The notes beneath the pieces are model-generated. The model did no database searches. It saw nothing but the letters and a program-made list of their open reading frames with translations, and was not told where the DNA came from. From the NCBI GenBank assembly GCA_003217735.2, contig CP031585.1:1537501-1601500 (forward strand): a stretch of DNA of 64,000 nt, in the 5' to 3' direction. A program made the position numbers and the translations under genes. Below, one piece after another: positions 1 through 64,000 of this stretch. Each line of letters begins with the position of its first letter. Positions within the stretch are counted from its first letter, which is position 1. This DNA comes from Marinibacterium anthonyi. Lineage in GTDB: Bacteria; Pseudomonadota; Alphaproteobacteria; Rhodobacterales; Rhodobacteraceae.

Positions 1-1311
1 GTCATCGCCACCGGCCGCCTGACCACCTTCCCGGGCCAGTCCAAGTACCAGATCGTCATCGAAGACATCCGCCCGGCGGGCGTCGGCGCGCTGATGGCAA
101 TGCTGGAAAAACGCAAGGCGGCGCTGGCGGCCGAAGGGCTGTTCGACGCCGCCCGCAAACGCCCGCTTCCTTTCCTTCCCGAGGTGATCGGCGTGATTAC
201 ATCGCCCTCGGGCGCGGTGATCCGCGACATCCTCCACCGCCTACGCGACCGGTTTCCGCGCAAGGTGCTGCTGTGGCCGGTGGTGGTGCAGGGCGACAGA
301 TGCGCGCCCGACGTGGTCCGCGCCATCGAAGGGTTCAACAGCCTGACCCCCGGCGGCGCGCTGCCCCGGCCCGACCTGCTGATCGTCGCCCGCGGCGGCG
401 GCTCGGTCGAAGACCTGTGGGGGTTCAACGAGGAAAGCGTCGTGCGCGCGGCGGCGGCCTCGCAGATCCCCCTGATCTCGGCGGTGGGGCACGAAACCGA
501 TACGACGCTGATCGATTATGCGTCAGACAAGCGCGCCCCGACGCCCACGGCTGCGGCGGAACTTGCGGTCCCGGTGCGGCTGGAACTCGTGGCCTGGACC
601 GATGATCAGGGCGCCCGGCTGACCCGCGCGCTTGGCACGGCCATCACCCAGCGCCGCCAGCGCCTCACCGATCTCTCCCGCGCCCTGCCACGCCCCGATG
701 CGCTGCTGGACGCCCCGCGCCAGCGACTCGACATCCTGTCAGACAAGCTCCCCTACGCCCTGAAAGCCGGCATCCAGCGCCGCCGCCTCGCACTCAGCGA
801 CACATCGGGCAGCCTCCGCCCGGCCGCCCTGCGCCGGCTCATCGCCGGCCAACGCGACACGCTCGACCGCCTGTCGGCCCGCCTGCTGCCCGCGCTCGAC
901 CGCGCCACCCGCCAGCGCCGGGCCGACTTCGACCACCGCGCCGCCCGCCTGCAACCCCGCCGGCTCAAATCCGAACACGAAGCCGCCGCCCGAGACTTCC
1001 GGCGCTTCTCCGACCGCCTTTCCGCCGCGGCCCTGTCCCAGATCGCCGACTGGCGCCGCCGCATCGACACCGCCGACCGCCTGCGCGAAACGCTCGGCTA
1101 CCGCGCCACGCTCGCACGCGGCTACGCGGTGGTGCGTTCGGGTGACGGGATCGTCACCACGACCCAAGCCGCCGCCCGCGCGTCCTCGCTCGAGATCGAA
1201 TTCGCCGATGGCCGTTTCACGCCCGGTTTCGCGACAGCGCCCAAGCCCGCCGCGAAACCAGCCCCGAAATCGAAAACGTCTGAGCCCTCAGACCAGGGAT
1301 CGCTGTTCTGA
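1..1311 (+). CDS. xseA: Exodeoxyribonuclease VII large subunit, 5' end outside window
   Basis: This is the large subunit of exonuclease VII, which degrades single-stranded DNA to oligonucleotides in DNA repair together with XseB. The frame is open from base 1 (VIATGRLTTFPGQSKYQIV), so the start and most of the N-terminal OB fold lie upstream; about 436 residues are visible. The conserved catalytic core is present: GVITSPSGAVIRDI, VARGGGSVEDLWGFNEE and SAVGHETDTTLIDYASD, followed by PTPTAAAE. An arginine-rich helical region follows, then the C-terminal motif LARGYAVV. A lysine- and proline-rich tail ends at the TGA at 1309-1311. A dispersed repeat element begins 12 bases after the stop. Confidence 0.96.
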   Translation, partial: VIATGRLTTFPGQSKYQIVIEDIRPAGVGALMAMLEKRKAALAAEGLFDAARKRPLPFLPEVIGVITSPSGAVIRDILHRLRDRFPRKVLLWPVVVQGDRCAPDVVRAIEGFNSLTPGGALPRPDLLIVARGGGSVEDLWGFNEESVVRAAAASQIPLISAVGHETDTTLIDYASDKRAPTPTAAAELAVPVRLELVAWTDDQGARLTRALGTAITQRRQRLTDLSRALPRPDALLDAPRQRLDILSDKLPYALKAGIQRRRLALSDTSGSLRPAALRRLIAGQRDTLDRLSARLLPALDRATRQRRADFDHRAARLQPRRLKSEHEAAARDFRRFSDRLSAAALSQIADWRRRIDTADRLRETLGYRATLARGYAVVRSGDGIVTTTQAAARASSLEIEFADGRFTPGFATAPKPAAKPAPKSKTSEPSDQGSLF

Positions 1312-1322
1312 AACCGCCCGCA

Positions 1323-1458
1323 GAGGTATTTATCTCCAAGAAGAAGCAGGACACGCCCATGTCTTCTTCTTGCGTGTCTTCTTCTTGCGTGTCTTCTTCT
1401 TGGTCCAAATACCCTCGGGGGTGAATTGGCCTTCAGGCCAAGAGGGGGCAGCGCCCCC
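1323..1458 (+). repeat. Full copy A of a dispersed 3'-intergenic palindromic element
   Basis: The left arm (1325-1346) reads GGTATTTATCTCC then AAGAAGAAG. The right arm (1393-1413) reads CTTCTTCTTGG then TCCAAATACC, which is its near inverted complement. The right arm runs into CCCTCGGGGG, then a GGCCTTCAGGCC palindrome and the hairpin GGGGGCAGCGCCCCC (1444-1458). A second copy with the same order lies at 61926-62031 on the other strand. Both copies lie just after a stop codon and read in the direction of the upstream gene. The role is unknown; it could act as a terminator or an mRNA 3'-end structure. Confidence 0.8.
1361..1405 (+). repeat. 15-bp tandem repeat, three units, inside element A
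   Basis: Three consecutive units of GTCTTCTTCTTGCGT start at 1361, 1376 and 1391; the third is altered at its last three bases. Only one equivalent unit is present in the matching element at 61926-62031, so this copy has expanded. Confidence 0.9.
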
Positions 1459-1475
1459 ATGCTGTCCCGATGAAC

Positions 1476-1871
1476 TCAGACGCCGATCTCGGGCCCGTAG
1501 CACAGCATGTCCTCACCGATGTCCTGCGCTTCGTAAAGCTCGCGCGTCTGCGGATCGTTCTCGAACCGTGCGATCAGGCCATTGGGGCCTTCGTAGAAGG
1601 TCCAGCACTGCGGGTCGGGCCGGTCATCGTAGAGGAAACAGATCTGGTCGCCTTCCTGGTACCACGTCCCGTCCTGGCACTTGCCGTCCAGGAACGACCA
1701 TATGACCCGGCGGTTGTCCAGGTAGCGTTCGACGCCGTAGGCCGCGCCGTCCGCGCCATAGAACAGGGTCTTGCCCCGGGTATACCTGTCGAAGGCCTCG
1801 GCCCCCATCGGGGTTTCGGCCGCCGCAGGCGCGGTCGCCAGAAGGCACAGAATCATCAGAGCGCGTATCAT
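1476..1871 (-). CDS. Small secreted protein of unknown function
   Basis: A protein of about 131 residues with a clear signal peptide (MIRALMILCLLATAPAAA, cleavage expected before ETP). The mature part is acidic and rich in aromatic residues and contains four cysteines, which could form disulfides in the periplasm. I recognise no catalytic motif. The start at 1871 was chosen because it puts the hydrophobic leader at the N-terminus; an in-frame codon at 1907 would add 12 residues without improving it. The gene is convergent with xseA, and element A lies between the two stops. Confidence 0.75.
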   Translation of the reverse strand: MIRALMILCLLATAPAAAETPMGAEAFDRYTRGKTLFYGADGAAYGVERYLDNRRVIWSFLDGKCQDGTWYQEGDQICFLYDDRPDPQCWTFYEGPNGLIARFENDPQTRELYEAQDIGEDMLCYGPEIGV

Positions 1872-2072
1872 GGCGCGACTCTGGCAGAACCGTTGACCGG
1901 CTTCCACCGCTGCCGGGCTCGGGCACGCCGGATCCGCGCCATCCTGCCGCCGATCCGCACATCATCCATGCCGCAGGACTTTCGTTGGGGTCGTTTTTGA
2001 CGGGGCCTTAAGGCATTGACCTCTATATCACGAAAACATCACGCAGACCGGTGGACGTGAGAGGAGGACGGA

Positions 2073-3800
2073 ATGGCACGCGACGAGCGCGACGGGCAGG
2101 GCGGCGGCAAGGGGCAGGGCGACGACAGGGGCAAGGGCGTCTGGAAATCGGGCAAGGGCAAGGGGCGTGGCACGCCCAAGGGCCGCCAGCTTGACGATGA
2201 CGCCTGGGCACAGGTCCGGGCGCTGCTGGGCGACCGACCGCGCCGGCGCGACCTGCTGATCGAATTCCTGCACCTGGTCCAGGACCGGTATGGCTGTCTG
2301 TCGGCCGGGCATCTGCGCGCGCTGGCCGAGGAACTGCGCCTGTCCATGGCCGAGGTCCACGAGGTCGCGACCTTCTACGCCCATTTCGACGTGGTGAAGG
2401 AAGGCGAGGCGCCGCCGCCGGCTTTGACCATCCGGGTTTGCGAGTCCCTCTCCTGCGAACTGGAGGGCGCCCAACAGCTCAGGGTCGCGCTGCAAGACGG
2501 GCTCGACCCCGCCCGGGTCCGTATCCTGCGCGCGCCCTGCATGGGCCGTTGCGACACCGCCCCGGTGCTTGAGGTCGGGCACAACCACATCGACCACGCC
2601 ACGCCGGACAAGGTGCACGCGGCCATTGCCGCCAATGACACCCATGCGCATGTGCCGGAGTACGAAACGCTCGTCGCCTACCGCGCCGGCGGCGGGTACG
2701 AGACGCTGACGCGCCTGCGCAAAAGCGGCGACTGGGAGGAGGTGCAGGACACGATCCTCAAGGCCGGGCTGCGCGGCCTTGGCGGCGCGGGCTTCCCGTC
2801 GGGGCGCAAATGGGGCTTCGTGCGCCACAACCCCGGTCCCCGCTACCTGGCCGTCAACGGGGACGAGGGCGAGCCCGGCACGTTCAAGGACCGCTTCTAC
2901 CTGGAACGCCAGCCGCATTTGTTCCTTGAAGGCATGCTGATCGCCGCCTGGGCGGTCGAGGCGCAGACCTGCTTCATCTACATGCGCGACGAATACCCGG
3001 CCGTGCTGGACATCCTGCGCCGGGAGATCGCCGCGCTTGAGGACGCCGGGATCGTCGCCAGGGGGTACATCGACCTGCGCCGAGGGGCAGGGGCCTATAT
3101 CTGCGGCGAGGAAAGCGCGATGATCGAATCGATCGAAGGCAAGCGCGGCATGCCCCGTCATCGCCCGCCCTTCGTCGCCCAGGTCGGCATCTTCGGCCGC
3201 CCCACGCTGGTCCACAATGTCGAGACGCTGAAATGGGTCGCCCGCATCCTGCGCGAGGGCCCGCAGATCTTTACCGACGTGCAGCGCAACGGGCGCACCG
3301 GCCTGCGGTCCTATTCCATCTCGGGCCGGGTCAAACGTCCCGGCGTGCACCTGCTGCCGGCCGGGTCCACCATCCTCGACCTGATCGACGCCGCCGGCGG
3401 CATGCGCGATGGCCACACCTTCAAGGCCTACCAGCCCGGTGGCCCCTCGGCCGGCCTGCTGCCCGCGCGCCTTGACGACGTGCCGATGGATTTCGACGAA
3501 CTGCAGGCCCACGGCACCTTCATCGGGTCCGCCGCCGTGGTGATCCTGTCCGACCAGGACAGCGCCCGCGCCGCCGCGCTGAACATGCTGCGCTTCTTCG
3601 AGGATGAAAGTTGCGGTCAATGCACGCCCTGCCGGGTCGGATGCGAAAAGGCGGTCAAGCTGATGCAGGCCGACCATTGGGACCAGCCCTTGCTGGAGGC
3701 GCTGTGCACCACCATGGCCGATGCGTCCATCTGCGGGCTGGGCCAGGCGGCGCCGAACCCGATCCGGCTGACCATGACGCACTTCCCCGACGAGGTCTGA
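2073..3800 (+). CDS. NuoE-NuoF fusion, NADH-binding flavoprotein (formate dehydrogenase beta-type)
   Basis: A 575-residue fusion of a NuoE-like thioredoxin-fold [2Fe-2S] domain and a NuoF-like NADH/FMN domain. NuoE ligands are Cys123 and Cys128 (CESLSC) and Cys156 and Cys160 (CMGRC). NuoF has GLRGLGGAGFPSG (about 232-244), NGDEGEPGTFKDR, GAYICGEESA and the [4Fe-4S] motif CGQCTPC (about 514-520) with a distant Cys near 554. Such fusions usually pass electrons between NAD and a molybdenum formate dehydrogenase alpha subunit, but no alpha subunit adjoins it here; ftsY follows. The first 40 residues are an unusual Gly/Lys/Arg-rich tail. A strong GAGGAGG precedes the ATG. Confidence 0.88.
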   Translation: MARDERDGQGGGKGQGDDRGKGVWKSGKGKGRGTPKGRQLDDDAWAQVRALLGDRPRRRDLLIEFLHLVQDRYGCLSAGHLRALAEELRLSMAEVHEVATFYAHFDVVKEGEAPPPALTIRVCESLSCELEGAQQLRVALQDGLDPARVRILRAPCMGRCDTAPVLEVGHNHIDHATPDKVHAAIAANDTHAHVPEYETLVAYRAGGGYETLTRLRKSGDWEEVQDTILKAGLRGLGGAGFPSGRKWGFVRHNPGPRYLAVNGDEGEPGTFKDRFYLERQPHLFLEGMLIAAWAVEAQTCFIYMRDEYPAVLDILRREIAALEDAGIVARGYIDLRRGAGAYICGEESAMIESIEGKRGMPRHRPPFVAQVGIFGRPTLVHNVETLKWVARILREGPQIFTDVQRNGRTGLRSYSISGRVKRPGVHLLPAGSTILDLIDAAGGMRDGHTFKAYQPGGPSAGLLPARLDDVPMDFDELQAHGTFIGSAAVVILSDQDSARAAALNMLRFFEDESCGQCTPCRVGCEKAVKLMQADHWDQPLLEALCTTMADASICGLGQAAPNPIRLTMTHFPDEV

Positions 3801-3871
3801 CAGGCGCCGGCCGGCCTTCCATCCCCGCGCATTCCGCATTAGGTGAAGGAAACACGCGCGGAGGCCGCCCC

Positions 3872-5017
3872 ATGGCATTTTTCTCGAAACTCAAGGACCG
3901 GCTGTTCAAATCCTCCTCCAAGCTCGGGGAAGGGCTGGACGCGATTGTCGAAGACGGCGCCGACGCGCCCGCCGCGCTCCAGCCGCCCGAAACCGCATCC
4001 GAAACCGCACCCGAACCGCAGGCCCCCATCGCGCCCGATCCCGTCGGCGAACCCGCCGCCCGACCCGTCACTCCGGCCCCTGCGGCCGACCCGACGCCCG
4101 TTGCGGACACCGCCGCCGCGCCGGAGGAACAGGGCGGCCCGGGTCTCCTTGGCCGTCTCTTCAAGGCAGAGTCCGCCGCCCCCCGCCGCACCCTTGACGA
4201 CGACATGCTCGAACAGCTCGAAGAACTGCTGATCAGCGCCGACATGGGCGTCGACACCGCCCTGCGCGTCACCGCCAACATCGCCGAAGGCCGCTATGGC
4301 AAGCGCGTCTCGACCGAGGAGATAAAGCGTCTCCTTGCCGCGGAAATCGCCCGCATCATGGATCCCGTCGCCCGCCCCATGCCGCTGTATCCCAAGCGCC
4401 CGCAAGTGGTGCTGGTGGTGGGCGTCAACGGATCGGGCAAGACGACGACCATCGGCAAGCTCGCCAGCCAGTTCCGCGCCGCCGGCAAATCCGTGGTCAT
4501 CGCCGCCGGCGACACGTTCCGCGCGGCCGCCGTCGAACAGCTTCAGGTCTGGGGCGACCGCGCCGGCGTGCCGGTGCTGACCGCGCCCGAAGGGTCGGAC
4601 CCCGCCAGCCTCGCCTTCGACGCCATGACCAAGGCCGAAGCCGACGGCGCCGACCTGCTGATGATCGACACCGCAGGCCGGCTGCAGAACCGCGCCGACC
4701 TGATGGAGGAACTGGCCAAGATCGTCCGCGTCATCCGCAAGAAGGACCCCGACGCCCCCCACAACACCCTGCTGGTGCTGGACGCCACCACCGGCCAGAA
4801 CGCGCTGTCCCAGGTGGAAACCTTCAAATCCATGGCCGATGTCACCGGCCTGGTGATGACCAAGCTCGACGGCACCGCGCGCGGCGGCGTTCTGGTCGCG
4901 CTGGCCGACAGGTTCGGCCTGCCGATCCACGCCATCGGCGTCGGCGAACAGATCGACGACCTTGCCCCCTTCGACCCCGAAGACTTCGCCGCCGCCCTCA
5001 CAGGTCTTGGCCGCTGA
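3872..5017 (+). CDS. ftsY: Signal recognition particle receptor FtsY
   Basis: The SRP receptor GTPase docks SRP-ribosome complexes at the inner membrane for co-translational insertion. The protein has 381 residues. The first 110 or so form an acidic, Pro/Ala/Glu-rich A-domain, followed by the N and G domains. The GTPase motifs are G1 [14 protein letters not shown] (near 184), [18 protein letters not shown] (near 266) and [10 protein letters not shown] (near 330). The start is [17 protein letters not shown] at 3872, the typical amphipathic beginning; the frame is open further upstream, but there it overlaps the preceding gene. It heads a cluster with an EamA transporter and yciB. Confidence 0.97.
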
Positions 5018-5028
5018 CACGAATGCAC

Positions 5029-5080
5029 TTCTTTCTCTTTGAAAGTACCCCTCGGGGGTCCGGGGGTGGAAAACCCCCGG
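5029..5080 (+). terminator. Half copy B of the dispersed element plus hairpin after ftsY
   Basis: CTTCTTTCTCTTTGAAAG runs into TACCCCTCGGGGG (5029-5058), a variant of the right arm of elements A and F. A strong hairpin follows directly: CCGGGGGT, loop GGAAA, ACCCCCGG (5060-5080). There is no long T tract. It begins 12 bases after the ftsY stop, in the same orientation relative to the upstream gene as the full copies. Confidence 0.55.
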
Positions 5081-5097
5081 CGGCCCGCCACATGCGC

Positions 5098-5144
5098 CAG
5101 GGTCGGGGCCAGGACCAGGACCAGGGCCAGGGGCGGGGCCAGGG
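5098..5144 (+). repeat. 6-bp purine-rich tandem repeat at a translation start
   Basis: Degenerate repeats of CCAGGA, CCAGGG and GGGGCCAGG run up to four bases before the ATG at 5148. They occupy the position of the ribosome-binding site of the following gene, and AGGG within the last unit is the only plausible Shine-Dalgarno sequence. Confidence 0.8.
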
Positions 5145-5147
5145 CGC

Positions 5148-6050
5148 ATGACCCAATGGCTTCTCAGCCTCGAAGGCACCGAAACCGGGCACGACCTGGC
5201 CCTGATCCTCGCGCTTACCGCCGCCTTCCTGCACGCCGTCTTCGGCGCCCTGCAAAAAGGCCGGCACGACCCCTGGCTGACACGGGGCGCCATCGATATC
5301 TGCCTGATCCTGCTGTCGCTGCCGATCTGCCTCTTCCTTGTCCCGCGCCCCGAAGGCTGGGCCTGGGCGATCCTGGCGGGCTCGCTGGGGATCCACTTCG
5401 TCTACAAGCTCGGCATGGCGCTGGCCTATGAACGGGGCGCCTTTACCGTCGTCTACCCGGTGGTGCGCGGCACCGGCCCGCTGTTCACCGTGCTGGGCGC
5501 CTGGGCCCTGTTCGGAGAGGTCTTCGCCCCCGCCCAATGGCTTGGCATCGCGGTGCTGCTGGCGGGCATCTTCGGGCTGGCGGTCTACAACCTCATCCAC
5601 ATCAAACTGAACCGCCACACGCTGGTGCCGGCGCTGTGGCTGGCGGTCGGCACCGGGGCGATGGTGGCGCTGTACACCACCTACGACGCCTACGGCATCC
5701 GCTACACGCCCTCTCCCTTCACCTTCCTCGCCTGGTTCTTCCTGATCACGGCAGTCGACTTCCCGATCATCGCCTTCATCCGCTATCGCCGGATGGACAA
5801 CCCGCCCGCGCTGAAACCGCTGTTCACCCGCGGCCTGATCGGCGCCTTCGTCGCGTTCGGCAGCTTCGGGTCCGTCATGATGGCCACGCGGCTGGACAAG
5901 GTCGGCGAAGCCGCCGTCCTGCGCGAGACATCGACCGTATTCGCGGCACTGATCGGCTGGCTGGTGCTGAAGGAAACCGTCGGACCCCGCCGCATCGCGC
6001 TCATGAGCTTGATCGCGCTGGGGGCCGTGATAGTGGAACTGGGCGGATAA
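5148..6050 (+). CDS. EamA/DMT-family inner-membrane transporter
   Basis: A 300-residue hydrophobic protein with about ten transmembrane segments arranged as two EamA repeats (roughly 17-145 and 160-298). The first repeat ends in VVYPVVRGTGPLF and the second in VLRETSTVFAALIGWLVLKE, the usual positions of the family signature. Members export or exchange small metabolites; the substrate cannot be read from sequence. It lies between ftsY and yciB on the same strand, with 18 bases to yciB, so co-transcription is likely. The ribosome-binding region consists of short tandem repeats. Confidence 0.9.
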   Translation: MTQWLLSLEGTETGHDLALILALTAAFLHAVFGALQKGRHDPWLTRGAIDICLILLSLPICLFLVPRPEGWAWAILAGSLGIHFVYKLGMALAYERGAFTVVYPVVRGTGPLFTVLGAWALFGEVFAPAQWLGIAVLLAGIFGLAVYNLIHIKLNRHTLVPALWLAVGTGAMVALYTTYDAYGIRYTPSPFTFLAWFFLITAVDFPIIAFIRYRRMDNPPALKPLFTRGLIGAFVAFGSFGSVMMATRLDKVGEAAVLRETSTVFAALIGWLVLKETVGPRRIALMSLIALGAVIVELGG

Positions 6051-6068
6051 CCCATACAGGACCGAAAC

Positions 6069-6686
6069 ATGGCCGAAACGCAGGAAAAACACATCAACCC
6101 GATCCTCAAGCAGGTTCTGGAACTGGGCCCTACAATTGCCTTCTTCCTGATCTACCTGCGCCTGAAGGAACAGACCTTCACCTGGGGCGGGACCGATTAT
6201 TCCGGCTTCATCGTCGCCACGATCCTGTTCGTGCCGATCCTGCTGATCGCCATGGGCATCCTGTGGAAACTGACCGGCACGCTGTCGCGCCTGCAGATCT
6301 TCACCGCGATCATCGTGATCTTCTTCGGCGGGCTGACGGCCTATTTCAACGACGAACGGTTCTTCAAGATGAAGACCACCATCGTGTACGGCGTCTTCGC
6401 GACCCTGCTGGGCATCGGCCTGCTGCAGGGTAAATCCTACCTCGCCTACATCCTGAACGAGATGATGCCGATGAAGGAACAAGGCTGGATGATCCTGACC
6501 CGGCGGCTGTTCGTCGTGTTCCTGGTCCTTGGCATCGGCAATGAAATCGTTTGGCGGACCATGTCGACCGACGCCTGGGTCAAGATCGAAACCTTCGGCT
6601 TCCCGATCCTGCTGTTCGGCTTCCTGTGGTGGCAGATTATCGCGCTGCAACGGTACCTGATCCTTCCGCCCGAAGAGCAGAAGTAA
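6069..6686 (+). CDS. yciB: Inner-membrane-spanning protein YciB (septation protein A family)
   Basis: A 205-residue polytopic protein with five to six membrane segments. Family features include the N-terminal INPILKQVLELGPTIAFF, the polar AYFNDERFFKMKTT loop and LLGIGLLQGKSYLAYIL, and the late GIGNEIVWRTMSTDAWVKIE, close to the GNEIVWR/WVxFK segment of YciB proteins. In enterobacteria YciB influences septation and envelope integrity; the molecular activity is unsettled. It is downstream of and probably co-transcribed with the EamA gene. The ATG at 6069 follows ACAGGACCGAAAC, a weak but adequate ribosome-binding site. Confidence 0.92.
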   Translation: MAETQEKHINPILKQVLELGPTIAFFLIYLRLKEQTFTWGGTDYSGFIVATILFVPILLIAMGILWKLTGTLSRLQIFTAIIVIFFGGLTAYFNDERFFKMKTTIVYGVFATLLGIGLLQGKSYLAYILNEMMPMKEQGWMILTRRLFVVFLVLGIGNEIVWRTMSTDAWVKIETFGFPILLFGFLWWQIIALQRYLILPPEEQK

Positions 6687-6706
6687 ACCAGGAAGAAGGC
6701 CCTGGC

Positions 6707-7633
6707 TCAGGCGTTCTGAAGGAACGGCAGCTGCGCCCGCAGGGCAGGGCGCACCAGCAGCCGCGACCAGCGCGGGTCGGGCTGGCGGGGCATGCCCTGG
6801 CGCAGCACCTGCAGCGGCAGCCGTTCGGGATGGCGCAGCAATTCGTTGTAGAACCGCAGGATGCCGGGCCGCGTGTAGCTGGACCAGTGACAGACGCGGC
6901 GGTCGGGCCGCGCGATCGGATGGCCCAGCCGGTCCAGGAAATCCAGCGTGTCGGGGCAGTCGATCTGCACCGTCACCGCATTGGGCGCCTCCAGCCCGTG
7001 GCCGATCGACCGGTCACCGGGGGTCGGCGGGCTGATCAGCCGTTCGAAGAGAAAGTCGAACGTGTCGTTTTCCCGGCTGACGATATTGAAGACCTCGGTG
7101 CGCCGCCCGGCCGGCGTGTCCAGCGCCGCCTGCGCGCGGCCCTGGTAACAGGCGCCGGTCATCGACACGATCCGGTCGATGGCCCCGGGGCGCAGATGGC
7201 CCAGGGCCTCGAACGCCACCTCGGTCCCCATGGAATGCGACAGCACGTGCAGCGGCCGGCCCGGGTTGACCCGGTGCAACCGGTCGATCACCCCGGCCAG
7301 CGCAACCCCCGCCGCCTGCGCGGTCTTCTGCGCCGTCCAAAGCGCCCCGCGCGCGTTCCACCCGAACGCCACGCCCAGACCTTCGTCGCCATGCCCCGCG
7401 CCGAACCCCAGCCGGCGCGGCCAGCTCTGCATCCGGATGTCCGACGTGTTGGGATGCAGCGACAGGATGCGGCGGTGCGGGCAATGGTCGGGATGGCCGG
7501 GCTGGTACTTGTAGCCGTGGATCATCACGATCACCGGGCCGGCGCCGTCGGCGTCTGCCGTGAAATCGGGCAGGACATCGCCGCGTCCGGGGACGATGCG
7601 GTCAGTCCGGGCATTGATCCTGATCATGGGCAT
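6707..7633 (-). CDS. Alpha/beta hydrolase, lipase-like
   Basis: A 308-residue alpha/beta hydrolase. The oxyanion-hole region is VIVMIHGYKYQPG (about 34-46) and the nucleophile elbow is LSHSMGTEVAF, which fits G-x-S-x-G with His in place of the first variable residue. A cap-like segment with ENDTFDFLFER follows, then a C-terminal His in VCHWSS that could complete the triad. No signal peptide is seen, so a cytoplasmic location is likely. The substrate is unknown. GAGG lies about 9 bases before the ATG at 7633; a second Met two residues later is an alternative. The gene is convergent with yciB, with 20 bases between the stops. Confidence 0.8.
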   Translation of the reverse strand: MPMIRINARTDRIVPGRGDVLPDFTADADGAGPVIVMIHGYKYQPGHPDHCPHRRILSLHPNTSDIRMQSWPRRLGFGAGHGDEGLGVAFGWNARGALWTAQKTAQAAGVALAGVIDRLHRVNPGRPLHVLSHSMGTEVAFEALGHLRPGAIDRIVSMTGACYQGRAQAALDTPAGRRTEVFNIVSRENDTFDFLFERLISPPTPGDRSIGHGLEAPNAVTVQIDCPDTLDFLDRLGHPIARPDRRVCHWSSYTRPGILRFYNELLRHPERLPLQVLRQGMPRQPDPRWSRLLVRPALRAQLPFLQNA

Positions 7634-7764
7634 GGCAGCGCCTCACACAAGATGTGGTAGCTGGTCTATGTCCCATGCGTATGACCGGGGCGTGAAGCTT
7701 CGGTTACATGACCGTGACGGTCCTTGACCTGTTGCAACATGAGGATTATGGGCAACATCACGAG

Positions 7765-7819
7765 TTGTGGCGATTTGTTCACCGGATTGCGGGCCACGTT
7801 AAACATTCCGCTAAAGAGG
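7765..7819 (+). ncRNA. SAM-II riboswitch upstream of metZ
   Basis: The sequence carries the conserved core of SAM-II (metA-type) RNAs. The P1 stem is GTGG (7767-7770) with CCAC (7794-7797). The conserved loop CGATTTG follows, then GGATTGC, GTTAAA after P1, and GCTAAAGAGG. The pseudoknot helix CGGA (7783-7786) with TCCG (7807-7810) is perfect. It lies about 80 bases before a sulfhydrylase of methionine synthesis, the usual target of this alphaproteobacterial riboswitch. Confidence 0.9.
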
Positions 7820-7820
7820 T

Positions 7821-7864
7821 CAGACGAAAGACCCCTTTCGCTTGGCCGCGTCTGGGGTTTTTTT
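7821..7864 (+). terminator. Intrinsic terminator-like hairpin between the riboswitch and metZ
   Basis: CAGACG (7821-7826) pairs with CGTCTG (7849-7854), with an inner CGAAAG/CTTTCG helix, followed by GGGTTTTTTT. An alternative helix of AAAGACCCC with GGGGTTTTT is also possible. The hairpin lies between the aptamer and the coding region, so it could be an attenuator. Confidence 0.75.
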
Positions 7865-7898
7865 GTCGAGCCCGTCAGGAAGGGCCGGAAGGAATGAC

Positions 7899-9080
7899 AT
7901 GAGCGATACCTGGAACAAACGCACGCGCGCCGTCCATGGCGGGACGAAACGCAGCCAGTTCGGCGAACTGAGCGAAGCCATTTTCCTCACGCAGGGCTTT
8001 GCCTACGACAGCGCCGAACAGGCCGAAGCCCGCTTTCAGAAGGTGGGCGAGGACGAATTCATCTATGCCCGCTACGGCAACCCGACCGTGGCCATGTTCG
8101 AACAGCGCATCGCCGCGCTGGAAGGCACCGAAGACGCCTTTGCCACCGCCTCTGGCATGGCCGCTGTCAACGCCGCGCTGACCTCGCTGCTGAAATCCGG
8201 CGATCACGTGGTGTCCGCCAAGGCGCTGTTCGGGTCCTGCCTCTACATCCTCGAAGACATCCTGGGCCGCTACGGCGTCGACGTCACCTTTGTCGACGGC
8301 GCCGACCTGGACGCCTGGCGCGCCGCCGTGCGCGACGACACCAAGGCGGTGTTCTTCGAATCCGTCGCCAACCCGACGCTGGAAATGGTCGACATCGCCG
8401 CCGTGTCCGAGATTGCGCATGCCAAGGGCGCGCTGGTCATCGTCGACAACGTGTTCTCCACCCCCACCTTCTCCAAGGCGGTGGATCTGGGCGCCGACGT
8501 CATCGTCTATTCCGCGACCAAGCATATCGACGGCCAGGGCCGGACCCTGGGCGGCGTGATCCTGGGGACCCGCGAATTCATCCGCAAGACGGCCGAACCC
8601 TACCTCAAGCACACCGGCGCCGCGATGAGCCCGTTCACCGCCTGGGTGATGCTGAAAGGCCTGGAAACCATGGACCTGCGCGTGCGCGCCCAGGCCGACA
8701 CCGCGCTGAAACTGGCGCAGGCGCTGGAAGGCCACGCGGCGCTGGACCGCGTGATCTTTCCGGGCCTCGCGGCGCATCCCCAGCACGACCTGATGCTGCG
8801 CCAGATGGGGCAGGGGGGCACGGTGTTGTCCTTCGACGTCAAGGGTGGCCAGGAAGCCGCCTTCAAGATGCTCAACGCGTTGGAAATCGTAAAGATTTCC
8901 AACAACCTGGGCGACGCCAAGTCGATCATCACCCATCCCGCGACCACCACGCACCAGCGCCTGTCGCAGGAACAGAAGGACGATCTGGGCATCACCCCGG
9001 GCCTGCTGCGCCTGTCGGTCGGCCTGGAAGACCCCGACGACCTGATCGGCGACGTCACGACCGCCCTGGCGGCAATTTGA
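7899..9080 (+). CDS. metZ: O-succinylhomoserine sulfhydrylase
   Basis: A 393-residue PLP enzyme of the Cys/Met-metabolism family that converts O-succinylhomoserine and sulfide to homocysteine in methionine synthesis. Visible motifs are RYGNPTVAMFEQRIAALEG near the N-terminus, the PLP-phosphate segment ATASGMAAVNAAL, VDNVFSTP, and the Schiff-base Lys208 in YSATKHIDGQGR. The C-terminus has LLRLSVGLEDPDDLI. The start is MSDTWNKRTRAVHGG at 7899, preceded by GGAAGGAA; an upstream in-frame start at 7842 would fall inside the terminator hairpin. A SAM-II riboswitch and terminator precede it, so expression should fall when SAM is high. Confidence 0.95.
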   Translation: MSDTWNKRTRAVHGGTKRSQFGELSEAIFLTQGFAYDSAEQAEARFQKVGEDEFIYARYGNPTVAMFEQRIAALEGTEDAFATASGMAAVNAALTSLLKSGDHVVSAKALFGSCLYILEDILGRYGVDVTFVDGADLDAWRAAVRDDTKAVFFESVANPTLEMVDIAAVSEIAHAKGALVIVDNVFSTPTFSKAVDLGADVIVYSATKHIDGQGRTLGGVILGTREFIRKTAEPYLKHTGAAMSPFTAWVMLKGLETMDLRVRAQADTALKLAQALEGHAALDRVIFPGLAAHPQHDLMLRQMGQGGTVLSFDVKGGQEAAFKMLNALEIVKISNNLGDAKSIITHPATTTHQRLSQEQKDDLGITPGLLRLSVGLEDPDDLIGDVTTALAAI

Positions 9081-9133
9081 ACACTCGCGTGCCGGGGGCG
9101 TCTTTGCGCCCCGGACACGCCGGTTTGACCGGG

Positions 9134-9160
9134 AAGGCTCACGAATTCGTGAGCCTTTTT
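9134..9160 (+). terminator. Rho-independent terminator of metZ
   Basis: AAGGCTCACG, then AATT, then CGTGAGCCTT forms a perfect stem followed by a T run (TTTTT). It lies 54 bases after the metZ stop. Confidence 0.9.
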
Positions 9161-9257
9161 CGCGATCCGGTCATGAAACCCGTGCGTAATTGATTAATAG
9201 GATGTTAACCTTGTGCCGGATGCCTATGTAAGTAGGACGGCCACCGGAGGATCACGG

Positions 9258-10361
9258 ATGAATGTACATGCCCCCACGCTTGACCGCACGCCCGAGACGG
9301 ACGAGGCCCAGAAGGCCCTGGCCGTCCTGCGCAGTTGGGCCAAGTCGGCATCGGATGCCGAGATTTCTCAGCTTGATCCGGCAATCGCGGCCCTGATCCC
9401 GGGGGCTGGCGGCGAACAATATCCGTCGTTCTCGCGACACTACCCGCATGATTTCGCGGTCGACGCCAATTACAAGGCCTCGCTGCCGGACCTGCAGAAC
9501 GGCCCGTCCAGCCTGATCAAGGGTGCCAAGGAACAGATCCAGCATGTCGGGATCTCGAACTTCCGGCTGCCGATTCGGTTCCATTCCCGCGACAATGGCG
9601 ACCTGACGCTGGAAACATCCGTCACCGGCACCGTCAGCCTGGAAGCGGACAAGAAGGGCATCAACATGTCGCGCATCATGCGCAGCTTTTATGCCCATGC
9701 CGAAAAGACCTTCAGCTTCGAGGTGATCGAAGCGGCGCTGGATGATTACAAGTCCGACCTGGAAAGCTTTGATGCCCGGATCATGATGCGGTTCTCCTTC
9801 CCCACGAAGGTGGAAAGCCTGCGCTCGGGCCTGTCGGGCTACCAGTATTACGACATCGCGCTTGAGCTGGTCGAAAGCCAGGGCGTGCGCCGCAAGATCA
9901 TGCATCTGGACTACGTCTATTCCTCGACCTGCCCCTGTTCTCTGGAACTGTCCGAACACGCGCGGTCGATGCGCGGCCAGCTTGCCACGCCGCATTCGCA
10001 GCGCTCGGTGGCGCGGATTTCCGTGGCGCTGGAACAGGATGCCGACTGCCTGTGGTTCGAGGACCTGATCGAAGCCTGCCGCCGCGCCGTCCCGACCGAG
10101 ACCCAGGTCATGGTCAAGCGCGAGGACGAACAGGCCTTCGCCGAGCTGAACGCCGCCAACCCGATCTTTGTCGAAGACGCGGCGCGGCTGTTCTGCGAGG
10201 CGCTGCAGGACGATGCGCGCATCGGCGATTTCCGCGTGGTGGCCAGCCACCAGGAAAGCCTGCACAGCCACGATGCGGTCTCTGTCCTGACCCAGGGCAC
10301 GACCTTCGAGGCAGAAAGCATCGACCCGCGGCTTTTCGCCTCGCTTTTCCACGTGGGCTGA
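9258..10361 (+). CDS. folE2: GTP cyclohydrolase FolE2
   Basis: A 367-residue enzyme for the first step of tetrahydrofolate synthesis, conversion of GTP to dihydroneopterin triphosphate; this family can replace FolE. Recognisable family segments are QHVGISNFRLPI, GINMSRIMRSFY, the Cys-containing STCPCSLELSEHARS with TPHSQRS, and VKREDEQAFAELNAANPIFVEDAAR. The ATG at 9258 is preceded by GGAGG at the right distance; the open frame upstream (from 9213) has no ribosome-binding site. It is a single gene with its own leader. Other folate genes (folB, folP) lie 17 kb downstream. Confidence 0.95.
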   Translation: MNVHAPTLDRTPETDEAQKALAVLRSWAKSASDAEISQLDPAIAALIPGAGGEQYPSFSRHYPHDFAVDANYKASLPDLQNGPSSLIKGAKEQIQHVGISNFRLPIRFHSRDNGDLTLETSVTGTVSLEADKKGINMSRIMRSFYAHAEKTFSFEVIEAALDDYKSDLESFDARIMMRFSFPTKVESLRSGLSGYQYYDIALELVESQGVRRKIMHLDYVYSSTCPCSLELSEHARSMRGQLATPHSQRSVARISVALEQDADCLWFEDLIEACRRAVPTETQVMVKREDEQAFAELNAANPIFVEDAARLFCEALQDDARIGDFRVVASHQESLHSHDAVSVLTQGTTFEAESIDPRLFASLFHVG

Positions 10362-10605
10362 ATTCGGCTGACCTGAAATTGTCCTGCCGGGCCGGGCGCT
10401 TGCCCCGTGTCCGGTGGCGGCGGTTGGGCGCTGTCATGCCGCGGTGCAGCAATTCCCTCTGCACAAGCCAAATCGCTTGCGCTATACTGGTGCGTGACTG
10501 GTAGCCGGACGGATGCCGCCATGAGGTTTGCGGCCACTGCCGGCATACCTTGGGGACGGCCGGGAACCGGCCTCAGAACAATGCAGAAATGCGAGGAGCA
10601 CGAGG

Positions 10606-11403
10606 ATGATTACCTCCCAGATGCAGATGTCGGTTGCCATGATCCAGATGGCCGGCGATGCAATGGCCAACCAGATCAAGATGTTTCAGGCGCTAAGCCT
10701 GTCCGCGGTCGAACTGCCCTACCGCAACTTCAAGATGCTGTCCGACCTGGCGTCGGTTCCCTTCAGCGCGGCGGGCCTCCCGTTCGGCACCGCGCCCAAA
10801 GGCGAATCCCTTCCGGCGCCGGTAGCGAAGCCCGCCGCCAAGCCGGTTGCGAAAGCGGCCCCCAAACCTGCGGCCAAACCCGCGCCCAAGGCCGCCGAAC
10901 CGAAGGCGCCCGAGGTGAAGGCCGCCGCACCGGCGCCCGCGCCCGCAGCGCCCAAACCCGAAGCGACCCCCGCTCCGACGCCTGCGTCCGCTCCGGCCGC
11001 CATGGCGGTCGAACCCAAGCCGGTTGAGACCAAGCCGGCTGAAACCAAGGCACCCGAGACCAAGGCGGCCGATCCGGCCCCCGCGCCCGCAGCGCCCAAG
11101 CCCGCCACCAAGGCAGCCAGCGCCGCCACGGCCAGGACGGCCACCGACGCGGCTCCGGCCAAGGCGCCTGTGGCCAAGAAGGCGCCGGCCCCGCGCAAGC
11201 CCCGCGCCAAGGCGTCCACCGGGACCAAGGCCACCGCCGCCCGCACGGCCACCCGCCGGACGACAACGGCCAAGGCCGCTGCGACGCCGGAAACCGGGGC
11301 TGCTGCGGCCAAGAAACCTGCCAGCAAACCGGCGACCGGCCGCACCCGCAAGCCGGCCACGCCGCCCAAGGCAACACCCGAAACATCGGGCGAGGACAGC
11401 TGA
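10606..11403 (+). CDS. Short helical domain with long Lys/Ala/Pro-rich histone-H1-like tail
   Basis: A 265-residue protein not recognised by family. Residues 1-60 are Met- and Gln-rich and probably helical (MITSQMQMSVAMIQMAGDAM, then a KMFQALSLSAVELPYRN segment). From about residue 65 to the end it is low complexity with repeated KPAAK, APKAAEPKAPEVKA and KKPASKPATGRTRKP, like the C-terminal tails of histone H1-like and DNA-binding proteins. The last third is strongly basic. Binding to nucleic acid or granules is plausible but is an inference; a phasin-like role cannot be excluded. A GAGGAGCACGAGG leader precedes the ATG at 10606. Confidence 0.7.
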   Translation: MITSQMQMSVAMIQMAGDAMANQIKMFQALSLSAVELPYRNFKMLSDLASVPFSAAGLPFGTAPKGESLPAPVAKPAAKPVAKAAPKPAAKPAPKAAEPKAPEVKAAAPAPAPAAPKPEATPAPTPASAPAAMAVEPKPVETKPAETKAPETKAADPAPAPAAPKPATKAASAATARTATDAAPAKAPVAKKAPAPRKPRAKASTGTKATAARTATRRTTTAKAAATPETGAAAAKKPASKPATGRTRKPATPPKATPETSGEDS

Positions 11404-11454
11404 CCTCCGGCCATCGCTTGACACCGTAGGCGGGGCACGCCAACGCTTCGGTCC

Positions 11455-12903
11455 ATGTTGGACCCGCGCCCCGTCGCCTATGTCATAGGCCTCCTTGTCA
11501 CAGCCCTGGGCGCGGTCATGTTCGTGCCCATGGGCGCCGATCTGATCCATGGCAACGGCCATTGGGACGCGTTCTTTGAATGCGCCGTGATCACCATGCT
11601 GGCCGGCGGCACCATTTCGATCAGCTGTTCCAATTCGGTCCCCGACCGGCTGAGCCTGCAGCAGATCTTCATGCTGACCACCGGCGTCTGGATCTTCCTG
11701 CCGGTCTTCGGCGCGCTCCCCCTCATGGTCGGCGATACCGAACTCGGCTTCACCGATGCCTTCTTCGAAGCCATGTCGGGCCTGACCACCACCGGGTCCA
11801 CCGTCATCACCGGCCTCGACGACCTGCCCGAAGGCATCCTGATGTGGCGCGGCCTGCTGCAATGGCTGGGCGGCATCGGCGTCATCGTCGTCGCCATGGT
11901 CTTCCTGCCCGAACTCAGGGTCGGGGGCATGCAGATCTTCCGCTCCGAAGGGTTTGAAACCATGGGCAAGATCCTGCCCCGGGCGACCCAGATCTCGGGC
12001 CAGATCTCGTTGATCTACATCGCCATTTCGCTGGCCTGCATCATCACCTACGTGGCGCTTGGAATGGATGTCTTCGATGCGATCGTGCATGCGATGACCA
12101 CGGTGTCCACCGGCGGGTTCGCCAATTACGACGCCTCGTTCAGCACCTTCTCGGGCGCCCCGGAATACGCCGCATCGTTCTTCATGATCCTCTCGGCGCT
12201 GCCCTTCGTGCGCTATGTCCAGATGGTCAACGGCGACGCCTGGTCGCTCTGGCGCGACAGCCAGGTGCGCACCTTCTTCGCCATCCTCGCCGTGCTGGTC
12301 GTCGTCACCTCGGTCGTGCTGCTGTCGATCTTCCCGCACCACTGGGAACAGGCCCTGCGCGAGGCGCTGTTCAACATCGTCTCGATCATCTCGGGCACCG
12401 GCTATGCCAGCGTCGACTACATGACATGGGGGCCGTTCCTGATCGGCCTCTTCTTCTTCATCGGTCTGATCGGCGGCTGCGCCGGGTCCACCGCCTGTTC
12501 GATCAAGGTCTTCCGCTACCAGCTTCTCTTCGCCTCGATCCGCTCGCAACTGATGAAGATCCGCTCCCCCCACGGGGTCTTCATCACCCGCTACGAAGGC
12601 CGCCGCGTGTCCGAGGAAGTGCTCAGCTCCGTCATCTCCTTCTTCGTCTTCTTCGTGGTCTCGCTGGGCGTGCTGGCGGTGGGGCTCTCCCTGACCGGGC
12701 TGGACAACGTCACCGCCATCTCGGGCGCCGCCACGGCCTTGGCCAACATCGGCCCCGGCCTTGGCGACATCATCGGGCCGGCGGGCAATTTCTCCTCGCT
12801 CAACGACCCGGCCAAATGGATGCTCTCGGCCGCCATGCTGGTCGGGCGGCTCGAGATCATGGCCGTCTACGTCATGCTCACGGTCAAGTTCTGGCGGGCG
12901 TGA
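11455..12903 (+). CDS. trkH: TrkH-family potassium uptake protein
   Basis: A 482-residue membrane protein, the K+-translocating subunit of a Trk system. The four pore-loop filters are visible in order: SGLTTTGSTV, TTVSTGGFA, ISGTGYAS and ANIGPGLG, each with the expected Gly in the filter. About ten to twelve hydrophobic helices surround them, including VWIFLPVFGALPLM and LLQWLGGIGVIVVAMVFLP. The length is typical of TrkH. No trkA gene is adjacent, so the regulatory partner must lie elsewhere. It starts 51 bases after the preceding gene. Confidence 0.95.
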   Translation: MLDPRPVAYVIGLLVTALGAVMFVPMGADLIHGNGHWDAFFECAVITMLAGGTISISCSNSVPDRLSLQQIFMLTTGVWIFLPVFGALPLMVGDTELGFTDAFFEAMSGLTTTGSTVITGLDDLPEGILMWRGLLQWLGGIGVIVVAMVFLPELRVGGMQIFRSEGFETMGKILPRATQISGQISLIYIAISLACIITYVALGMDVFDAIVHAMTTVSTGGFANYDASFSTFSGAPEYAASFFMILSALPFVRYVQMVNGDAWSLWRDSQVRTFFAILAVLVVVTSVVLLSIFPHHWEQALREALFNIVSIISGTGYASVDYMTWGPFLIGLFFFIGLIGGCAGSTACSIKVFRYQLLFASIRSQLMKIRSPHGVFITRYEGRRVSEEVLSSVISFFVFFVVSLGVLAVGLSLTGLDNVTAISGAATALANIGPGLGDIIGPAGNFSSLNDPAKWMLSAAMLVGRLEIMAVYVMLTVKFWRA

Positions 12904-13089
12904 CCCGCCGCGCCCGTCGAACTGCCGCGCCTTGATTCCGGGCGCACAAGGTACAGATGTTACCCCAGAGCCCACGCGTGGCCTTCGACAAATGCGGGCC
13001 GGCGTGCATGTGCCCCCGGAACAGGCTCGGCTCCGGACCACGCGTGCCGTGCCACGGCGCGCCCGCATTTCGATTCATGGAGAACACGG

Positions 13090-13518
13090 ATGAAGAAATT
13101 GTTACTCGCCCTCGGCGCCAGCCTTTTGTTCGCCGGCGCAGCCCTTGCCGATGACGCCCGCCCGACGGCGCCCGACGGCGCGCGCGCCTACATCATTTCG
13201 CCCACCGACGGCGCGACGGTCTCGAACCCGGTCACCATCCTCTTCGGTCTCGAAGGCATGGGCGTGGCCCCCGCCGGCACGGATCACGCGAAAACCGGCC
13301 ACCACCACCTGCTGATCGACACCGACCTCAGCTCGCTGGACCTCGACACCAGCCTGCCGTCCACCGACCAGGTGGTGCATTTCGGCGGCGGCCAGACCCA
13401 GGTCACGATGGACCTGCCCGCCGGCACCCACACCCTGCAGCTGCTGTTGGGCGACATGAACCACGTGCCCTTCGATCCGCCGGTCACAAGCGACCCGATC
13501 ACCATCACCGTGGAATGA
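13090..13518 (+). CDS. Secreted DUF4399 protein
   Basis: A 142-residue protein with a Sec signal peptide (MKKLLLALGASLLFAGAALA, cleaved before DDA). The mature part has the DUF4399 pattern: ISPTDGATVSNPVTI, FGLEGMGVAPAG, the conserved GHHHLLIDTD, HFGGGQTQ and LQLLLGDMNHVPFDPPV. The histidine cluster suggests metal binding, but function is unknown. A likely periplasmic beta-sandwich. The start at 13090 is fixed by the signal peptide. A bidirectional hairpin separates it from the convergent gene. Confidence 0.88.
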   Translation: MKKLLLALGASLLFAGAALADDARPTAPDGARAYIISPTDGATVSNPVTILFGLEGMGVAPAGTDHAKTGHHHLLIDTDLSSLDLDTSLPSTDQVVHFGGGQTQVTMDLPAGTHTLQLLLGDMNHVPFDPPVTSDPITITVE

Positions 13519-13534
13519 TCCCACGCAAAGCCAC

Positions 13535-13560
13535 GGGCAGGGGCCGATCGGCCTCTGCCC
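13535..13560. terminator. Bidirectional hairpin between convergent genes
   Basis: An 11-bp stem of GGGCAGGGGCC and GGCCTCTGCCC with a GATC loop and one G-U pair lies between two convergent stop codons. There is no T tract, so the terminator role is inferred from position. Confidence 0.6.
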
Positions 13561-13564
13561 CCCG

Positions 13565-13960
13565 TCAGCCCGTGCAGACCTGGGCAGCGATGGCCGCCTT
13601 GTCGATCACCGAATTCACGTCGGCGATCCTGCCATCCCGGAATTCGTAAAACACATTCTCGTCGAACCGGACCCGTCGTCCATTGACCGGCAGGTCGAAC
13701 AGTTCGCCAACAGGGCTGCAATCGAACGCCAGGGAGCAGGCGATCACGGGCGGGTCACAGACAACGCGTGTCACGTTGAACGACAGGTCCGGGATCGCCT
13801 TGAAATCGCCGATCAGCATCGACCGATACCCGTCCAGCCCGATCCGCCTTCCATTGTACGTGACATCGTCGGCGACAAACCGGCCCAGGGTCGCCCAATC
13901 CTGGCTGTTCAGGCAGGCGATGTATCCCGAATAGGCCTTGGTGATCTCGTCGCGGGTCAT
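13565..13960 (-). CDS. SnoaL-like / NTF2-fold protein
   Basis: A 131-residue protein of the NTF2-like superfamily resembling SnoaL ester cyclases. Its features are the N-terminal helix ITKAYSGYIACLNSQDWATL, VADDVTYNGRRIGLDGYRSML, PDLSFNVTRVVCD, and the closing strand segment FYEFRDGRIADVNSVIDKAAI. Relatives are cyclases, isomerases or small-molecule-binding proteins; no specific substrate can be assigned. No signal peptide. It stands alone between a convergent DUF4399 gene and htpX, which is on the same strand. Confidence 0.75.
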   Translation of the reverse strand: MTRDEITKAYSGYIACLNSQDWATLGRFVADDVTYNGRRIGLDGYRSMLIGDFKAIPDLSFNVTRVVCDPPVIACSLAFDCSPVGELFDLPVNGRRVRFDENVFYEFRDGRIADVNSVIDKAAIAAQVCTG

Positions 13961-14059
13961 GGGGCACCTTTGATAGCGGTTTTCACGCAGGCTAGCACGC
14001 AGGCTTCCAGGAACACCACCTGACTGACCCGGGCTGACCGCCCCGGGCCGGCCAGCGAT

Positions 14060-15061
14060 TTACCCCCAGGGCCCTTTCGGCGCACGATGACCCGACTTCG
14101 GCACCCGGCTGGCCGACAGGGGCTGCGCATCATCGCCGCGCGGAGGTTCCGCATAGTCCGAAAGTCCCGAAGAAGGTCGCGAAGAGGGCCGCGCATACCC
14201 TGGTGACCTCGCAGACCCGGACGCCCCCGCAGACCCCGCCATGGCCCGCAGCGCGGCGATGCGGTTCTCGGTCGCCGGGTGGGTGGCGAACAGGCTGTCG
14301 CGCTTGTTGGCGTGCAGCGGGTTGATGATGAACATATGCGCCGTCGCCGGATTGCGTTCGGCGGCGTCGTTGTCGATCCGCGCCGCGCCCACGGCGATCT
14401 TTTCCAGCGCCGAAGCCAGCCACAGCGGCTGACCGCAGATCTCGGCCCCCGCCTTGTCGGCGGCATATTCCCGGGTCCGGCTGATCGCCATCTGCACCAG
14501 CGCGGCGGCCATCGGCGCCAGGAACATCATCATCAGCGTGCCGACCAGCCCCATCCGTTCGCGCGAGCCCCCGAAGAACAGCGCAAAGTTCGCCAGCATG
14601 GAAATCGCACCGGCAAAGGTCGCCGTGACGGTCATGATCGCGGTGTCGTGGTTGCGGATATGGGCCAGTTCATGCGCGATCACGCCCGCCAGCTCCTCGC
14701 GGCTCAGGCTGCGGACCAGCCCCGATGTCACCGCGACGGCGGCATTGGCCGGGTTGCGCCCGGTGGCAAAGGCATTGGGCTGGGGCGTGTCGATCATGTA
14801 GACCTTGGGTTCGGGCAGGCCGGCGTTCCGCGCCAGTTCGGACACCAGCGCGTGCAGGCCCATCCGGTCGTTGCGGATCACCGGCTGGGCATTGTGCATG
14901 CGCAGCACCATCCGGTCCGAATTCCACCAGGTGAAAACGTTCATCGCCGCCGCGACCACCAGCGCGATCAGCGCACCGCCCGATCCGCCGATCATGTACC
15001 CCACGCCCATGAACAGCGCAGTCATCGCCGCCATCAGCATCGCCGTCTTCACGTAACCCAT
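14060..15061 (-). CDS. htpX: Membrane zinc metalloprotease HtpX
   Basis: An M48-family protease that degrades misfolded membrane proteins under stress. The protein has 333 residues. Two hydrophobic segments lie at about 5-25 and 28-46, the zinc site HELAH is at 130-134, two more membrane segments follow, and the third ligand Glu lies in [12 protein letters not shown] (near 208). [22 protein letters not shown] marks the end of the family domain. Beyond it a Ser/Pro/Arg-rich tail of about 50 residues is added. The start at 15061 has GGAG about 8 bases upstream; the longer frame from 15094 has no such site. Confidence 0.95.
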
Positions 15062-15407
15062 CTTCGTCTCCGCAAAATCACCATGTGGCAACACTGCAGA
15101 TATGTGTCCGGTTCCCGGTCGCGCAAGAACCGGGCGGATCCGCGTCTTCGTGAGCCGACCGTGCTGATATCTCCGTCACCCGGTCCCTGAGCAGGACACA
15201 GGGGGGCCCCAGGCGGTGATCACGGCTGCAGCAAGGTATTGGAAGGCGAGGGAAGGGAAGGCCCGGGAAGGGAAGGCATGCAAACGCAAGGCGCACAATC
15301 TGGTGCGGAGCCGTGGGACATCCTAACGAATTGTAAAAACGCCTCTGTAACCCATTGATATTACACAAGACGATGGGTGTCCCACGCGTGGGACACCCTG
15401 GGGGAGC
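15062..15407. other. Intergenic gap with repeats, no gene seen
   Basis: This 346-base stretch lies between the triad-less protease homologue and htpX, both on the minus strand. It holds a purine-rich direct repeat (GGGAAGGGAAGGC twice, 15247-15279), an inverted repeat TGTAA-N10-TTACA (15346-15365), a half site CGTGGGACATCC (15312-15323) and the 24-bp palindrome described separately. I found no convincing coding frame or RNA gene. Confidence 0.6.
15375..15398. repeat. Perfect 24-bp palindrome
   Basis: GGGTGTCCCACG followed by its exact inverse CGTGGGACACCC, ten bases beyond the stop of the minus-strand gene. A half copy with one mismatch lies at 15312-15323. It could be a terminator stem without a T tract or a protein-binding dyad. 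Confidence 0.85.
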
Positions 15408-17153
15408 TTACTCCCAGCAGCTCACAAGGACGGTCATCCCCTCGGCCAGTTTCATCAGGTCCTGCGGCGCCACGCTCTCCGGGGAGCTTCCCCCCGCGGC
15501 GCCCACGCCCGCCTGTTTCAGCAGGCCTGCGATGGCGCCCGACTTGGCCGCGAACCGCACGTCCGTCGGCAGCTGCTGCGCGCCGCCCTTTTCGGGCAGC
15601 AGCATCCCCAAGACCGAGCCGCCCGCATCGAAGACCGGCCCACCCGCATCGCCCGGCTGCGCCGCCAGCGCCAGCCGGGTCAGCCCGTCCTCCCCGTCCA
15701 GGCCCCGCGTGTCCGACAGCGTCCCGAAGGTCAGCGACGGCGCGCCCAGAACGCCGCCGAAGGAATAGCCCGCCACGGCGATCTCCGACTGCAGCCGCGG
15801 CAGCAGGTCCGACAGCCGCGCGATCTCCATCGGGGCCAGCCGGTCCGTCGGGCGCAGCACCGCCACCCCCAGCGCCGGATCCGACGCCACCACGCGCGCC
15901 TGGTACTCATCCGCCAGCGTCACCCGCCCGCAGGACGCCACCGTCGCCGCCGAGGTTACGACACTCCCTTGCCGGTCCACGAAAAAGCCCGAACCGGTGA
16001 CCGACGGCTTGCGCACCTCCAGCCCCGACACCAGGTCGACATTCTGTTCCTGCTCGGCGCCGGCCAGCGGATCCAGCGTGCCGGGCAAGCGGGTGAAGCT
16101 GGTCTTCATCTCGGCCAGCACCCGCGCGCGGCGGCGTTCATCCCCCGTGGGCCAGGTCAGGATGAAGCCCTTGATCTCGTCGTCCTGAAGGCTGGCTTCC
16201 ACGTGGGTCACCATGCGGGCATTGCGCCCCTCGATGGTGAACCCCGTCCGCGTCCGTTCGCGCGGCCCGTCCAGCGGCACGATGTCCAGCGTCTGCAGGA
16301 TGTCATACAGCCCGTAAAGCGTATCGCTTTCGCCTGGCTCGCTGATCAGCAGCAGCCGGATGCCGTCGTCGGTGGTCGCATCGTAATGGGCAAAGGGCGA
16401 CTGGTACTTGGCAAAGGCCACCACGCCCAGGGGCATCTGCATGGCGATACCGGCGCGAATGTCGCTTTGCCGGGTCATGCCGACGCTGGTCAGGGGCTGG
16501 TTGTACTGTTCCATCAGAACGGCGCGCTGGCGGGTGGTGAGGATGCCGGTGGGCTCGTAGCCATTGGCCACCTGCCAATCCCCCATAGACCGCCGCGTCC
16601 CGGCCCCGAAGGCGCCGTCGATCCCGGCGTTGTAAAAGCCGCCCCATTGCATCGCCCGCTGCAGGTCCATCCGGTCCTGTGCCGTCAGCAGCCGTTCCGA
16701 AACGCGCGCCTCGGCCGGGGTTTCATCCACCTGGCCGACCGGGGCTGGCGTGTCGGGGGCGGCGGGGCCGGGGTTGGAGGCCAGCGGCTGGGCGTCGAGC
16801 GGGGCAGGGGCCGTGCCCTCGGGGCCGACGCCGATGGGATAGAACCGCCGCCCATAGGTGCGCGTGCCGGTGATATAGCTGTCGCGGGGGATCTTGCCCT
16901 CGGCGCGATAGACCTGCAGCACCTGGCGGGCGTCCTCGGGGGCGTAGGGCCCAAGCGCGATGCCGTACCAGCTGCCGCCCAGGGCAAAGCCGTTCACGTC
17001 CGGCATTTCGGCCGCATAGCGGCGGGCGCGTTCCTCGGCGACGGTCAGGCTGGGGTGGGCCTCGATCTGGACCCAGACGTTTTCTTCCTGTGCAACCGCG
17101 GCGCGGGCCGCAAAGAGGACCGTGAATGCGATCCACCCAAGGAGTTTTTTCAT
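15408..17153 (-). CDS. Secreted SPOR + peptidoglycan-binding + trypsin-fold protein lacking the catalytic triad
   Basis: A 581-residue protein with a signal peptide (MKKLLGWIAFTVLFAARAAVA). Residues about 25-120 look like a SPOR domain (VWVQIEAHPSLTVAEERARR, WYGIALGPYAPEDARQVL), and about 150-215 like PG_binding_1 (DLQRAMQWGGFYNAGIDGAF). The C-terminal 190 residues follow the HtrA/trypsin fold, but the site residues are gone. The His position reads VVTSAATVASC, the Asp position DPALGVAVLRP, and the Ser motif is QPGDAGGP with Ala near 502. It is probably a binding rather than cleaving protein at the cell wall. The second of two close Met codons was chosen because GAGGT lies 6 bases before it. 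Confidence 0.85.
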   Translation of the reverse strand: MKKLLGWIAFTVLFAARAAVAQEENVWVQIEAHPSLTVAEERARRYAAEMPDVNGFALGGSWYGIALGPYAPEDARQVLQVYRAEGKIPRDSYITGTRTYGRRFYPIGVGPEGTAPAPLDAQPLASNPGPAAPDTPAPVGQVDETPAEARVSERLLTAQDRMDLQRAMQWGGFYNAGIDGAFGAGTRRSMGDWQVANGYEPTGILTTRQRAVLMEQYNQPLTSVGMTRQSDIRAGIAMQMPLGVVAFAKYQSPFAHYDATTDDGIRLLLISEPGESDTLYGLYDILQTLDIVPLDGPRERTRTGFTIEGRNARMVTHVEASLQDDEIKGFILTWPTGDERRRARVLAEMKTSFTRLPGTLDPLAGAEQEQNVDLVSGLEVRKPSVTGSGFFVDRQGSVVTSAATVASCGRVTLADEYQARVVASDPALGVAVLRPTDRLAPMEIARLSDLLPRLQSEIAVAGYSFGGVLGAPSLTFGTLSDTRGLDGEDGLTRLALAAQPGDAGGPVFDAGGSVLGMLLPEKGGAQQLPTDVRFAAKSGAIAGLLKQAGVGAAGGSSPESVAPQDLMKLAEGMTVLVSCWE

Positions 17154-17333
17154 GCTCATACCTCGATTTACCCGCGTTGGCCGCGGGTCAATGGCCCTGT
17201 CGGGCCTTCATTAACCTGAAATCGCCCGATTTGACCATGAATTGACACTTCGTGACAAGGTAATGTGGCCCCGTTGACCCGGCCGTCCACCCCGCCTATT
17301 CAATGGCCGCCGCTCCATCCGGGAAAGACTGAC

Positions 17334-18284
17334 ATGCTCGACGCCGCCACAGCCCCGCGCTCGTTCCAGGAGATCATCCTGCGCCTGCAGAATTACTGGG
17401 CCGCAAAGGGCTGCGCGATCCTGCAGCCCTACGACATGGAGGTCGGCGCCGGAACGTTCCATCCGGCGACCACCCTGCGCTCGCTGGGCTCGAACCCCTG
17501 GGCCGCGGCCTACGTTCAGCCGTCGCGCCGCCCGACCGACGGGCGCTATGGCGAGAACCCGAACCGCTTGCAGCATTATTACCAGTACCAGGTGCTGATC
17601 AAACCGTCGCCGCCCGACCTGCAGGACCTGTACCTGGGGTCCCTTCAGGCGATCGGCATCGACATGGACCTGCACGACATCCGCTTTGTCGAAGACGACT
17701 GGGAAAGCCCGACGCTGGGCGCCTGGGGCCTGGGCTGGGAAGTCTGGTGCGACGGGATGGAAGTGTCGCAGTTCACCTATTTCCAGCAGGTCGGCGGGCA
17801 CGATTGCAAGCCTGTGTCGGGCGAGTTGACCTATGGCCTGGAACGGCTGGCGATGTACGTCCTGGGGATCGAGCATGTGATGGACATGCCGTTCAACGAC
17901 CCTCAGACGCCGATCCCGCTGACCTATGGCGACATCTTCCGCCAGACCGAACAGGAATATTCCCGCTGGAACTTCGACGTGGCCGACACCGAGGTCCTGC
18001 TGCGCCATTTCGAGGAAGCCGAGGCCGAATGCGCCCGCATCCTGGATCACCCGGCCGAGGATCCCAAGACCGGCAAGCGCATCATCATGGCGCATCCCGC
18101 CTATGACCAGTGCATCAAGGCCAGCCATATCTTCAACCTGCTTGACGCGCGGGGCGTGATTTCCGTGACCGAACGGCAGGCCTATATCGGCCGGGTCCGG
18201 GCGCTGGCCAAGCAATGCGCCGACGCCTTCGTCCAGACAGAGGCCGGTGGGGCGGAGCGCGAAGAAGAGATCCCGTTCGAGTGA
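17334..18284 (+). CDS. glyQ: Glycine-tRNA ligase alpha subunit
   Basis: The catalytic alpha chain of the alpha2-beta2 glycyl-tRNA synthetase. The protein has 316 residues. Class II motifs and family blocks are visible: [25 protein letters not shown], the Gly-binding [40 protein letters not shown], and [13 protein letters not shown]. The ATG at 17334 begins [12 protein letters not shown]. The upstream open frame from 17265 lacks support. The partner glyS lies 2.5 kb downstream, separated by marC (opposite strand), a DUF6446 gene and gltS. An imperfect dyad TTGACACTTCGTGACAA at 17242-17258 lies in its leader. Confidence 0.97.
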
Positions 18285-18289
18285 CCCGC

Positions 18290-18922
18290 TCAGGCCAGCC
18301 CCGGCCAGAGCGCCTTGAGCCCGTCGGCGATCATCTCGACGGCGATGGCGGCGAGGATCATGCCCATCAGGCGGCTCATGATGGCGCGCGCCGTTGTGGA
18401 CAGGTGCCGGCCGATATCGGCGGCAAAGAAGAACACGATGCCCAGCATGGCAATCAGCCCGCCGAAGACCACGCCAAAGGCGATCTTGTCGCTGATCGTG
18501 GTGGCCTGACCCATGAAGACGATCAGCGTCGCGATGGTGCCGGGGCCGATGATGATCGGGAAGGTCAGCGGGTAAAAGGCGACCGAGGCCGCATCGGGGT
18601 AGGCGGCCTTTTCATGCTGCGATCCCGAATGGGACTGGCTGTGGTCCCCGTTCAGCATGTTCAGCGCGATCAGCAGCAGGACAAGACCCCCCGCCGTGCG
18701 GAAATCGTCGATGGAAATGCCGAACAGCTTCAGCACCGCCGATCCCGCCAGCGAGAACACCGCGCCCATGACCAGGGAATACAGCGCCACCTTCAGCGCG
18801 ATGGCCTTCTGCGTCGCCGCGTCCGCGCCATCGGTGATGCCCAGGAACAGGGGCAGGTTGCTGATCGGGTTCATGATCGCGAAAAGCGCGCCGAACAGCT
18901 TGATCGCGTATGCCGTGTCCAT
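18290..18922 (-). CDS. MarC-family integral membrane protein
   Basis: A 210-residue protein with six predicted membrane helices. It has the MarC-type N-terminal FGALFAIMNPISNLPLFLGITDG, FRTAGGLVLLLIALNMLNG, and the second-half motif FYPLTFPIIIGPGTIATLIVF, repeating the NP-region pattern of the first half. MarC was first linked to multiple antibiotic resistance, but that role is not supported and function is unknown. The hydrophilic loop DHSQSHSGSQHEKAAYPDA is His- and Ser-rich. It is inserted on the opposite strand between glyQ and its neighbours, with six bases after the glyQ stop. Confidence 0.9.
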   Translation of the reverse strand: MDTAYAIKLFGALFAIMNPISNLPLFLGITDGADAATQKAIALKVALYSLVMGAVFSLAGSAVLKLFGISIDDFRTAGGLVLLLIALNMLNGDHSQSHSGSQHEKAAYPDAASVAFYPLTFPIIIGPGTIATLIVFMGQATTISDKIAFGVVFGGLIAMLGIVFFFAADIGRHLSTTARAIMSRLMGMILAAIAVEMIADGLKALWPGLA

Positions 18923-18984
18923 GGATCCCCCCGTGTGACTGGGCGCGGCCTAGCACATGCTTACCCCTGCGGAAAGGCCCGAGG

Positions 18985-19512
18985 ATGAACGGAAAACTAC
19001 TGGCTGGCTTCATCGTGGTGTCCGCCCTGATCACCGGGGCCGGCATCTACTACATGCAGGTCTACGCCTTCTACGGTGCGGTGGCGCCCGATGGATCGAC
19101 CGACGTCCAGCTGGTGTCGCGTGTCACGGGCGCGCCCGAGCCGATTGCCTACGCCGATTTCCAGGCGATCGACGCCTCGTCCTCGCCGATCCGCTACCGG
19201 GCCTGTTTCACCACGACGCAACCGCTGGACGAATTGACCGAGGCCTACGAAATGGCCGACGATCCCGATCCGCGCAATGCGCCGGGCTGGTTCGACTGTT
19301 TCGACGCGGCCGAGATCGGCGCCGAGCTTGAGGCCGGCACCGCGCAGGCGTTCATCGGGCAGAAGAACGTGGATTACGGGGTCGACCGGATCGTGGCCAT
19401 TACCCAGGACGGGCGCGGCTATGTCTGGCACGATCTGAACCATTGCGGCGAAAAGGCCTATGACGGCACGGTGGTGGGCGAGGAATGTCCGGCCCGTCCG
19501 AAACACGAGTAA
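18985..19512 (+). CDS. DUF6446 family protein
   Basis: A 175-residue protein with one N-terminal membrane anchor or signal segment (KLLAGFIVVSALITGAGIYYMQV), then a periplasmic-type domain with YYMQVYAFYGAV, SPIRYRACFTTTQPL, PGWFDCFDAAEIGAELE and YGVDRIVAITQDGRGYVWHDLN. Three cysteines are present in the outer part. The family is known to me only as a conserved Rhodobacterales gene next to glyS, and its function is unknown. The ATG at 18985 follows AAGGCCCGAGG. It precedes gltS by 20 bases and is probably co-transcribed with it. Confidence 0.8.
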   Translation: MNGKLLAGFIVVSALITGAGIYYMQVYAFYGAVAPDGSTDVQLVSRVTGAPEPIAYADFQAIDASSSPIRYRACFTTTQPLDELTEAYEMADDPDPRNAPGWFDCFDAAEIGAELEAGTAQAFIGQKNVDYGVDRIVAITQDGRGYVWHDLNHCGEKAYDGTVVGEECPARPKHE

Positions 19513-19532
19513 GCGGTTAGACGGTACAACCC

Positions 19533-20738
19533 ATGATCCTCGAGATCCCCGATTTCCTGTCCCTGACGCTGGGACTTGCGGTGTTCCTGCTGGGTGTCAT
19601 GCTGAACGACCGGTTCGAGCCGCTGCACCGGTTCAACATCCCCGAGGCGGTGACCGGCGGGCTGGCCGTCGCGCTGGTGGTGCTGCTGGTCTACCTGGTC
19701 GCGGATGTCGAGATCGTCTTCAACCTGGCGACACGGGATTTCCTGCTGGTGCTGTTCTTCTCGGGCATCGGGCTGAATGCGCGGCTGGGGGATCTGATCT
19801 CGGGGGGCAAGGCGCTGGCGGTGCTGCTGGGGCTGACCGTGCTGGCGATCTGCGCGCAGAACATCATCGGGACGCTTGGCGCCGTGCTGTTCGGGTTCCC
19901 GGCCCAATCCGGCGTCCTGTTCGGGTCCGCCGCGCTGATCGGCGGGCACGGCACGGCCATCGCCTGGGCGCCCGAGGTCATGCGCGCCACCGGGTTGGGC
20001 AACGCGGCCGAACTGGGCGTGGCGGTGGCCACGCTGGGGCTGGTGCTGGCGGCGCTGGTGGGCGGGCCGGTGGCCGGGTTCCTGGTGCAGCGCCACAAGC
20101 TCGGCCCGCAGACCGAGGAAGAGGTCATCACCATCGGCGTGCAGGACGACGCCTCGCGCGAGGCGGCGCGGATCGACCACAAGACGGTGATGCGGGCGCT
20201 GTTGTACCTCAACCTCGCGATCATGACGGGCTTCCTGCTGCACGAGGTCCTGGAGGACCTGGGCGTGATGCTGCCCTATTTCGTGCCCTGCCTGATCATG
20301 GGCATCGTCATCGCCAACCTGCGCGCGGCGCTTTTCCCCAAAGCGCCCCCTGTCTCGCGCACGGCGTCGCTGGCGCTGATCTCGGAATTCGCGCTTGGCG
20401 CCTTTCTGGCCATGTCGCTGATGTCGCTGCAGCTGTGGACCATTGCCGAACTTGGCCCCGCCATCGCCGTGACACTGGCGCTGCAGACGCTTTTTACCGT
20501 GGTCTTTGTTGTCTGGGTGCTGTTCCCCGTCATGGGGCGCACCTACGACGCCGCCGTCCTGGCCGCCGGGTTCGGCGGGTTTGCCCTGGGCGCGACGCCC
20601 ACCGCAATCGCCAACATGACAGCCGTAACCAAGCGATATGGCCCGTCGCCTATTGCCTTCATCGTGCTGCCCCTTGTATCCGCATTCTTCGTGGACATCG
20701 CCAATGCCATCGTCATCCAGATGGTTCTGAACTTCTGA
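19533..20738 (+). CDS. gltS: Sodium/glutamate symporter
   Basis: A 401-residue membrane protein of the GltS family that imports glutamate with Na+. Two homologous halves contain the re-entrant loop regions: SAALIGGHGTAIAWAPE (about 130-146) and the C-terminal FGGFALGATPTAIANMTAVT. Other family features are LGLAVFLLGVMLNDR and LFFSGIGLNARLGDL. About ten to twelve helices are expected. It lies between a DUF6446 gene and glyS, and its stop is 10 bases from the glyS start, so the three genes form a tight transcription unit. Confidence 0.93.
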   Translation: MILEIPDFLSLTLGLAVFLLGVMLNDRFEPLHRFNIPEAVTGGLAVALVVLLVYLVADVEIVFNLATRDFLLVLFFSGIGLNARLGDLISGGKALAVLLGLTVLAICAQNIIGTLGAVLFGFPAQSGVLFGSAALIGGHGTAIAWAPEVMRATGLGNAAELGVAVATLGLVLAALVGGPVAGFLVQRHKLGPQTEEEVITIGVQDDASREAARIDHKTVMRALLYLNLAIMTGFLLHEVLEDLGVMLPYFVPCLIMGIVIANLRAALFPKAPPVSRTASLALISEFALGAFLAMSLMSLQLWTIAELGPAIAVTLALQTLFTVVFVVWVLFPVMGRTYDAAVLAAGFGGFALGATPTAIANMTAVTKRYGPSPIAFIVLPLVSAFFVDIANAIVIQMVLNF

Positions 20739-20748
20739 AGGACATCCC

Positions 20749-23007
20749 GTGCCCGACCTGCTGATCGAACTCTTTTCCGAAGAAATTCCGGCCCGCATGC
20801 AGGCGCGTGCGGCGGAGGAACTGAAGAAACGCATGACCGACGGCCTTGTCGAGGCCGGTCTGACCTATGCCGGTGCCGCCGCCTACGTGACGCCCCGCCG
20901 CCTGGCGCTGGCCATCAGCGGGCTGACCGCCGAAAGCCCGACGCTGCGCGAGGAACGCAAGGGGCCGAAAGTGGGCGCGCCCGAGAAGGCGATCGAAGGC
21001 TTCCTGCGCGGCGCGGGGCTGACCCGCGACGACCTGGAAGAACGCGACACGCCCAAGGGCGCCGTCTATTTCGCCATCGTGACCAAGCCGGGCCGCAAGG
21101 CCGAAGAGATCATCGCCGAAGTGCTGGAAACCACGGTGCGCACCTTTTCCTGGCCCAAGTCGATGCGCTGGGGCGCGGGCAGCCTGCGCTGGGTGCGGCC
21201 GCTGCATTCGATCCTGTGCCTTCTGTCGGACGAGGGCGGCGCGCGCGTCGTCGAGATGGAGATCGACGGCATCAAGGCCGGCAACACCACCGAAGGGCAC
21301 CGGTTCCTGGCGCCGGGCCGGTTCAGCGTCACCTCGTTCGAGGATTACGAGGCGCAGCTGAAACGCCGCTCGGTCATTCTGAACGCGGACGAACGGGGCG
21401 AACAGATCTGGCATGACGCCACCAACATGGCCTTTGCCAACGGTCTGGAGGTGATCGACGACAAGGGCCTGCTGGCCGAAGTGTCGGGGCTGGTCGAATT
21501 CCCCGTCGTGCTGATGGGCGAGATCGGCGAGGATTTCCTGGATCTGCCGCCCGAGGTGCTGCAGACCTCGATGAAGGAACATCAGAAGTTCTTCTCGGTC
21601 CGCAATCCGCGCACGGGGCGCATCGAACGGTTCATCACCGTGGCGAACCGGACGACGTCGGACCACGGGGCCACGATCCTTGCGGGCAACCAGAAGGTGC
21701 TGGCGGCGCGTCTGTCGGATGCCAAGTTCTTCTGGGAAAACGATCTTCGCGTCGCCAAGGCCGATATCATGTCCTGGGTGCGCGACCTGGAAAACGTGAC
21801 TTTCCACAACAAGATGGGCAGCCAGGGCGACCGCATCCGGCGCATCGCCTCGCTGTCGCATGAGCTGGCCGACATCACCGGCGCCGACGCGGCCGAGGCG
21901 CAGGAAGCCGCCGAGTTGGCCAAGGCCGACCTGTCTTCGGAAATGGTCTATGAATTCCCCGAACTGCAGGGGCTGATGGGCCGCTACTACATCGCCGCCT
22001 CGGGACGCAGCGACGCTGTCGCCGCCGCCGCCCAGCACCATTATTCGCCGCTGGGCCCGTCCGACGACGTGCCGACGGGCAAGGTGTCGGTCACCGTGGC
22101 GCTGGCGGACAAGCTGGACATGCTGGCGGGCTTCTGGGCCATCGACGAAAAACCGACCGGGTCCAAGGACCCGTTTGCCCTGCGCCGGGCCGCGCTGGGG
22201 GTGATCCGGCTGATCCTGGAGAACGACCTGCGCCTGCAACTGCGCGAAGTGACCGCGCGGGCCTTCTTTCCGCATGCGCTGAAACGCGATGCGGGCGCGG
22301 GCGAGACCATGGCCGAGAAACACGCCGAATATGCCCGGATCACGGGCACCGAGGCCGGGAAGATCGGCGGGATGTCGGCCAAGGCACTGACGTCGATGAT
22401 TGCGTCGCGCGGGCTGCTGGGCACGCTGTGGGACACCATCAGCGACCGGAATTCCAGCTTTGCCGAGGACAAGGCGATCCTGGATGACCTGCTGGGCTTC
22501 ATCCACGACCGGCTGAAGGTGGTGCTGCGCGAAAAAGGCATTCGTCACGACATCATCGACGCCTGTATCGAGATGCCCGGTTCGGACGATCTGACGCTGC
22601 TGGTCAAGCGGGCCGAAGCCCTTGATGCGGTTCTGAAAACCGAGGACGGCGAGAACCTGCTGCAGGGCTTCAAGCGGGCCAACAACATCCTGACCCAGGC
22701 CGAGGAAAAGGACGGTGTCGAATATTCCTTCGGTGCCGATCCCCGCTTTGCCCAGGACGCGGCCGAAGCCGAACTGTTCGAAGCGCTGGACATGGCCGAA
22801 GCGTCGATTACCCCGGCGTTGAAGCGCGAGGATTTCGCCGACGCGATGAGCGCGATGGCGGGTCTGCGCGGTCCGGTCGATGCCTTCTTCGAAGCCGTGC
22901 AGGTCAATACAGACAACCAGACCGTGCGGCGTAACCGCTTGAATCTCCTTAGCCGAATCCGTTCGGTCTGTATCTCTGTGGCCGATCTCACGCGTATCGA
23001 CGGGTGA
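20749..23007 (+). CDS. glyS: Glycine-tRNA ligase beta subunit
   Basis: The tRNA-recognising beta chain of glycyl-tRNA synthetase, 752 residues, somewhat longer than in enterobacteria. Family blocks are DLLIELFSEEIPARMQARA, the FSWPKSMRWGAGSLRWVRPLHSI segment, TEGHRFL, EGLMGRYYI-type (here LQGLMGRYYIAASG) and the HD-like SVTVALADKLDMLAGFWAIDEKPTGSKDPFALRR. A C-terminal DALR-type anticodon-binding helix bundle follows. Translation starts at GTG 20749, with GAAGGAC just upstream, overlapping the gltS stop region. Its TGA overlaps the GTG of the next gene (GTGA). Confidence 0.96.
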   Translation: MPDLLIELFSEEIPARMQARAAEELKKRMTDGLVEAGLTYAGAAAYVTPRRLALAISGLTAESPTLREERKGPKVGAPEKAIEGFLRGAGLTRDDLEERDTPKGAVYFAIVTKPGRKAEEIIAEVLETTVRTFSWPKSMRWGAGSLRWVRPLHSILCLLSDEGGARVVEMEIDGIKAGNTTEGHRFLAPGRFSVTSFEDYEAQLKRRSVILNADERGEQIWHDATNMAFANGLEVIDDKGLLAEVSGLVEFPVVLMGEIGEDFLDLPPEVLQTSMKEHQKFFSVRNPRTGRIERFITVANRTTSDHGATILAGNQKVLAARLSDAKFFWENDLRVAKADIMSWVRDLENVTFHNKMGSQGDRIRRIASLSHELADITGADAAEAQEAAELAKADLSSEMVYEFPELQGLMGRYYIAASGRSDAVAAAAQHHYSPLGPSDDVPTGKVSVTVALADKLDMLAGFWAIDEKPTGSKDPFALRRAALGVIRLILENDLRLQLREVTARAFFPHALKRDAGAGETMAEKHAEYARITGTEAGKIGGMSAKALTSMIASRGLLGTLWDTISDRNSSFAEDKAILDDLLGFIHDRLKVVLREKGIRHDIIDACIEMPGSDDLTLLVKRAEALDAVLKTEDGENLLQGFKRANNILTQAEEKDGVEYSFGADPRFAQDAAEAELFEALDMAEASITPALKREDFADAMSAMAGLRGPVDAFFEAVQVNTDNQTVRRNRLNLLSRIRSVCISVADLTRIDG

Positions 23008-25637
23008 TTGGCGACAAGACCAAGGACTCTCTTGCACGAACCGGCGGCGGGCGTATCTTGCCCGTTGAAGTGGATTCCGCAGTGCAGAATAATCCCGATA
23101 CCACCCTCGTCACACCCGATGCACCCATCAAGAACTACACCCATGGGGGCCGGGCCAAGTGCCTTCAGCGTCTTGTGCGGCTGGACATGCCTGTGCCGCG
23201 CACGGTGGCGTTGTCCTTTGACGCGGTGCACCGCATCGCCCAGGGCCATCTGCCGGATCTGACACGCATCCTGGCGGCGTTCGACGACAACCCGCTGCTG
23301 TGTGTGCGCCCATCGTCCGAAGACCCCGACTGGGGCGGGCCGGGGGCGGTTCTGAACATCGGCATGAACGCCGCCCGCCACGTCGCGCTGTGCAAGCGGC
23401 TGGGCCGGACGGCGGCGGACGCGCTGTACGTGCGCTTTGTGCAGGCCTATGCGTCGAACGTGGCGCGGCTGGACCCGGATGTGTTCGACGACGTCGATGT
23501 CTGCGAGGACGGCGCGCTGGACCGGATCCTCGAAGCTTACGCGGTCGAGGCCGACGAACCCTTTCCGCAGGACCCGGGCCGCCAGCTGTCCGCCGTTCTG
23601 AAATCCATGGCCCGCGCCTGGGAGGGCACATCCGCCCGCCTGCTGCGACAGGCCAAGGGCGCGCCGGCCGATGCCGGGCTGGGCCTTGTGGTGCAAGAGA
23701 TGATCCCCGGTCTGGGGCAGGGCGAATGCGGATCGGGCGTGCTGCAACTGGTCGATCCGGTGACCGGCCAGCCGCAGCTGACCGGGCGTTACCTGAGCCA
23801 GAGCCAGGGCCGGGACGCGCTTGGTGCCGGGCGCAAGGCCCTGTTTCTGCAAAAGGATACCCGCGGCCCGTCGCTTGAGGAACTGGCGCCGGCAGCCTTT
23901 GGCGCACTCAAGGAACACGCCGCGCGGATGCGGGTGAAGCTGCGCGAGGAAATGCAGGTCGAGTTCGTGATCGAGAACGGGCGCGTGCATATCCTGGACG
24001 GCGTGCGTGTGCCCCGGTCGTCCCGGGCGACGGTGCAGATTGCCGTGCGGCTGGCGCAGGACGGTGTCATCACCCAACAGGAAGCGGTGATGCGGGTGGA
24101 ACCCGGCGCGCTGAACGAATTGCTGCACCGTCAGGTCGCGCCGCGCGCGAAACGCGACGTGATCGGGTCGGGTATCGCGGCCAGCCCAGGCGCAGCCACC
24201 GGCCGCCTGGTCTTTACCGCGGCCGAGGCGCAGGCCAGTGCGGCGCGGCGCGAACCCTGCGTGCTGATCCGGCGGGAAACCGTGCCCGAGGATATCCGCG
24301 GCATGCATGCCGCCATCGCCGTGCTGACCGAAAAGGGCGGCATGACCAGCCATGCGGCGGTGATCGGCCGGGGTCTGGGGCTGCCGTGCATCGTGGGGGC
24401 ATCGGGCCTGACCTTCCGGATGAACCAGGAACAACTGGTCGCGCCGAACGGGCGGGTCTTCAAGACCGGCGACATCATCACCATCGACGGGACGTCCGGC
24501 CAGGTGCTGGCGGGCGAGCCCGAGATGCTGGAACCGGCGCTGGACGATGCCTTTCAGACGCTGATGGGGTGGGCCGACGAGGCGCGTGATATCGGCATCC
24601 GCGCTAATGCCGACACGCCCGAGGACGCCCAGACCGCGCGCAACTTCAACGCGCAGGGCATCGGGTTGTGCCGGACGGAACACATGTTCTTCGAACCGGC
24701 CCGCCTTGTTGTCATGCGCGAGATGATCTTTGCCGAGACCAGCGGCGATCGGGCCGCTGTGCTGGAGCGGCTTTTGCCCATGCAAAGGGCCGATTTCATT
24801 CAGCTTTTCCGGATCATGGAAGGCCAGCCGGTCTGTATCCGCCTGTTCGATCCCCCCTTGCACGAATTCCTGCCGACCACCCGCAGCGGCCAGCGCGACC
24901 TGGCCGAGGCGCTGGACATCCCGCTGTCCGACGTGGTGCGCCGGGCCGAGCAGATGGGCGAATACAACCCGATGCTGGGCATGCGCGGCGTGCGGCTGGG
25001 GGTCACGGTTCCCGAAATCTACGACATGCAGGCCCGCGCGATCTTCGAGGCGACACTGGAGGCCAGCCGTGACGGCGCCCCTGTCGAACCCGAGATCATG
25101 ATTCCCCTGGTGTCGGCCCGGCGCGAGGTCGAGCTGGTCAAGGCGCGCATCGATGCCGTTGCCGCCGCTGTCCGCGCCGAACGGGGGCGCAGTTTCGTCT
25201 ACAAGCTGGGCGTCATGGTCGAAACCCCGCGCGCAGCGCTGCGCGCCGGCGAGATCGCCCAGCACGTGTCCTTTCTGTCCTTCGGCACCAATGACCTGAC
25301 CCAGATGACCTATGGCCTGTCGCGCGACGACGCGGGGCGGTTCATGTCCGCCTACGTCAAGCTGGGGGTCTTTCCCGAAGATCCGTTCCATGTGCTCGAT
25401 GTCGACGGTGTCGGCGAATTGCTGGAACTGGGCGCGGCCCGGGGCAGGGCGGCCCGGCCGGACATCACCCTGTCGATTTGCGGCGAACACGGGGGCAATC
25501 CCGAATCAATCGCCTTCTGCCGGGAGGCGGGTTTCGACTATGTCTCGTGCTCTCCGTTCCGGGTTCCGGTCGCACGGCTTGCAGCCGCCCAACTGGCGAT
25601 TTCCCACCAGATCGGCCGATCAGAGGCCGCGCAATAA
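23004..25637 (+). CDS. ppdK: Pyruvate phosphate dikinase-like PEP-utilising enzyme
   Basis: An 877-residue PPDK-family protein. The phosphohistidine domain has EKGGMTSHAAVIGRGLGLPC. The C-terminal PEP/pyruvate barrel has GIGLCRTEHMFF, MLGMRGVRLG, SFGTNDLTQMTYGLSRDDAG and the catalytic Cys in ICGEHGG. The N-terminal ATP-grasp half is diverged: the usual GGKGANL is replaced by HGGRAKCLQR, and the MPGMMDT-type segment by SSEDPDWGGPGAVLN. Phosphoryl transfer from PEP is therefore well supported, while ATP/AMP chemistry needs testing. The GTG at 23004 overlaps the glyS stop by four bases, suggesting translational coupling. Confidence 0.88.
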   Translation: MIGDKTKDSLARTGGGRILPVEVDSAVQNNPDTTLVTPDAPIKNYTHGGRAKCLQRLVRLDMPVPRTVALSFDAVHRIAQGHLPDLTRILAAFDDNPLLCVRPSSEDPDWGGPGAVLNIGMNAARHVALCKRLGRTAADALYVRFVQAYASNVARLDPDVFDDVDVCEDGALDRILEAYAVEADEPFPQDPGRQLSAVLKSMARAWEGTSARLLRQAKGAPADAGLGLVVQEMIPGLGQGECGSGVLQLVDPVTGQPQLTGRYLSQSQGRDALGAGRKALFLQKDTRGPSLEELAPAAFGALKEHAARMRVKLREEMQVEFVIENGRVHILDGVRVPRSSRATVQIAVRLAQDGVITQQEAVMRVEPGALNELLHRQVAPRAKRDVIGSGIAASPGAATGRLVFTAAEAQASAARREPCVLIRRETVPEDIRGMHAAIAVLTEKGGMTSHAAVIGRGLGLPCIVGASGLTFRMNQEQLVAPNGRVFKTGDIITIDGTSGQVLAGEPEMLEPALDDAFQTLMGWADEARDIGIRANADTPEDAQTARNFNAQGIGLCRTEHMFFEPARLVVMREMIFAETSGDRAAVLERLLPMQRADFIQLFRIMEGQPVCIRLFDPPLHEFLPTTRSGQRDLAEALDIPLSDVVRRAEQMGEYNPMLGMRGVRLGVTVPEIYDMQARAIFEATLEASRDGAPVEPEIMIPLVSARREVELVKARIDAVAAAVRAERGRSFVYKLGVMVETPRAALRAGEIAQHVSFLSFGTNDLTQMTYGLSRDDAGRFMSAYVKLGVFPEDPFHVLDVDGVGELLELGAARGRAARPDITLSICGEHGGNPESIAFCREAGFDYVSCSPFRVPVARLAAAQLAISHQIGRSEAAQ

Positions 25638-25807
25638 CACCATCTTGACGTCAAGTCGTGGGAACAAAACCGCTGTCAATAGGCGGATTTGTTCTCAGTA
25701 TGCCGTGATTTTGAGCGAAACTGGACGCTATTGATCGTTTCCGTTAAGTGACCGTGGATCTGCGCCTTGGGGGGCGGCCTATCCGAGTTGAATACAAGAG
25801 GTCACTA

Positions 25808-26467
25808 ATGTTGAGAGCCGCGTTCGTGCTCGCGTGCATCCTGGGCTTGAGCCCTGCTGTGTCGGTCGCAGCTGATGCCGAATTGAAATCGCTGATGAAC
25901 CTGGAAAAGACCCGGTTGATGGCGCTGCCCGCTGGCCATGTCGCCGGTCTGGTCGCAGACCCGAAATCGGTAAAGAAGAAACGCAACGACCTGGAAAAGG
26001 TTCCCAACGTCGAATTCTCGCGGTCCTGGGTGGATGCTTTGCCCAAGGCCAACGGCGGCAAGGACTGGGCCTGCCTGTCCGAGGCGCTGTATTTCGAAGC
26101 CCGGGGCGAAACCATCAAGGGCCAGTTCGCGGTGGCCGAGGTCATCCTGAACCGGGTCCATAGTCAGCGCTTTCCGAATTCGGTCTGCGGGGTGATCCAC
26201 CAGGGAACCGGCAAGCTGCACCAGTGCCAGTTCACCTACACCTGCGACGGCCGGGCCGAAAACATCCACGAACCCGCCGCCTATGACCGTGTTGCCAAGG
26301 TCGCGCGCCTGATCCTGGACGGCAAGGCCAAGCCGCTGACCGACGGGGCGACGTTCTATCACACCAATGCCGTGCGCCCGCGCTGGTCCCGGGTCTACAA
26401 GCAGACCGCCCAGATCGGCGTGCACAAGTTCTACCGCGACAATTACCGGACCGCCGACAACAGCTGA
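25808..26467 (+). CDS. SleB-type cell-wall hydrolase
   Basis: A 219-residue secreted protein with a signal peptide (MLRAAFVLACILGLSPAVSVAA). The C-terminal Hydrolase_2 (SleB) domain has CLSEALYFEARGE with the catalytic-type Glu, FAVAEVILNRVHSQRFPNSVCGV, QCQFTYTCDG and the late GATFYHTNAVRPRW. Members cleave peptidoglycan glycan strands; here the likely role is wall remodelling in the periplasm. A basic linker (SVKKKRNDLEK) connects leader and domain. The ATG at 25808 was preferred to the longer frame from 25748 because of AAGAGG upstream and the leader. Confidence 0.9.
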   Translation: MLRAAFVLACILGLSPAVSVAADAELKSLMNLEKTRLMALPAGHVAGLVADPKSVKKKRNDLEKVPNVEFSRSWVDALPKANGGKDWACLSEALYFEARGETIKGQFAVAEVILNRVHSQRFPNSVCGVIHQGTGKLHQCQFTYTCDGRAENIHEPAAYDRVAKVARLILDGKAKPLTDGATFYHTNAVRPRWSRVYKQTAQIGVHKFYRDNYRTADNS

Positions 26468-26596
26468 AACCGATACAGCCGTTGTCCGCGGACCGGCCGG
26501 AAATCGCCCCTGGCGCTTTCCACGGACCAAGGTCCCTGTTAACAGCCGGTCGACCCGGGCCCAGGATGGGCCCGGACTGACAACGAAACGGATCGC

Positions 26597-27526
26597 ATGA
26601 CTTCAGACCTGCATCTTGCCTTCGCCTCCCTGTCGGATCGGGCCGAGGCGTCGGCGGCCTCGGGGCCGCTGGACCGCATCAGCGTCCGCGACCACGTGGT
26701 CGATGTGGAGATCGGTGCGTTCCAGGCCGAACGGGGCACCACCCAGCGCGTGCGCTTCAACGTGGTGGTCGAAGTCGAGCCGGTCACCGTGGCTGTCGAC
26801 GACGATGTCGACCGGATCCTGTCCTACGACCGGATCACCGACGCGATTTCCGAAAGCCTGGCCGAAGAACGGCTGAACCTGCTGGAAACCCTGGCCGAAC
26901 GGGTTGCCGAACGGGTGCTGACCGCACCGCGCGCCATGCGGGTCTTCGTGCGGATCGAAAAGCTTGACCGGGGGCCGGGGGCTTTGGGCGTCGAGATCGT
27001 GCGCGACCGGCGCTGGCATCCGGAAACGGGGCGTCACGAGGATGTTCCCCATCCCCGGCTGGTCTACCTTTCCAACGCGGCGATGGAGGCTGCGACCCTT
27101 TCGGGCTGGATCGACGCGCTGCAGGCGCAGGGCCGGCCGGTGATCTTCTGTGTCGGTGCGTCCGATCTGCCGGTGCCGCAGACGGGCCATCGCATGACCC
27201 AGCGGCGCATCGACCTGCTGGCCATCGAACAGAACGCCTGGCGCCTGGCCGCGCGCGACAGCCGCTGCGTGGTGGTGGGCACGCGCACCGAACTCGACTG
27301 GGCGGTGCGCCATGGCCAGATCTCGGTCTGGGCGCCATCGAAGATCGTGCTGGATTCGGTCGAAAGCCCCTCTGTCCGGTCTGATGACACGGTGGCGCTG
27401 GCCGCGTGGTTCGCCGGCCGCATCCAGGCCGAAGAGCTGCTGGTCGTGGGCGCCGACCTTCCCGAGACCGACAGCACGCGGGTCAAGCTGCGCGCCATGT
27501 CCGTGCAGGAGCGCGAAATCCTTTGA
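26597..27526 (+). CDS. folB: Dihydroneopterin aldolase with additional C-terminal domain
   Basis: A 309-residue protein. Residues about 24-140 form a FolB domain (ISVRDHVVDVEIGAFQAERG, the SYDRITDAI segment with the catalytic-type residues, LNLLETLAERVAERVL), which cleaves dihydroneopterin to hydroxymethyl-dihydropterin in folate synthesis. FolB alone is about 120 residues. The remaining 165 residues (VYLSNAAMEAATLSGWIDAL, VVVGTRTELDWAVRHGQ, DTVALAAWFAGRIQAEELLVVG) form an extra domain I cannot name with certainty; the pattern recalls amino-acid-kinase-like folds. The stop overlaps the TTG start of folP. Confidence 0.88.
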   Translation: MTSDLHLAFASLSDRAEASAASGPLDRISVRDHVVDVEIGAFQAERGTTQRVRFNVVVEVEPVTVAVDDDVDRILSYDRITDAISESLAEERLNLLETLAERVAERVLTAPRAMRVFVRIEKLDRGPGALGVEIVRDRRWHPETGRHEDVPHPRLVYLSNAAMEAATLSGWIDALQAQGRPVIFCVGASDLPVPQTGHRMTQRRIDLLAIEQNAWRLAARDSRCVVVGTRTELDWAVRHGQISVWAPSKIVLDSVESPSVRSDDTVALAAWFAGRIQAEELLVVGADLPETDSTRVKLRAMSVQEREIL

Positions 27527-28533
27527 CCGATCTGCTGTACCGCCCCGTCGTCCGCTGTGACCTGCCGCGGACCGATGGCGCCTTGCCGCTGGCCGGCGGG
27601 CCGATGTGGTTCGACGAGGTGCTGTGCCTGCCGCGCAGGGGGGACCCCACGCGCATGGCGGCCAGGGATCTGCCCGACGATATCCGCGACCGACTGACGG
27701 CGCCCCGGGCGCCGGTGGCCGGGCTGGCCATGGACCGGCCGCACGTGATGGGCATCCTGAACACCACGCCCGACAGTTTCTCGGACGGGGGCGCCCATGT
27801 GGACCCGGCCACCGCCATGGCGTCGGCGCGGGCGATGGTCGAAGCGGGCGCGACCTTTGTCGACATCGGCGGGGAATCCACGCGGCCCGGATCCGAAACC
27901 GTTCCCGTGGCCGAAGAGATCGCGCGCGTGGTGCCCGCGGTCGAAGGATTGCAGAACGTTACAGGCGCCGTGATCTCGATCGACACGCGCAAGGCGGGGG
28001 TGGCGCGGGCCGCGCTGGACGCCGGTGCACACCTGATCAACGACGTATCGGGCTTTACCTATGATCCGGATCTTGCGCCGTTATGTGCTGCGGCGGGCGT
28101 GCCCGTCTGCGTGATGCACAATCAGGGCGATCCGCAGACGATGCAGGACAATCCGTTCTATGACAGTGTCTTGCACGACGTCTTTGATGTTCTGGAAGAC
28201 CGCATCCAGGTGCTGGAAGCCCAGGGCATTCCGCGCGGCCGCATCCTGGCCGACCCGGGCATCGGGTTCGGCAAGACGGTCGAACACAACCTGACCCTGC
28301 TGCATCACATTTCGGTCTTTCACGGGCTGGGATGCGCCATCCTGCTGGGCGTCTCGCGCAAGGGCTTTATCGGGCGCATTGGCGAGGAGCCGCGCGCAAA
28401 CGCCCGTGGGCCCGGTTCCATCGCCGTGGGCCTTGCCGCGCTGGGGGAAGGGGTGCAAATTCTCAGGGTACATGACGTGGCCGATACGGCCCAGGCGGTG
28501 CGTCTCTGGCAGGCGGTTCGCTTCGGGGGCTGA
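27523..28533 (+). CDS. folP: Dihydropteroate synthase
   Basis: Condenses hydroxymethyl-dihydropterin pyrophosphate with p-aminobenzoate; the target of sulfonamides. The protein has 336 residues, with about 65 N-terminal residues ahead of the TIM barrel. Barrel motifs: [67 protein letters not shown] and GVSRKGFIG. The start is taken as TTG 27523, sharing bases with the folB stop (TTGA), because no other start fits between the genes; the next in-frame Met lies well inside. Operon with folB and glmM. Confidence 0.93.
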
Positions 28534-28592
28534 GGCGCGTCCAAGAACCAGAAGAACCAGAACGAGACAGGCAGAAAAGGACGCGACAGCAG

Positions 28593-29942
28593 ATGCGCGA
28601 ACTGTTCGGTACGGACGGTGTCCGGGGCACCGCGAATGCACACCCGATGACGGCTGAAATGGCACTGCGGATCGGGGCGGCCGTGGGGCATTACTTTGGG
28701 CAGGGCAATGGCGGCGTGCACCGTGTCGTGATCGGCAAGGACACGCGCCTGTCGGGCTACATGTTCGAAAACGCGCTGACGGCGGGGCTGACCTCCACCG
28801 GCATGAGCGTGCTGCTGATGGGGCCGGTGCCGACACCGGCCGTGGGCCTGCTGACCCGGTCGATGCGGGCGGATCTGGGTGTGATGATCTCGGCCAGCCA
28901 CAACCCGGCCGCCGACAATGGGATCAAGTTCTTCGGCCCCGACGGGTTCAAGCTTTCCGACGAGGTCGAGGCCGAGATCGAGGCGCTGATCGAGACCGGC
29001 GTGCCGCTGGCCGCCGCCGACAAGATCGGCCGGGCGAAACGCATCGACGACGCGCGGTTCCGCTATGGCGAACGGCTGAAGACGTCGCTGCCGCGCCGGA
29101 TCCGGCTGGGCGGGCTGAAGGTGGTGATCGACTGCGCCAATGGCGCAGCCTACCGCACCGCGCCCGAGATCCTGTGGGAACTGGGCGCCGAGGTGATCCC
29201 GGTGGGCGTGTCCCCGAACGGGCACAACATCAACGACGGCTGCGGATCGACCAAGCCCCAGGCGGCGGCGCGCACCGTGGTCGAACAGGGTGCGGACCTG
29301 GGCATCTGCCTGGATGGCGATGCCGACCGGGTGATCCTGATCGACGAGACCGGGACCATCGCCGACGGCGACCAGATCATGGCGCTGCTGGCCACCCGCA
29401 TGATGGCCGAAGGCCGGCTGGCCAAGAAGACGCTGGTGGCCACCGTCATGTCGAACCTCGGGCTGGAGCATTTCCTGAAAGGCCAGGGGCTGGCGCTGGA
29501 ACGCACCAAGGTCGGCGACCGCTACGTGGTGGAACGCATGCGCGAAGGCGGGTTCAACCTGGGCGGCGAACAATCGGGCCACATCGTGATGAGCGATTAT
29601 GCCACCACCGGCGACGGCCTGATGGCGGGCCTGCATTTCATCGCCGAGATGATCCGGTCGGGCCGCAAGGCCAGTGAACTGGCGCACCAGTTCGACCGCG
29701 TGCCGCAGCTGCTGAAGAACGTGCGCTACGAAGCCGGGCAGGACCCGTTGGCAAGCGTGTCGGTCAAGTCGGCGATCCAGGCCGCCGAGGCGTCGCTGAA
29801 CGGCTCCGGCCGGCTGCTGATCCGCAAGTCGGGGACCGAACCGCTGATCCGCGTGATGGCCGAATGCACCGACGAGGCGTTGCTGGGCCAGGTCGTCGAC
29901 GGCATCGTGGCCGAGGTCGAGGCGGCGGCGCTGCCCGCCTGA
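28593..29942 (+). CDS. glmM: Phosphoglucosamine mutase
   Basis: Interconverts glucosamine-6-phosphate and glucosamine-1-phosphate for UDP-GlcNAc, peptidoglycan and lipid A. The protein has 449 residues. Motifs: [14 protein letters not shown], active-site phosphoserine in [19 protein letters not shown], metal-binding [13 protein letters not shown], sugar-binding GGEQSGHIV and phosphate-binding [13 protein letters not shown]. The ATG at 28593 begins directly with the conserved MRELFGTDG. It follows folP by 59 bases on the same strand. A 7-bp GC hairpin at 29967-29988 (CGCCCGG/CCGGGCG) lies downstream and may end the transcript. Confidence 0.97.
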
Positions 29943-30048
29943 CCGGACCGCGCCGCGTTAACCCTGCGCCCGGCTTTCGGACCGGGCGGGGTGCCCTTTC
30001 TGCTAGGATCTTCCCCAGTCGCGGGCAGATTGCGGGGCGATAGGGAAA

Positions 30049-30549
30049 ATGATCGGAAAATTCATGACGCTTGCGGTGGCTCTGGCTTTGGCCGGACCCG
30101 TGAGCGCGGCCAAGATGAAGGTGGCCTTGCTGGAGCCCTGGGATGGCAGGCGCGTGCCTGCGGGCCAGCATTGCCGCATGTTCGGCGGGGACGGGGCGAC
30201 GCCGCCGATGCAGGTCTGGAACATTCCCGAGGGGACGGTCTGGATCGTGGCGGAGTTCAACGACCGGTCCTTCAAGCCGCTGTCGAAGGACGGCGGGCAC
30301 GGGCGGATCGCCTGGCCGGCGAAATGGCCGGTGACCTACCTGTATCCGGTGCCGGGGATGACGGGCCTGCCGAAATGGGGCGCCTTCGTGGTCGAGCCGT
30401 CCAAGACCATCGGGGCCTATGCCTCGCCCGGGTACCTGCCGCCCTGTTCGGGCGGGCAGAAGCACAAGTATGCCGTCGATATCCTGGCCGTCGATGCCAA
30501 TGGCAACGTGCTGGACAAGAAGCGGAACATCTCGATCGGAAAGTACTGA
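30049..30549 (+). CDS. Secreted PEBP-like protein
   Basis: A 166-residue protein with a signal peptide (MIGKFMTLAVALALAGPVSA). The mature sequence resembles phosphatidylethanolamine-binding-type proteins: PAGQHCRMFGGDGATPPMQV, NIPEGTVWIVAEFND, LSKDGGHGRI and GYLPPCSGGQKHKYAVDILAVD. The match to PEBP is by pattern only and is tentative; ligand and function are unknown. It probably acts in the periplasm. It is the last plus-strand gene before the convergent transporter gene, with a hairpin between them. Confidence 0.65.
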   Translation: MIGKFMTLAVALALAGPVSAAKMKVALLEPWDGRRVPAGQHCRMFGGDGATPPMQVWNIPEGTVWIVAEFNDRSFKPLSKDGGHGRIAWPAKWPVTYLYPVPGMTGLPKWGAFVVEPSKTIGAYASPGYLPPCSGGQKHKYAVDILAVDANGNVLDKKRNISIGKY

Positions 30550-30592
30550 GGGGATCGCTGCGGCGGGGGGACCCCGCCCTGGGGATCCGGCG

Positions 30593-30617
30593 CAGGGGCC
30601 CCCGAAGGAGGCCCCTG
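30593..30617. terminator. Bidirectional hairpin between convergent genes
   Basis: CAGGGGCC and GGCCCCTG form an 8-bp stem with a 9-base loop between the stop of the PEBP-like gene and the stop of the minus-strand transporter. There is no T tract. Confidence 0.55.
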
Positions 30618-30640
30618 TCGGTGTCTGGATCGTGTCTGGT

Positions 30641-31939
30641 TCAGACCTTGTTGCGGCCCATGGCCAGGATGCAGCCCAGCGTGATGACCGCCGCGGCCAG
30701 CATGTAGTAGCCAACGTGGGCCATGCCATAGTTCGCCTGCAGCCAGGTCGCGATATAGGGCGCGAGCGAGGCGCCGAAGATGCCGGCGAAGTTGAAGGTC
30801 AGCGAGGACCCAGTATAGCGCACCTGCGTCGGGAAGGGGGCGGCCAGCGCGGCGCCGATTACGCCGTAGGTCAGCCCCATCAGGAACATGCCCAGCGTCA
30901 CGAAGGCATAGATCCCGCCAATTCCCGCGGTCAGCAGCGGCGACAGCGTGAACGAGAAGATCCCGATCAGGACCGTCACGATCAGCAGGAAGGTGTAGCG
31001 GGTGATCTTGTCCGCCAGCCAGCCGGCCAGAACGATCGAGGCCGCGAAAACGACCGAGCCGTAGATCTGGATGCGCAGGGCGTCGAGGAACGGGATCTCG
31101 ATGACCTTGACGTTGTAGGACAGCAGCCACGCCGAGCAGATGTAGAACAGCACGAAGGTCGCCAGCGCCACGAAGGTGCCGATGGCCAGGCTGCGCTTGT
31201 GGTGCTTGAAGATCTCGGCCGCGGGGACCTGGACGCGTTCCTTCTTCTTGATGGCATCGGCGAATTCCGGCGTCTCCGAGATCGACAGCCGGACCCAGAG
31301 GCCAAGGCCGATCAGCAGGATCGAGGCGATGAACGGCAGGCGCCAGCCCCAGGACAGAAGCGCCTCCTGGCTGATGAAGTGCAGCACGATCCAGAAGAAG
31401 CCCGAGGACAGGAACAGGCCGATCGGCGCGCCCAGCTGCGGGAACATCCCGTACCAGGACCGTTTGCCTTCCGGCGCGTTTTCCGTGGCCATGAGGACCG
31501 CGCCGCCCCATTCACCGCCCAGGCCAAAGCCCTGGCCGAACCGGCAGAGCGCCAGAAGCGCCGGTGCCGCCACGCCGATCTGGGCATAGGTGGGCAGCAG
31601 GCCGATCACCACGGTCGACACGCCCATGGTCAGCAGCGCGGCGACAAGCGTCGCCTTGCGGCCGATGCGGTCTCCGAAATGGCCGAAGACCAGCGCGCCG
31701 AAGGGACGGGCGAAGAAGGCGATCGAGAAGGTCGCGAAGGAGGCCAGCAGGGCGGTCATCGGGTCGGCGCCGGGGAAGAACAGCGCCGGGAAAACCAGAA
31801 CGGCCGCGATGGCGTAGGAGTAGAAATCGAAGAACTCGATGGTGGTGCCGATCAGGCTGGCGAGCAGAACGCGATGGGGGGCATTCAGCGGGCGAGCCGG
31901 AGCGGCAAGGTCGTCGTAAGTGGAGGTTGCATCTGACAT
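30641..31939 (-). CDS. MHS-family (metabolite:H+ symporter) major facilitator
   Basis: A 432-residue twelve-helix transporter of the ShiA/ProP branch of the major facilitator superfamily. Diagnostic segments: ASLIGTTIEFFDFYSYAIAA in helix 1, FARPFGALVFGHFGDRIGRK with the loop 2-3 motif, LCRFGQGFGLGGEWGGAVL and the SISETPEFADAIKKKE loop. Substrates of the group include shikimate, proline/betaine and dicarboxylates; no specific one can be chosen. The start MSDATSTYDD at 31939 was preferred to an upstream in-frame codon. It lies downstream of ilvC on the same strand, but an apparent ilvC terminator separates them. Confidence 0.9.
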   Translation of the reverse strand: MSDATSTYDDLAAPARPLNAPHRVLLASLIGTTIEFFDFYSYAIAAVLVFPALFFPGADPMTALLASFATFSIAFFARPFGALVFGHFGDRIGRKATLVAALLTMGVSTVVIGLLPTYAQIGVAAPALLALCRFGQGFGLGGEWGGAVLMATENAPEGKRSWYGMFPQLGAPIGLFLSSGFFWIVLHFISQEALLSWGWRLPFIASILLIGLGLWVRLSISETPEFADAIKKKERVQVPAAEIFKHHKRSLAIGTFVALATFVLFYICSAWLLSYNVKVIEIPFLDALRIQIYGSVVFAASIVLAGWLADKITRYTFLLIVTVLIGIFSFTLSPLLTAGIGGIYAFVTLGMFLMGLTYGVIGAALAAPFPTQVRYTGSSLTFNFAGIFGASLAPYIATWLQANYGMAHVGYYMLAAAVITLGCILAMGRNKV

Positions 31940-32094
31940 GGGGGCCGACCGGGTAATTTTCTTTCGTGGTTGCGCCTCAAAAGGCAAAGAGTGTTGCGTC
32001 GGGTTCGGTATTCCTTTGTCGGATCAGAGGAAAGGTCCGCTTCGTTCCTGATTGGCGGGGTTGCGAAAATTGCATGGCTATCCCCCCAAACGCG

Positions 32095-32120
32095 AACGGA
32101 CGGCCCGAAGGCCGCCCGTT
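32095..32120 (-). terminator. Probable ilvC terminator with UUCG-type loop
   Basis: On the minus strand AACGGGCGGCC, TTCG, GGCCGTCCGTT forms an 11-bp stem with one mismatch and a stable TTCG tetraloop. It lies about 75 bases after the ilvC stop. The following bases are not a clean T run. Confidence 0.6.
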
Positions 32121-32163
32121 ACGATGGATGATCCGGTCGTCGGATCAGTTCATCGGGTTCATG

Positions 32164-33244
<1,081 letters not shown>

Positions 33245-33297
33245 TTATGCTGCACGTTCTACGCCTGTCCGGGCGAATTGTGATTGCAGGGATTTTA

Positions 33298-33338
33298 GGT
33301 ATTTATCGCCAAGAAGAAGAAACATTCGTCATTCTTGG
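33298..33338 (+). repeat. Degenerate copy C of the dispersed element
   Basis: GGTATTTATCGCC then AAGAAGAAG matches the left arm of element A except for one base in the first 22. A perfect CCAAGAA/TTCTTGG inverted pair (33309-33315 with 33332-33338) follows. It lies between ilvC and the Lrp pair, immediately before the proposed GTG start at 33346. Confidence 0.7.
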
Positions 33339-33345
33339 GTTCAGT

Positions 33346-33810
33346 GTGAAAATCATTCTCGATGATCTTGATCGGCGCATACTGCGTCAGTACCAGGCCG
33401 ATCCCGAAGCCGGGTCGGCCGAGCTGGCCGATCGCTGTGGGGCGACGTCGGCGACGATCTGGCGGCGGCTTGAGCGGATGCGCGAGGGCGGCGTGCTGCT
33501 GGGCGTCGAAGCGGTGATCGACTGGCAGGCGCTGGGGTATGCCGTCGAGGTCAGCTTGCGGGTGTCCTTGGACAAGACCGTGTCGCGGGCCTACGACGAT
33601 TTCCTGGTGGCGGCGCGGGCGGTGCCCGAAGTGCTGGAGATCCAGACCTTCCTTGGTCGGGTGGATGTGCGCCTGTCGGTGATCGCGCGCGACCTGGCGC
33701 ATTACCAGGTGGTCTATCGCGACCGGATCCTGACCCTGCCGCATATCACCGACATCGAAACCCTGATGCACATCGCCCGGGTCAAAAGCGACGAGGCGCT
33801 GCCGATATGA
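33346..33810 (+). CDS. Lrp/AsnC-family regulator, first of a pair
   Basis: A regulator of 154 residues. The N-terminal winged helix has ILDDLDRRILRQYQADPEAG, ELADRCGATSATIWRRLERMREGGVL, and the C-terminal AsnC ligand domain has VEVSLRVSLDKTVSRAYDDF, VLEIQTFLGRVDVRLSVIARDL and ILTLPHITDIETLMHIARVK. The GTG at 33346 gives the usual N-terminus; longer frames begin at 33241 but run through the repeat element, and no strong ribosome-binding site marks any start. The last four bases overlap the next gene (ATGA). It is likely to sense an amino acid and may act on divergent ilvC. Confidence 0.85.
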   Translation: MKIILDDLDRRILRQYQADPEAGSAELADRCGATSATIWRRLERMREGGVLLGVEAVIDWQALGYAVEVSLRVSLDKTVSRAYDDFLVAARAVPEVLEIQTFLGRVDVRLSVIARDLAHYQVVYRDRILTLPHITDIETLMHIARVKSDEALPI

Positions 33811-34316
33811 TCGAACTGGACGCCATCGACCGGCGGATCCTGCGGGCGCTGTCGCAGGACGCCACCCAGAGCGCCGGCGCGCTGGGGCGGCGGTTCGGCC
33901 TGTCGCAGCCCGCGACATGGCGGCGGATCCGGCGCCTGCAGGAGGCGGGGGTCATCCGGGGCCGGCGCCTGCGGCTGAACGCCGAGGCGCTGGGGTTCGG
34001 GGTGCGGGTCTTTCTGGGGGTGAAGCTGGCGCGGAAGGCGCAGCTGAACCTGGATGATTTCGAACGCGCCGTCAGCGCGATCCCCGAGGTGCAATCGGTG
34101 GAACACGTGCTGGGTCTGTTCGATTATCGCCTCAAGGTCGCCGCCCGCGACTTGCCCGATTTCGAACGGGTGCTGCGGCGGCGGATCATGACCCTGCCCG
34201 GGGTGGGCGAGGTCGAGGCGAACGTGCTGTTGAGCGAGGAGCGCCGTCCCGGCCCGTTGGGAGCCGAATTGGAAGCCGCGTCGGGAGTCGGGTCGGGAGC
34301 GGGGGATCAGTCCTGA
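33807..34316 (+). CDS. Lrp/AsnC-family regulator, second of a pair
   Basis: A 169-residue paralogue of the preceding gene. The winged helix: IELDAIDRRILRALSQDATQ, ALGRRFGLSQPATWRRIRRLQEAGVI. The AsnC domain: VRVFLGVKLARKAQLNLDDF, QSVEHVLGLFDYRLKVAARDL, IMTLPGVGEVEANVLLSE. The extra C-terminal tail (RPGPLGAELEAASGVGSGAG) is low complexity. The ATG overlaps the stop of the first gene, so the two are translated together and could form mixed oligomers. Its end overlaps the end of the convergent Hint gene by ten bases. Confidence 0.87.
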   Translation: MIELDAIDRRILRALSQDATQSAGALGRRFGLSQPATWRRIRRLQEAGVIRGRRLRLNAEALGFGVRVFLGVKLARKAQLNLDDFERAVSAIPEVQSVEHVLGLFDYRLKVAARDLPDFERVLRRRIMTLPGVGEVEANVLLSEERRPGPLGAELEAASGVGSGAGDQS

Positions 34317-35413
34317 AGCAGGCGCGCCTCGTACCGGGTCAGGCAGCGGCGGGCGGGGCTGGGGGCGTCTTCGCGCAGGTGCTTGAGTTCGGGAAAGATC
34401 TCGAGCAGTTCGGCCAGGCTTTCGGCCTGGGCGGCGCTTTCGATTTCGGCGCCCGGGAACAGGCTTTCGGACAGCAATCCGTCGGCCCAGACCAGTTGGT
34501 GCCGATCGAAGAGGATGTGGAAATAGTCCACCGTGCCACCTTCGCGCAGGGTCACGTTGCGCCGGTCGACCAGGTGCTTGGCAGCGACCAGGACCTGGGT
34601 TTCGCCAAAGAGCAGTTCGATCGCCGGCCCGTCGCGCAGGATGCGGTGGTTCTGCGACACGACCAGCTTGCCATGATCGCCATAGGTGCCTGCCGCGATC
34701 TCGACCGGGGCAAAGCGGCCCTGCGCGCCCATGCGACGGCGGCCGATCCAGCGGATGGGCTGGGCGCCGGTGTCATAGGTCATCACCCGGTCGCCGATCA
34801 CCAGGTCCTCGATCAGGCGGTCGCCATCGGGCGTGCGGATCCGGGTGCCCCGGGCGAAACAGACGACGCCACCGGTGTAATCGCCGACCCAGAACTTGTT
34901 GTTGCCGCATTCGCCGGGATCGTTGGTGTCCCCGTCGTGGTTGAGATCGATGTCCTCGTTCCGGTTCAGGGTCAGCCCGCCGGGTTGCTGGGTCGCACTG
35001 GCCAGGTCGGTGCCGGGCGCGATGAACAGCCGGTTGATGCCGGGTCCGCCGTCCGACGACACCAGGACGTTGGCGTTGAAGCTGACATAGCCGTCGCCAA
35101 GACCGGTTAGGTCGGACTGGACCGTCGCGGTCTGGCCGGGGTTCATCGGTTCGTAGGTGTATTTGACGATGCCGTTCTCGTAATCCTCGACGGAATCGTA
35201 GACCGTGATGCCGGTGATCGAACTGCTTGACCCGATCTCGCCGTCCTCGAGTTTGGTGGCGGAAACCACCAGGACATCGTCATCTTCAAAGGGTTGGGTG
35301 CCACCGGAGACGGTAATCGTCCCCTGGCCGTCATTGCCGGTGCCGGAGGTGCTTCCGACCGCGGGGGAATCGACGACGTCGCTGCCGAAAACGACGAATT
35401 CGCCATCTGCCAT
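34307..35413 (-). CDS. Hint (hedgehog/intein)-domain protein
   Basis: A 368-residue protein. Residues 1-185 are acidic, Ser/Thr/Gly-rich and beta-like, with a calcium-loop-like EDIDLNHDGDTNDPGE near 155-170. The Hint_2 domain starts at about 186 with the splice-type Cys: CFARGTRIRTPDGDRLIEDL, VMTYDTGAQPIRWIGRR, the B-block-like SQNHRILRDGP, VDYFHILFDRHQLVWADGLLSESLFPG. Such proteins are common in Roseobacters and often exported; self-cleavage is possible but not proved, and there is no cleavable signal peptide. A damaged second copy lies just upstream at 35553-35861. Confidence 0.88.
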   Translation of the reverse strand: MADGEFVVFGSDVVDSPAVGSTSGTGNDGQGTITVSGGTQPFEDDDVLVVSATKLEDGEIGSSSSITGITVYDSVEDYENGIVKYTYEPMNPGQTATVQSDLTGLGDGYVSFNANVLVSSDGGPGINRLFIAPGTDLASATQQPGGLTLNRNEDIDLNHDGDTNDPGECGNNKFWVGDYTGGVVCFARGTRIRTPDGDRLIEDLVIGDRVMTYDTGAQPIRWIGRRRMGAQGRFAPVEIAAGTYGDHGKLVVSQNHRILRDGPAIELLFGETQVLVAAKHLVDRRNVTLREGGTVDYFHILFDRHQLVWADGLLSESLFPGAEIESAAQAESLAELLEIFPELKHLREDAPSPARRCLTRYEARLLQD

Positions 35414-35552
35414 GTGAAATACCTTTGTTCATGCCGCAGGAATCGCCCCGCGACATCAGCTTCTTGACCCCCGATGGTGGATCTAGTTGGCAGGATTGTG
35501 TTCGCAAAGTGCAAATGCCCGACGAATCAGGTGACGTTACGGCACCTGGTCA

Positions 35553-35861
35553 TCAGCTGTGCCGGATTTCGTGCAGGAGGGTGCAGCGGCGTATCATGGC
35601 CCCACCTGGGAGGGGCCAGGTCGGGGCCAGGCTTTCGGCCTGGGCGGCGCTTTCGATCCGCGCCCCGGGAATCAGGCTTTCGGTCAGCAATCCGTTGGAC
35701 GGGATCGTTTGACGCCGGTCGATTATGTTGTGGAAATATACCACCCTGCCGCCTTCGCGCCGGATAACAATGCGCCATTTGTGCGGCAGGACCACCTGCT
35801 GGCCCCTGCAAAAGCGCTTTGCCTGCCTTGCCGGGAGCGATAGGTCTGCAGCCAAATCCAC
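35553..35861 (-). pseudogene. Remnant of a second Hint-domain gene
   Basis: A fragment whose translation REGGRVVYFHNIIDRRQT, then GLLTESLIPGARIESAAQAE, matches the C-terminal part of the neighbouring Hint protein (REGGTVDYFHILFDRHQL, GLLSESLFPGAEIESAAQAE). At DNA level 35624-35760 aligns with 34412-34548 in the same orientation, with long identical runs. The N-terminal part, the Cys block and the true C-terminus are missing, and sequence on both sides is unrelated. It is a decayed tandem duplicate and unlikely to be functional. Confidence 0.8.
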
Positions 35862-35879
35862 TCAAGCCAAATCCACTCA
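35850..35879 (+). repeat. Exact 15-bp tandem duplication next to a ribosome-binding site
   Basis: AGCCAAATCCACTCA occurs twice in direct succession (35850-35864, 35865-35879), followed at once by AGGAGGAAG, the ribosome-binding site of the aminotransferase gene. Confidence 0.92.
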
Positions 35880-35893
35880 AGGAGGAAGACCCC

Positions 35894-37030
35894 ATGTCCG
35901 CCACGCCCGATTTCGTGAGCACCGTCGATCCGGATGGTCTTGATGAATTCTCGGTCGTCTTCACCGACCGGTCGCTCAACCACATGTCGGCGGCCTTCCA
36001 GGAGGTGATGCGCGATATCTCGGCGATGCTGAAGAAGGTCTATGGCGCCGACGGTGTCGCGCTGGTGCCCGGTGGCGGGACCTACGGGATGGAAGCCGTG
36101 GCCCGGCAGTTCGCCCGCGGCGCGGATGTGCTGGTGGTGCGCAACGGCTGGTTCTCGTACCGCTGGAGCCAGATCTTCGAGGCCGGCGATTTCGTGGGGT
36201 CGTCGGTGGTGATGAAGGCGCATCCGGCCGGCAACGACAGCCCCGCGCCCTTCGCACCGGCCCCGATCGAAGAGGTCGTGGCCAAGATCCACGAGGTCAA
36301 GCCGCAGGTGGTCTTTGCGCCCCACGTGGAAACCAGCGCCGGGGTGATCCTGCCCGATGCCTACATCACCGCCATGGCGGCGGCGGCGCACGAGGTCGGC
36401 GCGCTGATGGTGCTGGATTGCATCGCCTCGGGCTGCGCCTGGGTCGACATGAAGGCAACCGGCGTCGATATCCTGATCTCGGCCCCCCAGAAGGGGTGGA
36501 GCGCGTCGCCCTGTGCCGGGCTGGTGATGCTGTCCGAACGCGCGTTGACGCGGATCGAAGGGACGATGTCGGACAGTTTCGCCATCGACCTGAAGAAGTG
36601 GCTGTCGATCATGCAGGCCTACGAGGCGGGCGGCCATGCCTATCATGCGACGATGCCGACGGACGCGTTGAAGGCGTTCCGCGACACGATGATCGAAACG
36701 AAGGAATACGGGTTTGAACGGCTGCGCGAACGGCAATGGGCCCTGGGCAACACGGTGCGCGAGATGCTGAGGGCCAAGGGCGTGGTTTCGGTGGCCGCCG
36801 AAGGGTTCGGTGCGCCGGGCGTGGTGGTCAGCTATACCGACGATCCCGATATCCAGTCCGGCAAGGCCTTCCTGGCGGAGGGCATGCAGATCGCGGCCGG
36901 CGTGCCGCTGCAATGCGACGAACCCGCCGATTTCCGGACCTTCCGGCTGGGTCTGTTCGGGCTGGACAAGCTGTACGACGTCGAAGGCACGGTGGCGCGC
37001 CTGCGCCGGGTGATCGACGTGGTCTTGTAA
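35894..37030 (+). CDS. Class V aminotransferase (alanine-glyoxylate/serine type)
   Basis: A 378-residue PLP aminotransferase of fold type I, class V. Visible: GGGTYGMEAVARQFARG near the cofactor site, VRNGWFSYRWSQIFEAG, HVETSAGVILPD, DCIASGCAWVDM with the cofactor Asp, and the Schiff-base Lys in ISAPQKGWSASPCAG. The substrate could be alanine, serine or another small amino acid with glyoxylate or pyruvate. An AGGAGGAAG site precedes the ATG at 35894. Its stop codon lies at the edge of a five-unit 12-bp repeat. No obvious operon partner. Confidence 0.88.
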   Translation: MSATPDFVSTVDPDGLDEFSVVFTDRSLNHMSAAFQEVMRDISAMLKKVYGADGVALVPGGGTYGMEAVARQFARGADVLVVRNGWFSYRWSQIFEAGDFVGSSVVMKAHPAGNDSPAPFAPAPIEEVVAKIHEVKPQVVFAPHVETSAGVILPDAYITAMAAAAHEVGALMVLDCIASGCAWVDMKATGVDILISAPQKGWSASPCAGLVMLSERALTRIEGTMSDSFAIDLKKWLSIMQAYEAGGHAYHATMPTDALKAFRDTMIETKEYGFERLRERQWALGNTVREMLRAKGVVSVAAEGFGAPGVVVSYTDDPDIQSGKAFLAEGMQIAAGVPLQCDEPADFRTFRLGLFGLDKLYDVEGTVARLRRVIDVVL

Positions 37031-37088
37031 ATCAGGGTCGAAATCAGGGTCGAAATCTGGGCCGAAATCCAGGTCGGAATCCAGGTCG
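37029..37088 (+). repeat. 12-bp tandem repeat, five units, starting at a stop codon
   Basis: Five consecutive 12-base units: two identical AAATCAGGGTCG, then AAATCTGGGCCG, AAATCCAGGTCG and GAATCCAGGTCG. The first unit begins within the TAA stop (37028-37030) of the aminotransferase gene. Confidence 0.93.
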
Positions 37089-37114
37089 GGCGGGGCACGA
37101 TCCCGCCCGCGCCT

Positions 37115-38311
37115 TCAGCGGATGCCAAGGCCCAGCTGCATCAGCCCGCGCCGGATCGGCGAGATGTCATGCAGCGCGGCGATGCCTTTCGCGCGCAGGT
37201 CCTTGAGCGGCTGGAACGGCAGCATCGAGGTGCGGTTGAGGATATCGACCCCGGTGACCCGCAGGTGGATGTCGGTGCTGCGCTTGCGGGCATAGGCGGC
37301 CAGCATGTCCGCGTCGCCCAGGGTGTCGGGATGGGCGGTGGCCAGGTCCAGCAGCCCCTGCAGGTCGGCCAGCGACATGTTCAGCCCCTGCGCCCCGATC
37401 GGCGGGATCACATGCGCGGCTTCGGCCATCAGCGCCAGCCGCTCCGATGTCATCCTGTCCGCCGTCTGGCTGATGATCGGCCAGGCCTGGCGCCGGGTGA
37501 CCAGCTTCAGCGGACCCAGCAGGCCGGCGGACCGGTCGGTCATCGCGGCCTCGAACGCGGGAACATCCAGGTCCATCAGCGCGCGGGCCTTCGGGCCTTC
37601 CTCCATCCAGACCACGGCCGACGAAGGCATGCCGTCGTGATCGGGCAGGGGGACCAGGGTAAAGGGCCCGCCTGAACGGTGCACCTCGGTCGAGACGTTC
37701 TGATGTGCCAGCGGATGGGTAACGGCGAAAACCACGGCGGTTTGCCCATAGCGGCGGGTATGCACACCGATGCCGGCGGCCTGGCGCATGGGCGAATTGC
37801 GGCCATCGGCGGCCACCACCAGGCGGGCGCGCACCTGGGTGCCGTCGCTCAGCCCGACGCGGGCTTCGTCGGTGCGGGTGACCAGGGTCCTGGTGCCGCA
37901 ACCGGGGCGGAAATCGACGGTGTCCAGTTCGGACAAACGCGCGACCATCTCGCGCCGCAGCAGCCAGTTGGGCAGGTTCCATCCGAACGGCTGGTCGGAA
38001 ATATCGGCGGCGTCGAAATCGCGGATCACGCGGGCATCGCCCCCGGGCCCGCCGGCATCGACGATGCGCATGACCTGCAAGGGCATGGCAAAGGGGGCCA
38101 GGTGCGCCCACAGACCGGCGGTTTCCATCAATGCGCGGCCCGGCTGCAGGATGGCGGTGGTGCGCAGGTCGGCGCCGTCGCTGTCGCGGTCGGTGACCGG
38201 CGGGGTGGGATCGACGCAGATCACCCTGAACCCGGCGCTGCCGAAGGCCGCCGCCGCCGTCAGCCCGGCAACGCCGCCGCCGGAAATCAGGATATCGCAG
38301 ATCTGGGCCAT
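37115..38311 (-). CDS. UbiH/UbiF-type FAD-dependent hydroxylase
   Basis: A 398-residue flavoprotein monooxygenase of the ubiquinone-hydroxylase family. N-terminal FAD motif CDILISGGGVAGLTAAAAFG (GxGxxG variant GGGVAG), middle VVAADGRNSPMRQAAGI (the DG motif), and the C-terminal ALMAEAAHVIPPIGAQGLNMSLADL, which corresponds to the GDAAH-P-GQG-N motif with AEAAH. It probably hydroxylates the ubiquinone ring, though related small-molecule hydroxylases cannot be excluded. GGGAGAA lies 6 bases before the ATG at 38311. Likely membrane-associated. Confidence 0.87.
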   Translation of the reverse strand: MAQICDILISGGGVAGLTAAAAFGSAGFRVICVDPTPPVTDRDSDGADLRTTAILQPGRALMETAGLWAHLAPFAMPLQVMRIVDAGGPGGDARVIRDFDAADISDQPFGWNLPNWLLRREMVARLSELDTVDFRPGCGTRTLVTRTDEARVGLSDGTQVRARLVVAADGRNSPMRQAAGIGVHTRRYGQTAVVFAVTHPLAHQNVSTEVHRSGGPFTLVPLPDHDGMPSSAVVWMEEGPKARALMDLDVPAFEAAMTDRSAGLLGPLKLVTRRQAWPIISQTADRMTSERLALMAEAAHVIPPIGAQGLNMSLADLQGLLDLATAHPDTLGDADMLAAYARKRSTDIHLRVTGVDILNRTSMLPFQPLKDLRAKGIAALHDISPIRRGLMQLGLGIR

Positions 38312-38392
38312 GATCGTTCTCCCATGGGACGGGCTTGTGCGCAATCTAGCCCGCCTGCCTCCCGGCGGCCAGAGGCGCGGGCCGGACTTGCG

Positions 38393-39040
38393 TCATTCTG
38401 TCAGCTGCTTCAGGAACGCGGTCAGGTCGTCGGTGTGGTGATGGATATGGTCCGCCTCAAGACGTTCGGGCGCGACGTGGACGGTGCGCATGCCCATGGC
38501 GTGGGGTTCGGCCAGGTTGCGGGGATCGTCCTCGAACATCGCGCCGGTTGCCGTTTCCAGCCCGTCCAGCGTGAAGACCGTATCGAATGCCTCGCGCCGG
38601 GGTTTGGGCAGAAATCCCGCATGTTCAACTCCGTAGACCGCATCGAACAGCCCGCTCAGCCCCCGCGCCTCCAGCACGCGGGCCGCATAGGGCGCCGTGC
38701 CGTTGGTATAGACGATGCGCCGTCCCGGCAGGGCGGCGATGCAGGCCGCCAGGTCCACGTCCGGTTGCAGCGGGTGGAACGAGATGTCGTGCACATGCGC
38801 CAGGTAGGGCCCCGGATCCATCCCGTGGACTTCCATCAGCCCGGCCAGCGTGGTGCCGTAATCCGCCCAGTACTGGCGGCGCAGGCGGTTGGCCTCGTCC
38901 CGGGTGACCCCCAGCGAAGAGCTGACGTAATCCACCATCCGCAGTTCGATCTGGTCGAACAGCCGGGCCTGGGACGGATAGAGCGTGTTGTCGAGATCGA
39001 AGACCCAGACGCGCACGTGATCGAAGGATTGCTTTACCAT
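38393..39040 (-). CDS. HAD-family pyrimidine 5'-nucleotidase-like phosphatase
   Basis: A 215-residue HAD hydrolase. Motif I is WVFDLDNTLYPSQARLFDQI, with the nucleophile Asp and acid Asp; the cap region is RRQYWADYGTTLAGLMEVHGMDP; motif II is RRIVYTNGTAPYA; the Lys is in GFLPKPRREAF; and motif IV is AMFEDDPRNL. The pattern matches the pyrimidine 5'-nucleotidase subgroup of yeast SDT1/PHM8 type. The substrate is inferred only. The start MVKQSFDHVRVWVF at 39040 was chosen because it places motif I at the usual position. Its promoter region is shared with the divergent GntR gene. Confidence 0.87.
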   Translation of the reverse strand: MVKQSFDHVRVWVFDLDNTLYPSQARLFDQIELRMVDYVSSSLGVTRDEANRLRRQYWADYGTTLAGLMEVHGMDPGPYLAHVHDISFHPLQPDVDLAACIAALPGRRIVYTNGTAPYAARVLEARGLSGLFDAVYGVEHAGFLPKPRREAFDTVFTLDGLETATGAMFEDDPRNLAEPHAMGMRTVHVAPERLEADHIHHHTDDLTAFLKQLTE

Positions 39041-39123
39041 GGCGGTGTCGTAGGCCGGAGTGTGCCCGCGTGCAACCAATGGCGCACTTGATCGTGGCGC
39101 GTCGAAACCGATAGTGTCGTGCG

Positions 39124-39792
39124 ATGGAGACCAGAGACCGCATGAACCAGACCAAGACGACGCAGAAGGATGCCTATACCCTCATACTCGAGGCGATCGA
39201 CGTAGGCGTCTACAAACCGGGCGACCGGCTGGTGGAAAGCGACCTGGCTGACCGGTTCGGCGTGTCGCGGACCCCTATTCGCGAGGCTTTGCAACGGCTT
39301 GAGACACAGTCGCTGCTGGAACGGGACGGGCGGTCGCTGATTGTGGCGTCGCTGGACCACAACCAGATGGCGGAACTTTACGTGGTCCGGCGCGAACTGG
39401 AGGGGCTGGCGGCGCGGCTGGCCGCGCGCCACGCGACCGAGGAAGAGGTGCGGGTGCTGCGCGACATGGTCACCGCCGATGACGCGCTGGTCAACGACCC
39501 GGCGGCGCTGTCGCGGGCGAACCGGCGGTTTCACAAGCAGATCCACCTGGCCTCGCACAACCGCTACCTGGTGCAGCAGCTGGACCTTGTGCATCGCACC
39601 ATGGCGCTGATGGCGACGACCTCGCTGGCCGCGCAAGGCCGCGGTCAGATCGCCCAAAGCGAACACGACGGCATCGTCCGCGCCATCGAGGCGCGCGACG
39701 AAGAAGCGGCGGACAAGGCGCTGAAGGAACATATCTCGATCGCCTTCATGACCCGGCTCAAGCAGGACGCAGGCGACCGGGAACGCGCCTAG
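39124..39792 (+). CDS. GntR-family regulator (FadR/FCD subgroup)
   Basis: A 222-residue transcription factor. The N-terminal winged helix: KDAYTLILEAIDVGVYKPGD, LVESDLADRFGVSRTPIREALQRLE. The C-terminal FCD domain: YVVRRELEGLAARLAARHA, NRRFHKQIHLASHNRYLVQ and SEHDGIVRAIEARDEEAADKALKEHI, in which the Asp and His positions of the metal/ligand site can be seen. The ligand is probably a small carboxylate. Met at 39142 is an alternative start. Its stop overlaps by four bases the stop of the convergent glycosyltransferase gene. Confidence 0.9.
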   Translation: METRDRMNQTKTTQKDAYTLILEAIDVGVYKPGDRLVESDLADRFGVSRTPIREALQRLETQSLLERDGRSLIVASLDHNQMAELYVVRRELEGLAARLAARHATEEEVRVLRDMVTADDALVNDPAALSRANRRFHKQIHLASHNRYLVQQLDLVHRTMALMATTSLAAQGRGQIAQSEHDGIVRAIEARDEEAADKALKEHISIAFMTRLKQDAGDRERA

Positions 39793-41699
39793 GTCCTGGG
39801 CGGGCCGTTGTCCAGACCGTGCTGGGTCTTGTCCCAGAAATACGGATCGGTAGCGAGTTCCCACAACGCCTTGAAGGCGGCCATGGCCCCAAGCGGGAAG
39901 TACAGGATCAGGCTGGGCACCCAGGGCATGAGATGCCGGTGCGCCCGCCCGCTGACCGCCACGAAGCCGGTGCCCACGTTGACCGCGCCGGCACAGATCA
40001 GCAGCGCCAGCAGCAGCGCGGTGCTGTCCGCCGGCAGAACCGCCTGCGCCGGATGCGGCAGGCCCAGCATCAGCAGCCAGAAGGACCACAGCACCGGGGC
40101 CAGCAGAAATTGCGACACGGTGCCGACAAAGAACGCCTGCACCGACAGGAACCCCAGCGGCCCCAGGTCGCGCCACAGCCGGCGCGGATGGCGCATGTGC
40201 ACCAGGTAGGTGACCATGAACCCCTTCAGCCAGCGCGACCGCTGCTTGATCCAGGGCCAGGCGCGGCAATTGGCTTCTTCGCGGGTGACCGTGGCCATGA
40301 TCTCGGTCACGTAACCGAAGCGGGCCAGGCGGACGCCAAGGTCGGCGTCTTCGGTGACGTTGTGCGCGTCCCAGGCGCCGACCCGTTCCAGCGCGGCGCG
40401 GCGGATGAACATCGTGGTGCCCCCCAGCGGCACGACCAGCCCCAGCCGGGCGATGCCCGGCAGGATGACGCGGAACCAGCTGGCGTATTCGATGGTGAAA
40501 CACCGGGCCAGCCAGTTGCAGGCCGGGTTGTAGAAATCCAGAACCCCCTGCAGGCAGGCCACGTTGCGCGGTGCCCGGGCAAAGCGGCGGGCGATGCGTT
40601 CCAGTTGGTCGGGGGCGGGCGCGTCTTCGGCATCCCAGACGCCGATGATGTCGCCATCGCAGAAATCCAGCGCGAAATTCATCGCCCGCGGCTTGGTGGT
40701 CAGCCCGCCATAGGCCGGCACGGTGATCACCCGCATCCAGGGCGGCAGGTCCGACCGCTGGATCGCCGCGCGGGTGACCGTGTCGTGTTCCTCGAGCACC
40801 AGAAGAACCTGCAGCAGCGCCTTGGGGTAACTCAGCTCTCGCAGGCGGGCGACCAGGCGTTCGGCCACGGCCTCTTCGCGGTACAGCGGCACGATGACGG
40901 AAAAGCGTGGCCAGAACCGCGGTTCGGACGGGACGGGAAACAGCGGGCCGGACACGTCGGTCCCATCGCTCAGGCGATGGCGGCGGCGCGGTGGTGTCAT
41001 CAGGTGCGAGATCAGCCCGGCGGTTTTCAGTGACGCGATCAGCATCAGGCTGGCCATCGCGATCAGCGACAGCGCGGCGATGGTCTGATAGGGCGCGGCC
41101 AGAAGGATCCCGGCGGCGGTGAGGGCCAGCGCCAAGGGGACACGTTGCCAGGTGCGGGCGCCCCGCCAGGACCGGCAGCTGTAATCGGGCGCCACGCGGG
41201 TCAGCGAGGCCGCGGCCAGCCGGGGCCGCAGCAGCCGCGAAAGATGGGCCATGACCTGGCCCGCATCGGCAACCACCGGCAGCACCGAGAACGCGGTGCC
41301 AAAGGCGGCCTGCACATTTGCCGCATCTTCCGGATCGGCGGTGGCGATGACCAGCGTGTCTTCCAGCCGCGCCCAGGGCAGGGCGCGGTGCTTCATCCAG
41401 AACTGCGGCGTGCGCAGGCCGATGAGGCTGGGATCGGGCGGGTGTTCGGCCAGGTCAAGCCGCGCCAGCCCCTGCTGTTCGGACAGGGCCAGCGCCAGGT
41501 CGGCGTCCCGTGTCCAGCCTTCGGCGCGCAGGATATCGCCCAGCCGCGCGGGCACGATCCGCTGCATGTCCAGCGCGCGCACCAATTGATCCGTGGTCAG
41601 CCGGCCCGAATCGACCAGGTAGCGGCCCAACGGCTTGCGCGCGGCGTCGCCATCGGCGGGCGCCGGCAAGCTGACCAATCTGAGTTGAGCCTCGCTCAT
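39789..41699 (-). CDS. Family 2 glycosyltransferase with N-terminal MshEN-like domain
   Basis: A 636-residue protein. Residues about 23-83 read PLGRYLVDSGRLTTDQLVRA, then ARLGDILRAEGWTRDADLAL, the paired RLGxxL-G-L pattern of MshEN (GspE N-terminal) domains, some of which bind cyclic di-GMP. Two membrane helices follow (about 185-230). The GT2 domain has FSVIVPLYREEAVAERLV, DAEDAP, TEDADLGVRLARFGY and the processive-type QRSRWLKGF. Four to five C-terminal helices follow. It is probably a polysaccharide synthase in the inner membrane; the product is unknown. Confidence 0.88.
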   Translation of the reverse strand: MSEAQLRLVSLPAPADGDAARKPLGRYLVDSGRLTTDQLVRALDMQRIVPARLGDILRAEGWTRDADLALALSEQQGLARLDLAEHPPDPSLIGLRTPQFWMKHRALPWARLEDTLVIATADPEDAANVQAAFGTAFSVLPVVADAGQVMAHLSRLLRPRLAAASLTRVAPDYSCRSWRGARTWQRVPLALALTAAGILLAAPYQTIAALSLIAMASLMLIASLKTAGLISHLMTPPRRRHRLSDGTDVSGPLFPVPSEPRFWPRFSVIVPLYREEAVAERLVARLRELSYPKALLQVLLVLEEHDTVTRAAIQRSDLPPWMRVITVPAYGGLTTKPRAMNFALDFCDGDIIGVWDAEDAPAPDQLERIARRFARAPRNVACLQGVLDFYNPACNWLARCFTIEYASWFRVILPGIARLGLVVPLGGTTMFIRRAALERVGAWDAHNVTEDADLGVRLARFGYVTEIMATVTREEANCRAWPWIKQRSRWLKGFMVTYLVHMRHPRRLWRDLGPLGFLSVQAFFVGTVSQFLLAPVLWSFWLLMLGLPHPAQAVLPADSTALLLALLICAGAVNVGTGFVAVSGRAHRHLMPWVPSLILYFPLGAMAAFKALWELATDPYFWDKTQHGLDNGPPRT

Positions 41700-41803
41700 G
41701 CAGCCCCCGCCATCCCCGCGCCGTGGCGCAAGGATGTCCGAGAGGGCTTAATGAACCGTTAATCGTGATCCGGCCCGGGCAAGGACTGCACGGGTATGCT
41801 GGA

Positions 41804-42973
41804 TCAACCGGCTTCGGCCTTGCGGGCCGCCATGGCGGCGGCGAAGCGTTCGAACAGGTAATAGCTGTCCTGCGGGCCGGGGCTGGCCTCGGGGTGGTAT
41901 TGCACCGACCAGACCGGTCGGTCGGCCATGCGGATCCCGCAGTTGGACCCGTCAAACAGCGACCGGTGGGTTTCCAGCACGCCCTCGGGCAGGGTCTGGG
42001 CGTCGACGGCGAACCCGTGGTTCATCGACGTGATTTCCACCTTGCCGGTTTCCAGGTCCTTCACGGGATGGTTGGCCCCGTGGTGGCCGTGGTTCATCTT
42101 GACCGTCTTGGCGCCAAGGGCCAACGCCAGCATCTGGTGGCCAAGGCAGATGCCGAAGACCGGCATCTGGCTGTTGTCCAGCACTTCGCGGATCATCGGA
42201 ACGGCATATTGCCCGGTGGCCGCCGGATCGCCCGGGCCGTTCGACAGGAACAGCCCGTCGGGATTGTGGGCCATCACCTCTTCGGCGGTGGCGGTGGCGG
42301 GCAGCACCGTCACGTCGGCGCCGGTGGAGGCCAGGCAGCGCAGGATGTTGCGCTTGGCGCCATAATCGACCGCAACCACCTTGTGGACGGCGTTTTCCTG
42401 CAGCGGGTACCCTTCGGGCCAGGCCCACCGCATCTCGTTCCAGCGATAGGACTGGGCGCAGGTGACTTCGCGCGCCAGGTCCATGCCTTCGAGCCCGGCA
42501 AAGCCGCGGGCGGCGGCGACCAGGTTCTCGATGTTGAAATTGCCGTCGGGGTTGTGTTCCAGCGCCACGTGCGGCGCGCCCTGCTGGCGGATCGCCCGGG
42601 TCAGGCGGCGGGTATCGACGCCACCGATGGCGATGCGCCCATTGCGCGTCAGCCAGTCCGTCAATTCCTCGGCGCTGCGCCAGTTCGACGGTTCGGTCGG
42701 GTCCCATTTCACCACCATGCCGGCGGCGACGGGGGTGTTGGCCTCGTCATCCTGCAGGTTGACGCCCACGTTGCCGATATGGGGGAAGGTGAAGGTCACG
42801 ACCTGGCCCGCATAGGACGGGTCCGTCATGATCTCCTGATAGCCGGTCATGGCGGTGTTGAAACACAGCTCGGCCACCGTTCGCCCCGTGGCGCCGAAGC
42901 CCCGACCGTAAAACAGCGTTCCGTCCGCAAGCGCAAGGCAGGCGGTCGGCCGGGAGGGGGCGGTACGGGGCAT
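41804..42973 (-). CDS. carA: Carbamoyl-phosphate synthase small subunit
   Basis: The glutamine amidotransferase subunit, supplying ammonia for carbamoyl phosphate in arginine and pyrimidine synthesis. The protein has 389 residues. N-terminal domain: ACLALADGTLFYGRGFGATG, FNTAMTGYQEIMTDPSYAGQ. Class I amidotransferase domain: VAVDYGAKRNILRCL, LSNGPGDPAATGQY, the nucleophile Cys in VFGICLGHQMLALALG, and the His/Glu pair in VQYHPEASPGP. The start is MPRTAPSRPTACLALADG at 42973; the longer open frame upstream is unlikely. carB is not in the window. Divergent from a YqeY-type gene. Confidence 0.97.
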   Translation of the reverse strand: MPRTAPSRPTACLALADGTLFYGRGFGATGRTVAELCFNTAMTGYQEIMTDPSYAGQVVTFTFPHIGNVGVNLQDDEANTPVAAGMVVKWDPTEPSNWRSAEELTDWLTRNGRIAIGGVDTRRLTRAIRQQGAPHVALEHNPDGNFNIENLVAAARGFAGLEGMDLAREVTCAQSYRWNEMRWAWPEGYPLQENAVHKVVAVDYGAKRNILRCLASTGADVTVLPATATAEEVMAHNPDGLFLSNGPGDPAATGQYAVPMIREVLDNSQMPVFGICLGHQMLALALGAKTVKMNHGHHGANHPVKDLETGKVEITSMNHGFAVDAQTLPEGVLETHRSLFDGSNCGIRMADRPVWSVQYHPEASPGPQDSYYLFERFAAAMAARKAEAG

Positions 42974-43155
42974 CTGGCAGCTCCTGTCGGCTATCGGCGG
43001 GTAAATCGGCGCAGATCTATGGGAGTGGTGCGGAGGGGTCAAGGGCTGTGCAAAAAAGCATCTTGGAACGGGTTCCGGCACGGAAAGCGCCCTCGGCGGT
43101 TGAGAGAGACGGCCGGAATGTTTAAGTTACGTGATTTGCAGATCCTTGGGATGGG

Positions 43156-43629
43156 ATGACACTGATGGATATGCGTGCGCGGGTCAACGGGGCCCTGAAG
43201 CAGGCGATGAAGGATAAGGCGGCCGAGCGTCTGGCGACGCTGCGCCTTATCAACGCGGCGATCAAGGACCGGGAGATCGCTCAGCGCGGAGACGGGGAAG
43301 AAAGCGTCGTCACGGATGCCGACGTGCTGGCGATCCTGGGCAAGATGGTCAAACAGCGCCAGGAAAGCGCGCGGGTCTACGAAGAGGGCGGCCGGCTGGA
43401 CCTGGCCGAACGCGAGACCGCCGAGATCGGGGTGATCGAGGAATTCCTTCCCCGGCAGCTGGCCGAGGACGAGGTGGATGCCGCCATCCGCGATGCGGTG
43501 GCTGCCACCGGCGCATCGTCGATCCGGGACATGGGCAAGGTGATGGGCGAGCTGAAGGCGCGTCACACCGGGCAGATGGATTTCGGCAAGGTCGGCGCGC
43601 TGGTCAAGCAGCAGCTCTGCACCGGCTGA
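43156..43629 (+). CDS. GatB/YqeY domain protein
   Basis: A 157-residue single-domain YqeY protein related to the tRNA-binding tail of GatB. Features: RARVNGALKQAMKDKAAERLATLRLINAAIKD, AILGKMVKQRQESARVYEEGGR, ERETAEIGVIEEFLPRQL and DMGKVMGELKARHTGQMDFGKV. It may act on tRNA or amidotransferase complexes, but function is not established. A start at 43165 (MDMRARVNG) is equally plausible and gives a more usual N-terminus. It sits divergent to carA, a frequent alphaproteobacterial arrangement. Confidence 0.9.
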   Translation: MTLMDMRARVNGALKQAMKDKAAERLATLRLINAAIKDREIAQRGDGEESVVTDADVLAILGKMVKQRQESARVYEEGGRLDLAERETAEIGVIEEFLPRQLAEDEVDAAIRDAVAATGASSIRDMGKVMGELKARHTGQMDFGKVGALVKQQLCTG

Positions 43630-43646
43630 GCGGGTCTGGGGGCGTC

Positions 43647-43669
43647 GCCATTGGGCTTGAACCAATGGC
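43647..43669. terminator. Hairpin after the YqeY-type gene
   Basis: GCCATTGG (43647-43654) and CCAATGGC (43662-43669) form a perfect 8-bp stem with a 7-base loop between convergent genes. No T tract follows. Confidence 0.5.
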
Positions 43670-43703
43670 GCACCAAAGCCACCCCCCGTTCTCCGGTGGA
43701 GGA

Positions 43704-43733
43704 CTCCCCCGGAGTATTTGGGCAAAGATGAAG
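43704..43733 (-). repeat. Half copy D of the dispersed element
   Basis: On the minus strand CTTCATCTTTGCCCAAATAC then TCCGGGGGAG matches the right arm of elements A and F (CTTCTTCTTGG, CAAATACC, CTCGGGGG). It lies 36 bases after the stop of the DUF2244 gene, in the same orientation relative to that gene as the other copies. Confidence 0.65.
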
Positions 43734-43769
43734 ATGCAGGGCGGCCTCGTGGGGTCGCCCTTTTTCGTT

Positions 43770-44252
43770 TCAGCCGGGGAAGAGCGTGTCGAGCTCGCCG
43801 TAGAGGGCCTTGCGTTCGGCTTCACTGAGGAAGGCGCCGATCTCGACCTCGCGGCCGGCGCCCTTGAGCGTGACGTAATTGGGGACCGGGCCGCCGTGAA
43901 CGTGAAGTTCGGGCCGGGCCCAGTAGCGGTTGCTTTCCCATTGCTGCACATCGCCGCGCGGGTTGGTGCGGGTCAGGCGGGCCATGTCCTGTGTCAAGGT
44001 CAGCACCTCGAGCACGCGGGCGCGGCGCTGGTTGGCGGTGATGGCCAGCCAGACACCGGCCAGGGCCAGCATCAGGAACGGCAGCAAAGCCCAGAGCAGG
44101 AAGGTGCCCAACAGGGGCAGAAGTGGCAGCAGCAGCAGTGCAAAGGTCACCCCGATGAAGAGCACGAAGCCCTTCGGGGTCATCGACTGGTGCGGCCAGA
44201 GATGCATCTCGCGCGTGTCGGGCCCGTCTGTATCGGTCCAGCGATATGGCAT
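43770..44252 (-). CDS. DUF2244 membrane protein
   Basis: A 160-residue protein with two adjacent hydrophobic helices (about 28-46 and 50-70: GFVLFIGVTFALLLLPLLPLL, WALLPFLMLALAGVWLAI) followed by a soluble domain with RRARVLEVLTLTQDMARLTR, RYWARPELHVHGG and a C-terminal GAFLSEAERKALYGEL. The pattern is that of DUF2244, often found near cytochrome oxidase or respiratory genes in alphaproteobacteria; function is unknown. It lies immediately downstream of ctaD on the same strand, but a strong terminator separates them. Confidence 0.85.
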   Translation of the reverse strand: MPYRWTDTDGPDTREMHLWPHQSMTPKGFVLFIGVTFALLLLPLLPLLGTFLLWALLPFLMLALAGVWLAITANQRRARVLEVLTLTQDMARLTRTNPRGDVQQWESNRYWARPELHVHGGPVPNYVTLKGAGREVEIGAFLSEAERKALYGELDTLFPG

Positions 44253-44314
44253 GGGATCGTTATATCCCGGGCGGCGAATATGTCGAGGATTCGGAGGCGC
44301 CCGGTTTCGGGGCG

Positions 44315-44344
44315 CAAAAGAAAACCCCGGCCTGAGCCGGGGTT
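44315..44344 (-). terminator. Rho-independent terminator of ctaD
   Basis: On the minus strand AACCCCGGC, TCAG, GCCGGGGTT followed by TTCTTTT. It begins about 25 bases after the ctaD stop. Confidence 0.9.
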
Positions 44345-44369
44345 CCGATGTTTGTGGTGATCGCCGGGA

Positions 44370-46040
44370 TCAGTGGGCGTGGCCCTTGTCCCAGTCCTCC
44401 TGTTTCGGAAGCTGCTCGAACGTGTGTTCGGGCGGCGGGGAGGGCAGGGTGAATTCCAGCGTATCGGCGTATTCGTTCCAGTAGTTCGGCCGGGTTTCCA
44501 CGGCGCCCTTGCGGATCGTGTAGAAGACGATGCCGAAGAACAGCAGGAACGAGGCGAAGCTGATCAGCGCGCCGGTCGACGAGACAGCGTTCCAGAAGGC
44601 GAAGGCCTCGGGGTAGTCGATGTAACGCCGCGGCATGCCCTGACGGCCCAGGAAGTGCTGGGGGAAAAAGGTCAGGTTGACGCCGATGAAGAACAGCCAG
44701 AAGTGCAGCTTGCCCAGTTTCTCGGAATACATGCGGCCGGTCATCTTGGGCAGGTAGTAGTAGACGCCCGCGAAGATGGTGAAGGCCGCGCCCATCGACA
44801 TGGTGTAGTGGAAGTGCGCCACCACGTAGTAGGTGTCGTGGTAGTAGCGGTCGACGCCCGCCTGGGACAGGACCACGCCGGTCACGCCGCCGACGGTGAA
44901 CAGGAACAGGAAGCCGAAGGCGAACAGCATCGGCGTCTTGAACTCGATCGACCCGCCCCACATCGTTGCGATCCACGAGAAGATCTTGATCCCCGTGGGG
45001 ACCGCGATGACCATGGTCGCCAGCATGAAGTAGGCCTGCTGGTTCAGCGTCAGGCCGACCGTGTACATGTGGTGCGCCCAGACGACGAAGCCGATGCCGC
45101 CGATCGCGATCAGCGCCCAGACCATCGGCAGGTAACCGAAGACCGGCTTCTTGGCGAAGGTGGCGATCACGTGGGAGATCAGGCCGAAGCCCGGCAGGAT
45201 CACGATGTAGACTTCGGGATGGCCGAAGAACCACAGGATGTGCTGGTAGAGGATCGGATCCCCGCCGCCGGCCGCGTCGAAGAAGGTGAAGCCGAAGTTG
45301 CGGTCCATCAGCAGCATGGTGATCGCGCCGGCCAGCACGGGCAGGGCCAGCAGGATCAGCCACGAGGTGACGAAGATCGACCAGGCGAACAGCGGCACCT
45401 TGAACAATGTCATGCCCGGGGCGCGCATGTTCAGGAAGGTGGTGATCATGTTGATCGCGCCCAGGATCGACGAGGCCCCCGACAGGTGCACCGCGAAGAT
45501 GGCGAAATCCATCGACATGCCGCTTTCATGCACCGACAGCGGCGGGTACAGAACCCAGCCCACGCCGGCGCCCAGCTGGTCGTTGCCGCCCGGCGCGAAG
45601 ACCGAACAGATCGCCAGCGAGGTCCCCGCCACGTAAAGCCAGTAGCTGAGGTTGTTCATCCGCGGGAACGCCATGTCCGGCGCGCCGATCTGCAACGGCA
45701 TGAAGTAGTTGCCAAAGCCCCCGAACAGCGCCGGGATGATGACGAAGAACATCATCAGGATGCCGTGGCCGGTGATCAGCACGTTCCAGAGGTGACCGTT
45801 GGGCGTGCATTCCCCCGAGCCGGGAAAGATCCGCGCCCCCTCCAGGCACATGAACTGGACTCCGGGTTCCATCAGCTCAAGCCGCATGTAGACGGTGAAG
45901 CTGACCGAGATCAGGCCCACGAACGCCGCGGTGATCAGGTATAGGATCCCGATGTCCTTGTGGTTGGTCGACATGAACCAGCGGGTGAAAAAGCCGCGCT
46001 CGTCTTCATGCTCGTGACCGTGAATGGCTGCATCCGCCAT
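44370..46040 (-). CDS. ctaD: Cytochrome c oxidase subunit I (aa3 type)
   Basis: The catalytic subunit of the aa3 terminal oxidase, carrying heme a, heme a3 and CuB. The protein has 556 residues and twelve helices. Metal ligands and channels: [11 protein letters not shown] (heme a His), the [13 protein letters not shown] motif with CuB His and the cross-linked Tyr, [10 protein letters not shown] with the two CuB His, [18 protein letters not shown] with heme a3 and heme a His, and the D-channel Asp/Asn region NGHLWN. AGGAGGCACATTG precedes the ATG at 46040. Other cox genes are not adjacent. An FNR-type box lies 100 bases upstream. Confidence 0.97.
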
Positions 46041-46457
46041 CAATGTGCCTCCTGTTGCGTCACGGGCCCGCCTCCTCCGACGGCGCCGATAATCATTCAA
46101 GTTCTAGAATGCCGGATGCTGTGCATCAATGCCGCAGGTTGATCTGGATCAAGAAAAATTGACGCGGGGCAGGGGGTGGCCGGGCGCTTTGGCAACCCGA
46201 TCCACGACCTTGGTGTGCGTTGACGCCGGGACCCGGGCGGCGGGTGAAGATCCGGTGACCGGAAAAGGCCATCTGACCCGGGTGGGCGGGGGGCTGCCGG
46301 CTTGGGCCTGCTCGGGTCGACTCGGGCCTGGTCGAGCCGCCTCGGGCCGAGTCGCCGCCTTTTTCCGCCAAACGACCGGCCCGGCGCCGGATTTCTTGAC
46401 CTCGCCGGGGTGGCACCGCACAAACATCCCGACCCCAAGCCGAGGAGCGCAATCGCG
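46041..46457. other. Intergenic region between divergent ctaD and HIT genes
   Basis: This 417-base stretch holds the ctaD leader, a TTCTAGAA palindrome (46103-46110), a perfect FNR box (46139-46152) and a GC-rich tract with repeated CTCGGG (46313-46350). No additional gene is supported; open frames here are GC-rich shadows without a ribosome-binding site. Confidence 0.6.
46139..46152. promoter_or_regulatory. FNR/FnrL box upstream of ctaD
   Basis: TTGATCTGGATCAA matches the FNR consensus TTGAT-N4-ATCAA exactly. Its centre is about 105 bases before the ctaD ATG. In Rhodobacteraceae FnrL controls genes of the aerobic/anaerobic respiratory switch, so oxygen control of the aa3 oxidase is likely; activation or repression cannot be told from sequence. 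Confidence 0.8.
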
Positions 46458-46901
46458 ATGGACTACAGCCCCGAGCCTTATGCCGACGACAATATCTTTG
46501 CCAGGATCCTGCGCGAGGAGATCCCGTCGTTCCGTGTCTACGAGGATGCCGACACGGTGGTCTTCATGGACATCATGCCCCGCGTCGCCGGTCACATGCT
46601 GGTGATTCCCAAGACGCCCTGCCGCAACATGCTGGATGCCTCGGCCGAACAGCTGACCGCCTGCCTGATGACGGCGCAGAAGGTGTCACTGGCGCTGCTG
46701 GGCGCGCCTTACGGGGCCGACGGGGTGACGTTGCAGCAGTTCAACGAACCGGCGGGCGGGCAGGAGGTCTATCACCTGCATTTCCACATCCTGCCCCGCC
46801 GCGACGGCGACAGCCTGCGCCCGCCCGGACAGATGGCCGACATGGAAGACCTCAAGGCCGAAGCCGAACGGATCCGCGCGGCGATCGAAGCGGCCGGGTG
46901 A
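46458..46901 (+). CDS. HIT-family nucleotide hydrolase/transferase
   Basis: A 147-residue histidine-triad protein. Features: NIFARILREEIPSFRVYEDADTVVFMDI, PRVAGHMLVIPKTPCRN, QQFNEPAGGQEVYHLHFHILPR with the His-x-His-x-His triad, and the C-terminal helix MEDLKAEAERIRAAIEAAG. Members hydrolyse nucleotide phosphoramidates or AMP conjugates. The ATG at 46458 has CGAGGAGC upstream; the frame stays open for 52 codons further but those residues are not conserved in style. Convergent with the next gene, 13 bases between stops. Confidence 0.93.
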   Translation: MDYSPEPYADDNIFARILREEIPSFRVYEDADTVVFMDIMPRVAGHMLVIPKTPCRNMLDASAEQLTACLMTAQKVSLALLGAPYGADGVTLQQFNEPAGGQEVYHLHFHILPRRDGDSLRPPGQMADMEDLKAEAERIRAAIEAAG

Positions 46902-46914
46902 CGGCGCGCCCGGC

Positions 46915-47622
46915 TCAATAGCCGGGGCGCAGGTCCAGGCCGATCCGGCGCCCGAAGGTGGTGCGGCCGCGGCCCCCGAAATCCAGCTTGATGCCGGCGC
47001 CGATATAGGTGTCGCCGGCATCGAGCCCGAAGAGATTGGTATCGCTGGTCCCGGCCTCGGCATAAAAGCCGGAGCGATCCGACAGGGCGTAGTCGAAGCC
47101 GAGGTTCAGCCGGGTATTGTCGCCGCTGGCATCGGCGCTGGCATGATCCAGCCCGGCCCGCGCGTTCAGACCGCCGCCCAGGTCGCGCGTCAGCGCCATC
47201 CCGAACAGAAGCGCGGTGTCGTCGCTGGCATCGAAGCCGCCGAAATAGGCTTCGGCGCTGAGGTCGGGCGCCAGGTCCAGCCCGCCTTCCAGCCCGTAGA
47301 TCGTGCCGTTTCGGCCGTCGGCCTCGTCCATGCCCAGGTAGGCGCCGAAGGTGGTGACGGAATTGGGCCGGTAGATGCCGTGCAGCGCGCCGGTGACGTC
47401 GTCGTCCAGCAGGTCATAGCCGGAATATCCAAGGTCCAGCTGGGTCGAGAAGGTGTTGTTCAGACCGAATTCCGCCTGTCCGCGCACGGCGGGCCCGTAA
47501 AGGCCAAGGTCGGTCTCGGGGACCGACCGGTTTATTTCGGCCGTGCCGCCGATCAGCTCGAATGCGCCCGCCGCAGGAGCGAGACACATCGCCGCCATCG
47601 CGATGGCACCAACCTTCGTCAT
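46915..47622 (-). CDS. Outer-membrane beta-barrel-like protein
   Basis: A 235-residue protein with a signal peptide (MTKVGAIAMAAMCLAPAAGA). The mature part alternates polar and hydrophobic residues in repeated strands such as GLYGPAVRGQAEFGLNN, FSTQLDLGYSGYDL, LGMDEADGRNGTIYGLEGGL and RSGFYAEAGTSDTN, and the chain ends in an aromatic residue (DLRPGY). This pattern suits a small outer-membrane barrel of 8 to 12 strands. No specific family can be named. The start at 47622 is set by the signal peptide; the frame is open 14 codons further up. Confidence 0.75.
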   Translation of the reverse strand: MTKVGAIAMAAMCLAPAAGAFELIGGTAEINRSVPETDLGLYGPAVRGQAEFGLNNTFSTQLDLGYSGYDLLDDDVTGALHGIYRPNSVTTFGAYLGMDEADGRNGTIYGLEGGLDLAPDLSAEAYFGGFDASDDTALLFGMALTRDLGGGLNARAGLDHASADASGDNTRLNLGFDYALSDRSGFYAEAGTSDTNLFGLDAGDTYIGAGIKLDFGGRGRTTFGRRIGLDLRPGY

Positions 47623-47732
47623 GCGCCTGCTCCGATACCAGCCGGCGGACGTCCCGCCGATCACGGCAGGATAGGGATCCGCCGCCCCCCGGTCAACGCG
47701 ACGGGGCGACGCCCCCGAAGATGTGGCCGTCC

Positions 47733-47765
47733 CGTCACGCCGCCGTCACGCCGCCGTCACGCCGC
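47733..47765 (+). repeat. 11-bp tandem repeat, three exact units
   Basis: CGTCACGCCGC is repeated three times without change in the divergent leader region between the beta-barrel gene and the cation exporter. Confidence 0.93.
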
Positions 47766-47853
47766 TGCCCCGTGACCGTCCTGCGGCAATCCGGGGCACC
47801 CCCTTGTCGCCGCGCATCACACGCGCGACTATGCGGCAACGCAGCGAGGTCCC

Positions 47854-48801
47854 ATGCCCCACGATCATTCCCACGATCACCACGGTCACGATCACCACCA
47901 TCATCACCATGTCGACATCGAAGGCGGCGACCGCCGCCTGGTCTGGGCGGTGGCCGTGAACATCGGCCTGACGTTCGCCCAGGTGATCGGCGGCATCTTC
48001 TCGGGCTCGCTGGCCCTGATCGCCGATGCGCTGCACAATTTCTCGGACGCCATCGCGCTGATCATCGCGGTCCTGGCCCGCCGCATCGCCCGGCGCCCGG
48101 CCGATGCAGGCATGAGCTTTGGCTACGGCCGGGCCGAGATGGTGGCCGCGCTGATCAACTACACCACGCTGATCATCCTGGCGCTCTACCTGGCCTACGA
48201 AGGCGTCATGCGGCTGTTCGCCCCCGAACCCGTCGCCGGCTGGACGATGATCTGGATTACCTGCATCGCGCTGGCGGTCGACATCGCCACCGCGGTGCTG
48301 ACCTACACGATGTCGCGCGATTCCCTGAACATACGCGCCGCCTTCATCCACAACATCGCCGATGCCCTGGGTTCGGTCGCGGTGATCGTCGCGGGCGTGC
48401 TGGTGCTGTACTTCCAGTGGTACTGGGTCGATGCGGTGGTGACCCTGATGATCTCGGGCTATATCCTGATGCACGTCAAGGCCGACATGGGCGAGGTCAT
48501 TCGCGTCCTGATGCTGGCCAGCCCGCGCCGGCTGGACACGCACGAGGTCATCGACACAATGCGCGACGTGTCAGGGGTGGACAGCGTGCACCACGTCCAT
48601 GTCTGGCAGATGCAGGAAAAGGACACCGCGCTCGACGCCCATATCGTGATCGCCGCCGGCGATTGGGACCGCGCCGACGCGATCAAGGCGGAACTCAAGA
48701 TGCGCCTGTCCGACGGCTATTCCATCACCCATGCCACGCTGGAACTGGAATGCGCCCGCCACGCCTGCACCGATGCCCCGCTGATCGGACATCCGGCCTG
48801 A
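47854..48801 (+). CDS. Cation diffusion facilitator (Zn/Co/Cd-type exporter)
   Basis: A 315-residue CDF transporter that exports divalent metal in exchange for protons. The N-terminus is His-rich (HDHSHDHHGHDHHHHHHVD), a cytoplasmic metal-binding tail. Six helices follow. Metal sites appear as ADALHNFSDAIAL in helix 2 and AAFIHNIADALGS in helix 5, both the H-x-x-x-D type typical of zinc transporters. The C-terminal dimer domain has VHHVHVWQMQEKDTALDAHI and a final Cys/His segment (LECARHACTD). The ATG at 47854 is close to a poor ribosome-binding site. Confidence 0.94.
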   Translation: MPHDHSHDHHGHDHHHHHHVDIEGGDRRLVWAVAVNIGLTFAQVIGGIFSGSLALIADALHNFSDAIALIIAVLARRIARRPADAGMSFGYGRAEMVAALINYTTLIILALYLAYEGVMRLFAPEPVAGWTMIWITCIALAVDIATAVLTYTMSRDSLNIRAAFIHNIADALGSVAVIVAGVLVLYFQWYWVDAVVTLMISGYILMHVKADMGEVIRVLMLASPRRLDTHEVIDTMRDVSGVDSVHHVHVWQMQEKDTALDAHIVIAAGDWDRADAIKAELKMRLSDGYSITHATLELECARHACTDAPLIGHPA

Positions 48802-48813
48802 TGCCGCGCGGCT

Positions 48814-48842
48814 GCTGCTTCTTTCTGGCTTGAAATACCCGG
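48814..48842 (+). repeat. Half copy E of the dispersed element
   Basis: TGCTGCTTCTTTCTGGCTTG then AAATACCCGG follows the stop of the cation exporter by 12 bases. It matches the right arm of element F (CTTCTTCTTGGCTTAAATACC or its partner CTTGGCTTCAAATACCC) and has the same orientation relative to the upstream gene. Confidence 0.65.
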
Positions 48843-48855
48843 CCGAAGTCCCGCC

Positions 48856-49542
48856 TCAGGCACTGTCCCCGGTCAGGGGCGACGGCGTCTCCAGGTTGCC
48901 GAAGACATCGGCGAAACACCGCCGCAGCGCCACGTCAAGGTCCGTCATCGTCACCGGCAGGCCCAGGTCCACCAGGCTGGTCACCCCGTGCTCGGTGATG
49001 CCGCAGGGCACGATTCCGCTGAAATGCTCCAGCTCCGGGTCCACGTTGACCGATATGCCGTGAAAGCTCACCCATTTGCGCAGGCGGATGCCGATGGCGG
49101 CGATCTTGTCCTCGACCACCGCGCCACTGGCCGACCGCAGCTTTTCGGGCCGTTCCACCCAGACGCCGACACGGCCGTCCCGCACGTGGCCCGTGATGTT
49201 GAACTGATCCAGGGTGGCGATGACCCAGGCCTCAAGATCGGCCACGAAGCGGCGCACGTCATGGCCCCGGCGCCCGACATCCAGCATCACGTAGATCACC
49301 CGCTGGCCCGGCCCGTGATAGGTGTATTGCCCGCCGCGCCGGGTCTGGTGCACCGGAAAGCGGTCGGGCTGCACCAGGTCCCTTGGATCGGCCGAGGTTC
49401 CGGCCGTGTAAAGCGGCGCATGCTCCACCAGCCAGATGCATTCATCCGCGGTGCCGGTGGCGATCGCGGCCGCGCGGGTCTCCATGAAGGCAACGGCCTC
49501 GTCGTAGTCCGTCAACCCGTCCGTGGTGATCCATTCGACCAT
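48856..49542 (-). CDS. lipB: Octanoyltransferase (lipoate biosynthesis)
   Basis: Transfers octanoyl from acyl carrier protein to lipoyl domains of 2-oxoacid dehydrogenases and the glycine cleavage system. The protein has 228 residues. Signature: [21 protein letters not shown], then [20 protein letters not shown] with the catalytic Lys, and the acyl-thioester Cys in [17 protein letters not shown]. The start [16 protein letters not shown] at 49542 was preferred because the upstream open frame is Arg/Ser-rich and unlike the family. Divergent from the following gene. Confidence 0.95.
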
Positions 49543-49757
49543 GTCCGCCTCCGCTGAACCGTGGCCGGCAGATGCCACGGGCGCGGTCCCGCCTGCAAGA
49601 GCCCCTGCATGCGCGGGGGAACCGGCACTGCCCTGCCGGCGTTTCCCGACGGAATGGGCGGGTTGTCGCGTGTAAGCCGTGTAAGCTCCGCATGGGACTG
49701 GCGCAAACCCGTTTTGCGCCGCAATCTGTACGCAAAAAGCTAATCGAGAGGCTCGAG

Positions 49758-51002
49758 ATGACCATGAAACGCGCGCTGACCTGCACCCTTGCCGGGGCCA
49801 TGGCCCTGGCGCCGATTTCCCGTGCATCGGCTGATACCGGCAGTTTCGTCGCCGGTGCCGCGATCGGGGGCCTTCTGGGCCACCTCGCGACCAAGAATTA
49901 CGACAAGAAACACACCGTGGTGCCGCAGGCGACCGCCCCCGCGACATCGTCGACCGCCTCGTCCTCCGGGACGAAACCCGCGGCGCGTCCAGCGGGCATT
50001 CCGTCGACCCAGGAAGGGCGCGAAGTGCAGGCGTCGCTGAACTATTTCGCCTTCGATGCCGGCCCCGTCGACGGCCAGATCGGCAAGAAGACCCGCGACG
50101 CCATTTCGGAGTACCAAGGCTACCTTGGCTATCCGGTCACCGGCGAACTGACGAGCTTTGAACAGGATTTCCTGACCGACGCGCATGAACGCGCCATGGC
50201 CAGCGGTGCCGTGCCCGGGTCCGAACAGGCCAGGGGCCTTCTCAAGGTCTACATGGCCGGGCTGTCCGAACCCAAGGCCGACAGCTCGGACGGCCTGCCG
50301 ACCTTCCAGGTCTCGGCGACGCCGGATTCGCTGTCGGACATGTGCGCCTCGGTCTCGCGCAAGGCGCAGGACAACGGCGGCTACGGCACCATACACCAGG
50401 CGATGAACGCGCCGATCGACGTGCTTCACGAACAATTCTGCATGGCCCGGACCGACGCCATATCGGATGCACAGGCGATGTCGGCCAAGGTGGCCGACGC
50501 CGACGCGGCCGAGATCAAGCGACAATGCGCGGGCTTCGGCCCCGTGATGGCGCCGATGGTCACGGGCCTGTCCACCGAACCCCGCGACGAGATCGTGCGC
50601 CAGGCCGCTTACGTGCTGGCCGACTCGGGCGGCAACCCCGACCAGATGATCGACGTGGGCAAGATCTGCCTGGGCGTCGGATACGAGACCGACGACATGG
50701 CCGTGGCGCTGGGATCGGCCCTGGTGCTGGTCGCGCTGGGGCAGGGGCCCTATGGCGAACTGGTCGGCCACCACCTGGCCGGCGGTTTCGGCACGCCGGT
50801 CGCCCCGGGCAAGGCGGTGGATTGGTATTCGGCCGCCTTCGATGCGGTCGAGAGCGGGCAGCAGGCGGTCTTTGATCCCGCCAACCCGGACCGGATCACC
50901 CTGCTTGAGACCGCTGTCGACCGCGCCTATGACGCGTCGATCAAGCCCCAGCCGGTGTCGCAGCCGGCCGACAGCCTGCCGACCTTTACCACCGGCAACT
51001 GA
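49758..51002 (+). CDS. Secreted peptidoglycan-binding-domain protein, paralogue 1
   Basis: A 414-residue protein with a signal peptide ([25 protein letters not shown]). A glycine-zipper-like [20 protein letters not shown] follows. Residues about 90-145 form a PG_binding_1 domain ([42 protein letters not shown]). The C-terminal 240 residues ([57 protein letters not shown]) form a domain I do not recognise but which recurs in the next gene. Cysteines are spaced alike in both. It probably acts at the cell wall. GAGAGGCTCGAG precedes the ATG. Confidence 0.82.
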
Positions 51003-51047
51003 CCGGCCAGGGGCCTTCGGGGCCCCTGCCACGGATCAACCTCTTGA

Positions 51048-51080
51048 CGCACTGTCAGTTTTTTACTGGCGGTGCGTTTT
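51048..51080 (+). terminator. Terminator between the two paralogues
   Basis: CGCAC and GTGCG close a stem with an inner CAGT/ACTG helix around a T-rich loop, followed by TTTT. A second GC hairpin, CAGGGGCC with GGCCCCTG (51008-51028), lies just before it. The two genes are therefore probably transcribed separately. Confidence 0.65.
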
Positions 51081-51223
51081 CGTTGGGGGGGGCGGATTTG
51101 ATTAATGATTAATTTCATAACCGGAGAAGTATTTATTCAGTGTTAAGAAAGTCCGTGATTTGATCGCCAAGGTTTCGGTTTGGCATTTTCTGTTGGGGAA
51201 TTGTCGCCGAATCGGTATCCTGT

Positions 51224-51239
51224 AATTACCCTGGTAATT
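51224..51239. promoter_or_regulatory. Operator-like palindrome in an AT-rich leader
   Basis: AATTACC-CT-GGTAATT is a perfect inverted repeat 33 bases before the ATG of the second paralogue. The surrounding 51090-51271 is visibly richer in A and T than the rest of the window and contains ATTAATGATTAAT. It is probably a promoter with a regulator site; the regulator is unknown. Confidence 0.55.
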
Positions 51240-51271
51240 CTTGATGCAATGAAATTTCGGGATATGTCTCC

Positions 51272-52882
51272 ATGATCACTTCACAGATAAAATTGGCCTG
51301 CGCTGTCGCGCTTGGTTTGAATTTCAGCGTATCCACTGCACAGGCCAGTGATCTTGGGGCGGCAATCGTCGGCGGGATCATCGGTGGCGCAATTGCGGGA
51401 TCCGTACCGAAGAAGACGTATAAAAAGACCTATACGAAATCCTATTCGTCTTCCTCGGGAAATTCGGTCGTCCGGCAGCAAAACCGCGAGATGCAATCGG
51501 CGCTGAATTATTTCAACTTTCCGGCGGGCTCTCCTGATGGTGTCGTCGGCAGCAAGACCCGCGTGGCGGCGTCGCAGTATCAGGTGTTCATGGGGTATCC
51601 CGCGACCGGCAGCCTGACGCAGTATGAACGCGATTTCCTTGTCGCCTCGTACAACCGCGCCCAGATCGGCGGGCCCGAGGTCATCAAGGCCATGCAGGGC
51701 CCGAACGGTGTCCGCGGGCTGCTGCGCACCTGGCGCGATGAGGCCGCCGGCGTGAAGACGGCCGGCAACAGCTATGGCGGTCTGCCGATCGAGGTCAGCG
51801 AAGCCATCGACGAAATCGCCGAAAGCTCGGAACCCAGTGCCGAGCAGCTTCTGCAGCGGTCCGGCTTCCTCATGCTGGCCGATCTCAACAACGACGGGCG
51901 GAACGATTACGTCATCGACACCTCGGTGTCGGGCAGTTCGTTCTGGTGCGGTGCGTCGCATTGCGCGGTCATGGTCTTCGCATCGACCCCGAACGGGTAC
52001 GAGCGCAACGATTTCCAGGCGCGCGAGGTGACGACGGCCAACTTCTCCTGCCACCAGGGTCTGTGCCGGATGAACGAACCGACCACGATGATGGCGGCCG
52101 ACAGCGCACCGGCCCCGGCGCCGACCCAGCCCGCGGCACCGCCCACGACGATGGCGTCCGCCCCTTCGTCGATCCCGACCTTCAACGTCGCCACGCCTGC
52201 CGCGCCCGAGGTGTCTTTGGCCAGCATGTGCAGCAAGGTCGCCCTATTGACCAGCTCCAACGGCGGCTTCATGACGGTCAGCAACATGACCGACCCGAAC
52301 CTGGCGCTGAACGAACAGTTCTGCCTGACGCGGACCTATGCGATCAGCACCGGCGAACAGCTGGTCGCCAAGGTCCAGGGCGCCACGCCGGCCCAGATCG
52401 ACGCCCAGTGCGACGCCTTCGAACCCGTGCTTGCCCCCTTTGTCGCCAGCCTCGCGCAAGAGGACAGCCAGGCGGTGCGCACCAAGGTGCAGAAGTTCGT
52501 GCTGCAGTCGAACATGACGCTCGAGCAGCTGGCGACCACGGCCGAGATCTGCCTGTTCTCCGGCTATCGTCGGGACAAGATGGATATCGCCCTGGGCTCG
52601 GCGCTGGTGATGATCGGGATCGGGCAGGTGCCCTATGCGGAACTGGTCGGCCATCACCTGTCGCAGGGCTTCGGCGTGCCGGAGTCGGGGGAGCGTGCCA
52701 GGGGCTGGTATCAGATGGCGGTTTCGGCGCTGAGTGCGGGCGCCGAACCCGTCTTTGCCCCGGGCCAGCCCGAGCGGGTACAGGTGATCGAAGCGGCCGC
52801 GCTTGAGCTTGCTCCGGCGCCGGAGCAGGCAGTGTCCGCATCGGCCCCGTCGGGTGGGTTGCCGGCGTTCCAACTGAAGTGA
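51272..52882 (+). CDS. Secreted peptidoglycan-binding-domain protein, paralogue 2
   Basis: A 536-residue relative of the preceding gene. Signal peptide MITSQIKLACAVALGLNFSV ending near AQA, a glycine-zipper stretch LGAAIVGGIIGGAIAGSV, a Lys/Tyr/Ser-rich linker, then PG_binding_1 (MQSALNYFNFPAGSPDGVVG, TRVAASQYQVFMGYPATGSL). An insertion absent from paralogue 1 carries a calcium-loop-like ADLNNDGRNDYVID and three Cys. The same C-terminal domain follows (IPTFNVATPAAPEVSLASMC, EQFCLTRTYAIS, ALGSALVMIGIGQVPYAELVGHH). A strong terminator ends it. Confidence 0.83.
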   Translation: MITSQIKLACAVALGLNFSVSTAQASDLGAAIVGGIIGGAIAGSVPKKTYKKTYTKSYSSSSGNSVVRQQNREMQSALNYFNFPAGSPDGVVGSKTRVAASQYQVFMGYPATGSLTQYERDFLVASYNRAQIGGPEVIKAMQGPNGVRGLLRTWRDEAAGVKTAGNSYGGLPIEVSEAIDEIAESSEPSAEQLLQRSGFLMLADLNNDGRNDYVIDTSVSGSSFWCGASHCAVMVFASTPNGYERNDFQAREVTTANFSCHQGLCRMNEPTTMMAADSAPAPAPTQPAAPPTTMASAPSSIPTFNVATPAAPEVSLASMCSKVALLTSSNGGFMTVSNMTDPNLALNEQFCLTRTYAISTGEQLVAKVQGATPAQIDAQCDAFEPVLAPFVASLAQEDSQAVRTKVQKFVLQSNMTLEQLATTAEICLFSGYRRDKMDIALGSALVMIGIGQVPYAELVGHHLSQGFGVPESGERARGWYQMAVSALSAGAEPVFAPGQPERVQVIEAAALELAPAPEQAVSASAPSGGLPAFQLK

Positions 52883-52902
52883 AACCAGCCTGAAACGTCC
52901 CG

Positions 52903-52935
52903 AAAGGCCGGTCGTCGTACCGGCCTTTTGTTTTT
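52903..52935 (+). terminator. Rho-independent terminator of paralogue 2
   Basis: AAAGGCCGGT, CGTCGT loop, ACCGGCCTTT followed by TGTTTTT, 20 bases after the stop. Confidence 0.92.
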
Positions 52936-53009
52936 GCTGCAGGTCCCGTTTTTGGCTCTTGAGCTCTCAAGGACGCTCGTCTATACGGCGCGGACCAAGT
53001 CAAGACTGT

Positions 53010-53096
53010 GCGGTCGTGGCGGAATTGGTAGACGCGCAGCGTTGAGGTCGCTGTGGGGTAACTCCCGTGGAAGTTCGAGTCTTCTCGACCGCACCA
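53010..53096 (+). tRNA. tRNA-Leu (anticodon GAG)
   Basis: An 87-nt class II tRNA. Acceptor GCGGTCG (53010-53016) pairs with CGACCGC (53086-53092), followed by encoded ACCA. The anticodon stem CAGCG/CGCTG encloses TTGAGGT, giving anticodon GAG. A long variable arm (GTGGGGTAACTCCCGT) and T-loop GTTCGAGTC are present. Confidence 0.97.
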
Positions 53097-53635
53097 ATCT
53101 TCAACAGACAAGCAGGCGGATGCGGGCGTTTTCGCGTTCTGGACGTGAACCGTGCAGCTAAGTGCGGGACATAGTGATCTCGCCCAGCAAAGTCCAAGTC
53201 TACCGAAAACTCACCTTCGATAGCGGTTTTTGAGTATCTGGCGCTTGGAAGACAATCGGATCAGCAAAGTCGATATGCCCGGAAAATTCGCGGCGGGATA
53301 GGCCGCGTCGTTGACATTTTTGCCGTATATGTGCGGCGCAGAAAATCTACGCTTTGAGATCGCGGGCAGGCCGCACCCCTTCGGATGCGAACAAGATCAG
53401 CTATCTCACTGGGCCCAAATCGTCGAAAATCCGTATTCTCTGCGATTTCCCGCAGAGCGCTCAACTTGGACAGACATTCATTGGTTGGACCGGTGTCAGC
53501 AACGTGCGACGGCTACCCAACGCTACCCAACCCAACCCGACCCGACGGCGCGGGGTGAATACGGCTTTCGGCCTCGCAACTCCTATCCCCAAGGCATATA
53601 TTCCGGGGACGGGGCGTACCTTTCCCGGTCAATTA
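53097..53635. other. 539-base gap downstream of tRNA-Leu, no gene recognised
   Basis: Between tRNA-Leu and the stop of the chemoreceptor-like gene. It looks less GC-rich than its surroundings and has a CTACCCAACG, CTACCCAACC, CAACCCGACC short direct-repeat tract (53513-53543) and a TTGACATTTTTGCCG at 53311. Open frames here are short, have no good ribosome-binding site and resemble nothing. I see no copy of the tRNA 3' end that would mark an attachment site. Confidence 0.5.
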
Positions 53636-55684
53636 TCAGGCGACCGCCCGCACTGCGCCGGATAGGGGCGAAAAGCTTCCGTCCGCCCCCAATTGAGACA
53701 TGTAGACAGTCGAGGTGCCCGCATTGCGGCCCGGTCCGTATTCCAGCGTCAGGTCACCCATCGACAATCTTGTGGGCTGCGAGAACACGGAGGCCAGGAA
53801 AGTCTCCCGCGTCGGGTTCGGGCCGGCGGCGGCCAATACCTTGCAGGCGGTCATGCCGATCACATAGCCCTCGAGATGGGCAAAGTCGGGCTTGGCGGCT
53901 GGTTCGAACCGGGACATGGCATTGCGATAGGCGCGCACCAGATCCGAACGCTGGTCCGTGGGAATGGGAACGACCTGGCTGACGACCACGCCGGCGCCGT
54001 CGCGACCGACGTATTTTGCGAACTCGCCTCCGTTCACGAACGAGATCGTGGCGAAATCGGCGGTCACGCCGGCGCCGCGGACGCCGCGCACGAAATCCGC
54101 CGTGGGCGTCGGCGTGCCGGCCATGAAGACGATCGACGGTGCGGCATTGGATATGATGCGGATCGCTTCCGAAACGTCGCCGGTCGTGCGTTCGTAGGGC
54201 GCCAGGATCTCGATCGATTTCGAGTGCCGGGCCAAGGCGGCGGTCAGTGCCTCGCGAACCGAAAGGCCGTAGGCATCCGCCTGGAAGAAGAGAGCGCACC
54301 GCTCCAGGGAGCCTTTCCGCGCGAAGTGGCTGACCAGGGCTTCCGCCTCATCCGCGTAGGAGGCGCGGATGTTGAGCACATGCTTGCGCTCTGGCCCGCG
54401 CAGGAAGCCGGTGCCGGTCGCCGGCCCGATGAAGGGGACCTGGCCGCCGCGCGCGATCCTTTCGCTGAGTTTCGAGGTCGGTGTCCCGACGGCGCCCGCC
54501 AGTGCGAAAACTTCGCCACCGCGCACCAGTGCCCGGACGTTTTCCAGTGCGCGGTCCGGGTCATAGCCATCGTCCATAGACCGCAGGACCGGTTTTCGCC
54601 CATGGATGCCCCCGGCCGCGACGGCCTCGGCAAAGGCCAGTTCGATGCCGCTGCGCACATTCGACCCGAAAACGCCAAGCGATCCGGTAAGGGGCGCCGA
54701 TTGGCCGAAGATGACCGTGTCGTCCGTTACGCCGGGTTCGGCGGAAATGTGGCGTACGAATTCCGACGTTTCCTCGGTCAGACGTCGGGCCTGTTCCTGG
54801 ATCGACAGGATCCCGGCCTGGACCTTCTGCATTTCAGCATTGGTCGCCTCGGCGCATTCATTGATCCGTTCCGTGGACTTGACCTGCGCGTCAATCGCCT
54901 CGACCACGCCGGTCGCCAGTTTCGACACTTCGGAATTCGCGCTCTTGTTGGTTTCGACCGCGACTGTCATGTTGTCGGCCGCGCGGCTCATCTCAAGCGC
55001 GGTCTGCTTGACGCGGTGGGCCGCTTCGGACGTGTTCTTGGACAGGCTCTTGACCTCTTGCGCGACGACGGCAAAACCCCGGCCCGCAGGACCGGCGCGC
55101 GCCGCCTCGATCGAGGCGTTGATCGCCAGCATATTGGTCTTGAATGCGATTTCTTCGATCAGATCGACGAGCTTGACGATCTCGTTGGCAGCGGTCGACA
55201 CTTCCCTGGTGATCGTCAACGCCTCGTCCGCCCGGTCCGAGGCACGCTTGACGCTTTCCTCCGACGCGTGCACGCGCTGCGTCACTTCGGTGATGGTGGC
55301 CCGGATGTCGGCGGCCGCGGAAATGACGGTGGCAAATGTGGATACGGCGTTTTCGGTTGCCCGGTTCCCGTCGTCGCCACAGGCGATAAGGGTCCGGATC
55401 ACCTTTCCCACAGTGGCGTCAAATCGCTTGCCCACGCTACGCATTTCGCCGCGGCGCTTGAGCTCGAGCTGGCCTTCGCCGATCGCCTGCGTCTCGCCCT
55501 CGCGGATCAGCTTGTAATGCGCCTTGCGCAGGCGTTCGACGACCTCGATCAGATCCCGGGCCGTGCCTTCGGGCGCGTCAAGCCGAATGGGACGGTTCTG
55601 TTCGTCGAACAGGAAGGTGGCGATCTGTTCGGCCAGCCCGGCAAGCAGCGCATCGGACGAAGAGGAGGCTGGCTGGGTGTGCAT
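53636..55684 (-). CDS. Cytoplasmic MCP signalling domain fused to a LivJ-type binding-protein domain
   Basis: A 682-residue protein with reversed chemoreceptor order. Residues about 110-315 form a helical methyl-accepting signalling domain with the conserved hairpin tip [40 protein letters not shown] (about 176-215). From about 322 to the end is a Peripla_BP_6-type domain ([59 protein letters not shown]). No signal peptide, membrane helix or HAMP domain is visible, so both parts should be cytoplasmic. GGAGGA sits 5 bases before the ATG at 55684; longer in-frame starts (55696, 55762) lack such a site. No che genes adjoin. Confidence 0.87.
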
Positions 55685-56248
55685 ATCGTCCTCCATCGGC
55701 GGAGTGGGGGATGCGGACTGCGCGGTCCGGCCCTTCTTTCTGGAAAGGATCATGCCGGACACACGGGCGCGGCGCCGCAGGGGATGCCGGCAGGTGACGT
55801 TTGCAGGGGGTCTGACTGACAGGCGCCGGGGCGCGGAGCGTACCGGACCGTTCCCGGGACGGACCGGACGGTCACACGGGCAAGGTCATCGCTGAAGCGC
55901 ATGTGGCCTCCTCGCGGCGTGGTGATTTCGGAAGGGGGTCAGCGCAAAGCCGTGCATGGCAGGCAGGAAAACCTAGATCGCGACATGGAACCCTCCGATC
56001 CCGAATTTGCATTGGACGGACCATGGCGGGTTTTTCCTAACTTGCGGTTAAGCCGGACCGGCCCGGATTCGAGCGATTTGAAGCAATCGCGGCAGCATGT
56101 CTCGCGGCAATGAAGATTGTGCGGAATGGACAAGAAAATTGACAGTTCGGAGAGTATTGTGCGAAATCGCTCAGTGTCTCTGCGGCCACAGGGCTTTGCG
56201 CGAGGCCTCGTTCTGACTAACTCTGGGCACATCAGACAGGAGGTTGTC
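55685..56248. other. Divergent promoter region, no gene recognised
   Basis: This 564-base region separates the start of the chemoreceptor-like gene from the start of the pirin gene. It contains a TTGACAGTTCGGAG at 56139 and an A/T-richer stretch from about 56030 to 56240. I found no coding frame with a convincing start, and no clear -10 partner for the TTGACA. Confidence 0.5.
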
Positions 56249-57181
56249 ATGAGCTGGAACCCCGTACTTGACCCTGAAATTCCGATCGCAGACGCGGTTG
56301 ATGCCGTCGAAACCCTGATCGTTCCGCGTGCCCGTGACCTGGGCGATTTTGAAGTGCGGCGCGCGCTGCCGGCGCCCAGGCGGCAGATGGTGGGGCCGTT
56401 CATCTTTTTCGACCAGATGGGCCCCGCCGAATTCCTCACCGGGCAGGGGATCGACATTCGTCCGCACCCACATATCGGTTTGGCGACAGTGACTTACCTT
56501 TACAAAGGCAAGTTCCACCATCGCGATTCCCTGGGCACGGATCAATGGATCGAACCGGGTGCCGTCAACCTGATGACCGCCGGCCATGGCGTGACCCATT
56601 CCGAACGGGTCGACGGCGACATGTTGAAAAGTCCCTACAACCTGTTCGGCATCCAGACCTGGATCGCGCTGCCCGAGGACAAGGAGGAGCAGCCCGCAGA
56701 CTTTGTCCACGTGCCCAAGGACGCACTGCCGTTCCTGGAAGGGGAGGGCAAGCAGGTGCGTCTGATCCTGGGCCATGCCTATGGCGAGACCGCCCCGGCC
56801 GAGACGCCGTCGGACATGTTCTATGCCGACGCCGTGCTGGAGGCCGGCGCCACCCTTCCGCTGCCCGACGATCACGAGGATCGCGGCGTCTACGTGGTGG
56901 AGGGATCGGTCCAAGTCTCTGGAACCACGTATGAATCCGGGCAGATGATGGTGTTTCGACCCGGTGACAGGCTGGCGCTTAAGGCCGGGCCGGCGGGGGC
57001 GCGGATCCTGCTTCTGGGCGGGGCGACGATGAACGGGCCGCGACATATCTGGTGGAATTTCGTCGCCTCGTCGAAGGAAAAGATCGACGCGGCCAAGGAA
57101 GCCTGGCGCGAGGGTGATTGGGAGCATGGACGCTTTCGGCTGCCGCCCACCGACCGGGACGAGTTCATCCCTTTGCCCTGA
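56249..57181 (+). CDS. Pirin family protein
   Basis: A 310-residue bicupin. The N-terminal metal-binding cupin shows GPFIFFDQMGPAEF, DIRPHPHIGLATVTYLYKG with three His/Glu-type ligands, HHRDSLGTDQWIEPGAVNLMTAGHGVTHSER and the ligand-rich LFGIQTWIALP. The C-terminal cupin has GVYVVEGSVQV. Members include quercetinases and redox-linked regulators; activity here is unknown. CAGGAGG lies 6 bases before the ATG at 56249, so the longer frame starting at 56117 is rejected. It stands alone between a divergent gene and a tRNA gene. Confidence 0.93.
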   Translation: MSWNPVLDPEIPIADAVDAVETLIVPRARDLGDFEVRRALPAPRRQMVGPFIFFDQMGPAEFLTGQGIDIRPHPHIGLATVTYLYKGKFHHRDSLGTDQWIEPGAVNLMTAGHGVTHSERVDGDMLKSPYNLFGIQTWIALPEDKEEQPADFVHVPKDALPFLEGEGKQVRLILGHAYGETAPAETPSDMFYADAVLEAGATLPLPDDHEDRGVYVVEGSVQVSGTTYESGQMMVFRPGDRLALKAGPAGARILLLGGATMNGPRHIWWNFVASSKEKIDAAKEAWREGDWEHGRFRLPPTDRDEFIPLP

Positions 57182-57298
57182 GCCGAGGGCGGGTCAAAAA
57201 ATGCGCCGGGCGCTCGGAAAATCCGGTCGATTGCGCTTGACGGGGCGCGCGGGGGGCCGTATCTCGCGCTCCACCACCAGCGGAAGCGGGTGGCCAGC

Positions 57299-57375
57299 GC
57301 GGTTGTAGCTCAGTTGGTTAGAGTACCGGCCTGTCACGCCGGGGGTCGCGGGTTCGAGCCCCGTCAACCGCGCCA
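57299..57375 (+). tRNA. tRNA-Asp (anticodon GTC), copy 1
   Basis: A 77-nt tRNA. Acceptor GCGGTTG pairs with CAACCGC, then GCCA. The anticodon stem CCGGC/GCCGG encloses CTGTCAC, giving GTC. T-loop GGTTCGAGCC is present. Identical in all 77 bases to the copy at 58654-58730. Confidence 0.97.
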
Positions 57376-57396
57376 CTTTCTTCCGTTTCGTACAAG

Positions 57397-57433
57397 CAAA
57401 TCCCGGGGTCTCCCCGCGGATTTGTCTGTTTTG
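57397..57433 (+). terminator. Terminator-like hairpin after tRNA-Asp copy 1
   Basis: CAAATCC-CGGGG, loop TCT, CCCCG-C-GGATTTG forms a 12-bp stem with one bulge, followed by TCTGTTTTG. Confidence 0.75.
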
Positions 57434-57982
57434 TACAAAACATTTCGCGCAATCACGGGCGGCCCTGGGCCGCCCCATGCCAGGTGCGCGGGCGTGATCC
57501 GATCTTCGATCACCTTGCCGAGGCGCCACGCGCGGCACCGTCCCGGGCCGTGCGGCCGACAGGGCGCGCAGACGCGTTTCGCATCCGCCCCACCGGCTGC
57601 ACGCAGCGGTCTTGGGGCGGGTTCGCGGAGCACGCGGGATGGCGGAGGCGCGGCCGGGTCGGGGACCGGGGTCTTTGAACATTGTCGCGGAGAACGGGAC
57701 AGGGCCTGCGTCGCGCCACGGGGCGGAGAATCGGTTCCGGCGCTGGATTGGCGTCTGTCACGGGACAATCGTCCGGGATTCGGGTGAATGTGATTTGGGT
57801 CACAGTGAGTCCGCACAGCATTGGCGCATGTCTTGGGACAATGCGGAGAATCCCGTGTAATTTGATTTTCACAACAGGAATTCGCGCATAAAGTGTTATG
57901 CGTGCCAAGTTACTACTTCACTCGGCGCGTATTTGTGTCAAATTCTGGTCAGTGCATTCGAGACGAAAGCCAGGAGGATAAC
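57434..57982. other. Long leader region before the cNMP-binding gene
   Basis: No gene is supported in this 549-base stretch; frames antisense to or around the tRNA are artefacts. It contains the CRP-type palindrome described separately and three direct copies of GCGGAGAAC/T (57688, 57724, 57843) associated with GGGACAAT/GGGACA words, which may be further binding sites. Confidence 0.5.
57789..57804. promoter_or_regulatory. Perfect CRP-type palindrome
   Basis: TGTGA-TTTGGG-TCACA is an exact TGTGA-N6-TCACA dyad. It lies about 180 bases upstream of a gene for a cyclic-nucleotide-binding domain. A CRP/FNR-superfamily activator is the likely binder, but this is inferred from the site alone. Confidence 0.65.
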
Positions 57983-58393
57983 ATGCGGACGATCCTGTTC
58001 GACGCCGAGCAGTTCATCTTTCAGGAGGGGGATCCGAGCGGCCATTGTTTTTGGATCATCGCGGGGTCCGTGGACCTGGTGGAGCCTGGAAAAGTTGGGT
58101 CGGGAAGAGAGGCGCGGGGCCGTTGCATGACGACGGTCGGACCAGAGGAGGTCTTTGGCGAATTGGGCCTGGTCGAGCGATCGCCGCGCAGCTTTTCGGC
58201 CATCGCGCGCGAACCCACCTGCTGCCTGATCTACACCGATGACGACATCCGCGCGCTGATGGCCGATGACCCGGATCGCGCGATGACCTTCTTGAAGGCA
58301 TTGTTGCTGAACTTGGCCAGGGACGGACGCGGCCGGATGGAAACCCCGCCGGACAACCGGCGGAAAACGATGTTCGCCTCGTGCGTGGCCTGA
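57983..58393 (+). CDS. Single-domain cyclic-nucleotide-binding protein without HTH
   Basis: A 136-residue protein consisting of one cNMP-binding beta-roll: ILFDAEQFIFQEGDPSGHCFWIIAGSVDLVEPG, MTTVGPEEVFGELGLVERSPRSFSAIAREPTCCLIYTDDD, and a C-terminal helix ALMADDPDRAMTFLKALLLNLA. The phosphate-binding cassette reads FGELGLVERSPRSFSA, with the Glu and the Arg of the family in place. There is no DNA-binding helix-turn-helix, so it cannot act as an ordinary Crp; it may regulate another protein. AGGAGG precedes the ATG at 57983. Confidence 0.88.
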   Translation: MRTILFDAEQFIFQEGDPSGHCFWIIAGSVDLVEPGKVGSGREARGRCMTTVGPEEVFGELGLVERSPRSFSAIAREPTCCLIYTDDDIRALMADDPDRAMTFLKALLLNLARDGRGRMETPPDNRRKTMFASCVA

Positions 58394-58412
58394 CAGAGCC
58401 CTGATGCGATCC

Positions 58413-58451
58413 GGACCGGTGAAACGGACTGGTGAAACGGACCGGTGAAAT
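58413..58451 (+). repeat. 13-bp tandem repeat, three units
   Basis: GGACCGGTGAAAC is repeated three times with small changes, starting 20 bases after the stop of the cNMP-binding gene. The rest of the gap to 58653 has CCCCGACGAAATTCTGCCGGGG as a weak hairpin and nothing else recognised. Confidence 0.88.
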
Positions 58452-58653
58452 GGGCCGGTTGCAGGCGTCTTTCGTCGGACGGGCCCGTGCCCAGGTGTGC
58501 CGCCCGCAGGTTTCGCCCGGGAAATTTTCCCACCAAGCCCCCCGACGAAATTCTGCCGGGGGCCTGCCCGCGAAGTTTTCCGAGGTGGACGCCGGGGAAG
58601 GGCGGTAAGCGGGTTGACGGCCCCAACCGCTTACCCTAGATGCAGCGTCACGC

Positions 58654-58730
58654 GCGGTTGTAGCTCAGTTGGTTAGAGTACCGGCCTGTCACGCCGGGGG
58701 TCGCGGGTTCGAGCCCCGTCAACCGCGCCA
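58654..58730 (+). tRNA. tRNA-Asp (anticodon GTC), copy 2
   Basis: Same 77 bases as the copy at 57299-57375: GCGGTTG acceptor, CTGTCAC anticodon loop, encoded GCCA end. The identity continues for a few bases past the CCA (CTTTC). Confidence 0.97.
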
Positions 58731-58821
58731 CTTTCCCCCTTTGCCGAACATGTATGATCCGGACAGCCGTGGGCCGCCTGCCGCGGTGCGCCTTCGGGTC
58801 CGCGCCGGGCGCCAGGGCCGG

Positions 58822-59574
58822 TCAGTAGCGATAGCCCAGGGCGGTTTCCGTCGGCACGTCGATGCGGGACCTGAGGTATTCCATGTCCGCCGGGCCGACA
58901 CAGGCCGGCGTCGCGGGGCGATCCGCCAGGGCCGGCTTGAACTTTGACCCCAGGCGCTTGACCACGGGCCGCAGGGCCCCGGTGCGCGCGGGCAGGGAAA
59001 GGGCGGCCAGCAGGGTGTCCAGGATCCTGTCGGGCGCCTGTGTGGCCTCTTCCATCCGGATCAGCGCCACGGTGTCGTGACGGCCCAGGTAGCCGAGGTG
59101 CTGGACCAGCTTGCCTTGCCGCAGCGCCGGCAGATCGGGGTAGGGCAGGCCCGTCGCGGGATCGCGGTCGGCCTGCAGGGGCAGACCGACCATGTCCTGG
59201 ACCCCCGGCACGTCGAAATAGCGCGGCCGGTCGATGACACTGTCCCAGGGCGCGCGCAGGAAGGCGGGAAAATCCATCGCCTGCAGCGCCGGCGCGGCAT
59301 GCCAGGGCTTGGCATGCATCGACCGCGCCCAGTCGCCCGCATGGCGCACGCAGATCACCACGAGCAGGTCGGCGGGGATCGCCAGCGCCTGCGGGCCGCC
59401 GTGTTTCCACCCCAGCGCCTCGGTCGGTTTCAGGCCGGTGTTGCGGCCCAGCAGGCGTTTCACGTAATTGGTGCCCGAAGACCGTTCGCCGACCACCTGA
59501 AAGCGGGTGACCGGTGTGGGACCGGCCTGAACGTGCAGCCCGGTCGCGGCGAATGTGTCGGGGATCGAGGGCAT
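58822..59574 (-). CDS. Sulfotransferase-like protein
   Basis: A 250-residue protein with a sulfotransferase-type nucleotide motif near the N-terminus: RFQVVGERSSGTNYVKRLLG, where ERSSGTNY takes the place of the PAPS 5'-phosphosulfate loop. Later LLVVICVRHAGDWARSMHAK, AFLRAPWDSVIDRPRY and VALIRMEEATQAPDRILD correspond to the R-D/P-x-x-S region of the fold. The acceptor is unknown. It diverges from a glycosyltransferase gene 86 bases away, which suggests joint decoration of a surface glycan. Confidence 0.72.
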   Translation of the reverse strand: MPSIPDTFAATGLHVQAGPTPVTRFQVVGERSSGTNYVKRLLGRNTGLKPTEALGWKHGGPQALAIPADLLVVICVRHAGDWARSMHAKPWHAAPALQAMDFPAFLRAPWDSVIDRPRYFDVPGVQDMVGLPLQADRDPATGLPYPDLPALRQGKLVQHLGYLGRHDTVALIRMEEATQAPDRILDTLLAALSLPARTGALRPVVKRLGSKFKPALADRPATPACVGPADMEYLRSRIDVPTETALGYRY

Positions 59575-59660
59575 GATCGTGTCCGAAATTTGCGTTTCTC
59601 TCCCCCTGACATGCTACGCTAGAAGGGATCAGGCAAGAGGCAGAGCAGGAGCCCGAGACG

Positions 59661-60533
59661 ATGCAGACCGCGGCAGCGCTGACGATGGTGCGCGACGACG
59701 CCTTTTTCCTGAAGGCCTGGCTGGATCACTACGGCACCCTGCTGGGGCGCGAGAATTGCTATGTGGTCAACCATGGCCGGGGCGCGATGGTCGCCGAGAT
59801 GGCGGCGGGCTGCAATGTCATCGGTATTCCGGGCGATCCCCACCCGAAGTTCGACATCAAGCGCTGGCGGCTGCTGAACGGCATGGTGCAGGGCCTGCGC
59901 AACTACTACCGCCACGTGATCGTGGGCGACGTGGATGAACTGGTCGTGCTGGACCCGGCGGCGGGGACGGACCTGAAGACCTGGCTTGAGACAATGCCGG
60001 AAAAGCGCGTGCTGACGCCGCTGGGGCTGGAGGTGATCCACCGCATCGACGTGGAGCCCGAGCCGGTGACGGGCAGGATCCTGGGGCCGCGGCGGCACGT
60101 GCGACCGGCGCCGCATTATTCCAAGCCCTGCGTGGTGTCGGTGCCGACCAAGATCGCGCGGGGCGGGCATTTCACGCAATACGCCAAGCTGCACACGCCC
60201 GAACACCTGTACCTGTTTCACCTGAAGTTCTGCGATTTCGACACCTATTGCGGGGTGATGAACCAGCGCAACGCGGCGGTATCGGCCACGGGCGGCGGTC
60301 TGAAGGACGTGGCGATCGGGCGCCACTGGTTCGCCGAGGAACGGGGCGAGGACCGCGCGGTATTTCAGGCGTTTGCCGGGCTGCGGATGCAGGACGGGTT
60401 CGAGATGGGCCCGCTGCGCCAGAAGATGCAGCGGTCGTTCAAGCCGCGCGGCGACACCGGGTATTACCAGTTCGACCGCCCCGACATGGACACGCAATAT
60501 GTCCTGCCGGAGCGGTTTGTCGGCGTGATCTGA
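59661..60533 (+). CDS. Glycosyltransferase of the DUF23/GT92-like or GT2_4 type
   Basis: A 290-residue protein. The N-terminal AALTMVRDDAFFLKAWLDHY resembles the nucleotide-binding start of GT2_4 enzymes, and VIVGDVDELVVLD contains the D-x-D metal motif. Other segments: FDIKRWRLLNGMVQGLRNYY, KPCVVSVPTKIARGGHFTQ and LYLFHLKFCDFDTY, the common pattern of small Roseobacter glycosyltransferases that act on surface carbohydrate. Donor and acceptor are not known. The ATG at 59661 follows AGCAGGAGCCCGAGACG. Confidence 0.8.
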   Translation: MQTAAALTMVRDDAFFLKAWLDHYGTLLGRENCYVVNHGRGAMVAEMAAGCNVIGIPGDPHPKFDIKRWRLLNGMVQGLRNYYRHVIVGDVDELVVLDPAAGTDLKTWLETMPEKRVLTPLGLEVIHRIDVEPEPVTGRILGPRRHVRPAPHYSKPCVVSVPTKIARGGHFTQYAKLHTPEHLYLFHLKFCDFDTYCGVMNQRNAAVSATGGGLKDVAIGRHWFAEERGEDRAVFQAFAGLRMQDGFEMGPLRQKMQRSFKPRGDTGYYQFDRPDMDTQYVLPERFVGVI

Positions 60534-60929
60534 TCAGACCAGGCCGCCGGCCGTCTTGGCCGCGACGACGTGCTTTTCCCAGTCCTTCTGGTTCCAGTCC
60601 TTCTGGTTCCAGTTGTTCGCCGCGGCAAGATCATCCATCGGCTCGCGCACCTTGCCGGCAAGGTGCACCTGCGCGGATCCGTTGTTCTGGATGTAGATCG
60701 GGTAATGCTTCCTGGGGTCGAAGGTGGTCGTCAGAAACGCGACCGATTCACTGATGCAGGCGCCCTTGGCATACGCCTGGAAGGCCTTGAAAAGCTTCGC
60801 ATCCTTGCGGAGGCCGGGGACATCGACGGGAAGGATTTCTTGCCGAATTTGACAGAGCCCATGGCCGTTTTCTGTGAACGCCGGTTGCGACAATGGAAAC
60901 GAACCTGGGGCGGGTTTTCCGGCGATCAA
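60534..60929 (-). pseudogene. Short frame without ATG, possibly a gene fragment
   Basis: A 131-codon frame starting only at TTG (60929), with no ATG near the N-terminus and no clear ribosome-binding site. The part from about residue 38 looks like real protein (PGLRKDAKLFKAFQAYAKGA, DPRKHYPIYIQNNGSAQVH), but the first 37 residues are low quality. It may be the surviving 3' end of a longer gene or a gene with an unusual start. Near the C-terminus a 15-base repeat encodes NQKDW twice (NNWNQKDWNQKDWEKH). The product is not recognised. Confidence 0.45.
60579..60608 (-). repeat. In-frame 15-bp tandem repeat
   Basis: On the plus strand CCAGTCCTTCTGGTT is repeated exactly twice, with a third, diverged unit to 60617. 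Read on the minus strand it encodes repeated NQKDW. Confidence 0.92.
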
Positions 60930-61024
60930 CCTGCGTTGAGCGAAATAATCACGTGAAATCAGGGGTTTGTTTTTGAACCTTTTGCCGGTGGGTATATCGC
61001 GGGATCCCGCGCCGGCCCCGCGCG

Positions 61025-61903
61025 TCAGAGCGCGGCAAGAAACCCGGTCAGGGCCGACAGTGTTTCACCGGGCGATTGTTCGATGAAGAAATGGCCACCG
61101 GGAATGGCGCGGGCCTGCATCTCGGACAGCCGGTCGGCCCAGGTGGCGGGCACGTCGTAATGGGCGGCCATGGCGCCCTGCGCGCCATACAGCACAAGCG
61201 CGGGGCAACTCACGCGCCGGGCCAGGTCGGCAGTGTCGTCGTCCAGGTCCAGCGTCAGCGCCGCGCGGTAATCGTCGCACATGGCGGCAATGGTTTCGGG
61301 ACGGCGCCAGCTGTCGCGGTAGCAGGCCAGCGCCTCTGGGGCAAAGTCCGACAATTGCGCCTTGCCGAACCCCAGCAGGCAGCGTTCGTAATACAGGTCC
61401 GGATCGGCCGCGATCAGGGTTTCGGGGAAGGGGGCGGGCTGGGCCAGGAAGAACCAGTGGTAATAGGCGGCGGCGACCTCGGGCGTCAGGTGGGTCAGCA
61501 GGTGCCGGGTGGGCACGATATCCATCAGCGTGAGGCTCAGCAGCCGGTCGCCATGGTCCAGCGCCATCCGGTGCGCACTCCGCGCGCCCCGGTCGTGGCC
61601 CGCCAAGTGGAAGCGGTCGAACCCCAGATGCGCCATCAGCGCGACCTGGTCCGCGGCCATCTGGCGAAAGGTCATGGCAGCGACGCCCCGAGGCTTGGAA
61701 CTGTCACCATAGCCGCGCAGGTCGGCAGCTATCACGGTGCAGGTGCGGGCCAGGTCGGGCGCAATGGCGCGCCACATGGCACGAGTCTGAGGGAAGCCGT
61801 GGAGCAGCAGCAGCGCCGGGCCGGACCCTGCGTGGGAAAAGGCGATGGTCTGGCCGTTCACCTTGGCCGTGCCATGGCTGAAGCCCGGAATGGGATCCGT
61901 CAT
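61025..61903 (-). CDS. Fluoroacetate-dehalogenase-like alpha/beta hydrolase
   Basis: A 292-residue alpha/beta hydrolase closest in pattern to haloacetate/fluoroacetate dehalogenases. LLLHGFPQTRAMW holds the oxyanion region. The nucleophile is Asp in FHLAGHDRGARSAHRMALDH, with both carboxylate-binding Arg of the family. YYHWFFLAQPAPFPETLIAADPDLYY keeps the His-Trp pair that binds halide in fluoroacetate dehalogenase, and the catalytic His is in PGGHFFIEQSP. Epoxide hydrolases are relatives, but they use Tyr residues in the cap that are not obvious here. GGAGGACAGG precedes the ATG at 61903. Confidence 0.82.
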   Translation of the reverse strand: MTDPIPGFSHGTAKVNGQTIAFSHAGSGPALLLLHGFPQTRAMWRAIAPDLARTCTVIAADLRGYGDSSKPRGVAAMTFRQMAADQVALMAHLGFDRFHLAGHDRGARSAHRMALDHGDRLLSLTLMDIVPTRHLLTHLTPEVAAAYYHWFFLAQPAPFPETLIAADPDLYYERCLLGFGKAQLSDFAPEALACYRDSWRRPETIAAMCDDYRAALTLDLDDDTADLARRVSCPALVLYGAQGAMAAHYDVPATWADRLSEMQARAIPGGHFFIEQSPGETLSALTGFLAAL

Positions 61904-61925
61904 CCTGTCCTCCTCGCGTACTCAT

Positions 61926-62031
61926 GGGGGCGCTGCCCCCGCCGCGCCTGCGCGCGTCTCCCCCGAGGGTATTTGAAGCCAAGAAGAAGACATGCGCGTG
62001 CCCTGCTGCTTCTTCTTGGCTTAAATACCTC
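61926..62031 (-). repeat. Full copy F of the dispersed 3'-intergenic palindromic element
   Basis: Read on the minus strand from the M20 gene stop: GAGGTATTTAAGCC, AAGAAGAAGCAG, an interior GGGCACGCGCATG, then TCTTCTTCTTGGCTTC and AAATACCCTCGGGGG, ending with GGGGGCAGCGCCCCC. The order and most of the bases match element A at 1323-1458, including the interior GACACGCCCATG. The outer arms are inverted repeats, GGTATTT to AAATACC. It begins 23 bases after the M20 stop. Confidence 0.82.
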
Positions 62032-62054
62032 AATCCGAACCGTTCAACCCGGCC

Positions 62055-63440
62055 TTACGCCGAGAGGGCGGCGAGCACGCGGGCCCAGGAGCGGGTGCCC
62101 TTGTGGAAGCTTTCCACATCGTACTTCTCGTTCGGGGAATGGATCTGGTCGTCGTCCTTGCCGAACCCGATCAGCATCGGCGTCACGCCCAGCAGCTTGT
62201 CGAAATGCCCCGCGATCGGGATCGAGCCGCCGCAGCCGACGAAGGCGGCCGTGTCGGGCCATTCGTCGGACAGCGCCTGGCGGGCCGCTTCGAAGGCGGG
62301 GTCGGAGGTGTCGAAGGCGCCGGCCCTGGAGGCGCTGTGGTCCTTGAAGTCGACCGTGCAGTCGGGCGGCAGCATGCCACGGACCATGGCGCGGAAGTTC
62401 TCGCGGATCTGCAGCGGGTCCTGGTCGCCCACCAGGCGGAAGCTGATCTTGGCCGAGGCCTGCGAGGGCAGTACCGTCTTGAACCCGTCGCCGGTATATC
62501 CGCCGATGATCCCGTTGACCTCGCAGGTGGGGCGCGACCAGATCTGTTCCAGCGCCGAATAGGCGGTTTCGCCCGCCGGTTCGGACAGGGTCACGTCGCC
62601 CAGGAAGGCGTGCGCGTCAAAGCCCAGGTCGGCCCATTGCGCCTTCAGCGCGTTGGAAATCTCGGGCACGCCGTCGTAGAAGTTGGGCACGGTGATGCGC
62701 CCGGTCTCGTCGTGCAGCGCCGCGATGATCTTCGACAGCACCCGGATCGGGTTGATGGCCGGGCCGCCGTACATGCCCGAATGCAGGTCGCGCGAGGCGG
62801 CGGTGATGGTCAGCTCCTCGCCCAGCAGGCCGCGCAGCATGGTGGTGATCGCCGGAACCCGGCTGTCGAACAGCCCGGTGTCGCAGATCAGCGCCAGGTC
62901 GGCCTTCAACTCTTCGGCATTGTCTTTCATGAACGGCACCAGCGAGGGCGAGCCGCTTTCCTCTTCGCCTTCGAAGAAGAAGGTGATCGAACAGGGGAGT
63001 TCCCCGTTCACCGCCTTCCACGCCCGGCAGGCTTCGACGAACGTCATCAGCTGGCCCTTGTCGTCGGCCGAGCCGCGGCCGCGGATCACCTTTCCCCTGG
63101 CGGTGTCCTGGATTTCGGGGTCGAACGGGTCGCGGTCCCACAGGGTCAGCGGGTCGACCGGCTGCACGTCGTAATGGCCGTAGAACAGCAGGTGCGGAAC
63201 ATCGGCGCCCTTGGGGCCTTCCACATGGCCCACCACCATCGGATGCCCCGGGGTGGGCCGTTTTTCCGCCGTCACGCCAAGGCTTTGCAGGTCGGCCACC
63301 AGCCAGTCGGCGGCGGCGTCGCAATCGGCCTTGAAGGCCGGGTCGGTCGAGATCGATGGGATGCGCAGAAGCGCCGTCAGGCGCCCCAGCGCGGCGTCTA
63401 GATCGGTGTCGATGCGGGAAAGGACGGCGTCGAGGGACAT
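62055..63440 (-). CDS. M20-family metallopeptidase (dipeptidase)
   Basis: A 461-residue di-zinc peptidase of the M20/M25/M40 group. Catalytic core: LLFYGHYDVQPVDP with metal His and Asp, RGSADDKGQLMTFVEA with the bridging Asp, FFFEGEEESGSPSL with the general-base Glu and metal Glu, ALICDTGLFD with metal Asp, and the final His in IHSPNEKYDVESFHKG. The lid domain has the conserved DLHSGMYGGPAINP. Dipeptides are the likely substrates. The start MSLDAVLSRIDTDLDAAL at 63440 was preferred to the longer frame because family N-termini begin here. Confidence 0.93.
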   Translation of the reverse strand: MSLDAVLSRIDTDLDAALGRLTALLRIPSISTDPAFKADCDAAADWLVADLQSLGVTAEKRPTPGHPMVVGHVEGPKGADVPHLLFYGHYDVQPVDPLTLWDRDPFDPEIQDTARGKVIRGRGSADDKGQLMTFVEACRAWKAVNGELPCSITFFFEGEEESGSPSLVPFMKDNAEELKADLALICDTGLFDSRVPAITTMLRGLLGEELTITAASRDLHSGMYGGPAINPIRVLSKIIAALHDETGRITVPNFYDGVPEISNALKAQWADLGFDAHAFLGDVTLSEPAGETAYSALEQIWSRPTCEVNGIIGGYTGDGFKTVLPSQASAKISFRLVGDQDPLQIRENFRAMVRGMLPPDCTVDFKDHSASRAGAFDTSDPAFEAARQALSDEWPDTAAFVGCGGSIPIAGHFDKLLGVTPMLIGFGKDDDQIHSPNEKYDVESFHKGTRSWARVLAALSA

Positions 63441-63575
63441 GAGGAGGGCACCTTCGCGTTGTTTGGGTCTGTGCATTGTCGGCGCGACCCTAGCAGCGTG
63501 ATCCGCCGCGTCCAGAGCCCGCCCGGTAAGGTTTCCGAAAGGCGCAGCAGGTTTCTTTACGGCGGCGCAACCCGG

Positions 63576-63589
63576 TTGATTCATGTCAA
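63576..63589. promoter_or_regulatory. FNR/FnrL-type box upstream of hemA
   Basis: TTGATTCATGTCAA matches TTGAT-N4-ATCAA with a single mismatch. It lies about 150 bases before the hemA start, in the divergent region shared with the M20 gene. FnrL control of hemA is established in Rhodobacter sphaeroides; here it is inferred from the site. Confidence 0.72.
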
Positions 63590-63732
63590 GGCTGCGACAT
63601 AGGTGCAAGGTCTACGAGCTTGTCATACACATTCTGGATCTTTAATCATTCCAGAGTTGGGAAATGAGGGCCCGTTCGAAAGGCGGGTCGGCAGAAGGAG
63701 CCACCGGGCTTCGAGTAGCAGGAGAATGCAAG

Positions 63733-64000
63733 GTGGATTACGTCGCTCAGCTGGACAGCGCCATCAACCGTCTACACGAAGAGGGGCGGTACCGCACGTT
63801 CATCGACATCGAACGCCACCGCGGCAGCTTTCCCCACGCCACCTGGACCCGTCCCGACGGCACCGTGCAGGATGTCACCGTGTGGTGCGGCAACGACTAC
63901 CTGGGCATGGGCCAGCATCGCGTCGTCCTGGAGGCCATGCACGAGGCGATCGACGCCGCCGGCGCGGGATCGGGCGGCACACGCAATATTTCCGGGACCA
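63733..64000 (+). CDS. hemA: 5-aminolevulinate synthase, 3' end outside window
   Basis: The PLP enzyme of the C4 (Shemin) pathway, which condenses glycine and succinyl-CoA to 5-aminolevulinate, the entry to heme and bacteriochlorophyll. Only the first 89 codons are in the window: VDYVAQLDSAINRLHEEGRY, RTFIDIERHRGSFPHATW, then VTVWCGNDYLGMGQHRVV and AGAGSGGTRNISGT, all typical of ALAS. The start is GTG at 63733 with AGGAGAATGCAAG upstream; an ATG at 63726 is out of frame. An FNR-type box lies upstream. Confidence 0.95.
   Translation, partial: MDYVAQLDSAINRLHEEGRYRTFIDIERHRGSFPHATWTRPDGTVQDVTVWCGNDYLGMGQHRVVLEAMHEAIDAAGAGSGGTRNISGT

Follow-up and report, generated by a model that had tools for sequence, protein, structure and literature searches.

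The α2β2 glycyl-tRNA synthetase (GlyRS) is an essential enzyme of two subunits, and in Marinibacterium anthonyi the genes for these subunits are separated by three other genes, which raises the question of whether any of the intervening genes is tied to the enzyme. The relevant features of the window, by which we mean the whole 64,000-nucleotide stretch of DNA analyzed, are as follows.

17334-18284, plus strand: glyQ, glycyl-tRNA synthetase alpha subunit (TIGR00388, 451.1 bits, cut-off 361.45; PF02091, 469.8 bits)
18290-18922, minus strand: marC-family membrane protein (PF01914, 164.4 bits, cut-off 23.9; TIGR00427, 161.2 bits, cut-off 99.2)
18923-18984, no strand: 62-nt gap between the divergent marC and DUF6446 genes (from sequence)
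18985-19512, plus strand: DUF6446 gene (PF20044, 207.5 bits, gathering score 26.7)
19533-20738, plus strand: gltS, putative sodium/glutamate symporter (TIGR00210, 382.7 bits, cut-off 310.75)
20736-20748, plus strand: gltS stop codon and AAGGA, the likely ribosome-binding site of glyS (from sequence)
20749-23007, plus strand: glyS, glycyl-tRNA synthetase beta subunit, GTG start (TIGR00211, 749.6 bits, cut-off 300)
23004-25637, plus strand: PPDK-like gene after glyS (TIGR01828, 824.7 bits; the real start is possibly further in)

Both subunit genes exceed their curated cut-offs, and the enzyme is thus of the α2β2 type; the DUF6446, GltS and MarC/NAAT family assignments likewise score above their cut-offs. 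The distance from glyQ to glyS is 2464 nt and three genes, so that the two are not directly adjacent, and the convergent marC ends 5 nt past the end of glyQ. The gene order given in the original prediction agrees with the coordinates and the curated models, and the sequence bears out the ten bases that it counted between gltS (stop codon 20736-20738) and glyS (20749). The GTG start that it assigned to glyS is also correct; GTG is found at 3 of 152 loci and ATG at the other 149, five of 157 rows in which the start motif was not located being left out. All three intervening genes were described as membrane-protein genes, which holds with the nuance that DUF6446 is predicted to have just one membrane helix.

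Comparison of the interval across the Rhodobacteraceae, as proposed with the original prediction, separates one fixed gene from two variable ones: DUF6446 is fixed between the subunits, and gltS and marC vary. DUF6446 was found in 141 of 149 sampled genera, and in each of the 141 genomes having it the gene follows glyQ, sharing its contig and strand. In this synteny count, glyQ was found in 144, DUF6446 in 141 and glyS in 143 of the 149 genomes; broken matches were joined in G119 and G013, and second DUF6446 matches (G120, G004), glyQ pieces (G139, G084) and several glyS pieces were left out. All 138 family genomes that carry the three genes on a single contig have them in the order glyQ-DUF6446-glyS. 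In a second set, 157 of the 158 loci containing both glyQ and glyS have DUF6446 between them, and the gene is present in 61/61 genomes of the order sample. It is absent from all 140 genomes taken from other families (the class sample comprised 142 genomes, two of them from Rhodobacteraceae itself), and there the glyQ and glyS matches are separated by 100 nt or less in 96 of 109. Within this sampling, DUF6446 is confined to Rhodobacteraceae. The original prediction would have seen a recent chance insertion if most relatives had adjacent glyQ and glyS; adjacency is the rule outside the family but was found in just one of the 139 family genomes that have both genes on one contig and strand. Judged by these sequences, the arrangement is old and common to Rhodobacteraceae, and no local oddity.

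The exceptions are few. In G059 (locus L104), glyQ and glyS adjoin on the same contig and strand and DUF6446 is absent; in the tree, L104 sits on a long branch next to L155, so its placement is unsure. In G130, glyS is on a separate contig despite ample DNA beyond DUF6446, as it is in G008 and G050, and at one further locus (L066) both DUF6446 and glyS are missing from the 10 kb following glyQ. A dimeric-type GlyRS was considered as a replacement in the gene-missing genomes; it gave five weak matches and none over the cut-off in nine genomes, including the reference G000, and the missing loci are therefore more likely to be assembly gaps.

The spacing of the three constant genes suggests that they form a coupled operon. 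By our thresholds (under 330 and under 200 nt, measured between model matches and not gene ends), 76 of 138 genera are compact and 62 are not. Gene spacing was also counted, with start codons picked by simple rules, in a 157-locus set for which 61 long intervals, G059 and 18 compact intervals were fetched; this set comes from two sources, holds a few genomes twice and is rich in long intervals, so that its counts are not frequencies. Overlaps of 4 or 1 nt join glyQ to DUF6446 in 72 of 109 loci without a recognized insert. Among the 131 loci lacking gltS, DUF6446 and glyS are 50 nt or less apart in 90, and in 31 of these 90 they overlap by one base. Insert-free loci, then, mostly have the three genes closely spaced or overlapping; those of Rhodobacter ruber (L054) and Cognatishimia activa (L035) are among the compact ones. 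The original prediction excluded simple co-transcription as the source of subunit balance. In the lineage of the window, antisense marC does interrupt a simple glyQ-to-glyS unit, but the general claim does not hold at the level of the family, given the packing of the insert-free loci.

We therefore consider it quite probable that the interval is the glyQ-DUF6446-glyS operon of the family, opened in the lineage of the window by two passengers, gltS and marC. As read from the spacing, glyQ, DUF6446 and glyS would be co-transcribed, and translation of glyS would be coupled to that of the gene directly before it, whichever this is; in the window, AAGGA directly follows the gltS stop codon, and TAAGGA or TGAGGA stands at the corresponding position in most of the 21 gltS loci. 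GlyS could be made there by two routes: the glyQ transcript may read through across antisense marC, beyond a gap of 5 nt, or a promoter may lie in the marC/DUF6446 gap, whose 62 noncoding nt could accommodate a promoter for DUF6446, gltS and glyS. Two promoter-like sites against 1.1 expected and eight terminator-like sites against 5.3 expected were found in a scan of 15500-24500, both counts being near those of shuffles; at this near-shuffle level, no plus-strand terminator-like site was found between glyQ and DUF6446, and one is present within gltS at 20261. A weak element, CCTANNNT, occurs upstream of DUF6446 in 6 of 15 marC loci compared with 0.8 on average over 2000 block shuffles, a count made on related rows with a pattern chosen post hoc; it is incomplete in the window, where the last T is missing, and may serve as a lead only. 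An Rfam scan of 14000-27000 gave no match at gathering scores, and hence no known riboswitch or T-box there.

The emphasis of the original prediction on gltS is not borne out, as the gene tied to GlyRS is DUF6446 rather than gltS or marC. gltS is present in 17 of 149 family genera, in 14 of these between DUF6446 and glyS, as in the window, and in three elsewhere. It is an optional passenger of the DUF6446-glyS slot. All 23 slot copies form one clade (support 97/94; LG+G4), apart from non-slot and outside copies, with L116_slot0 as a long branch within it. Since the slot copies are one clade, the simplest reading of the tree would be a single old insertion that was inherited vertically and lost repeatedly; the number of state changes that gltS presence requires also fits repeated transfer inside Rhodobacteraceae. 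marC is an optional, variable antisense insert between glyQ and DUF6446, seen in 15 of the 157 loci of the set enriched for long intervals. It flanks DUF6446 together with gltS, in the manner of the window, in 11 of the 157 loci, the window counted, and two of the 11 carry an additional FkbM gene. Ruegeria atlantica (L019) is a marC/gltS member, and Ruegeria pomeroyi (L041) has FkbM and gltS.

The most serious competitor to the opened operon, although clearly the less likely of the two, is that the slots are a hotspot, receiving many separate insertions of gltS, marC and other genes or recombining among family members. Many kinds of gene lie beside DUF6446 in various loci (FkbM methyltransferase, DUF1206, DUF3800, a glyoxalase-like gene named by eye, marC and gltS), and their distribution is patchy, with at least 24 state changes for FkbM, 13 for gltS and 8 for marC on the GlyQ+GlyS tree (138 rows, FastTree, long branches). 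For gltS, however, the single clade, which by eye roughly tracks the GlyRS tree, speaks against such a hotspot. A functional link, in which the cell gains metabolically from expressing glutamate uptake together with glycine charging, is unlikely. The gltS-glyS tie noted in the original prediction is old, and the 9-10 nt spacing retained in 18 of 21 gltS loci, together with the location of gltS in exactly this slot in 14 of the 17 genera bearing it, would favor the link. Yet gltS gave no match in 132 of 149 genera, other DNA lies between gltS and glyS in two loci (L133 of G125, and L028), and gltS is elsewhere in the three genera mentioned.

The gene after glyS invites comparison with the glyQ-glyS-ppdK order of other Alphaproteobacteria, where, as in the window, a ppdK homolog follows glyS in 18 of 20 comparison loci picked from the class sample; the window differs by DUF6446 between the subunits and by changed ATP-site motifs in the ppdK product. 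The PPDK-like gene falls short of the curated TIGR01828 cut-off (843.45 bits), and alignment to solved PPDK places PDWGGPGA and DGV at the positions of SMPGMMDT and QTR, which we take to be ATP-site motifs of pyruvate, phosphate dikinase. TSHAA/SSHAA is presumably the catalytic histidine motif, and CRTEHMF, GTNDLTQ and CGEHGG the PEP-site motifs. Motif counts, covering 8 of 11 patterns since those for the R92, E323 and E745 regions were not found in the reference row, were made on the 116 distinct full-length proteins retained from 149 hits, 98 of them from the family and 18 from outside it. QTR is present in 1 of the 98 family proteins and absent in 97, against 17 of 18 outgroup proteins; the histidine motif is kept in all 98 (TSHAA 94, SSHAA 4), and CRTEHMF is found in 94, GTNDLTQ in 97 and CGEHGG in 93. 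The pattern S[MLR]PGMM[DN]T was found in none of 130 family loci, some of them incomplete, L101 missing it by one letter. The neighbor of glyS thus has changed ATP-site motifs and retains the histidine and PEP-site motifs. It is conceivable, but improbable, that the GlyRS locus was rebuilt early in the family, joining translation to the envelope through DUF6446 and to PEP supply, with PPDK as a PEP-driven, histidine-phosphorylated, ATP-independent regulator.

What, then, is DUF6446? No paper naming it was found in the literature searched, and Pfam gives no function for PF20044, which the window protein matches over the whole model (positions 1-129 of 129). It has one predicted membrane helix (2-28) and a predicted periplasmic domain, and the N-terminal tail is net positive in 67 of 68 proteins. 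Alignment identifies two cysteine pairs, of which Cys74 and Cys105 are conserved in 68/68 proteins, and Cys154 and Cys168 are both present in 46 and both missing in 22, never mixed. The structure model has a pLDDT of 95.7. Compared with solved structures, it gave none with E ≤0.001 (best E 0.078, TM about 0.2), and the sequence profile gave seven matches, every one with E >1. The prediction is therefore of a periplasmic protein anchored by one helix, with two cysteine pairs and without a clear counterpart among solved folds. The dN/dS of DUF6446 is 0.14-0.33 in 8 of 9 pairs and 0.69 in the remaining pair, and across the nine pairs its dN is 2- to 10-fold that of glyQ. We infer a housekeeping envelope protein with an N-in helix and a periplasmic domain, which is probably not part of the tRNA-charging enzyme, because just a few residues would face the cytoplasm.

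That topology bears on the suggestion that DUF6446 is in the direct service of GlyRS, tethering the α2β2 enzyme to the membrane or regulating it. Its position between the subunits in 138 of 138 genomes, the existence of just one adjacent pair without it and its presence throughout the order sample are what such a partner would show, but few cytoplasmic residues are available, the two cysteine pairs point to the periplasm, G059 retains glyQ and glyS without it and none of the 140 genomes sampled from other families contains it, so we regard direct service as improbable too, marginally more so than the link through gltS. Under the opened-operon explanation, DUF6446 may instead be held between glyQ and glyS because its expression is locked to an essential operon. 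Least credible of all is that the marC/gltS arrangement is a recent chance rearrangement without wider meaning: it is missing from most relatives, but the same flanking recurs in several genera.

The known bacterial glyQS operon, as described in PMC3990555, shares both genes, their order and their strand with the window, and its short spacers are matched by the compact loci of the family; the family differs from it by the private DUF6446 between the subunits, and the window also by antisense marC and gltS. The passages of PMC9275681 consulted do not deal with this locus. Fixed in place between the genes for two subunits of an essential enzyme in nearly all sampled genera of the family, and absent from all sampled genomes of other families, DUF6446 makes a good candidate for an envelope protein that is both important and specific to the family. 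The altered PPDK bears on the capacity of the family to make PEP from pyruvate via that enzyme. The compact, gltS-opened, antisense-marC-interrupted and DUF6446-lost loci form a natural series, which could reveal how cells balance the two subunits once the operon has been opened.

The separation of glyQ and glyS is a derived trait of the Rhodobacteraceae, marked by the DUF6446 gene that lies between them. The original prediction had placed marC, a DUF6446 gene and gltS between the two subunit genes, and the coordinates read from the sequence, together with curated models, bear out this five-gene order, glyQ-marC(-)-DUF6446-gltS-glyS, as well as the ten-base spacing between gltS and glyS and the GTG start of glyS, a start codon found in 3 of the 152 loci analysed. 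The convergent glyQ and marC genes end 5 nt apart, and a 62-nt gap separates the divergent marC and DUF6446 genes. The window is arranged as follows:

15408-17159, divergent from glyQ, trypsin-like protein with peptidoglycan-binding domain (profile match)
17334-18284, plus strand, glyQ (curated-model match)
18290-18922, minus strand, marC (curated-model match)
18985-19512, plus strand, DUF6446 gene (curated-model match)
19533-20738, plus strand, gltS (curated-model match)
20749-23007, plus strand, glyS (curated-model match; GTG start)
23004-25637, following glyS, PPDK-like gene (profile match)

Comparison of the interval across Rhodobacteraceae identified DUF6446 as the fixed gene. In a sample of 149 genera, glyQ was matched in 144, DUF6446 in 141 and glyS in 143. 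In all 141, DUF6446 follows glyQ on the same strand of one contig, and the order glyQ-DUF6446-glyS was found in 138/138 genomes whose three genes share a contig, 76 of them compact and 62 non-compact by our thresholds (under 330 and under 200 nt between model matches). The exceptions are one genome (G059) that lacks DUF6446 and in which glyQ adjoins glyS, and three (G008, G050, G130) with glyS on a different contig. Among 80 glyQ loci, L066 lacks both DUF6446 and glyS in the 10 kb that follow glyQ, both are missing from the short contig of L081 (labelled a Rhizobiaceae MAG), and in L026 and L039 DUF6446 is present and the contig ends ahead of glyS. DUF6446 was present in 61/61 genomes of the order sample and in 0/140 other-family genomes of the class sample. 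In the latter, 109 genomes have glyQ and glyS matched on the same strand of one contig, with up to 100 nt between the matches in 96, 101-300 nt in 10 and more in 3; the separation is therefore derived within the family. We found neither a mention of DUF6446 nor an account of this gene order in the literature searched, which included only a minority of subscription papers.

The DUF6446 start was located in 155 loci, 109 of them without a recognised insert after glyQ, and in 72 of these 109 glyQ and DUF6446 overlap by 4 or 1 nt. The DUF6446-glyS gap is at most 50 nt in 90 of the 131 loci (of 152) that lack gltS, 31 of the 90 having a one-base overlap. Where gltS is present, it ends 9-10 nt before glyS in 18/21 loci, the exceptions being L028 (808 nt), L133 (5901 nt) and L132 (one-base overlap); the likely glyS ribosome site in the 9-10-nt loci is mostly TAAGGA or TGAGGA, and in the window AAGGA directly follows the gltS stop TGA. 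This spacing suggests translational coupling of glyS to whichever gene stands before it. The family default would be a single coupled unit, glyQ-DUF6446-glyS, keeping the GlyRS subunits in step despite the third gene between them. In the window, gltS would be a link in the coupled chain and antisense marC would break it after glyQ, so that production of GlyS would depend either on transcription reading through marC or on a promoter within the 62-nt gap. A CCTA element in the marC/DUF6446 gap, CCTANNNT, occurs in 6/15 marC loci versus a mean of 0.8 in shuffles, although these rows are related, the pattern was chosen after inspection and the element is incomplete in the window; this candidate shared element is a lead only.

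The tie of a glutamate transporter to a tRNA ligase, originally seen as the puzzle, gives way here: gltS is optional and DUF6446 is the fixed gene. A gltS match occurs in 17/149 family genera, in 14 of them between DUF6446 and glyS; outside the family, 5/140 genomes exceed the cut-off and 3 others have weak matches. Presence of gltS (20/138 rows) requires at least 13 changes on the GlyQ+GlyS tree, yet 23/23 slot copies form one clade (support 97/94), apart from three family copies elsewhere and from outside copies. This combination is best explained by one old insertion that was inherited and often lost; transfer among family members is a possible alternative. In one locus (L116, genome G078) the DUF6446-glyS slot holds a tandem pair of diverged gltS genes. 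Antisense marC occupies the glyQ-DUF6446 slot in 15/157 loci and accompanies gltS in 11/157, the window among them. FkbM-type methyltransferase genes recur on either side of DUF6446 (L041, L061, L078, L120 and others); their presence in 27/138 rows requires at least 24 changes on the tree. Further slot genes are DUF1206, DUF3800 and a glyoxalase-like gene, the last named by eye and not by a model.

The DUF6446 protein of the window has 175 residues, confidently modelled (mean pLDDT 95.7) as a beta-rich domain preceded by an N-terminal helix at residues 2-28. Against solved structures, its sequence gave no match with E below 1 and its fold none with E up to 0.001 (Foldseek; best E 0.078, TM about 0.2). 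Cys74 and Cys105 are present in 68/68 aligned members, and Cys154 and Cys168 occur together in 46 and are jointly missing in 22, with no member carrying just one of them, as expected for two disulfides. Net charge is positive over the first five residues in 67/68 and negative in the segment following the helix in 62/68, and by the positive-inside rule the domain is predicted to be periplasmic. DUF6446 dN/dS is 0.14-0.33 in 8/9 pairs and 0.69 in one, exceeding that of glyQ in each of the nine. Two matches lie in one 307-aa open frame in L131 (genome G120), an apparent tandem fusion, and genome G004 (L083) also has two.

The outer neighbours of the locus, like DUF6446, look envelope-related, a hint by association only. 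A trypsin-like/peptidoglycan-binding match, sometimes weak, lies upstream of glyQ in 72/80 loci, and a ppdK homologue follows glyS in 61/80, followed in 57 of the 61 by a cell wall hydrolase gene. The PPDK homologue also follows glyS in 18/20 outside-family loci that we picked, as it does in the window. At E up to 1e-50 it is found in 142/149 family genera, in some away from glyS, with a single match in 139 and two in three (G000, G062, G124); the second in G000, the window's own genome, lies at C3:50001-52046 (733.9 bits). We aligned 98 family and 18 outside proteins over the ATP-site motifs QTR and SMPGMMDT and the catalytic-histidine and PEP-site motifs of PPDK. QTR is kept in 17/18 outside proteins and in 1/98 family proteins (L101), being lost in the other 97, and the SMPGMMDT loop has become a WGGP-type motif in the family (PDWGGPGA in 54/98). 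The catalytic-histidine motif (TSHAA in 94/98, SSHAA in 4/98) and the PEP-site motifs are kept, and the window protein, aligned with solved PPDK, has the same motif changes. The gene after glyS is possibly a repurposed PEP-dependent phosphohistidine protein. Since L101 has DUF6446 with nearly unchanged PPDK motifs and G059 has altered motifs without DUF6446, DUF6446 probably arrived before the motif change and later disappeared from G059, a reading tempered by the long branch of that genome's locus, L104.

The real puzzle of this locus is a predicted periplasmic protein, private to the family, whose gene has a fixed place within the GlyRS operon; gltS is old and optional, and marC is antisense here.

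Follow-up and report, generated by a model that had tools for sequence, protein, structure and literature searches.

AmiC is a cytosolic sensor. Among chemoreceptors, TlpD is a soluble MCP whose sensor lies at the C-terminus and which is described, in the portion of the source used here, as being without the usual methylation sites (PMC12871147). In the accessible part of a table from a chemoreceptor survey, Peripla_BP_5 appears once (PMC8547431), and among open-licence papers, several of them represented by excerpts, we found none that deals with a C-terminal Peripla_BP_6 domain on an MCP, which is no proof of absence. The gene described here has this arrangement, which is new and is assembled from two known kinds of domain, MCP and Peripla_BP_6. 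It lies in a window of 64,000 nucleotides, i.e. the whole stretch of DNA that was analysed, and had previously been noticed from the letters alone (hereafter the sequence-only reading). The interpretation that we favour, with a probability of roughly 0.6 and on the basis of sequence, structure model and analogy, is that the product is a soluble, cytosolic chemoreceptor made by gene fusion, resembling TlpD, in which a ligand would control CheA.

Gene, domains and structure model

The frame of 682 residues claimed by the sequence-only reading is open throughout (Table 1). An upstream GTG, 78 bases 5′ of the ATG, would extend it by 26 residues to 708; GGAGG precedes the ATG at 55684 as well as the starts of three homologues, and is missing before the alternative GTG. 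A Sigma-70 promoter scan was uninformative (0 found, 0.6 expected). The Pfam check that had been proposed gave matches above the curated cut-offs for both expected families in the 708-residue frame: MCPsignal at 165-328 (139-302 in the numbering of the 682-residue protein; E 2.8e-25) and Peripla_BP_6 at 352-694 (326-668; E 2.2e-44). No further Pfam family, PAS, CZB and HAMP included, was found in this frame at E 0.1, and NCBIfam returned nothing but matches far below cut-off, to models of chemoreceptors, to coiled-coil proteins and to one model of a branched-chain amino acid binding protein. The hairpin tip, expected at about residues 176-205, is where it had been placed, with a 15-residue tip segment starting at residue 184; the protein thus has an MCPsignal domain with its conserved hairpin tip intact.

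Table 1. Features of the fusion locus, with positions in the window
Feature	Position	Strand	Basis or remark
Fusion gene, MCP without membrane part plus C-terminal Peripla_BP_6, 682 residues	53636..55684	-	ORF, Pfam, hydropathy, GGAGG before the ATG, homologues
Residues 9-60, start built of helix, connector and helix; may be a HAMP-like unit of soluble type	55505..55660	-	AlphaFold2 model; weak McpB_HAMP_1st match in the G109 homologue only; hhalign negative
Residues 41-314, MCP coiled-coil hairpin, turn near residue 197	54743..55564	-	Pfam, alignment, model; scan detected no canonical methylation site
Residues 177-198, kinase-control tip (22 residues)	55091..55156	-	Core residues invariant in 5/5 fusions
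Residues 313-319, ISAEPGV, junction	54728..54748	-	In exported relatives, the aligned segment is the signal-peptide cleavage region and the start of the mature protein
Residues 316-682, type-1 periplasmic-binding-protein (Venus flytrap) domain	53639..54739	-	Pfam, model, fold matches
tRNA-Leu (gag), convergent neighbour, context only	53010..53096	+	About 540 bases from fusion stop codon

Neither a membrane helix nor a signal peptide was found in a hydropathy scan, as the sequence-only reading had anticipated. The best 19-residue Kyte-Doolittle mean of the fusion protein is 1.25 with the 26-residue extension included, so that the alternative start, named beforehand as a possible source of refutation, adds no hydrophobic stretch either; the peaks of four homologous fusions are 1.05, 1.34, 1.31 and 1.58, the last of them within the binding domain. 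Nine out of ten control MCPs reach means of 1.8-2.84, the tenth (L141) only 1.19. By hydropathy and model the protein therefore lacks the membrane helices and N-terminal external sensor of a transmembrane chemoreceptor, and it has the Peripla_BP_6 domain (Pfam and fold) but not the signal peptide of an exported binding protein. What it fits, by Pfam, hydropathy and model, is a soluble MCP with a C-terminal sensor: an MCP domain, then a ligand-binding fold, and no membrane part. Since a normally exported binding domain is carried here on the tail of a protein without a membrane part, the protein probably measures something inside the cell; the earlier suggestion of a cytoplasmic sensor is supported in this respect by the hydropathy, the MCP output domain and the C-terminal binding fold.

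An AlphaFold2 model, built on 48 alignment rows, has a mean pLDDT of 86, with the flytrap mostly at 89-98 and the coiled coil less sure at 68-87; its pTM of 0.71 leaves the arrangement of the domains loosely fixed. It consists of a helix at 41-196, a turn, a helix at 198-314 and a flytrap from residue 323, in line with the type-1 fold predicted from about 322. The best solved matches of the model in Foldseek were 4kv7, 3lop and 4m88 (target-normalised TM 0.90, 0.93 and 0.89), and AmiC was also among the matches; comparison with a viral fold library gave nothing informative. The claim that no HAMP domain is present is doubtful. Pfam found none in the window protein, and hhalign of the fusion against the HAMP domains of membrane MCPs gave no match (probability 2.3). 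Against this, the model begins with a helix (9-27) and a loop before the long helix 41-196, and the homologue in G109 (locus L043) has a match to McpB_HAMP_1st, below cut-off, at E 9.6e-5.

Homologous fusions and their exported relatives

A scan of genome contigs yielded six loci, three of which hold full-length fusions: in Rhodobacteraceae bacterium SP126 (L031, the same genome as G001; 75% identity to the window fusion), Mangrovicoccus sp. HB161399 (L032; 55%) and Poseidonocella sp. HB161398 (L033; 54%). A more distant fusion, that of G109, came from the whole-genome search (35%). The search for homologues of the same domain order, which had been suggested, thus produced four, and in all five fusions MCPsignal is continuous with Peripla_BP_6 in identical order and the frame is open. 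The dN/dS ratio of the whole gene is 0.165 in the pair G000/G001 and 0.27 in L032/L033; the corresponding values are 0.14 and 0.24 for the binding domain and 0.066 and 0.44 for the linker, which has 31 codons. Judged by these sequences, the arrangement is kept under purifying selection. A frameshift, or two joined genes, had been named beforehand as an outcome fatal to the sequence-only reading, and is ruled out by the same joined order in five genomes; the four homologues, the purifying selection and the single clade of binding domains (see below) argue together that there is neither frameshift nor chimera.

The fusion is rare. Searches covered 61 relatives, then 394 genomes of the family, 390 of the order, 385 of the class and 398 of the phylum, as well as one genus of 2 and another of 3 genomes; together these amount to no more than 1365 distinct genomes. 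The four large searches scored only two or three candidates in each genome, and the E-value thresholds were strict except in the search of the 61 relatives. Among the matches listed, the fusion occurs in three of these genomes (G000, G001 and G109), those of L032 and L033 being from the separate scan. The binding domain itself is common: at a threshold of 1e-30 it is matched in 39 of the 394 genomes of the family, with the fusions accounting for three. A third genome of the genus, G002, has no fusion at E 1e-40 and carries one free-standing relative followed by an MCP gene. Among plasmid records, 509 had a match, none of them covering 80% of the query, and the 15 listed match the binding-protein half only. 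Two long frames considered as further fusions, in G673 (1293) and G231 (693), proved to be binding-protein frames followed by separate MCPs. Long frames were also seen in G1356, G711 and G715, and G1276 has a 531-residue frame whose match spans model positions 233-676. In locus L008 (367-2571; genome G049) the same binding-domain family shares one frame with a different N-terminal part, which has a GDLHG motif and which we take to be phosphatase-like.

The gene is isolated and adjoins tRNA-Leu, as had been described: searches of its genome for CheW, CheR and MCP domains had the fusion as their sole match within the window, and no liv genes were recognized on reading the ORFs of 48-62 kb. Two neighbouring frames in the window, 49572-51002 and 51272-52882, look like paralogues by eye. 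L031 has the same neighbourhood as the window, the gene being flanked by two tRNA-Asp and, on its opposite side, by tRNA-Leu (gag). In L032 and L033 a tRNA-Leu (taa) (6163-6246 and 7774-7857, respectively) lies a short way upstream of the fusion start; since this is a different tRNA-Leu, the tRNA neighbourhood may be due to chance. Insertion at a tRNA gene was rejected on this ground and because the window has no direct repeat of at least 16 bases in 52800-57600.

In an unrooted tree of 70 binding domains (5 fused and 65 other rows), the fused ones form one clade with support 100/100, i.e. a single change of state. The branch of this clade is long (1.36) and its exact placing unsure, above all that of L043; among the other rows L095 comes nearest, at a weaker support of 93/83. 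The related binding domains are mostly free-standing exported proteins. We inspected 28 of their loci, namely 20 of our own choice from the hit lists (L109-L128) together with L034, L037-L041, L104 and L107, leaving out the other tree rows. An MCP gene follows the relative directly, on the same strand, in 22 out of 28, with gaps of -49 to 164 bases. A HAMP histidine kinase follows in L041 and a HAMP-PAS nucleotide cyclase in L124, where a TorS-sensor match is below cut-off; no receptor was found beside the relative in the remaining four (L114, L122, L125 and L127). Where checked, the neighbouring MCPs are of the membrane type, with hydrophobic stretches in L109-L111 and HAMP matches in L034, L037, L040 (below cut-off), L111 and L123. 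With an MCP as neighbour in 22/28 loci, the subfamily would seem to supply the binding partner in binding-protein/receptor pairs. The fusion thus directs attention to a common family of exported proteins whose genes adjoin those of MCPs (once that of a kinase, once of a cyclase), on which literature searches by terms other than the family name listed no study.

The junction is telling in this respect. The binding domain starts with SA-EPGV, SA-EPGI or TS-EPGV in the fusions and with MA-EPGV in the exported relative L055; 60 out of 65 other rows have xx[GN][VI] at this position, and in 58 out of 65 it is preceded by a hydrophobic stretch (mean above 1.6 over 15 residues). The junction thus coincides with the signal-peptide cleavage region and mature start of the relatives, and it appears from these alignments that a mature, chemotaxis-linked binding protein was joined to the tail of an MCP minus its export signal. 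What is new here is that the relatives are exported and adjoin MCPs, and that the fusion junction falls at their cleavage region. Because the fused clade is small and the others are widely spread, we infer from the unrooted tree that the change went from exported to fused.

Ligand pocket, kinase-control tip and che partners

In LivJ the amino acid is held by side chains of S79, T102, Y202 and E226, according to the part of the source used here (PMC13103812). Aligned to E. coli LivJ, these correspond to T401, G424, T524 and S548 of the fusion, and only T401 is conservative, in an alignment whose 18% identity makes it a weak guide for single positions. With three of the four contact side chains changed, an amino acid is not supported as the ligand, contrary to the example given in the sequence-only reading; its label ‘LivJ-type’ holds as regards the type-1 binding fold and is loose otherwise, the closest solved structures being the three named above. 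The departure from an amino acid pocket seems to concern the whole subfamily, since T, G and S are carried at the first, second and fourth contact positions by 63, 65 and 64 of the 65 other rows. At the third, these rows have mostly A, with Y one column on (60/65), a Y that the fusions lack. Compared with the other rows, the fusions have A, V or L for F (61/65) at 422 and P or A for Y (60/65) at 525, at or beside LivJ contact positions. The further differences of the fusions at 422 and 425 suggest that the ligand of the fused members has changed relative to that of their relatives. Going by the alignment, a standard alpha-amino acid is an unlikely ligand; our guess, to which we attach little weight, would be a small carboxylate.

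Counting the fusion, ten MCP matches occur in the genome, together with four CheR domains, two flagellin matches and eight CheW domains that fall into three che clusters (0.69, 1.64 and 4.24 Mb); with these clusters and flagellin matches, a Che pathway is available to the fusion. The three clusters contain CheW-domain frames of 642, 742 and 673 residues, which we take to be CheA from their size and reading. A tip RQTDLLALNA is common to the MCPs in the 0.69 and 4.24 Mb clusters, and the 10-residue tip of the fusion (FKTN) is nearer to the tip FQTNLLALNA, found in the MCP beside the 1.64 Mb cluster; this makes the CheA of the 1.64 Mb cluster the likelier partner as far as tip sequences can tell. 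Over 52 positions, tip identity to the fusion is 30-31 for L137-L141 and 26-27 for three MCPs inside the 0.69 and 4.24 Mb clusters; this difference is modest, and L142, outside these clusters, also has 27/52.

Scanned with a methylation consensus, four of the five fusions have no canonical methylation site within 170 residues of the tip and the fifth has one near it. At least one site is present in all 26 control MCPs scanned (28 had been listed; L143 and L144 were dropped, as the tip pattern missed both). Without canonical sites the fusion probably adapts poorly or by another route. TlpD, an MCP, is described as being without them too, and so their absence qualifies the chemoreceptor assignment and does not exclude it.

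A few other observations were made around the che genes. The 4.24 Mb cluster includes another short MCP, PAS then MCPsignal (L161 12684-13865). Two long proteins are encoded beside two of the clusters (L159 11205-12938 and L161 10929-12602), one of which has no Pfam match at E 0.01 and the other a sub-threshold MCPsignal only. A small globin gene (L159 12967-13371) adjoins the 0.69 Mb cluster. Elsewhere in the genome, two MCP genes lie about 2.3 kb apart (L139 and L140, at 2867379 and 2869658), with identical signalling-domain scores and aligned segments, and by appearance are a recent duplication.

Possible mode of action and known systems compared

If the fusion is a TlpD-like receptor, the protein would be dimeric in the cytosol. 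A small intracellular ligand would close the flytraps, which would sit at the coiled-coil base, and the hairpin would pass the change on to the tip, where it would alter CheA activity, as proposed for TlpD with its C-terminal sensor. Counted against this reading were the position of the gene apart from the che genes, the loosely fixed domain arrangement of the model and the linker dN/dS, which is low in one pair and higher in the other. A non-flagellar output of the same receptor, through either of the remaining che clusters (second messenger, surface behaviour or development), seems rather unlikely to us: soluble receptors feeding non-flagellar systems are known (Frz, Wsp and Pil), and CheA-size frames in three clusters and four CheR domains speak for it, but the MCPs within the 0.69 and 4.24 Mb clusters carry a different tip. 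It is less probable still that the flytrap has ceased to sense a small molecule and serves instead for protein docking or dimerisation, in which case the receptor would report a partner protein or just shape the array. The changes at near-invariant positions 422 and 525 would agree with such a role, as would the presence among the structural matches of AmiC, which was solved with its partner AmiR, and the long branch together with these changed residues also fits a loss of small-ligand binding. However, the five fusions agree fully at positions 401, 423, 424, 524 and 548, and the binding domain has the low dN/dS values given above.

The same constraint weighs on the idea of a decaying, functionless remnant of a receptor, which we consider very improbable: few genomes carry the fusion and the fused clade has a long branch, but the frames are open in five genomes, dN/dS is well below 1 and the tip is conserved. 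An artefact of sequencing or assembly that joined two genes can be practically dismissed, for nothing was found in its favour and both the joined order in five genomes and the shared neighbourhood in L031 contradict it. Within the favoured reading of a cytosolic chemoreceptor, a more specific proposal, to which we give somewhat less than even odds, is that an outward-facing sensing pair was turned inward. The binding protein, which once would have reported an external compound to an MCP, would have been internalised as the tail of the receptor, with the flytrap pulling on the coiled coil where its C-terminal arm begins at the base. The cell would then measure the cytosolic pool of that compound or a close metabolite, probably without methylation-based adaptation. 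This would be a concrete route from an external sensor to a cytosolic one. The fusion also allows the driving of a chemoreceptor coiled coil by a flytrap, normally spread over two proteins and a membrane, to be tested in a single natural chain; having no membrane part, it should lend itself more readily to crystallisation or to reconstitution with CheA and CheW.

As regards known systems, TlpD and the soluble CZB MCPs resemble the fusion in having no membrane part, an MCP hairpin followed by a C-terminal sensor and, as TlpD is described, none of the usual methylation sites; they differ in their sensor, as far as the excerpted source describes it, which is CZB, a zinc-binding four-helix bundle, instead of a flytrap of about 340 residues, and TlpD has an N-terminal PAS domain of which Pfam finds none in the fusion (PMC12871147). 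The cytosolic chemoreceptor cluster of Rhodobacter sphaeroides likewise contains membrane-free chemoreceptors, and the portion of the source used here does not mention a binding-protein domain in them (PMC3964821). On the sensor side, 4kv7, 3lop and 4m88 are the closest solved sequences and folds to the C-terminal domain, but they are free-standing, are named as binding or periplasmic proteins and are not joined to a signalling domain. AmiC (PDB 1qo0 and 1qnl) has its fold in common with the sensor of the fusion, but is a separate protein that acts on AmiR and has no MCP. Finally, the pairs of a binding protein and a receptor (MCP or TorS-like kinase) use the same binding-protein subfamily as the fusion; in these pairs two proteins meet outside the cytosol, whereas the fusion is a single polypeptide, MCP then binding domain, with no export signal. 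If the inward turn proposed above is true, the fusion is the inside-facing, one-chain counterpart of a binding-protein/MCP pair that is still present in related genomes.
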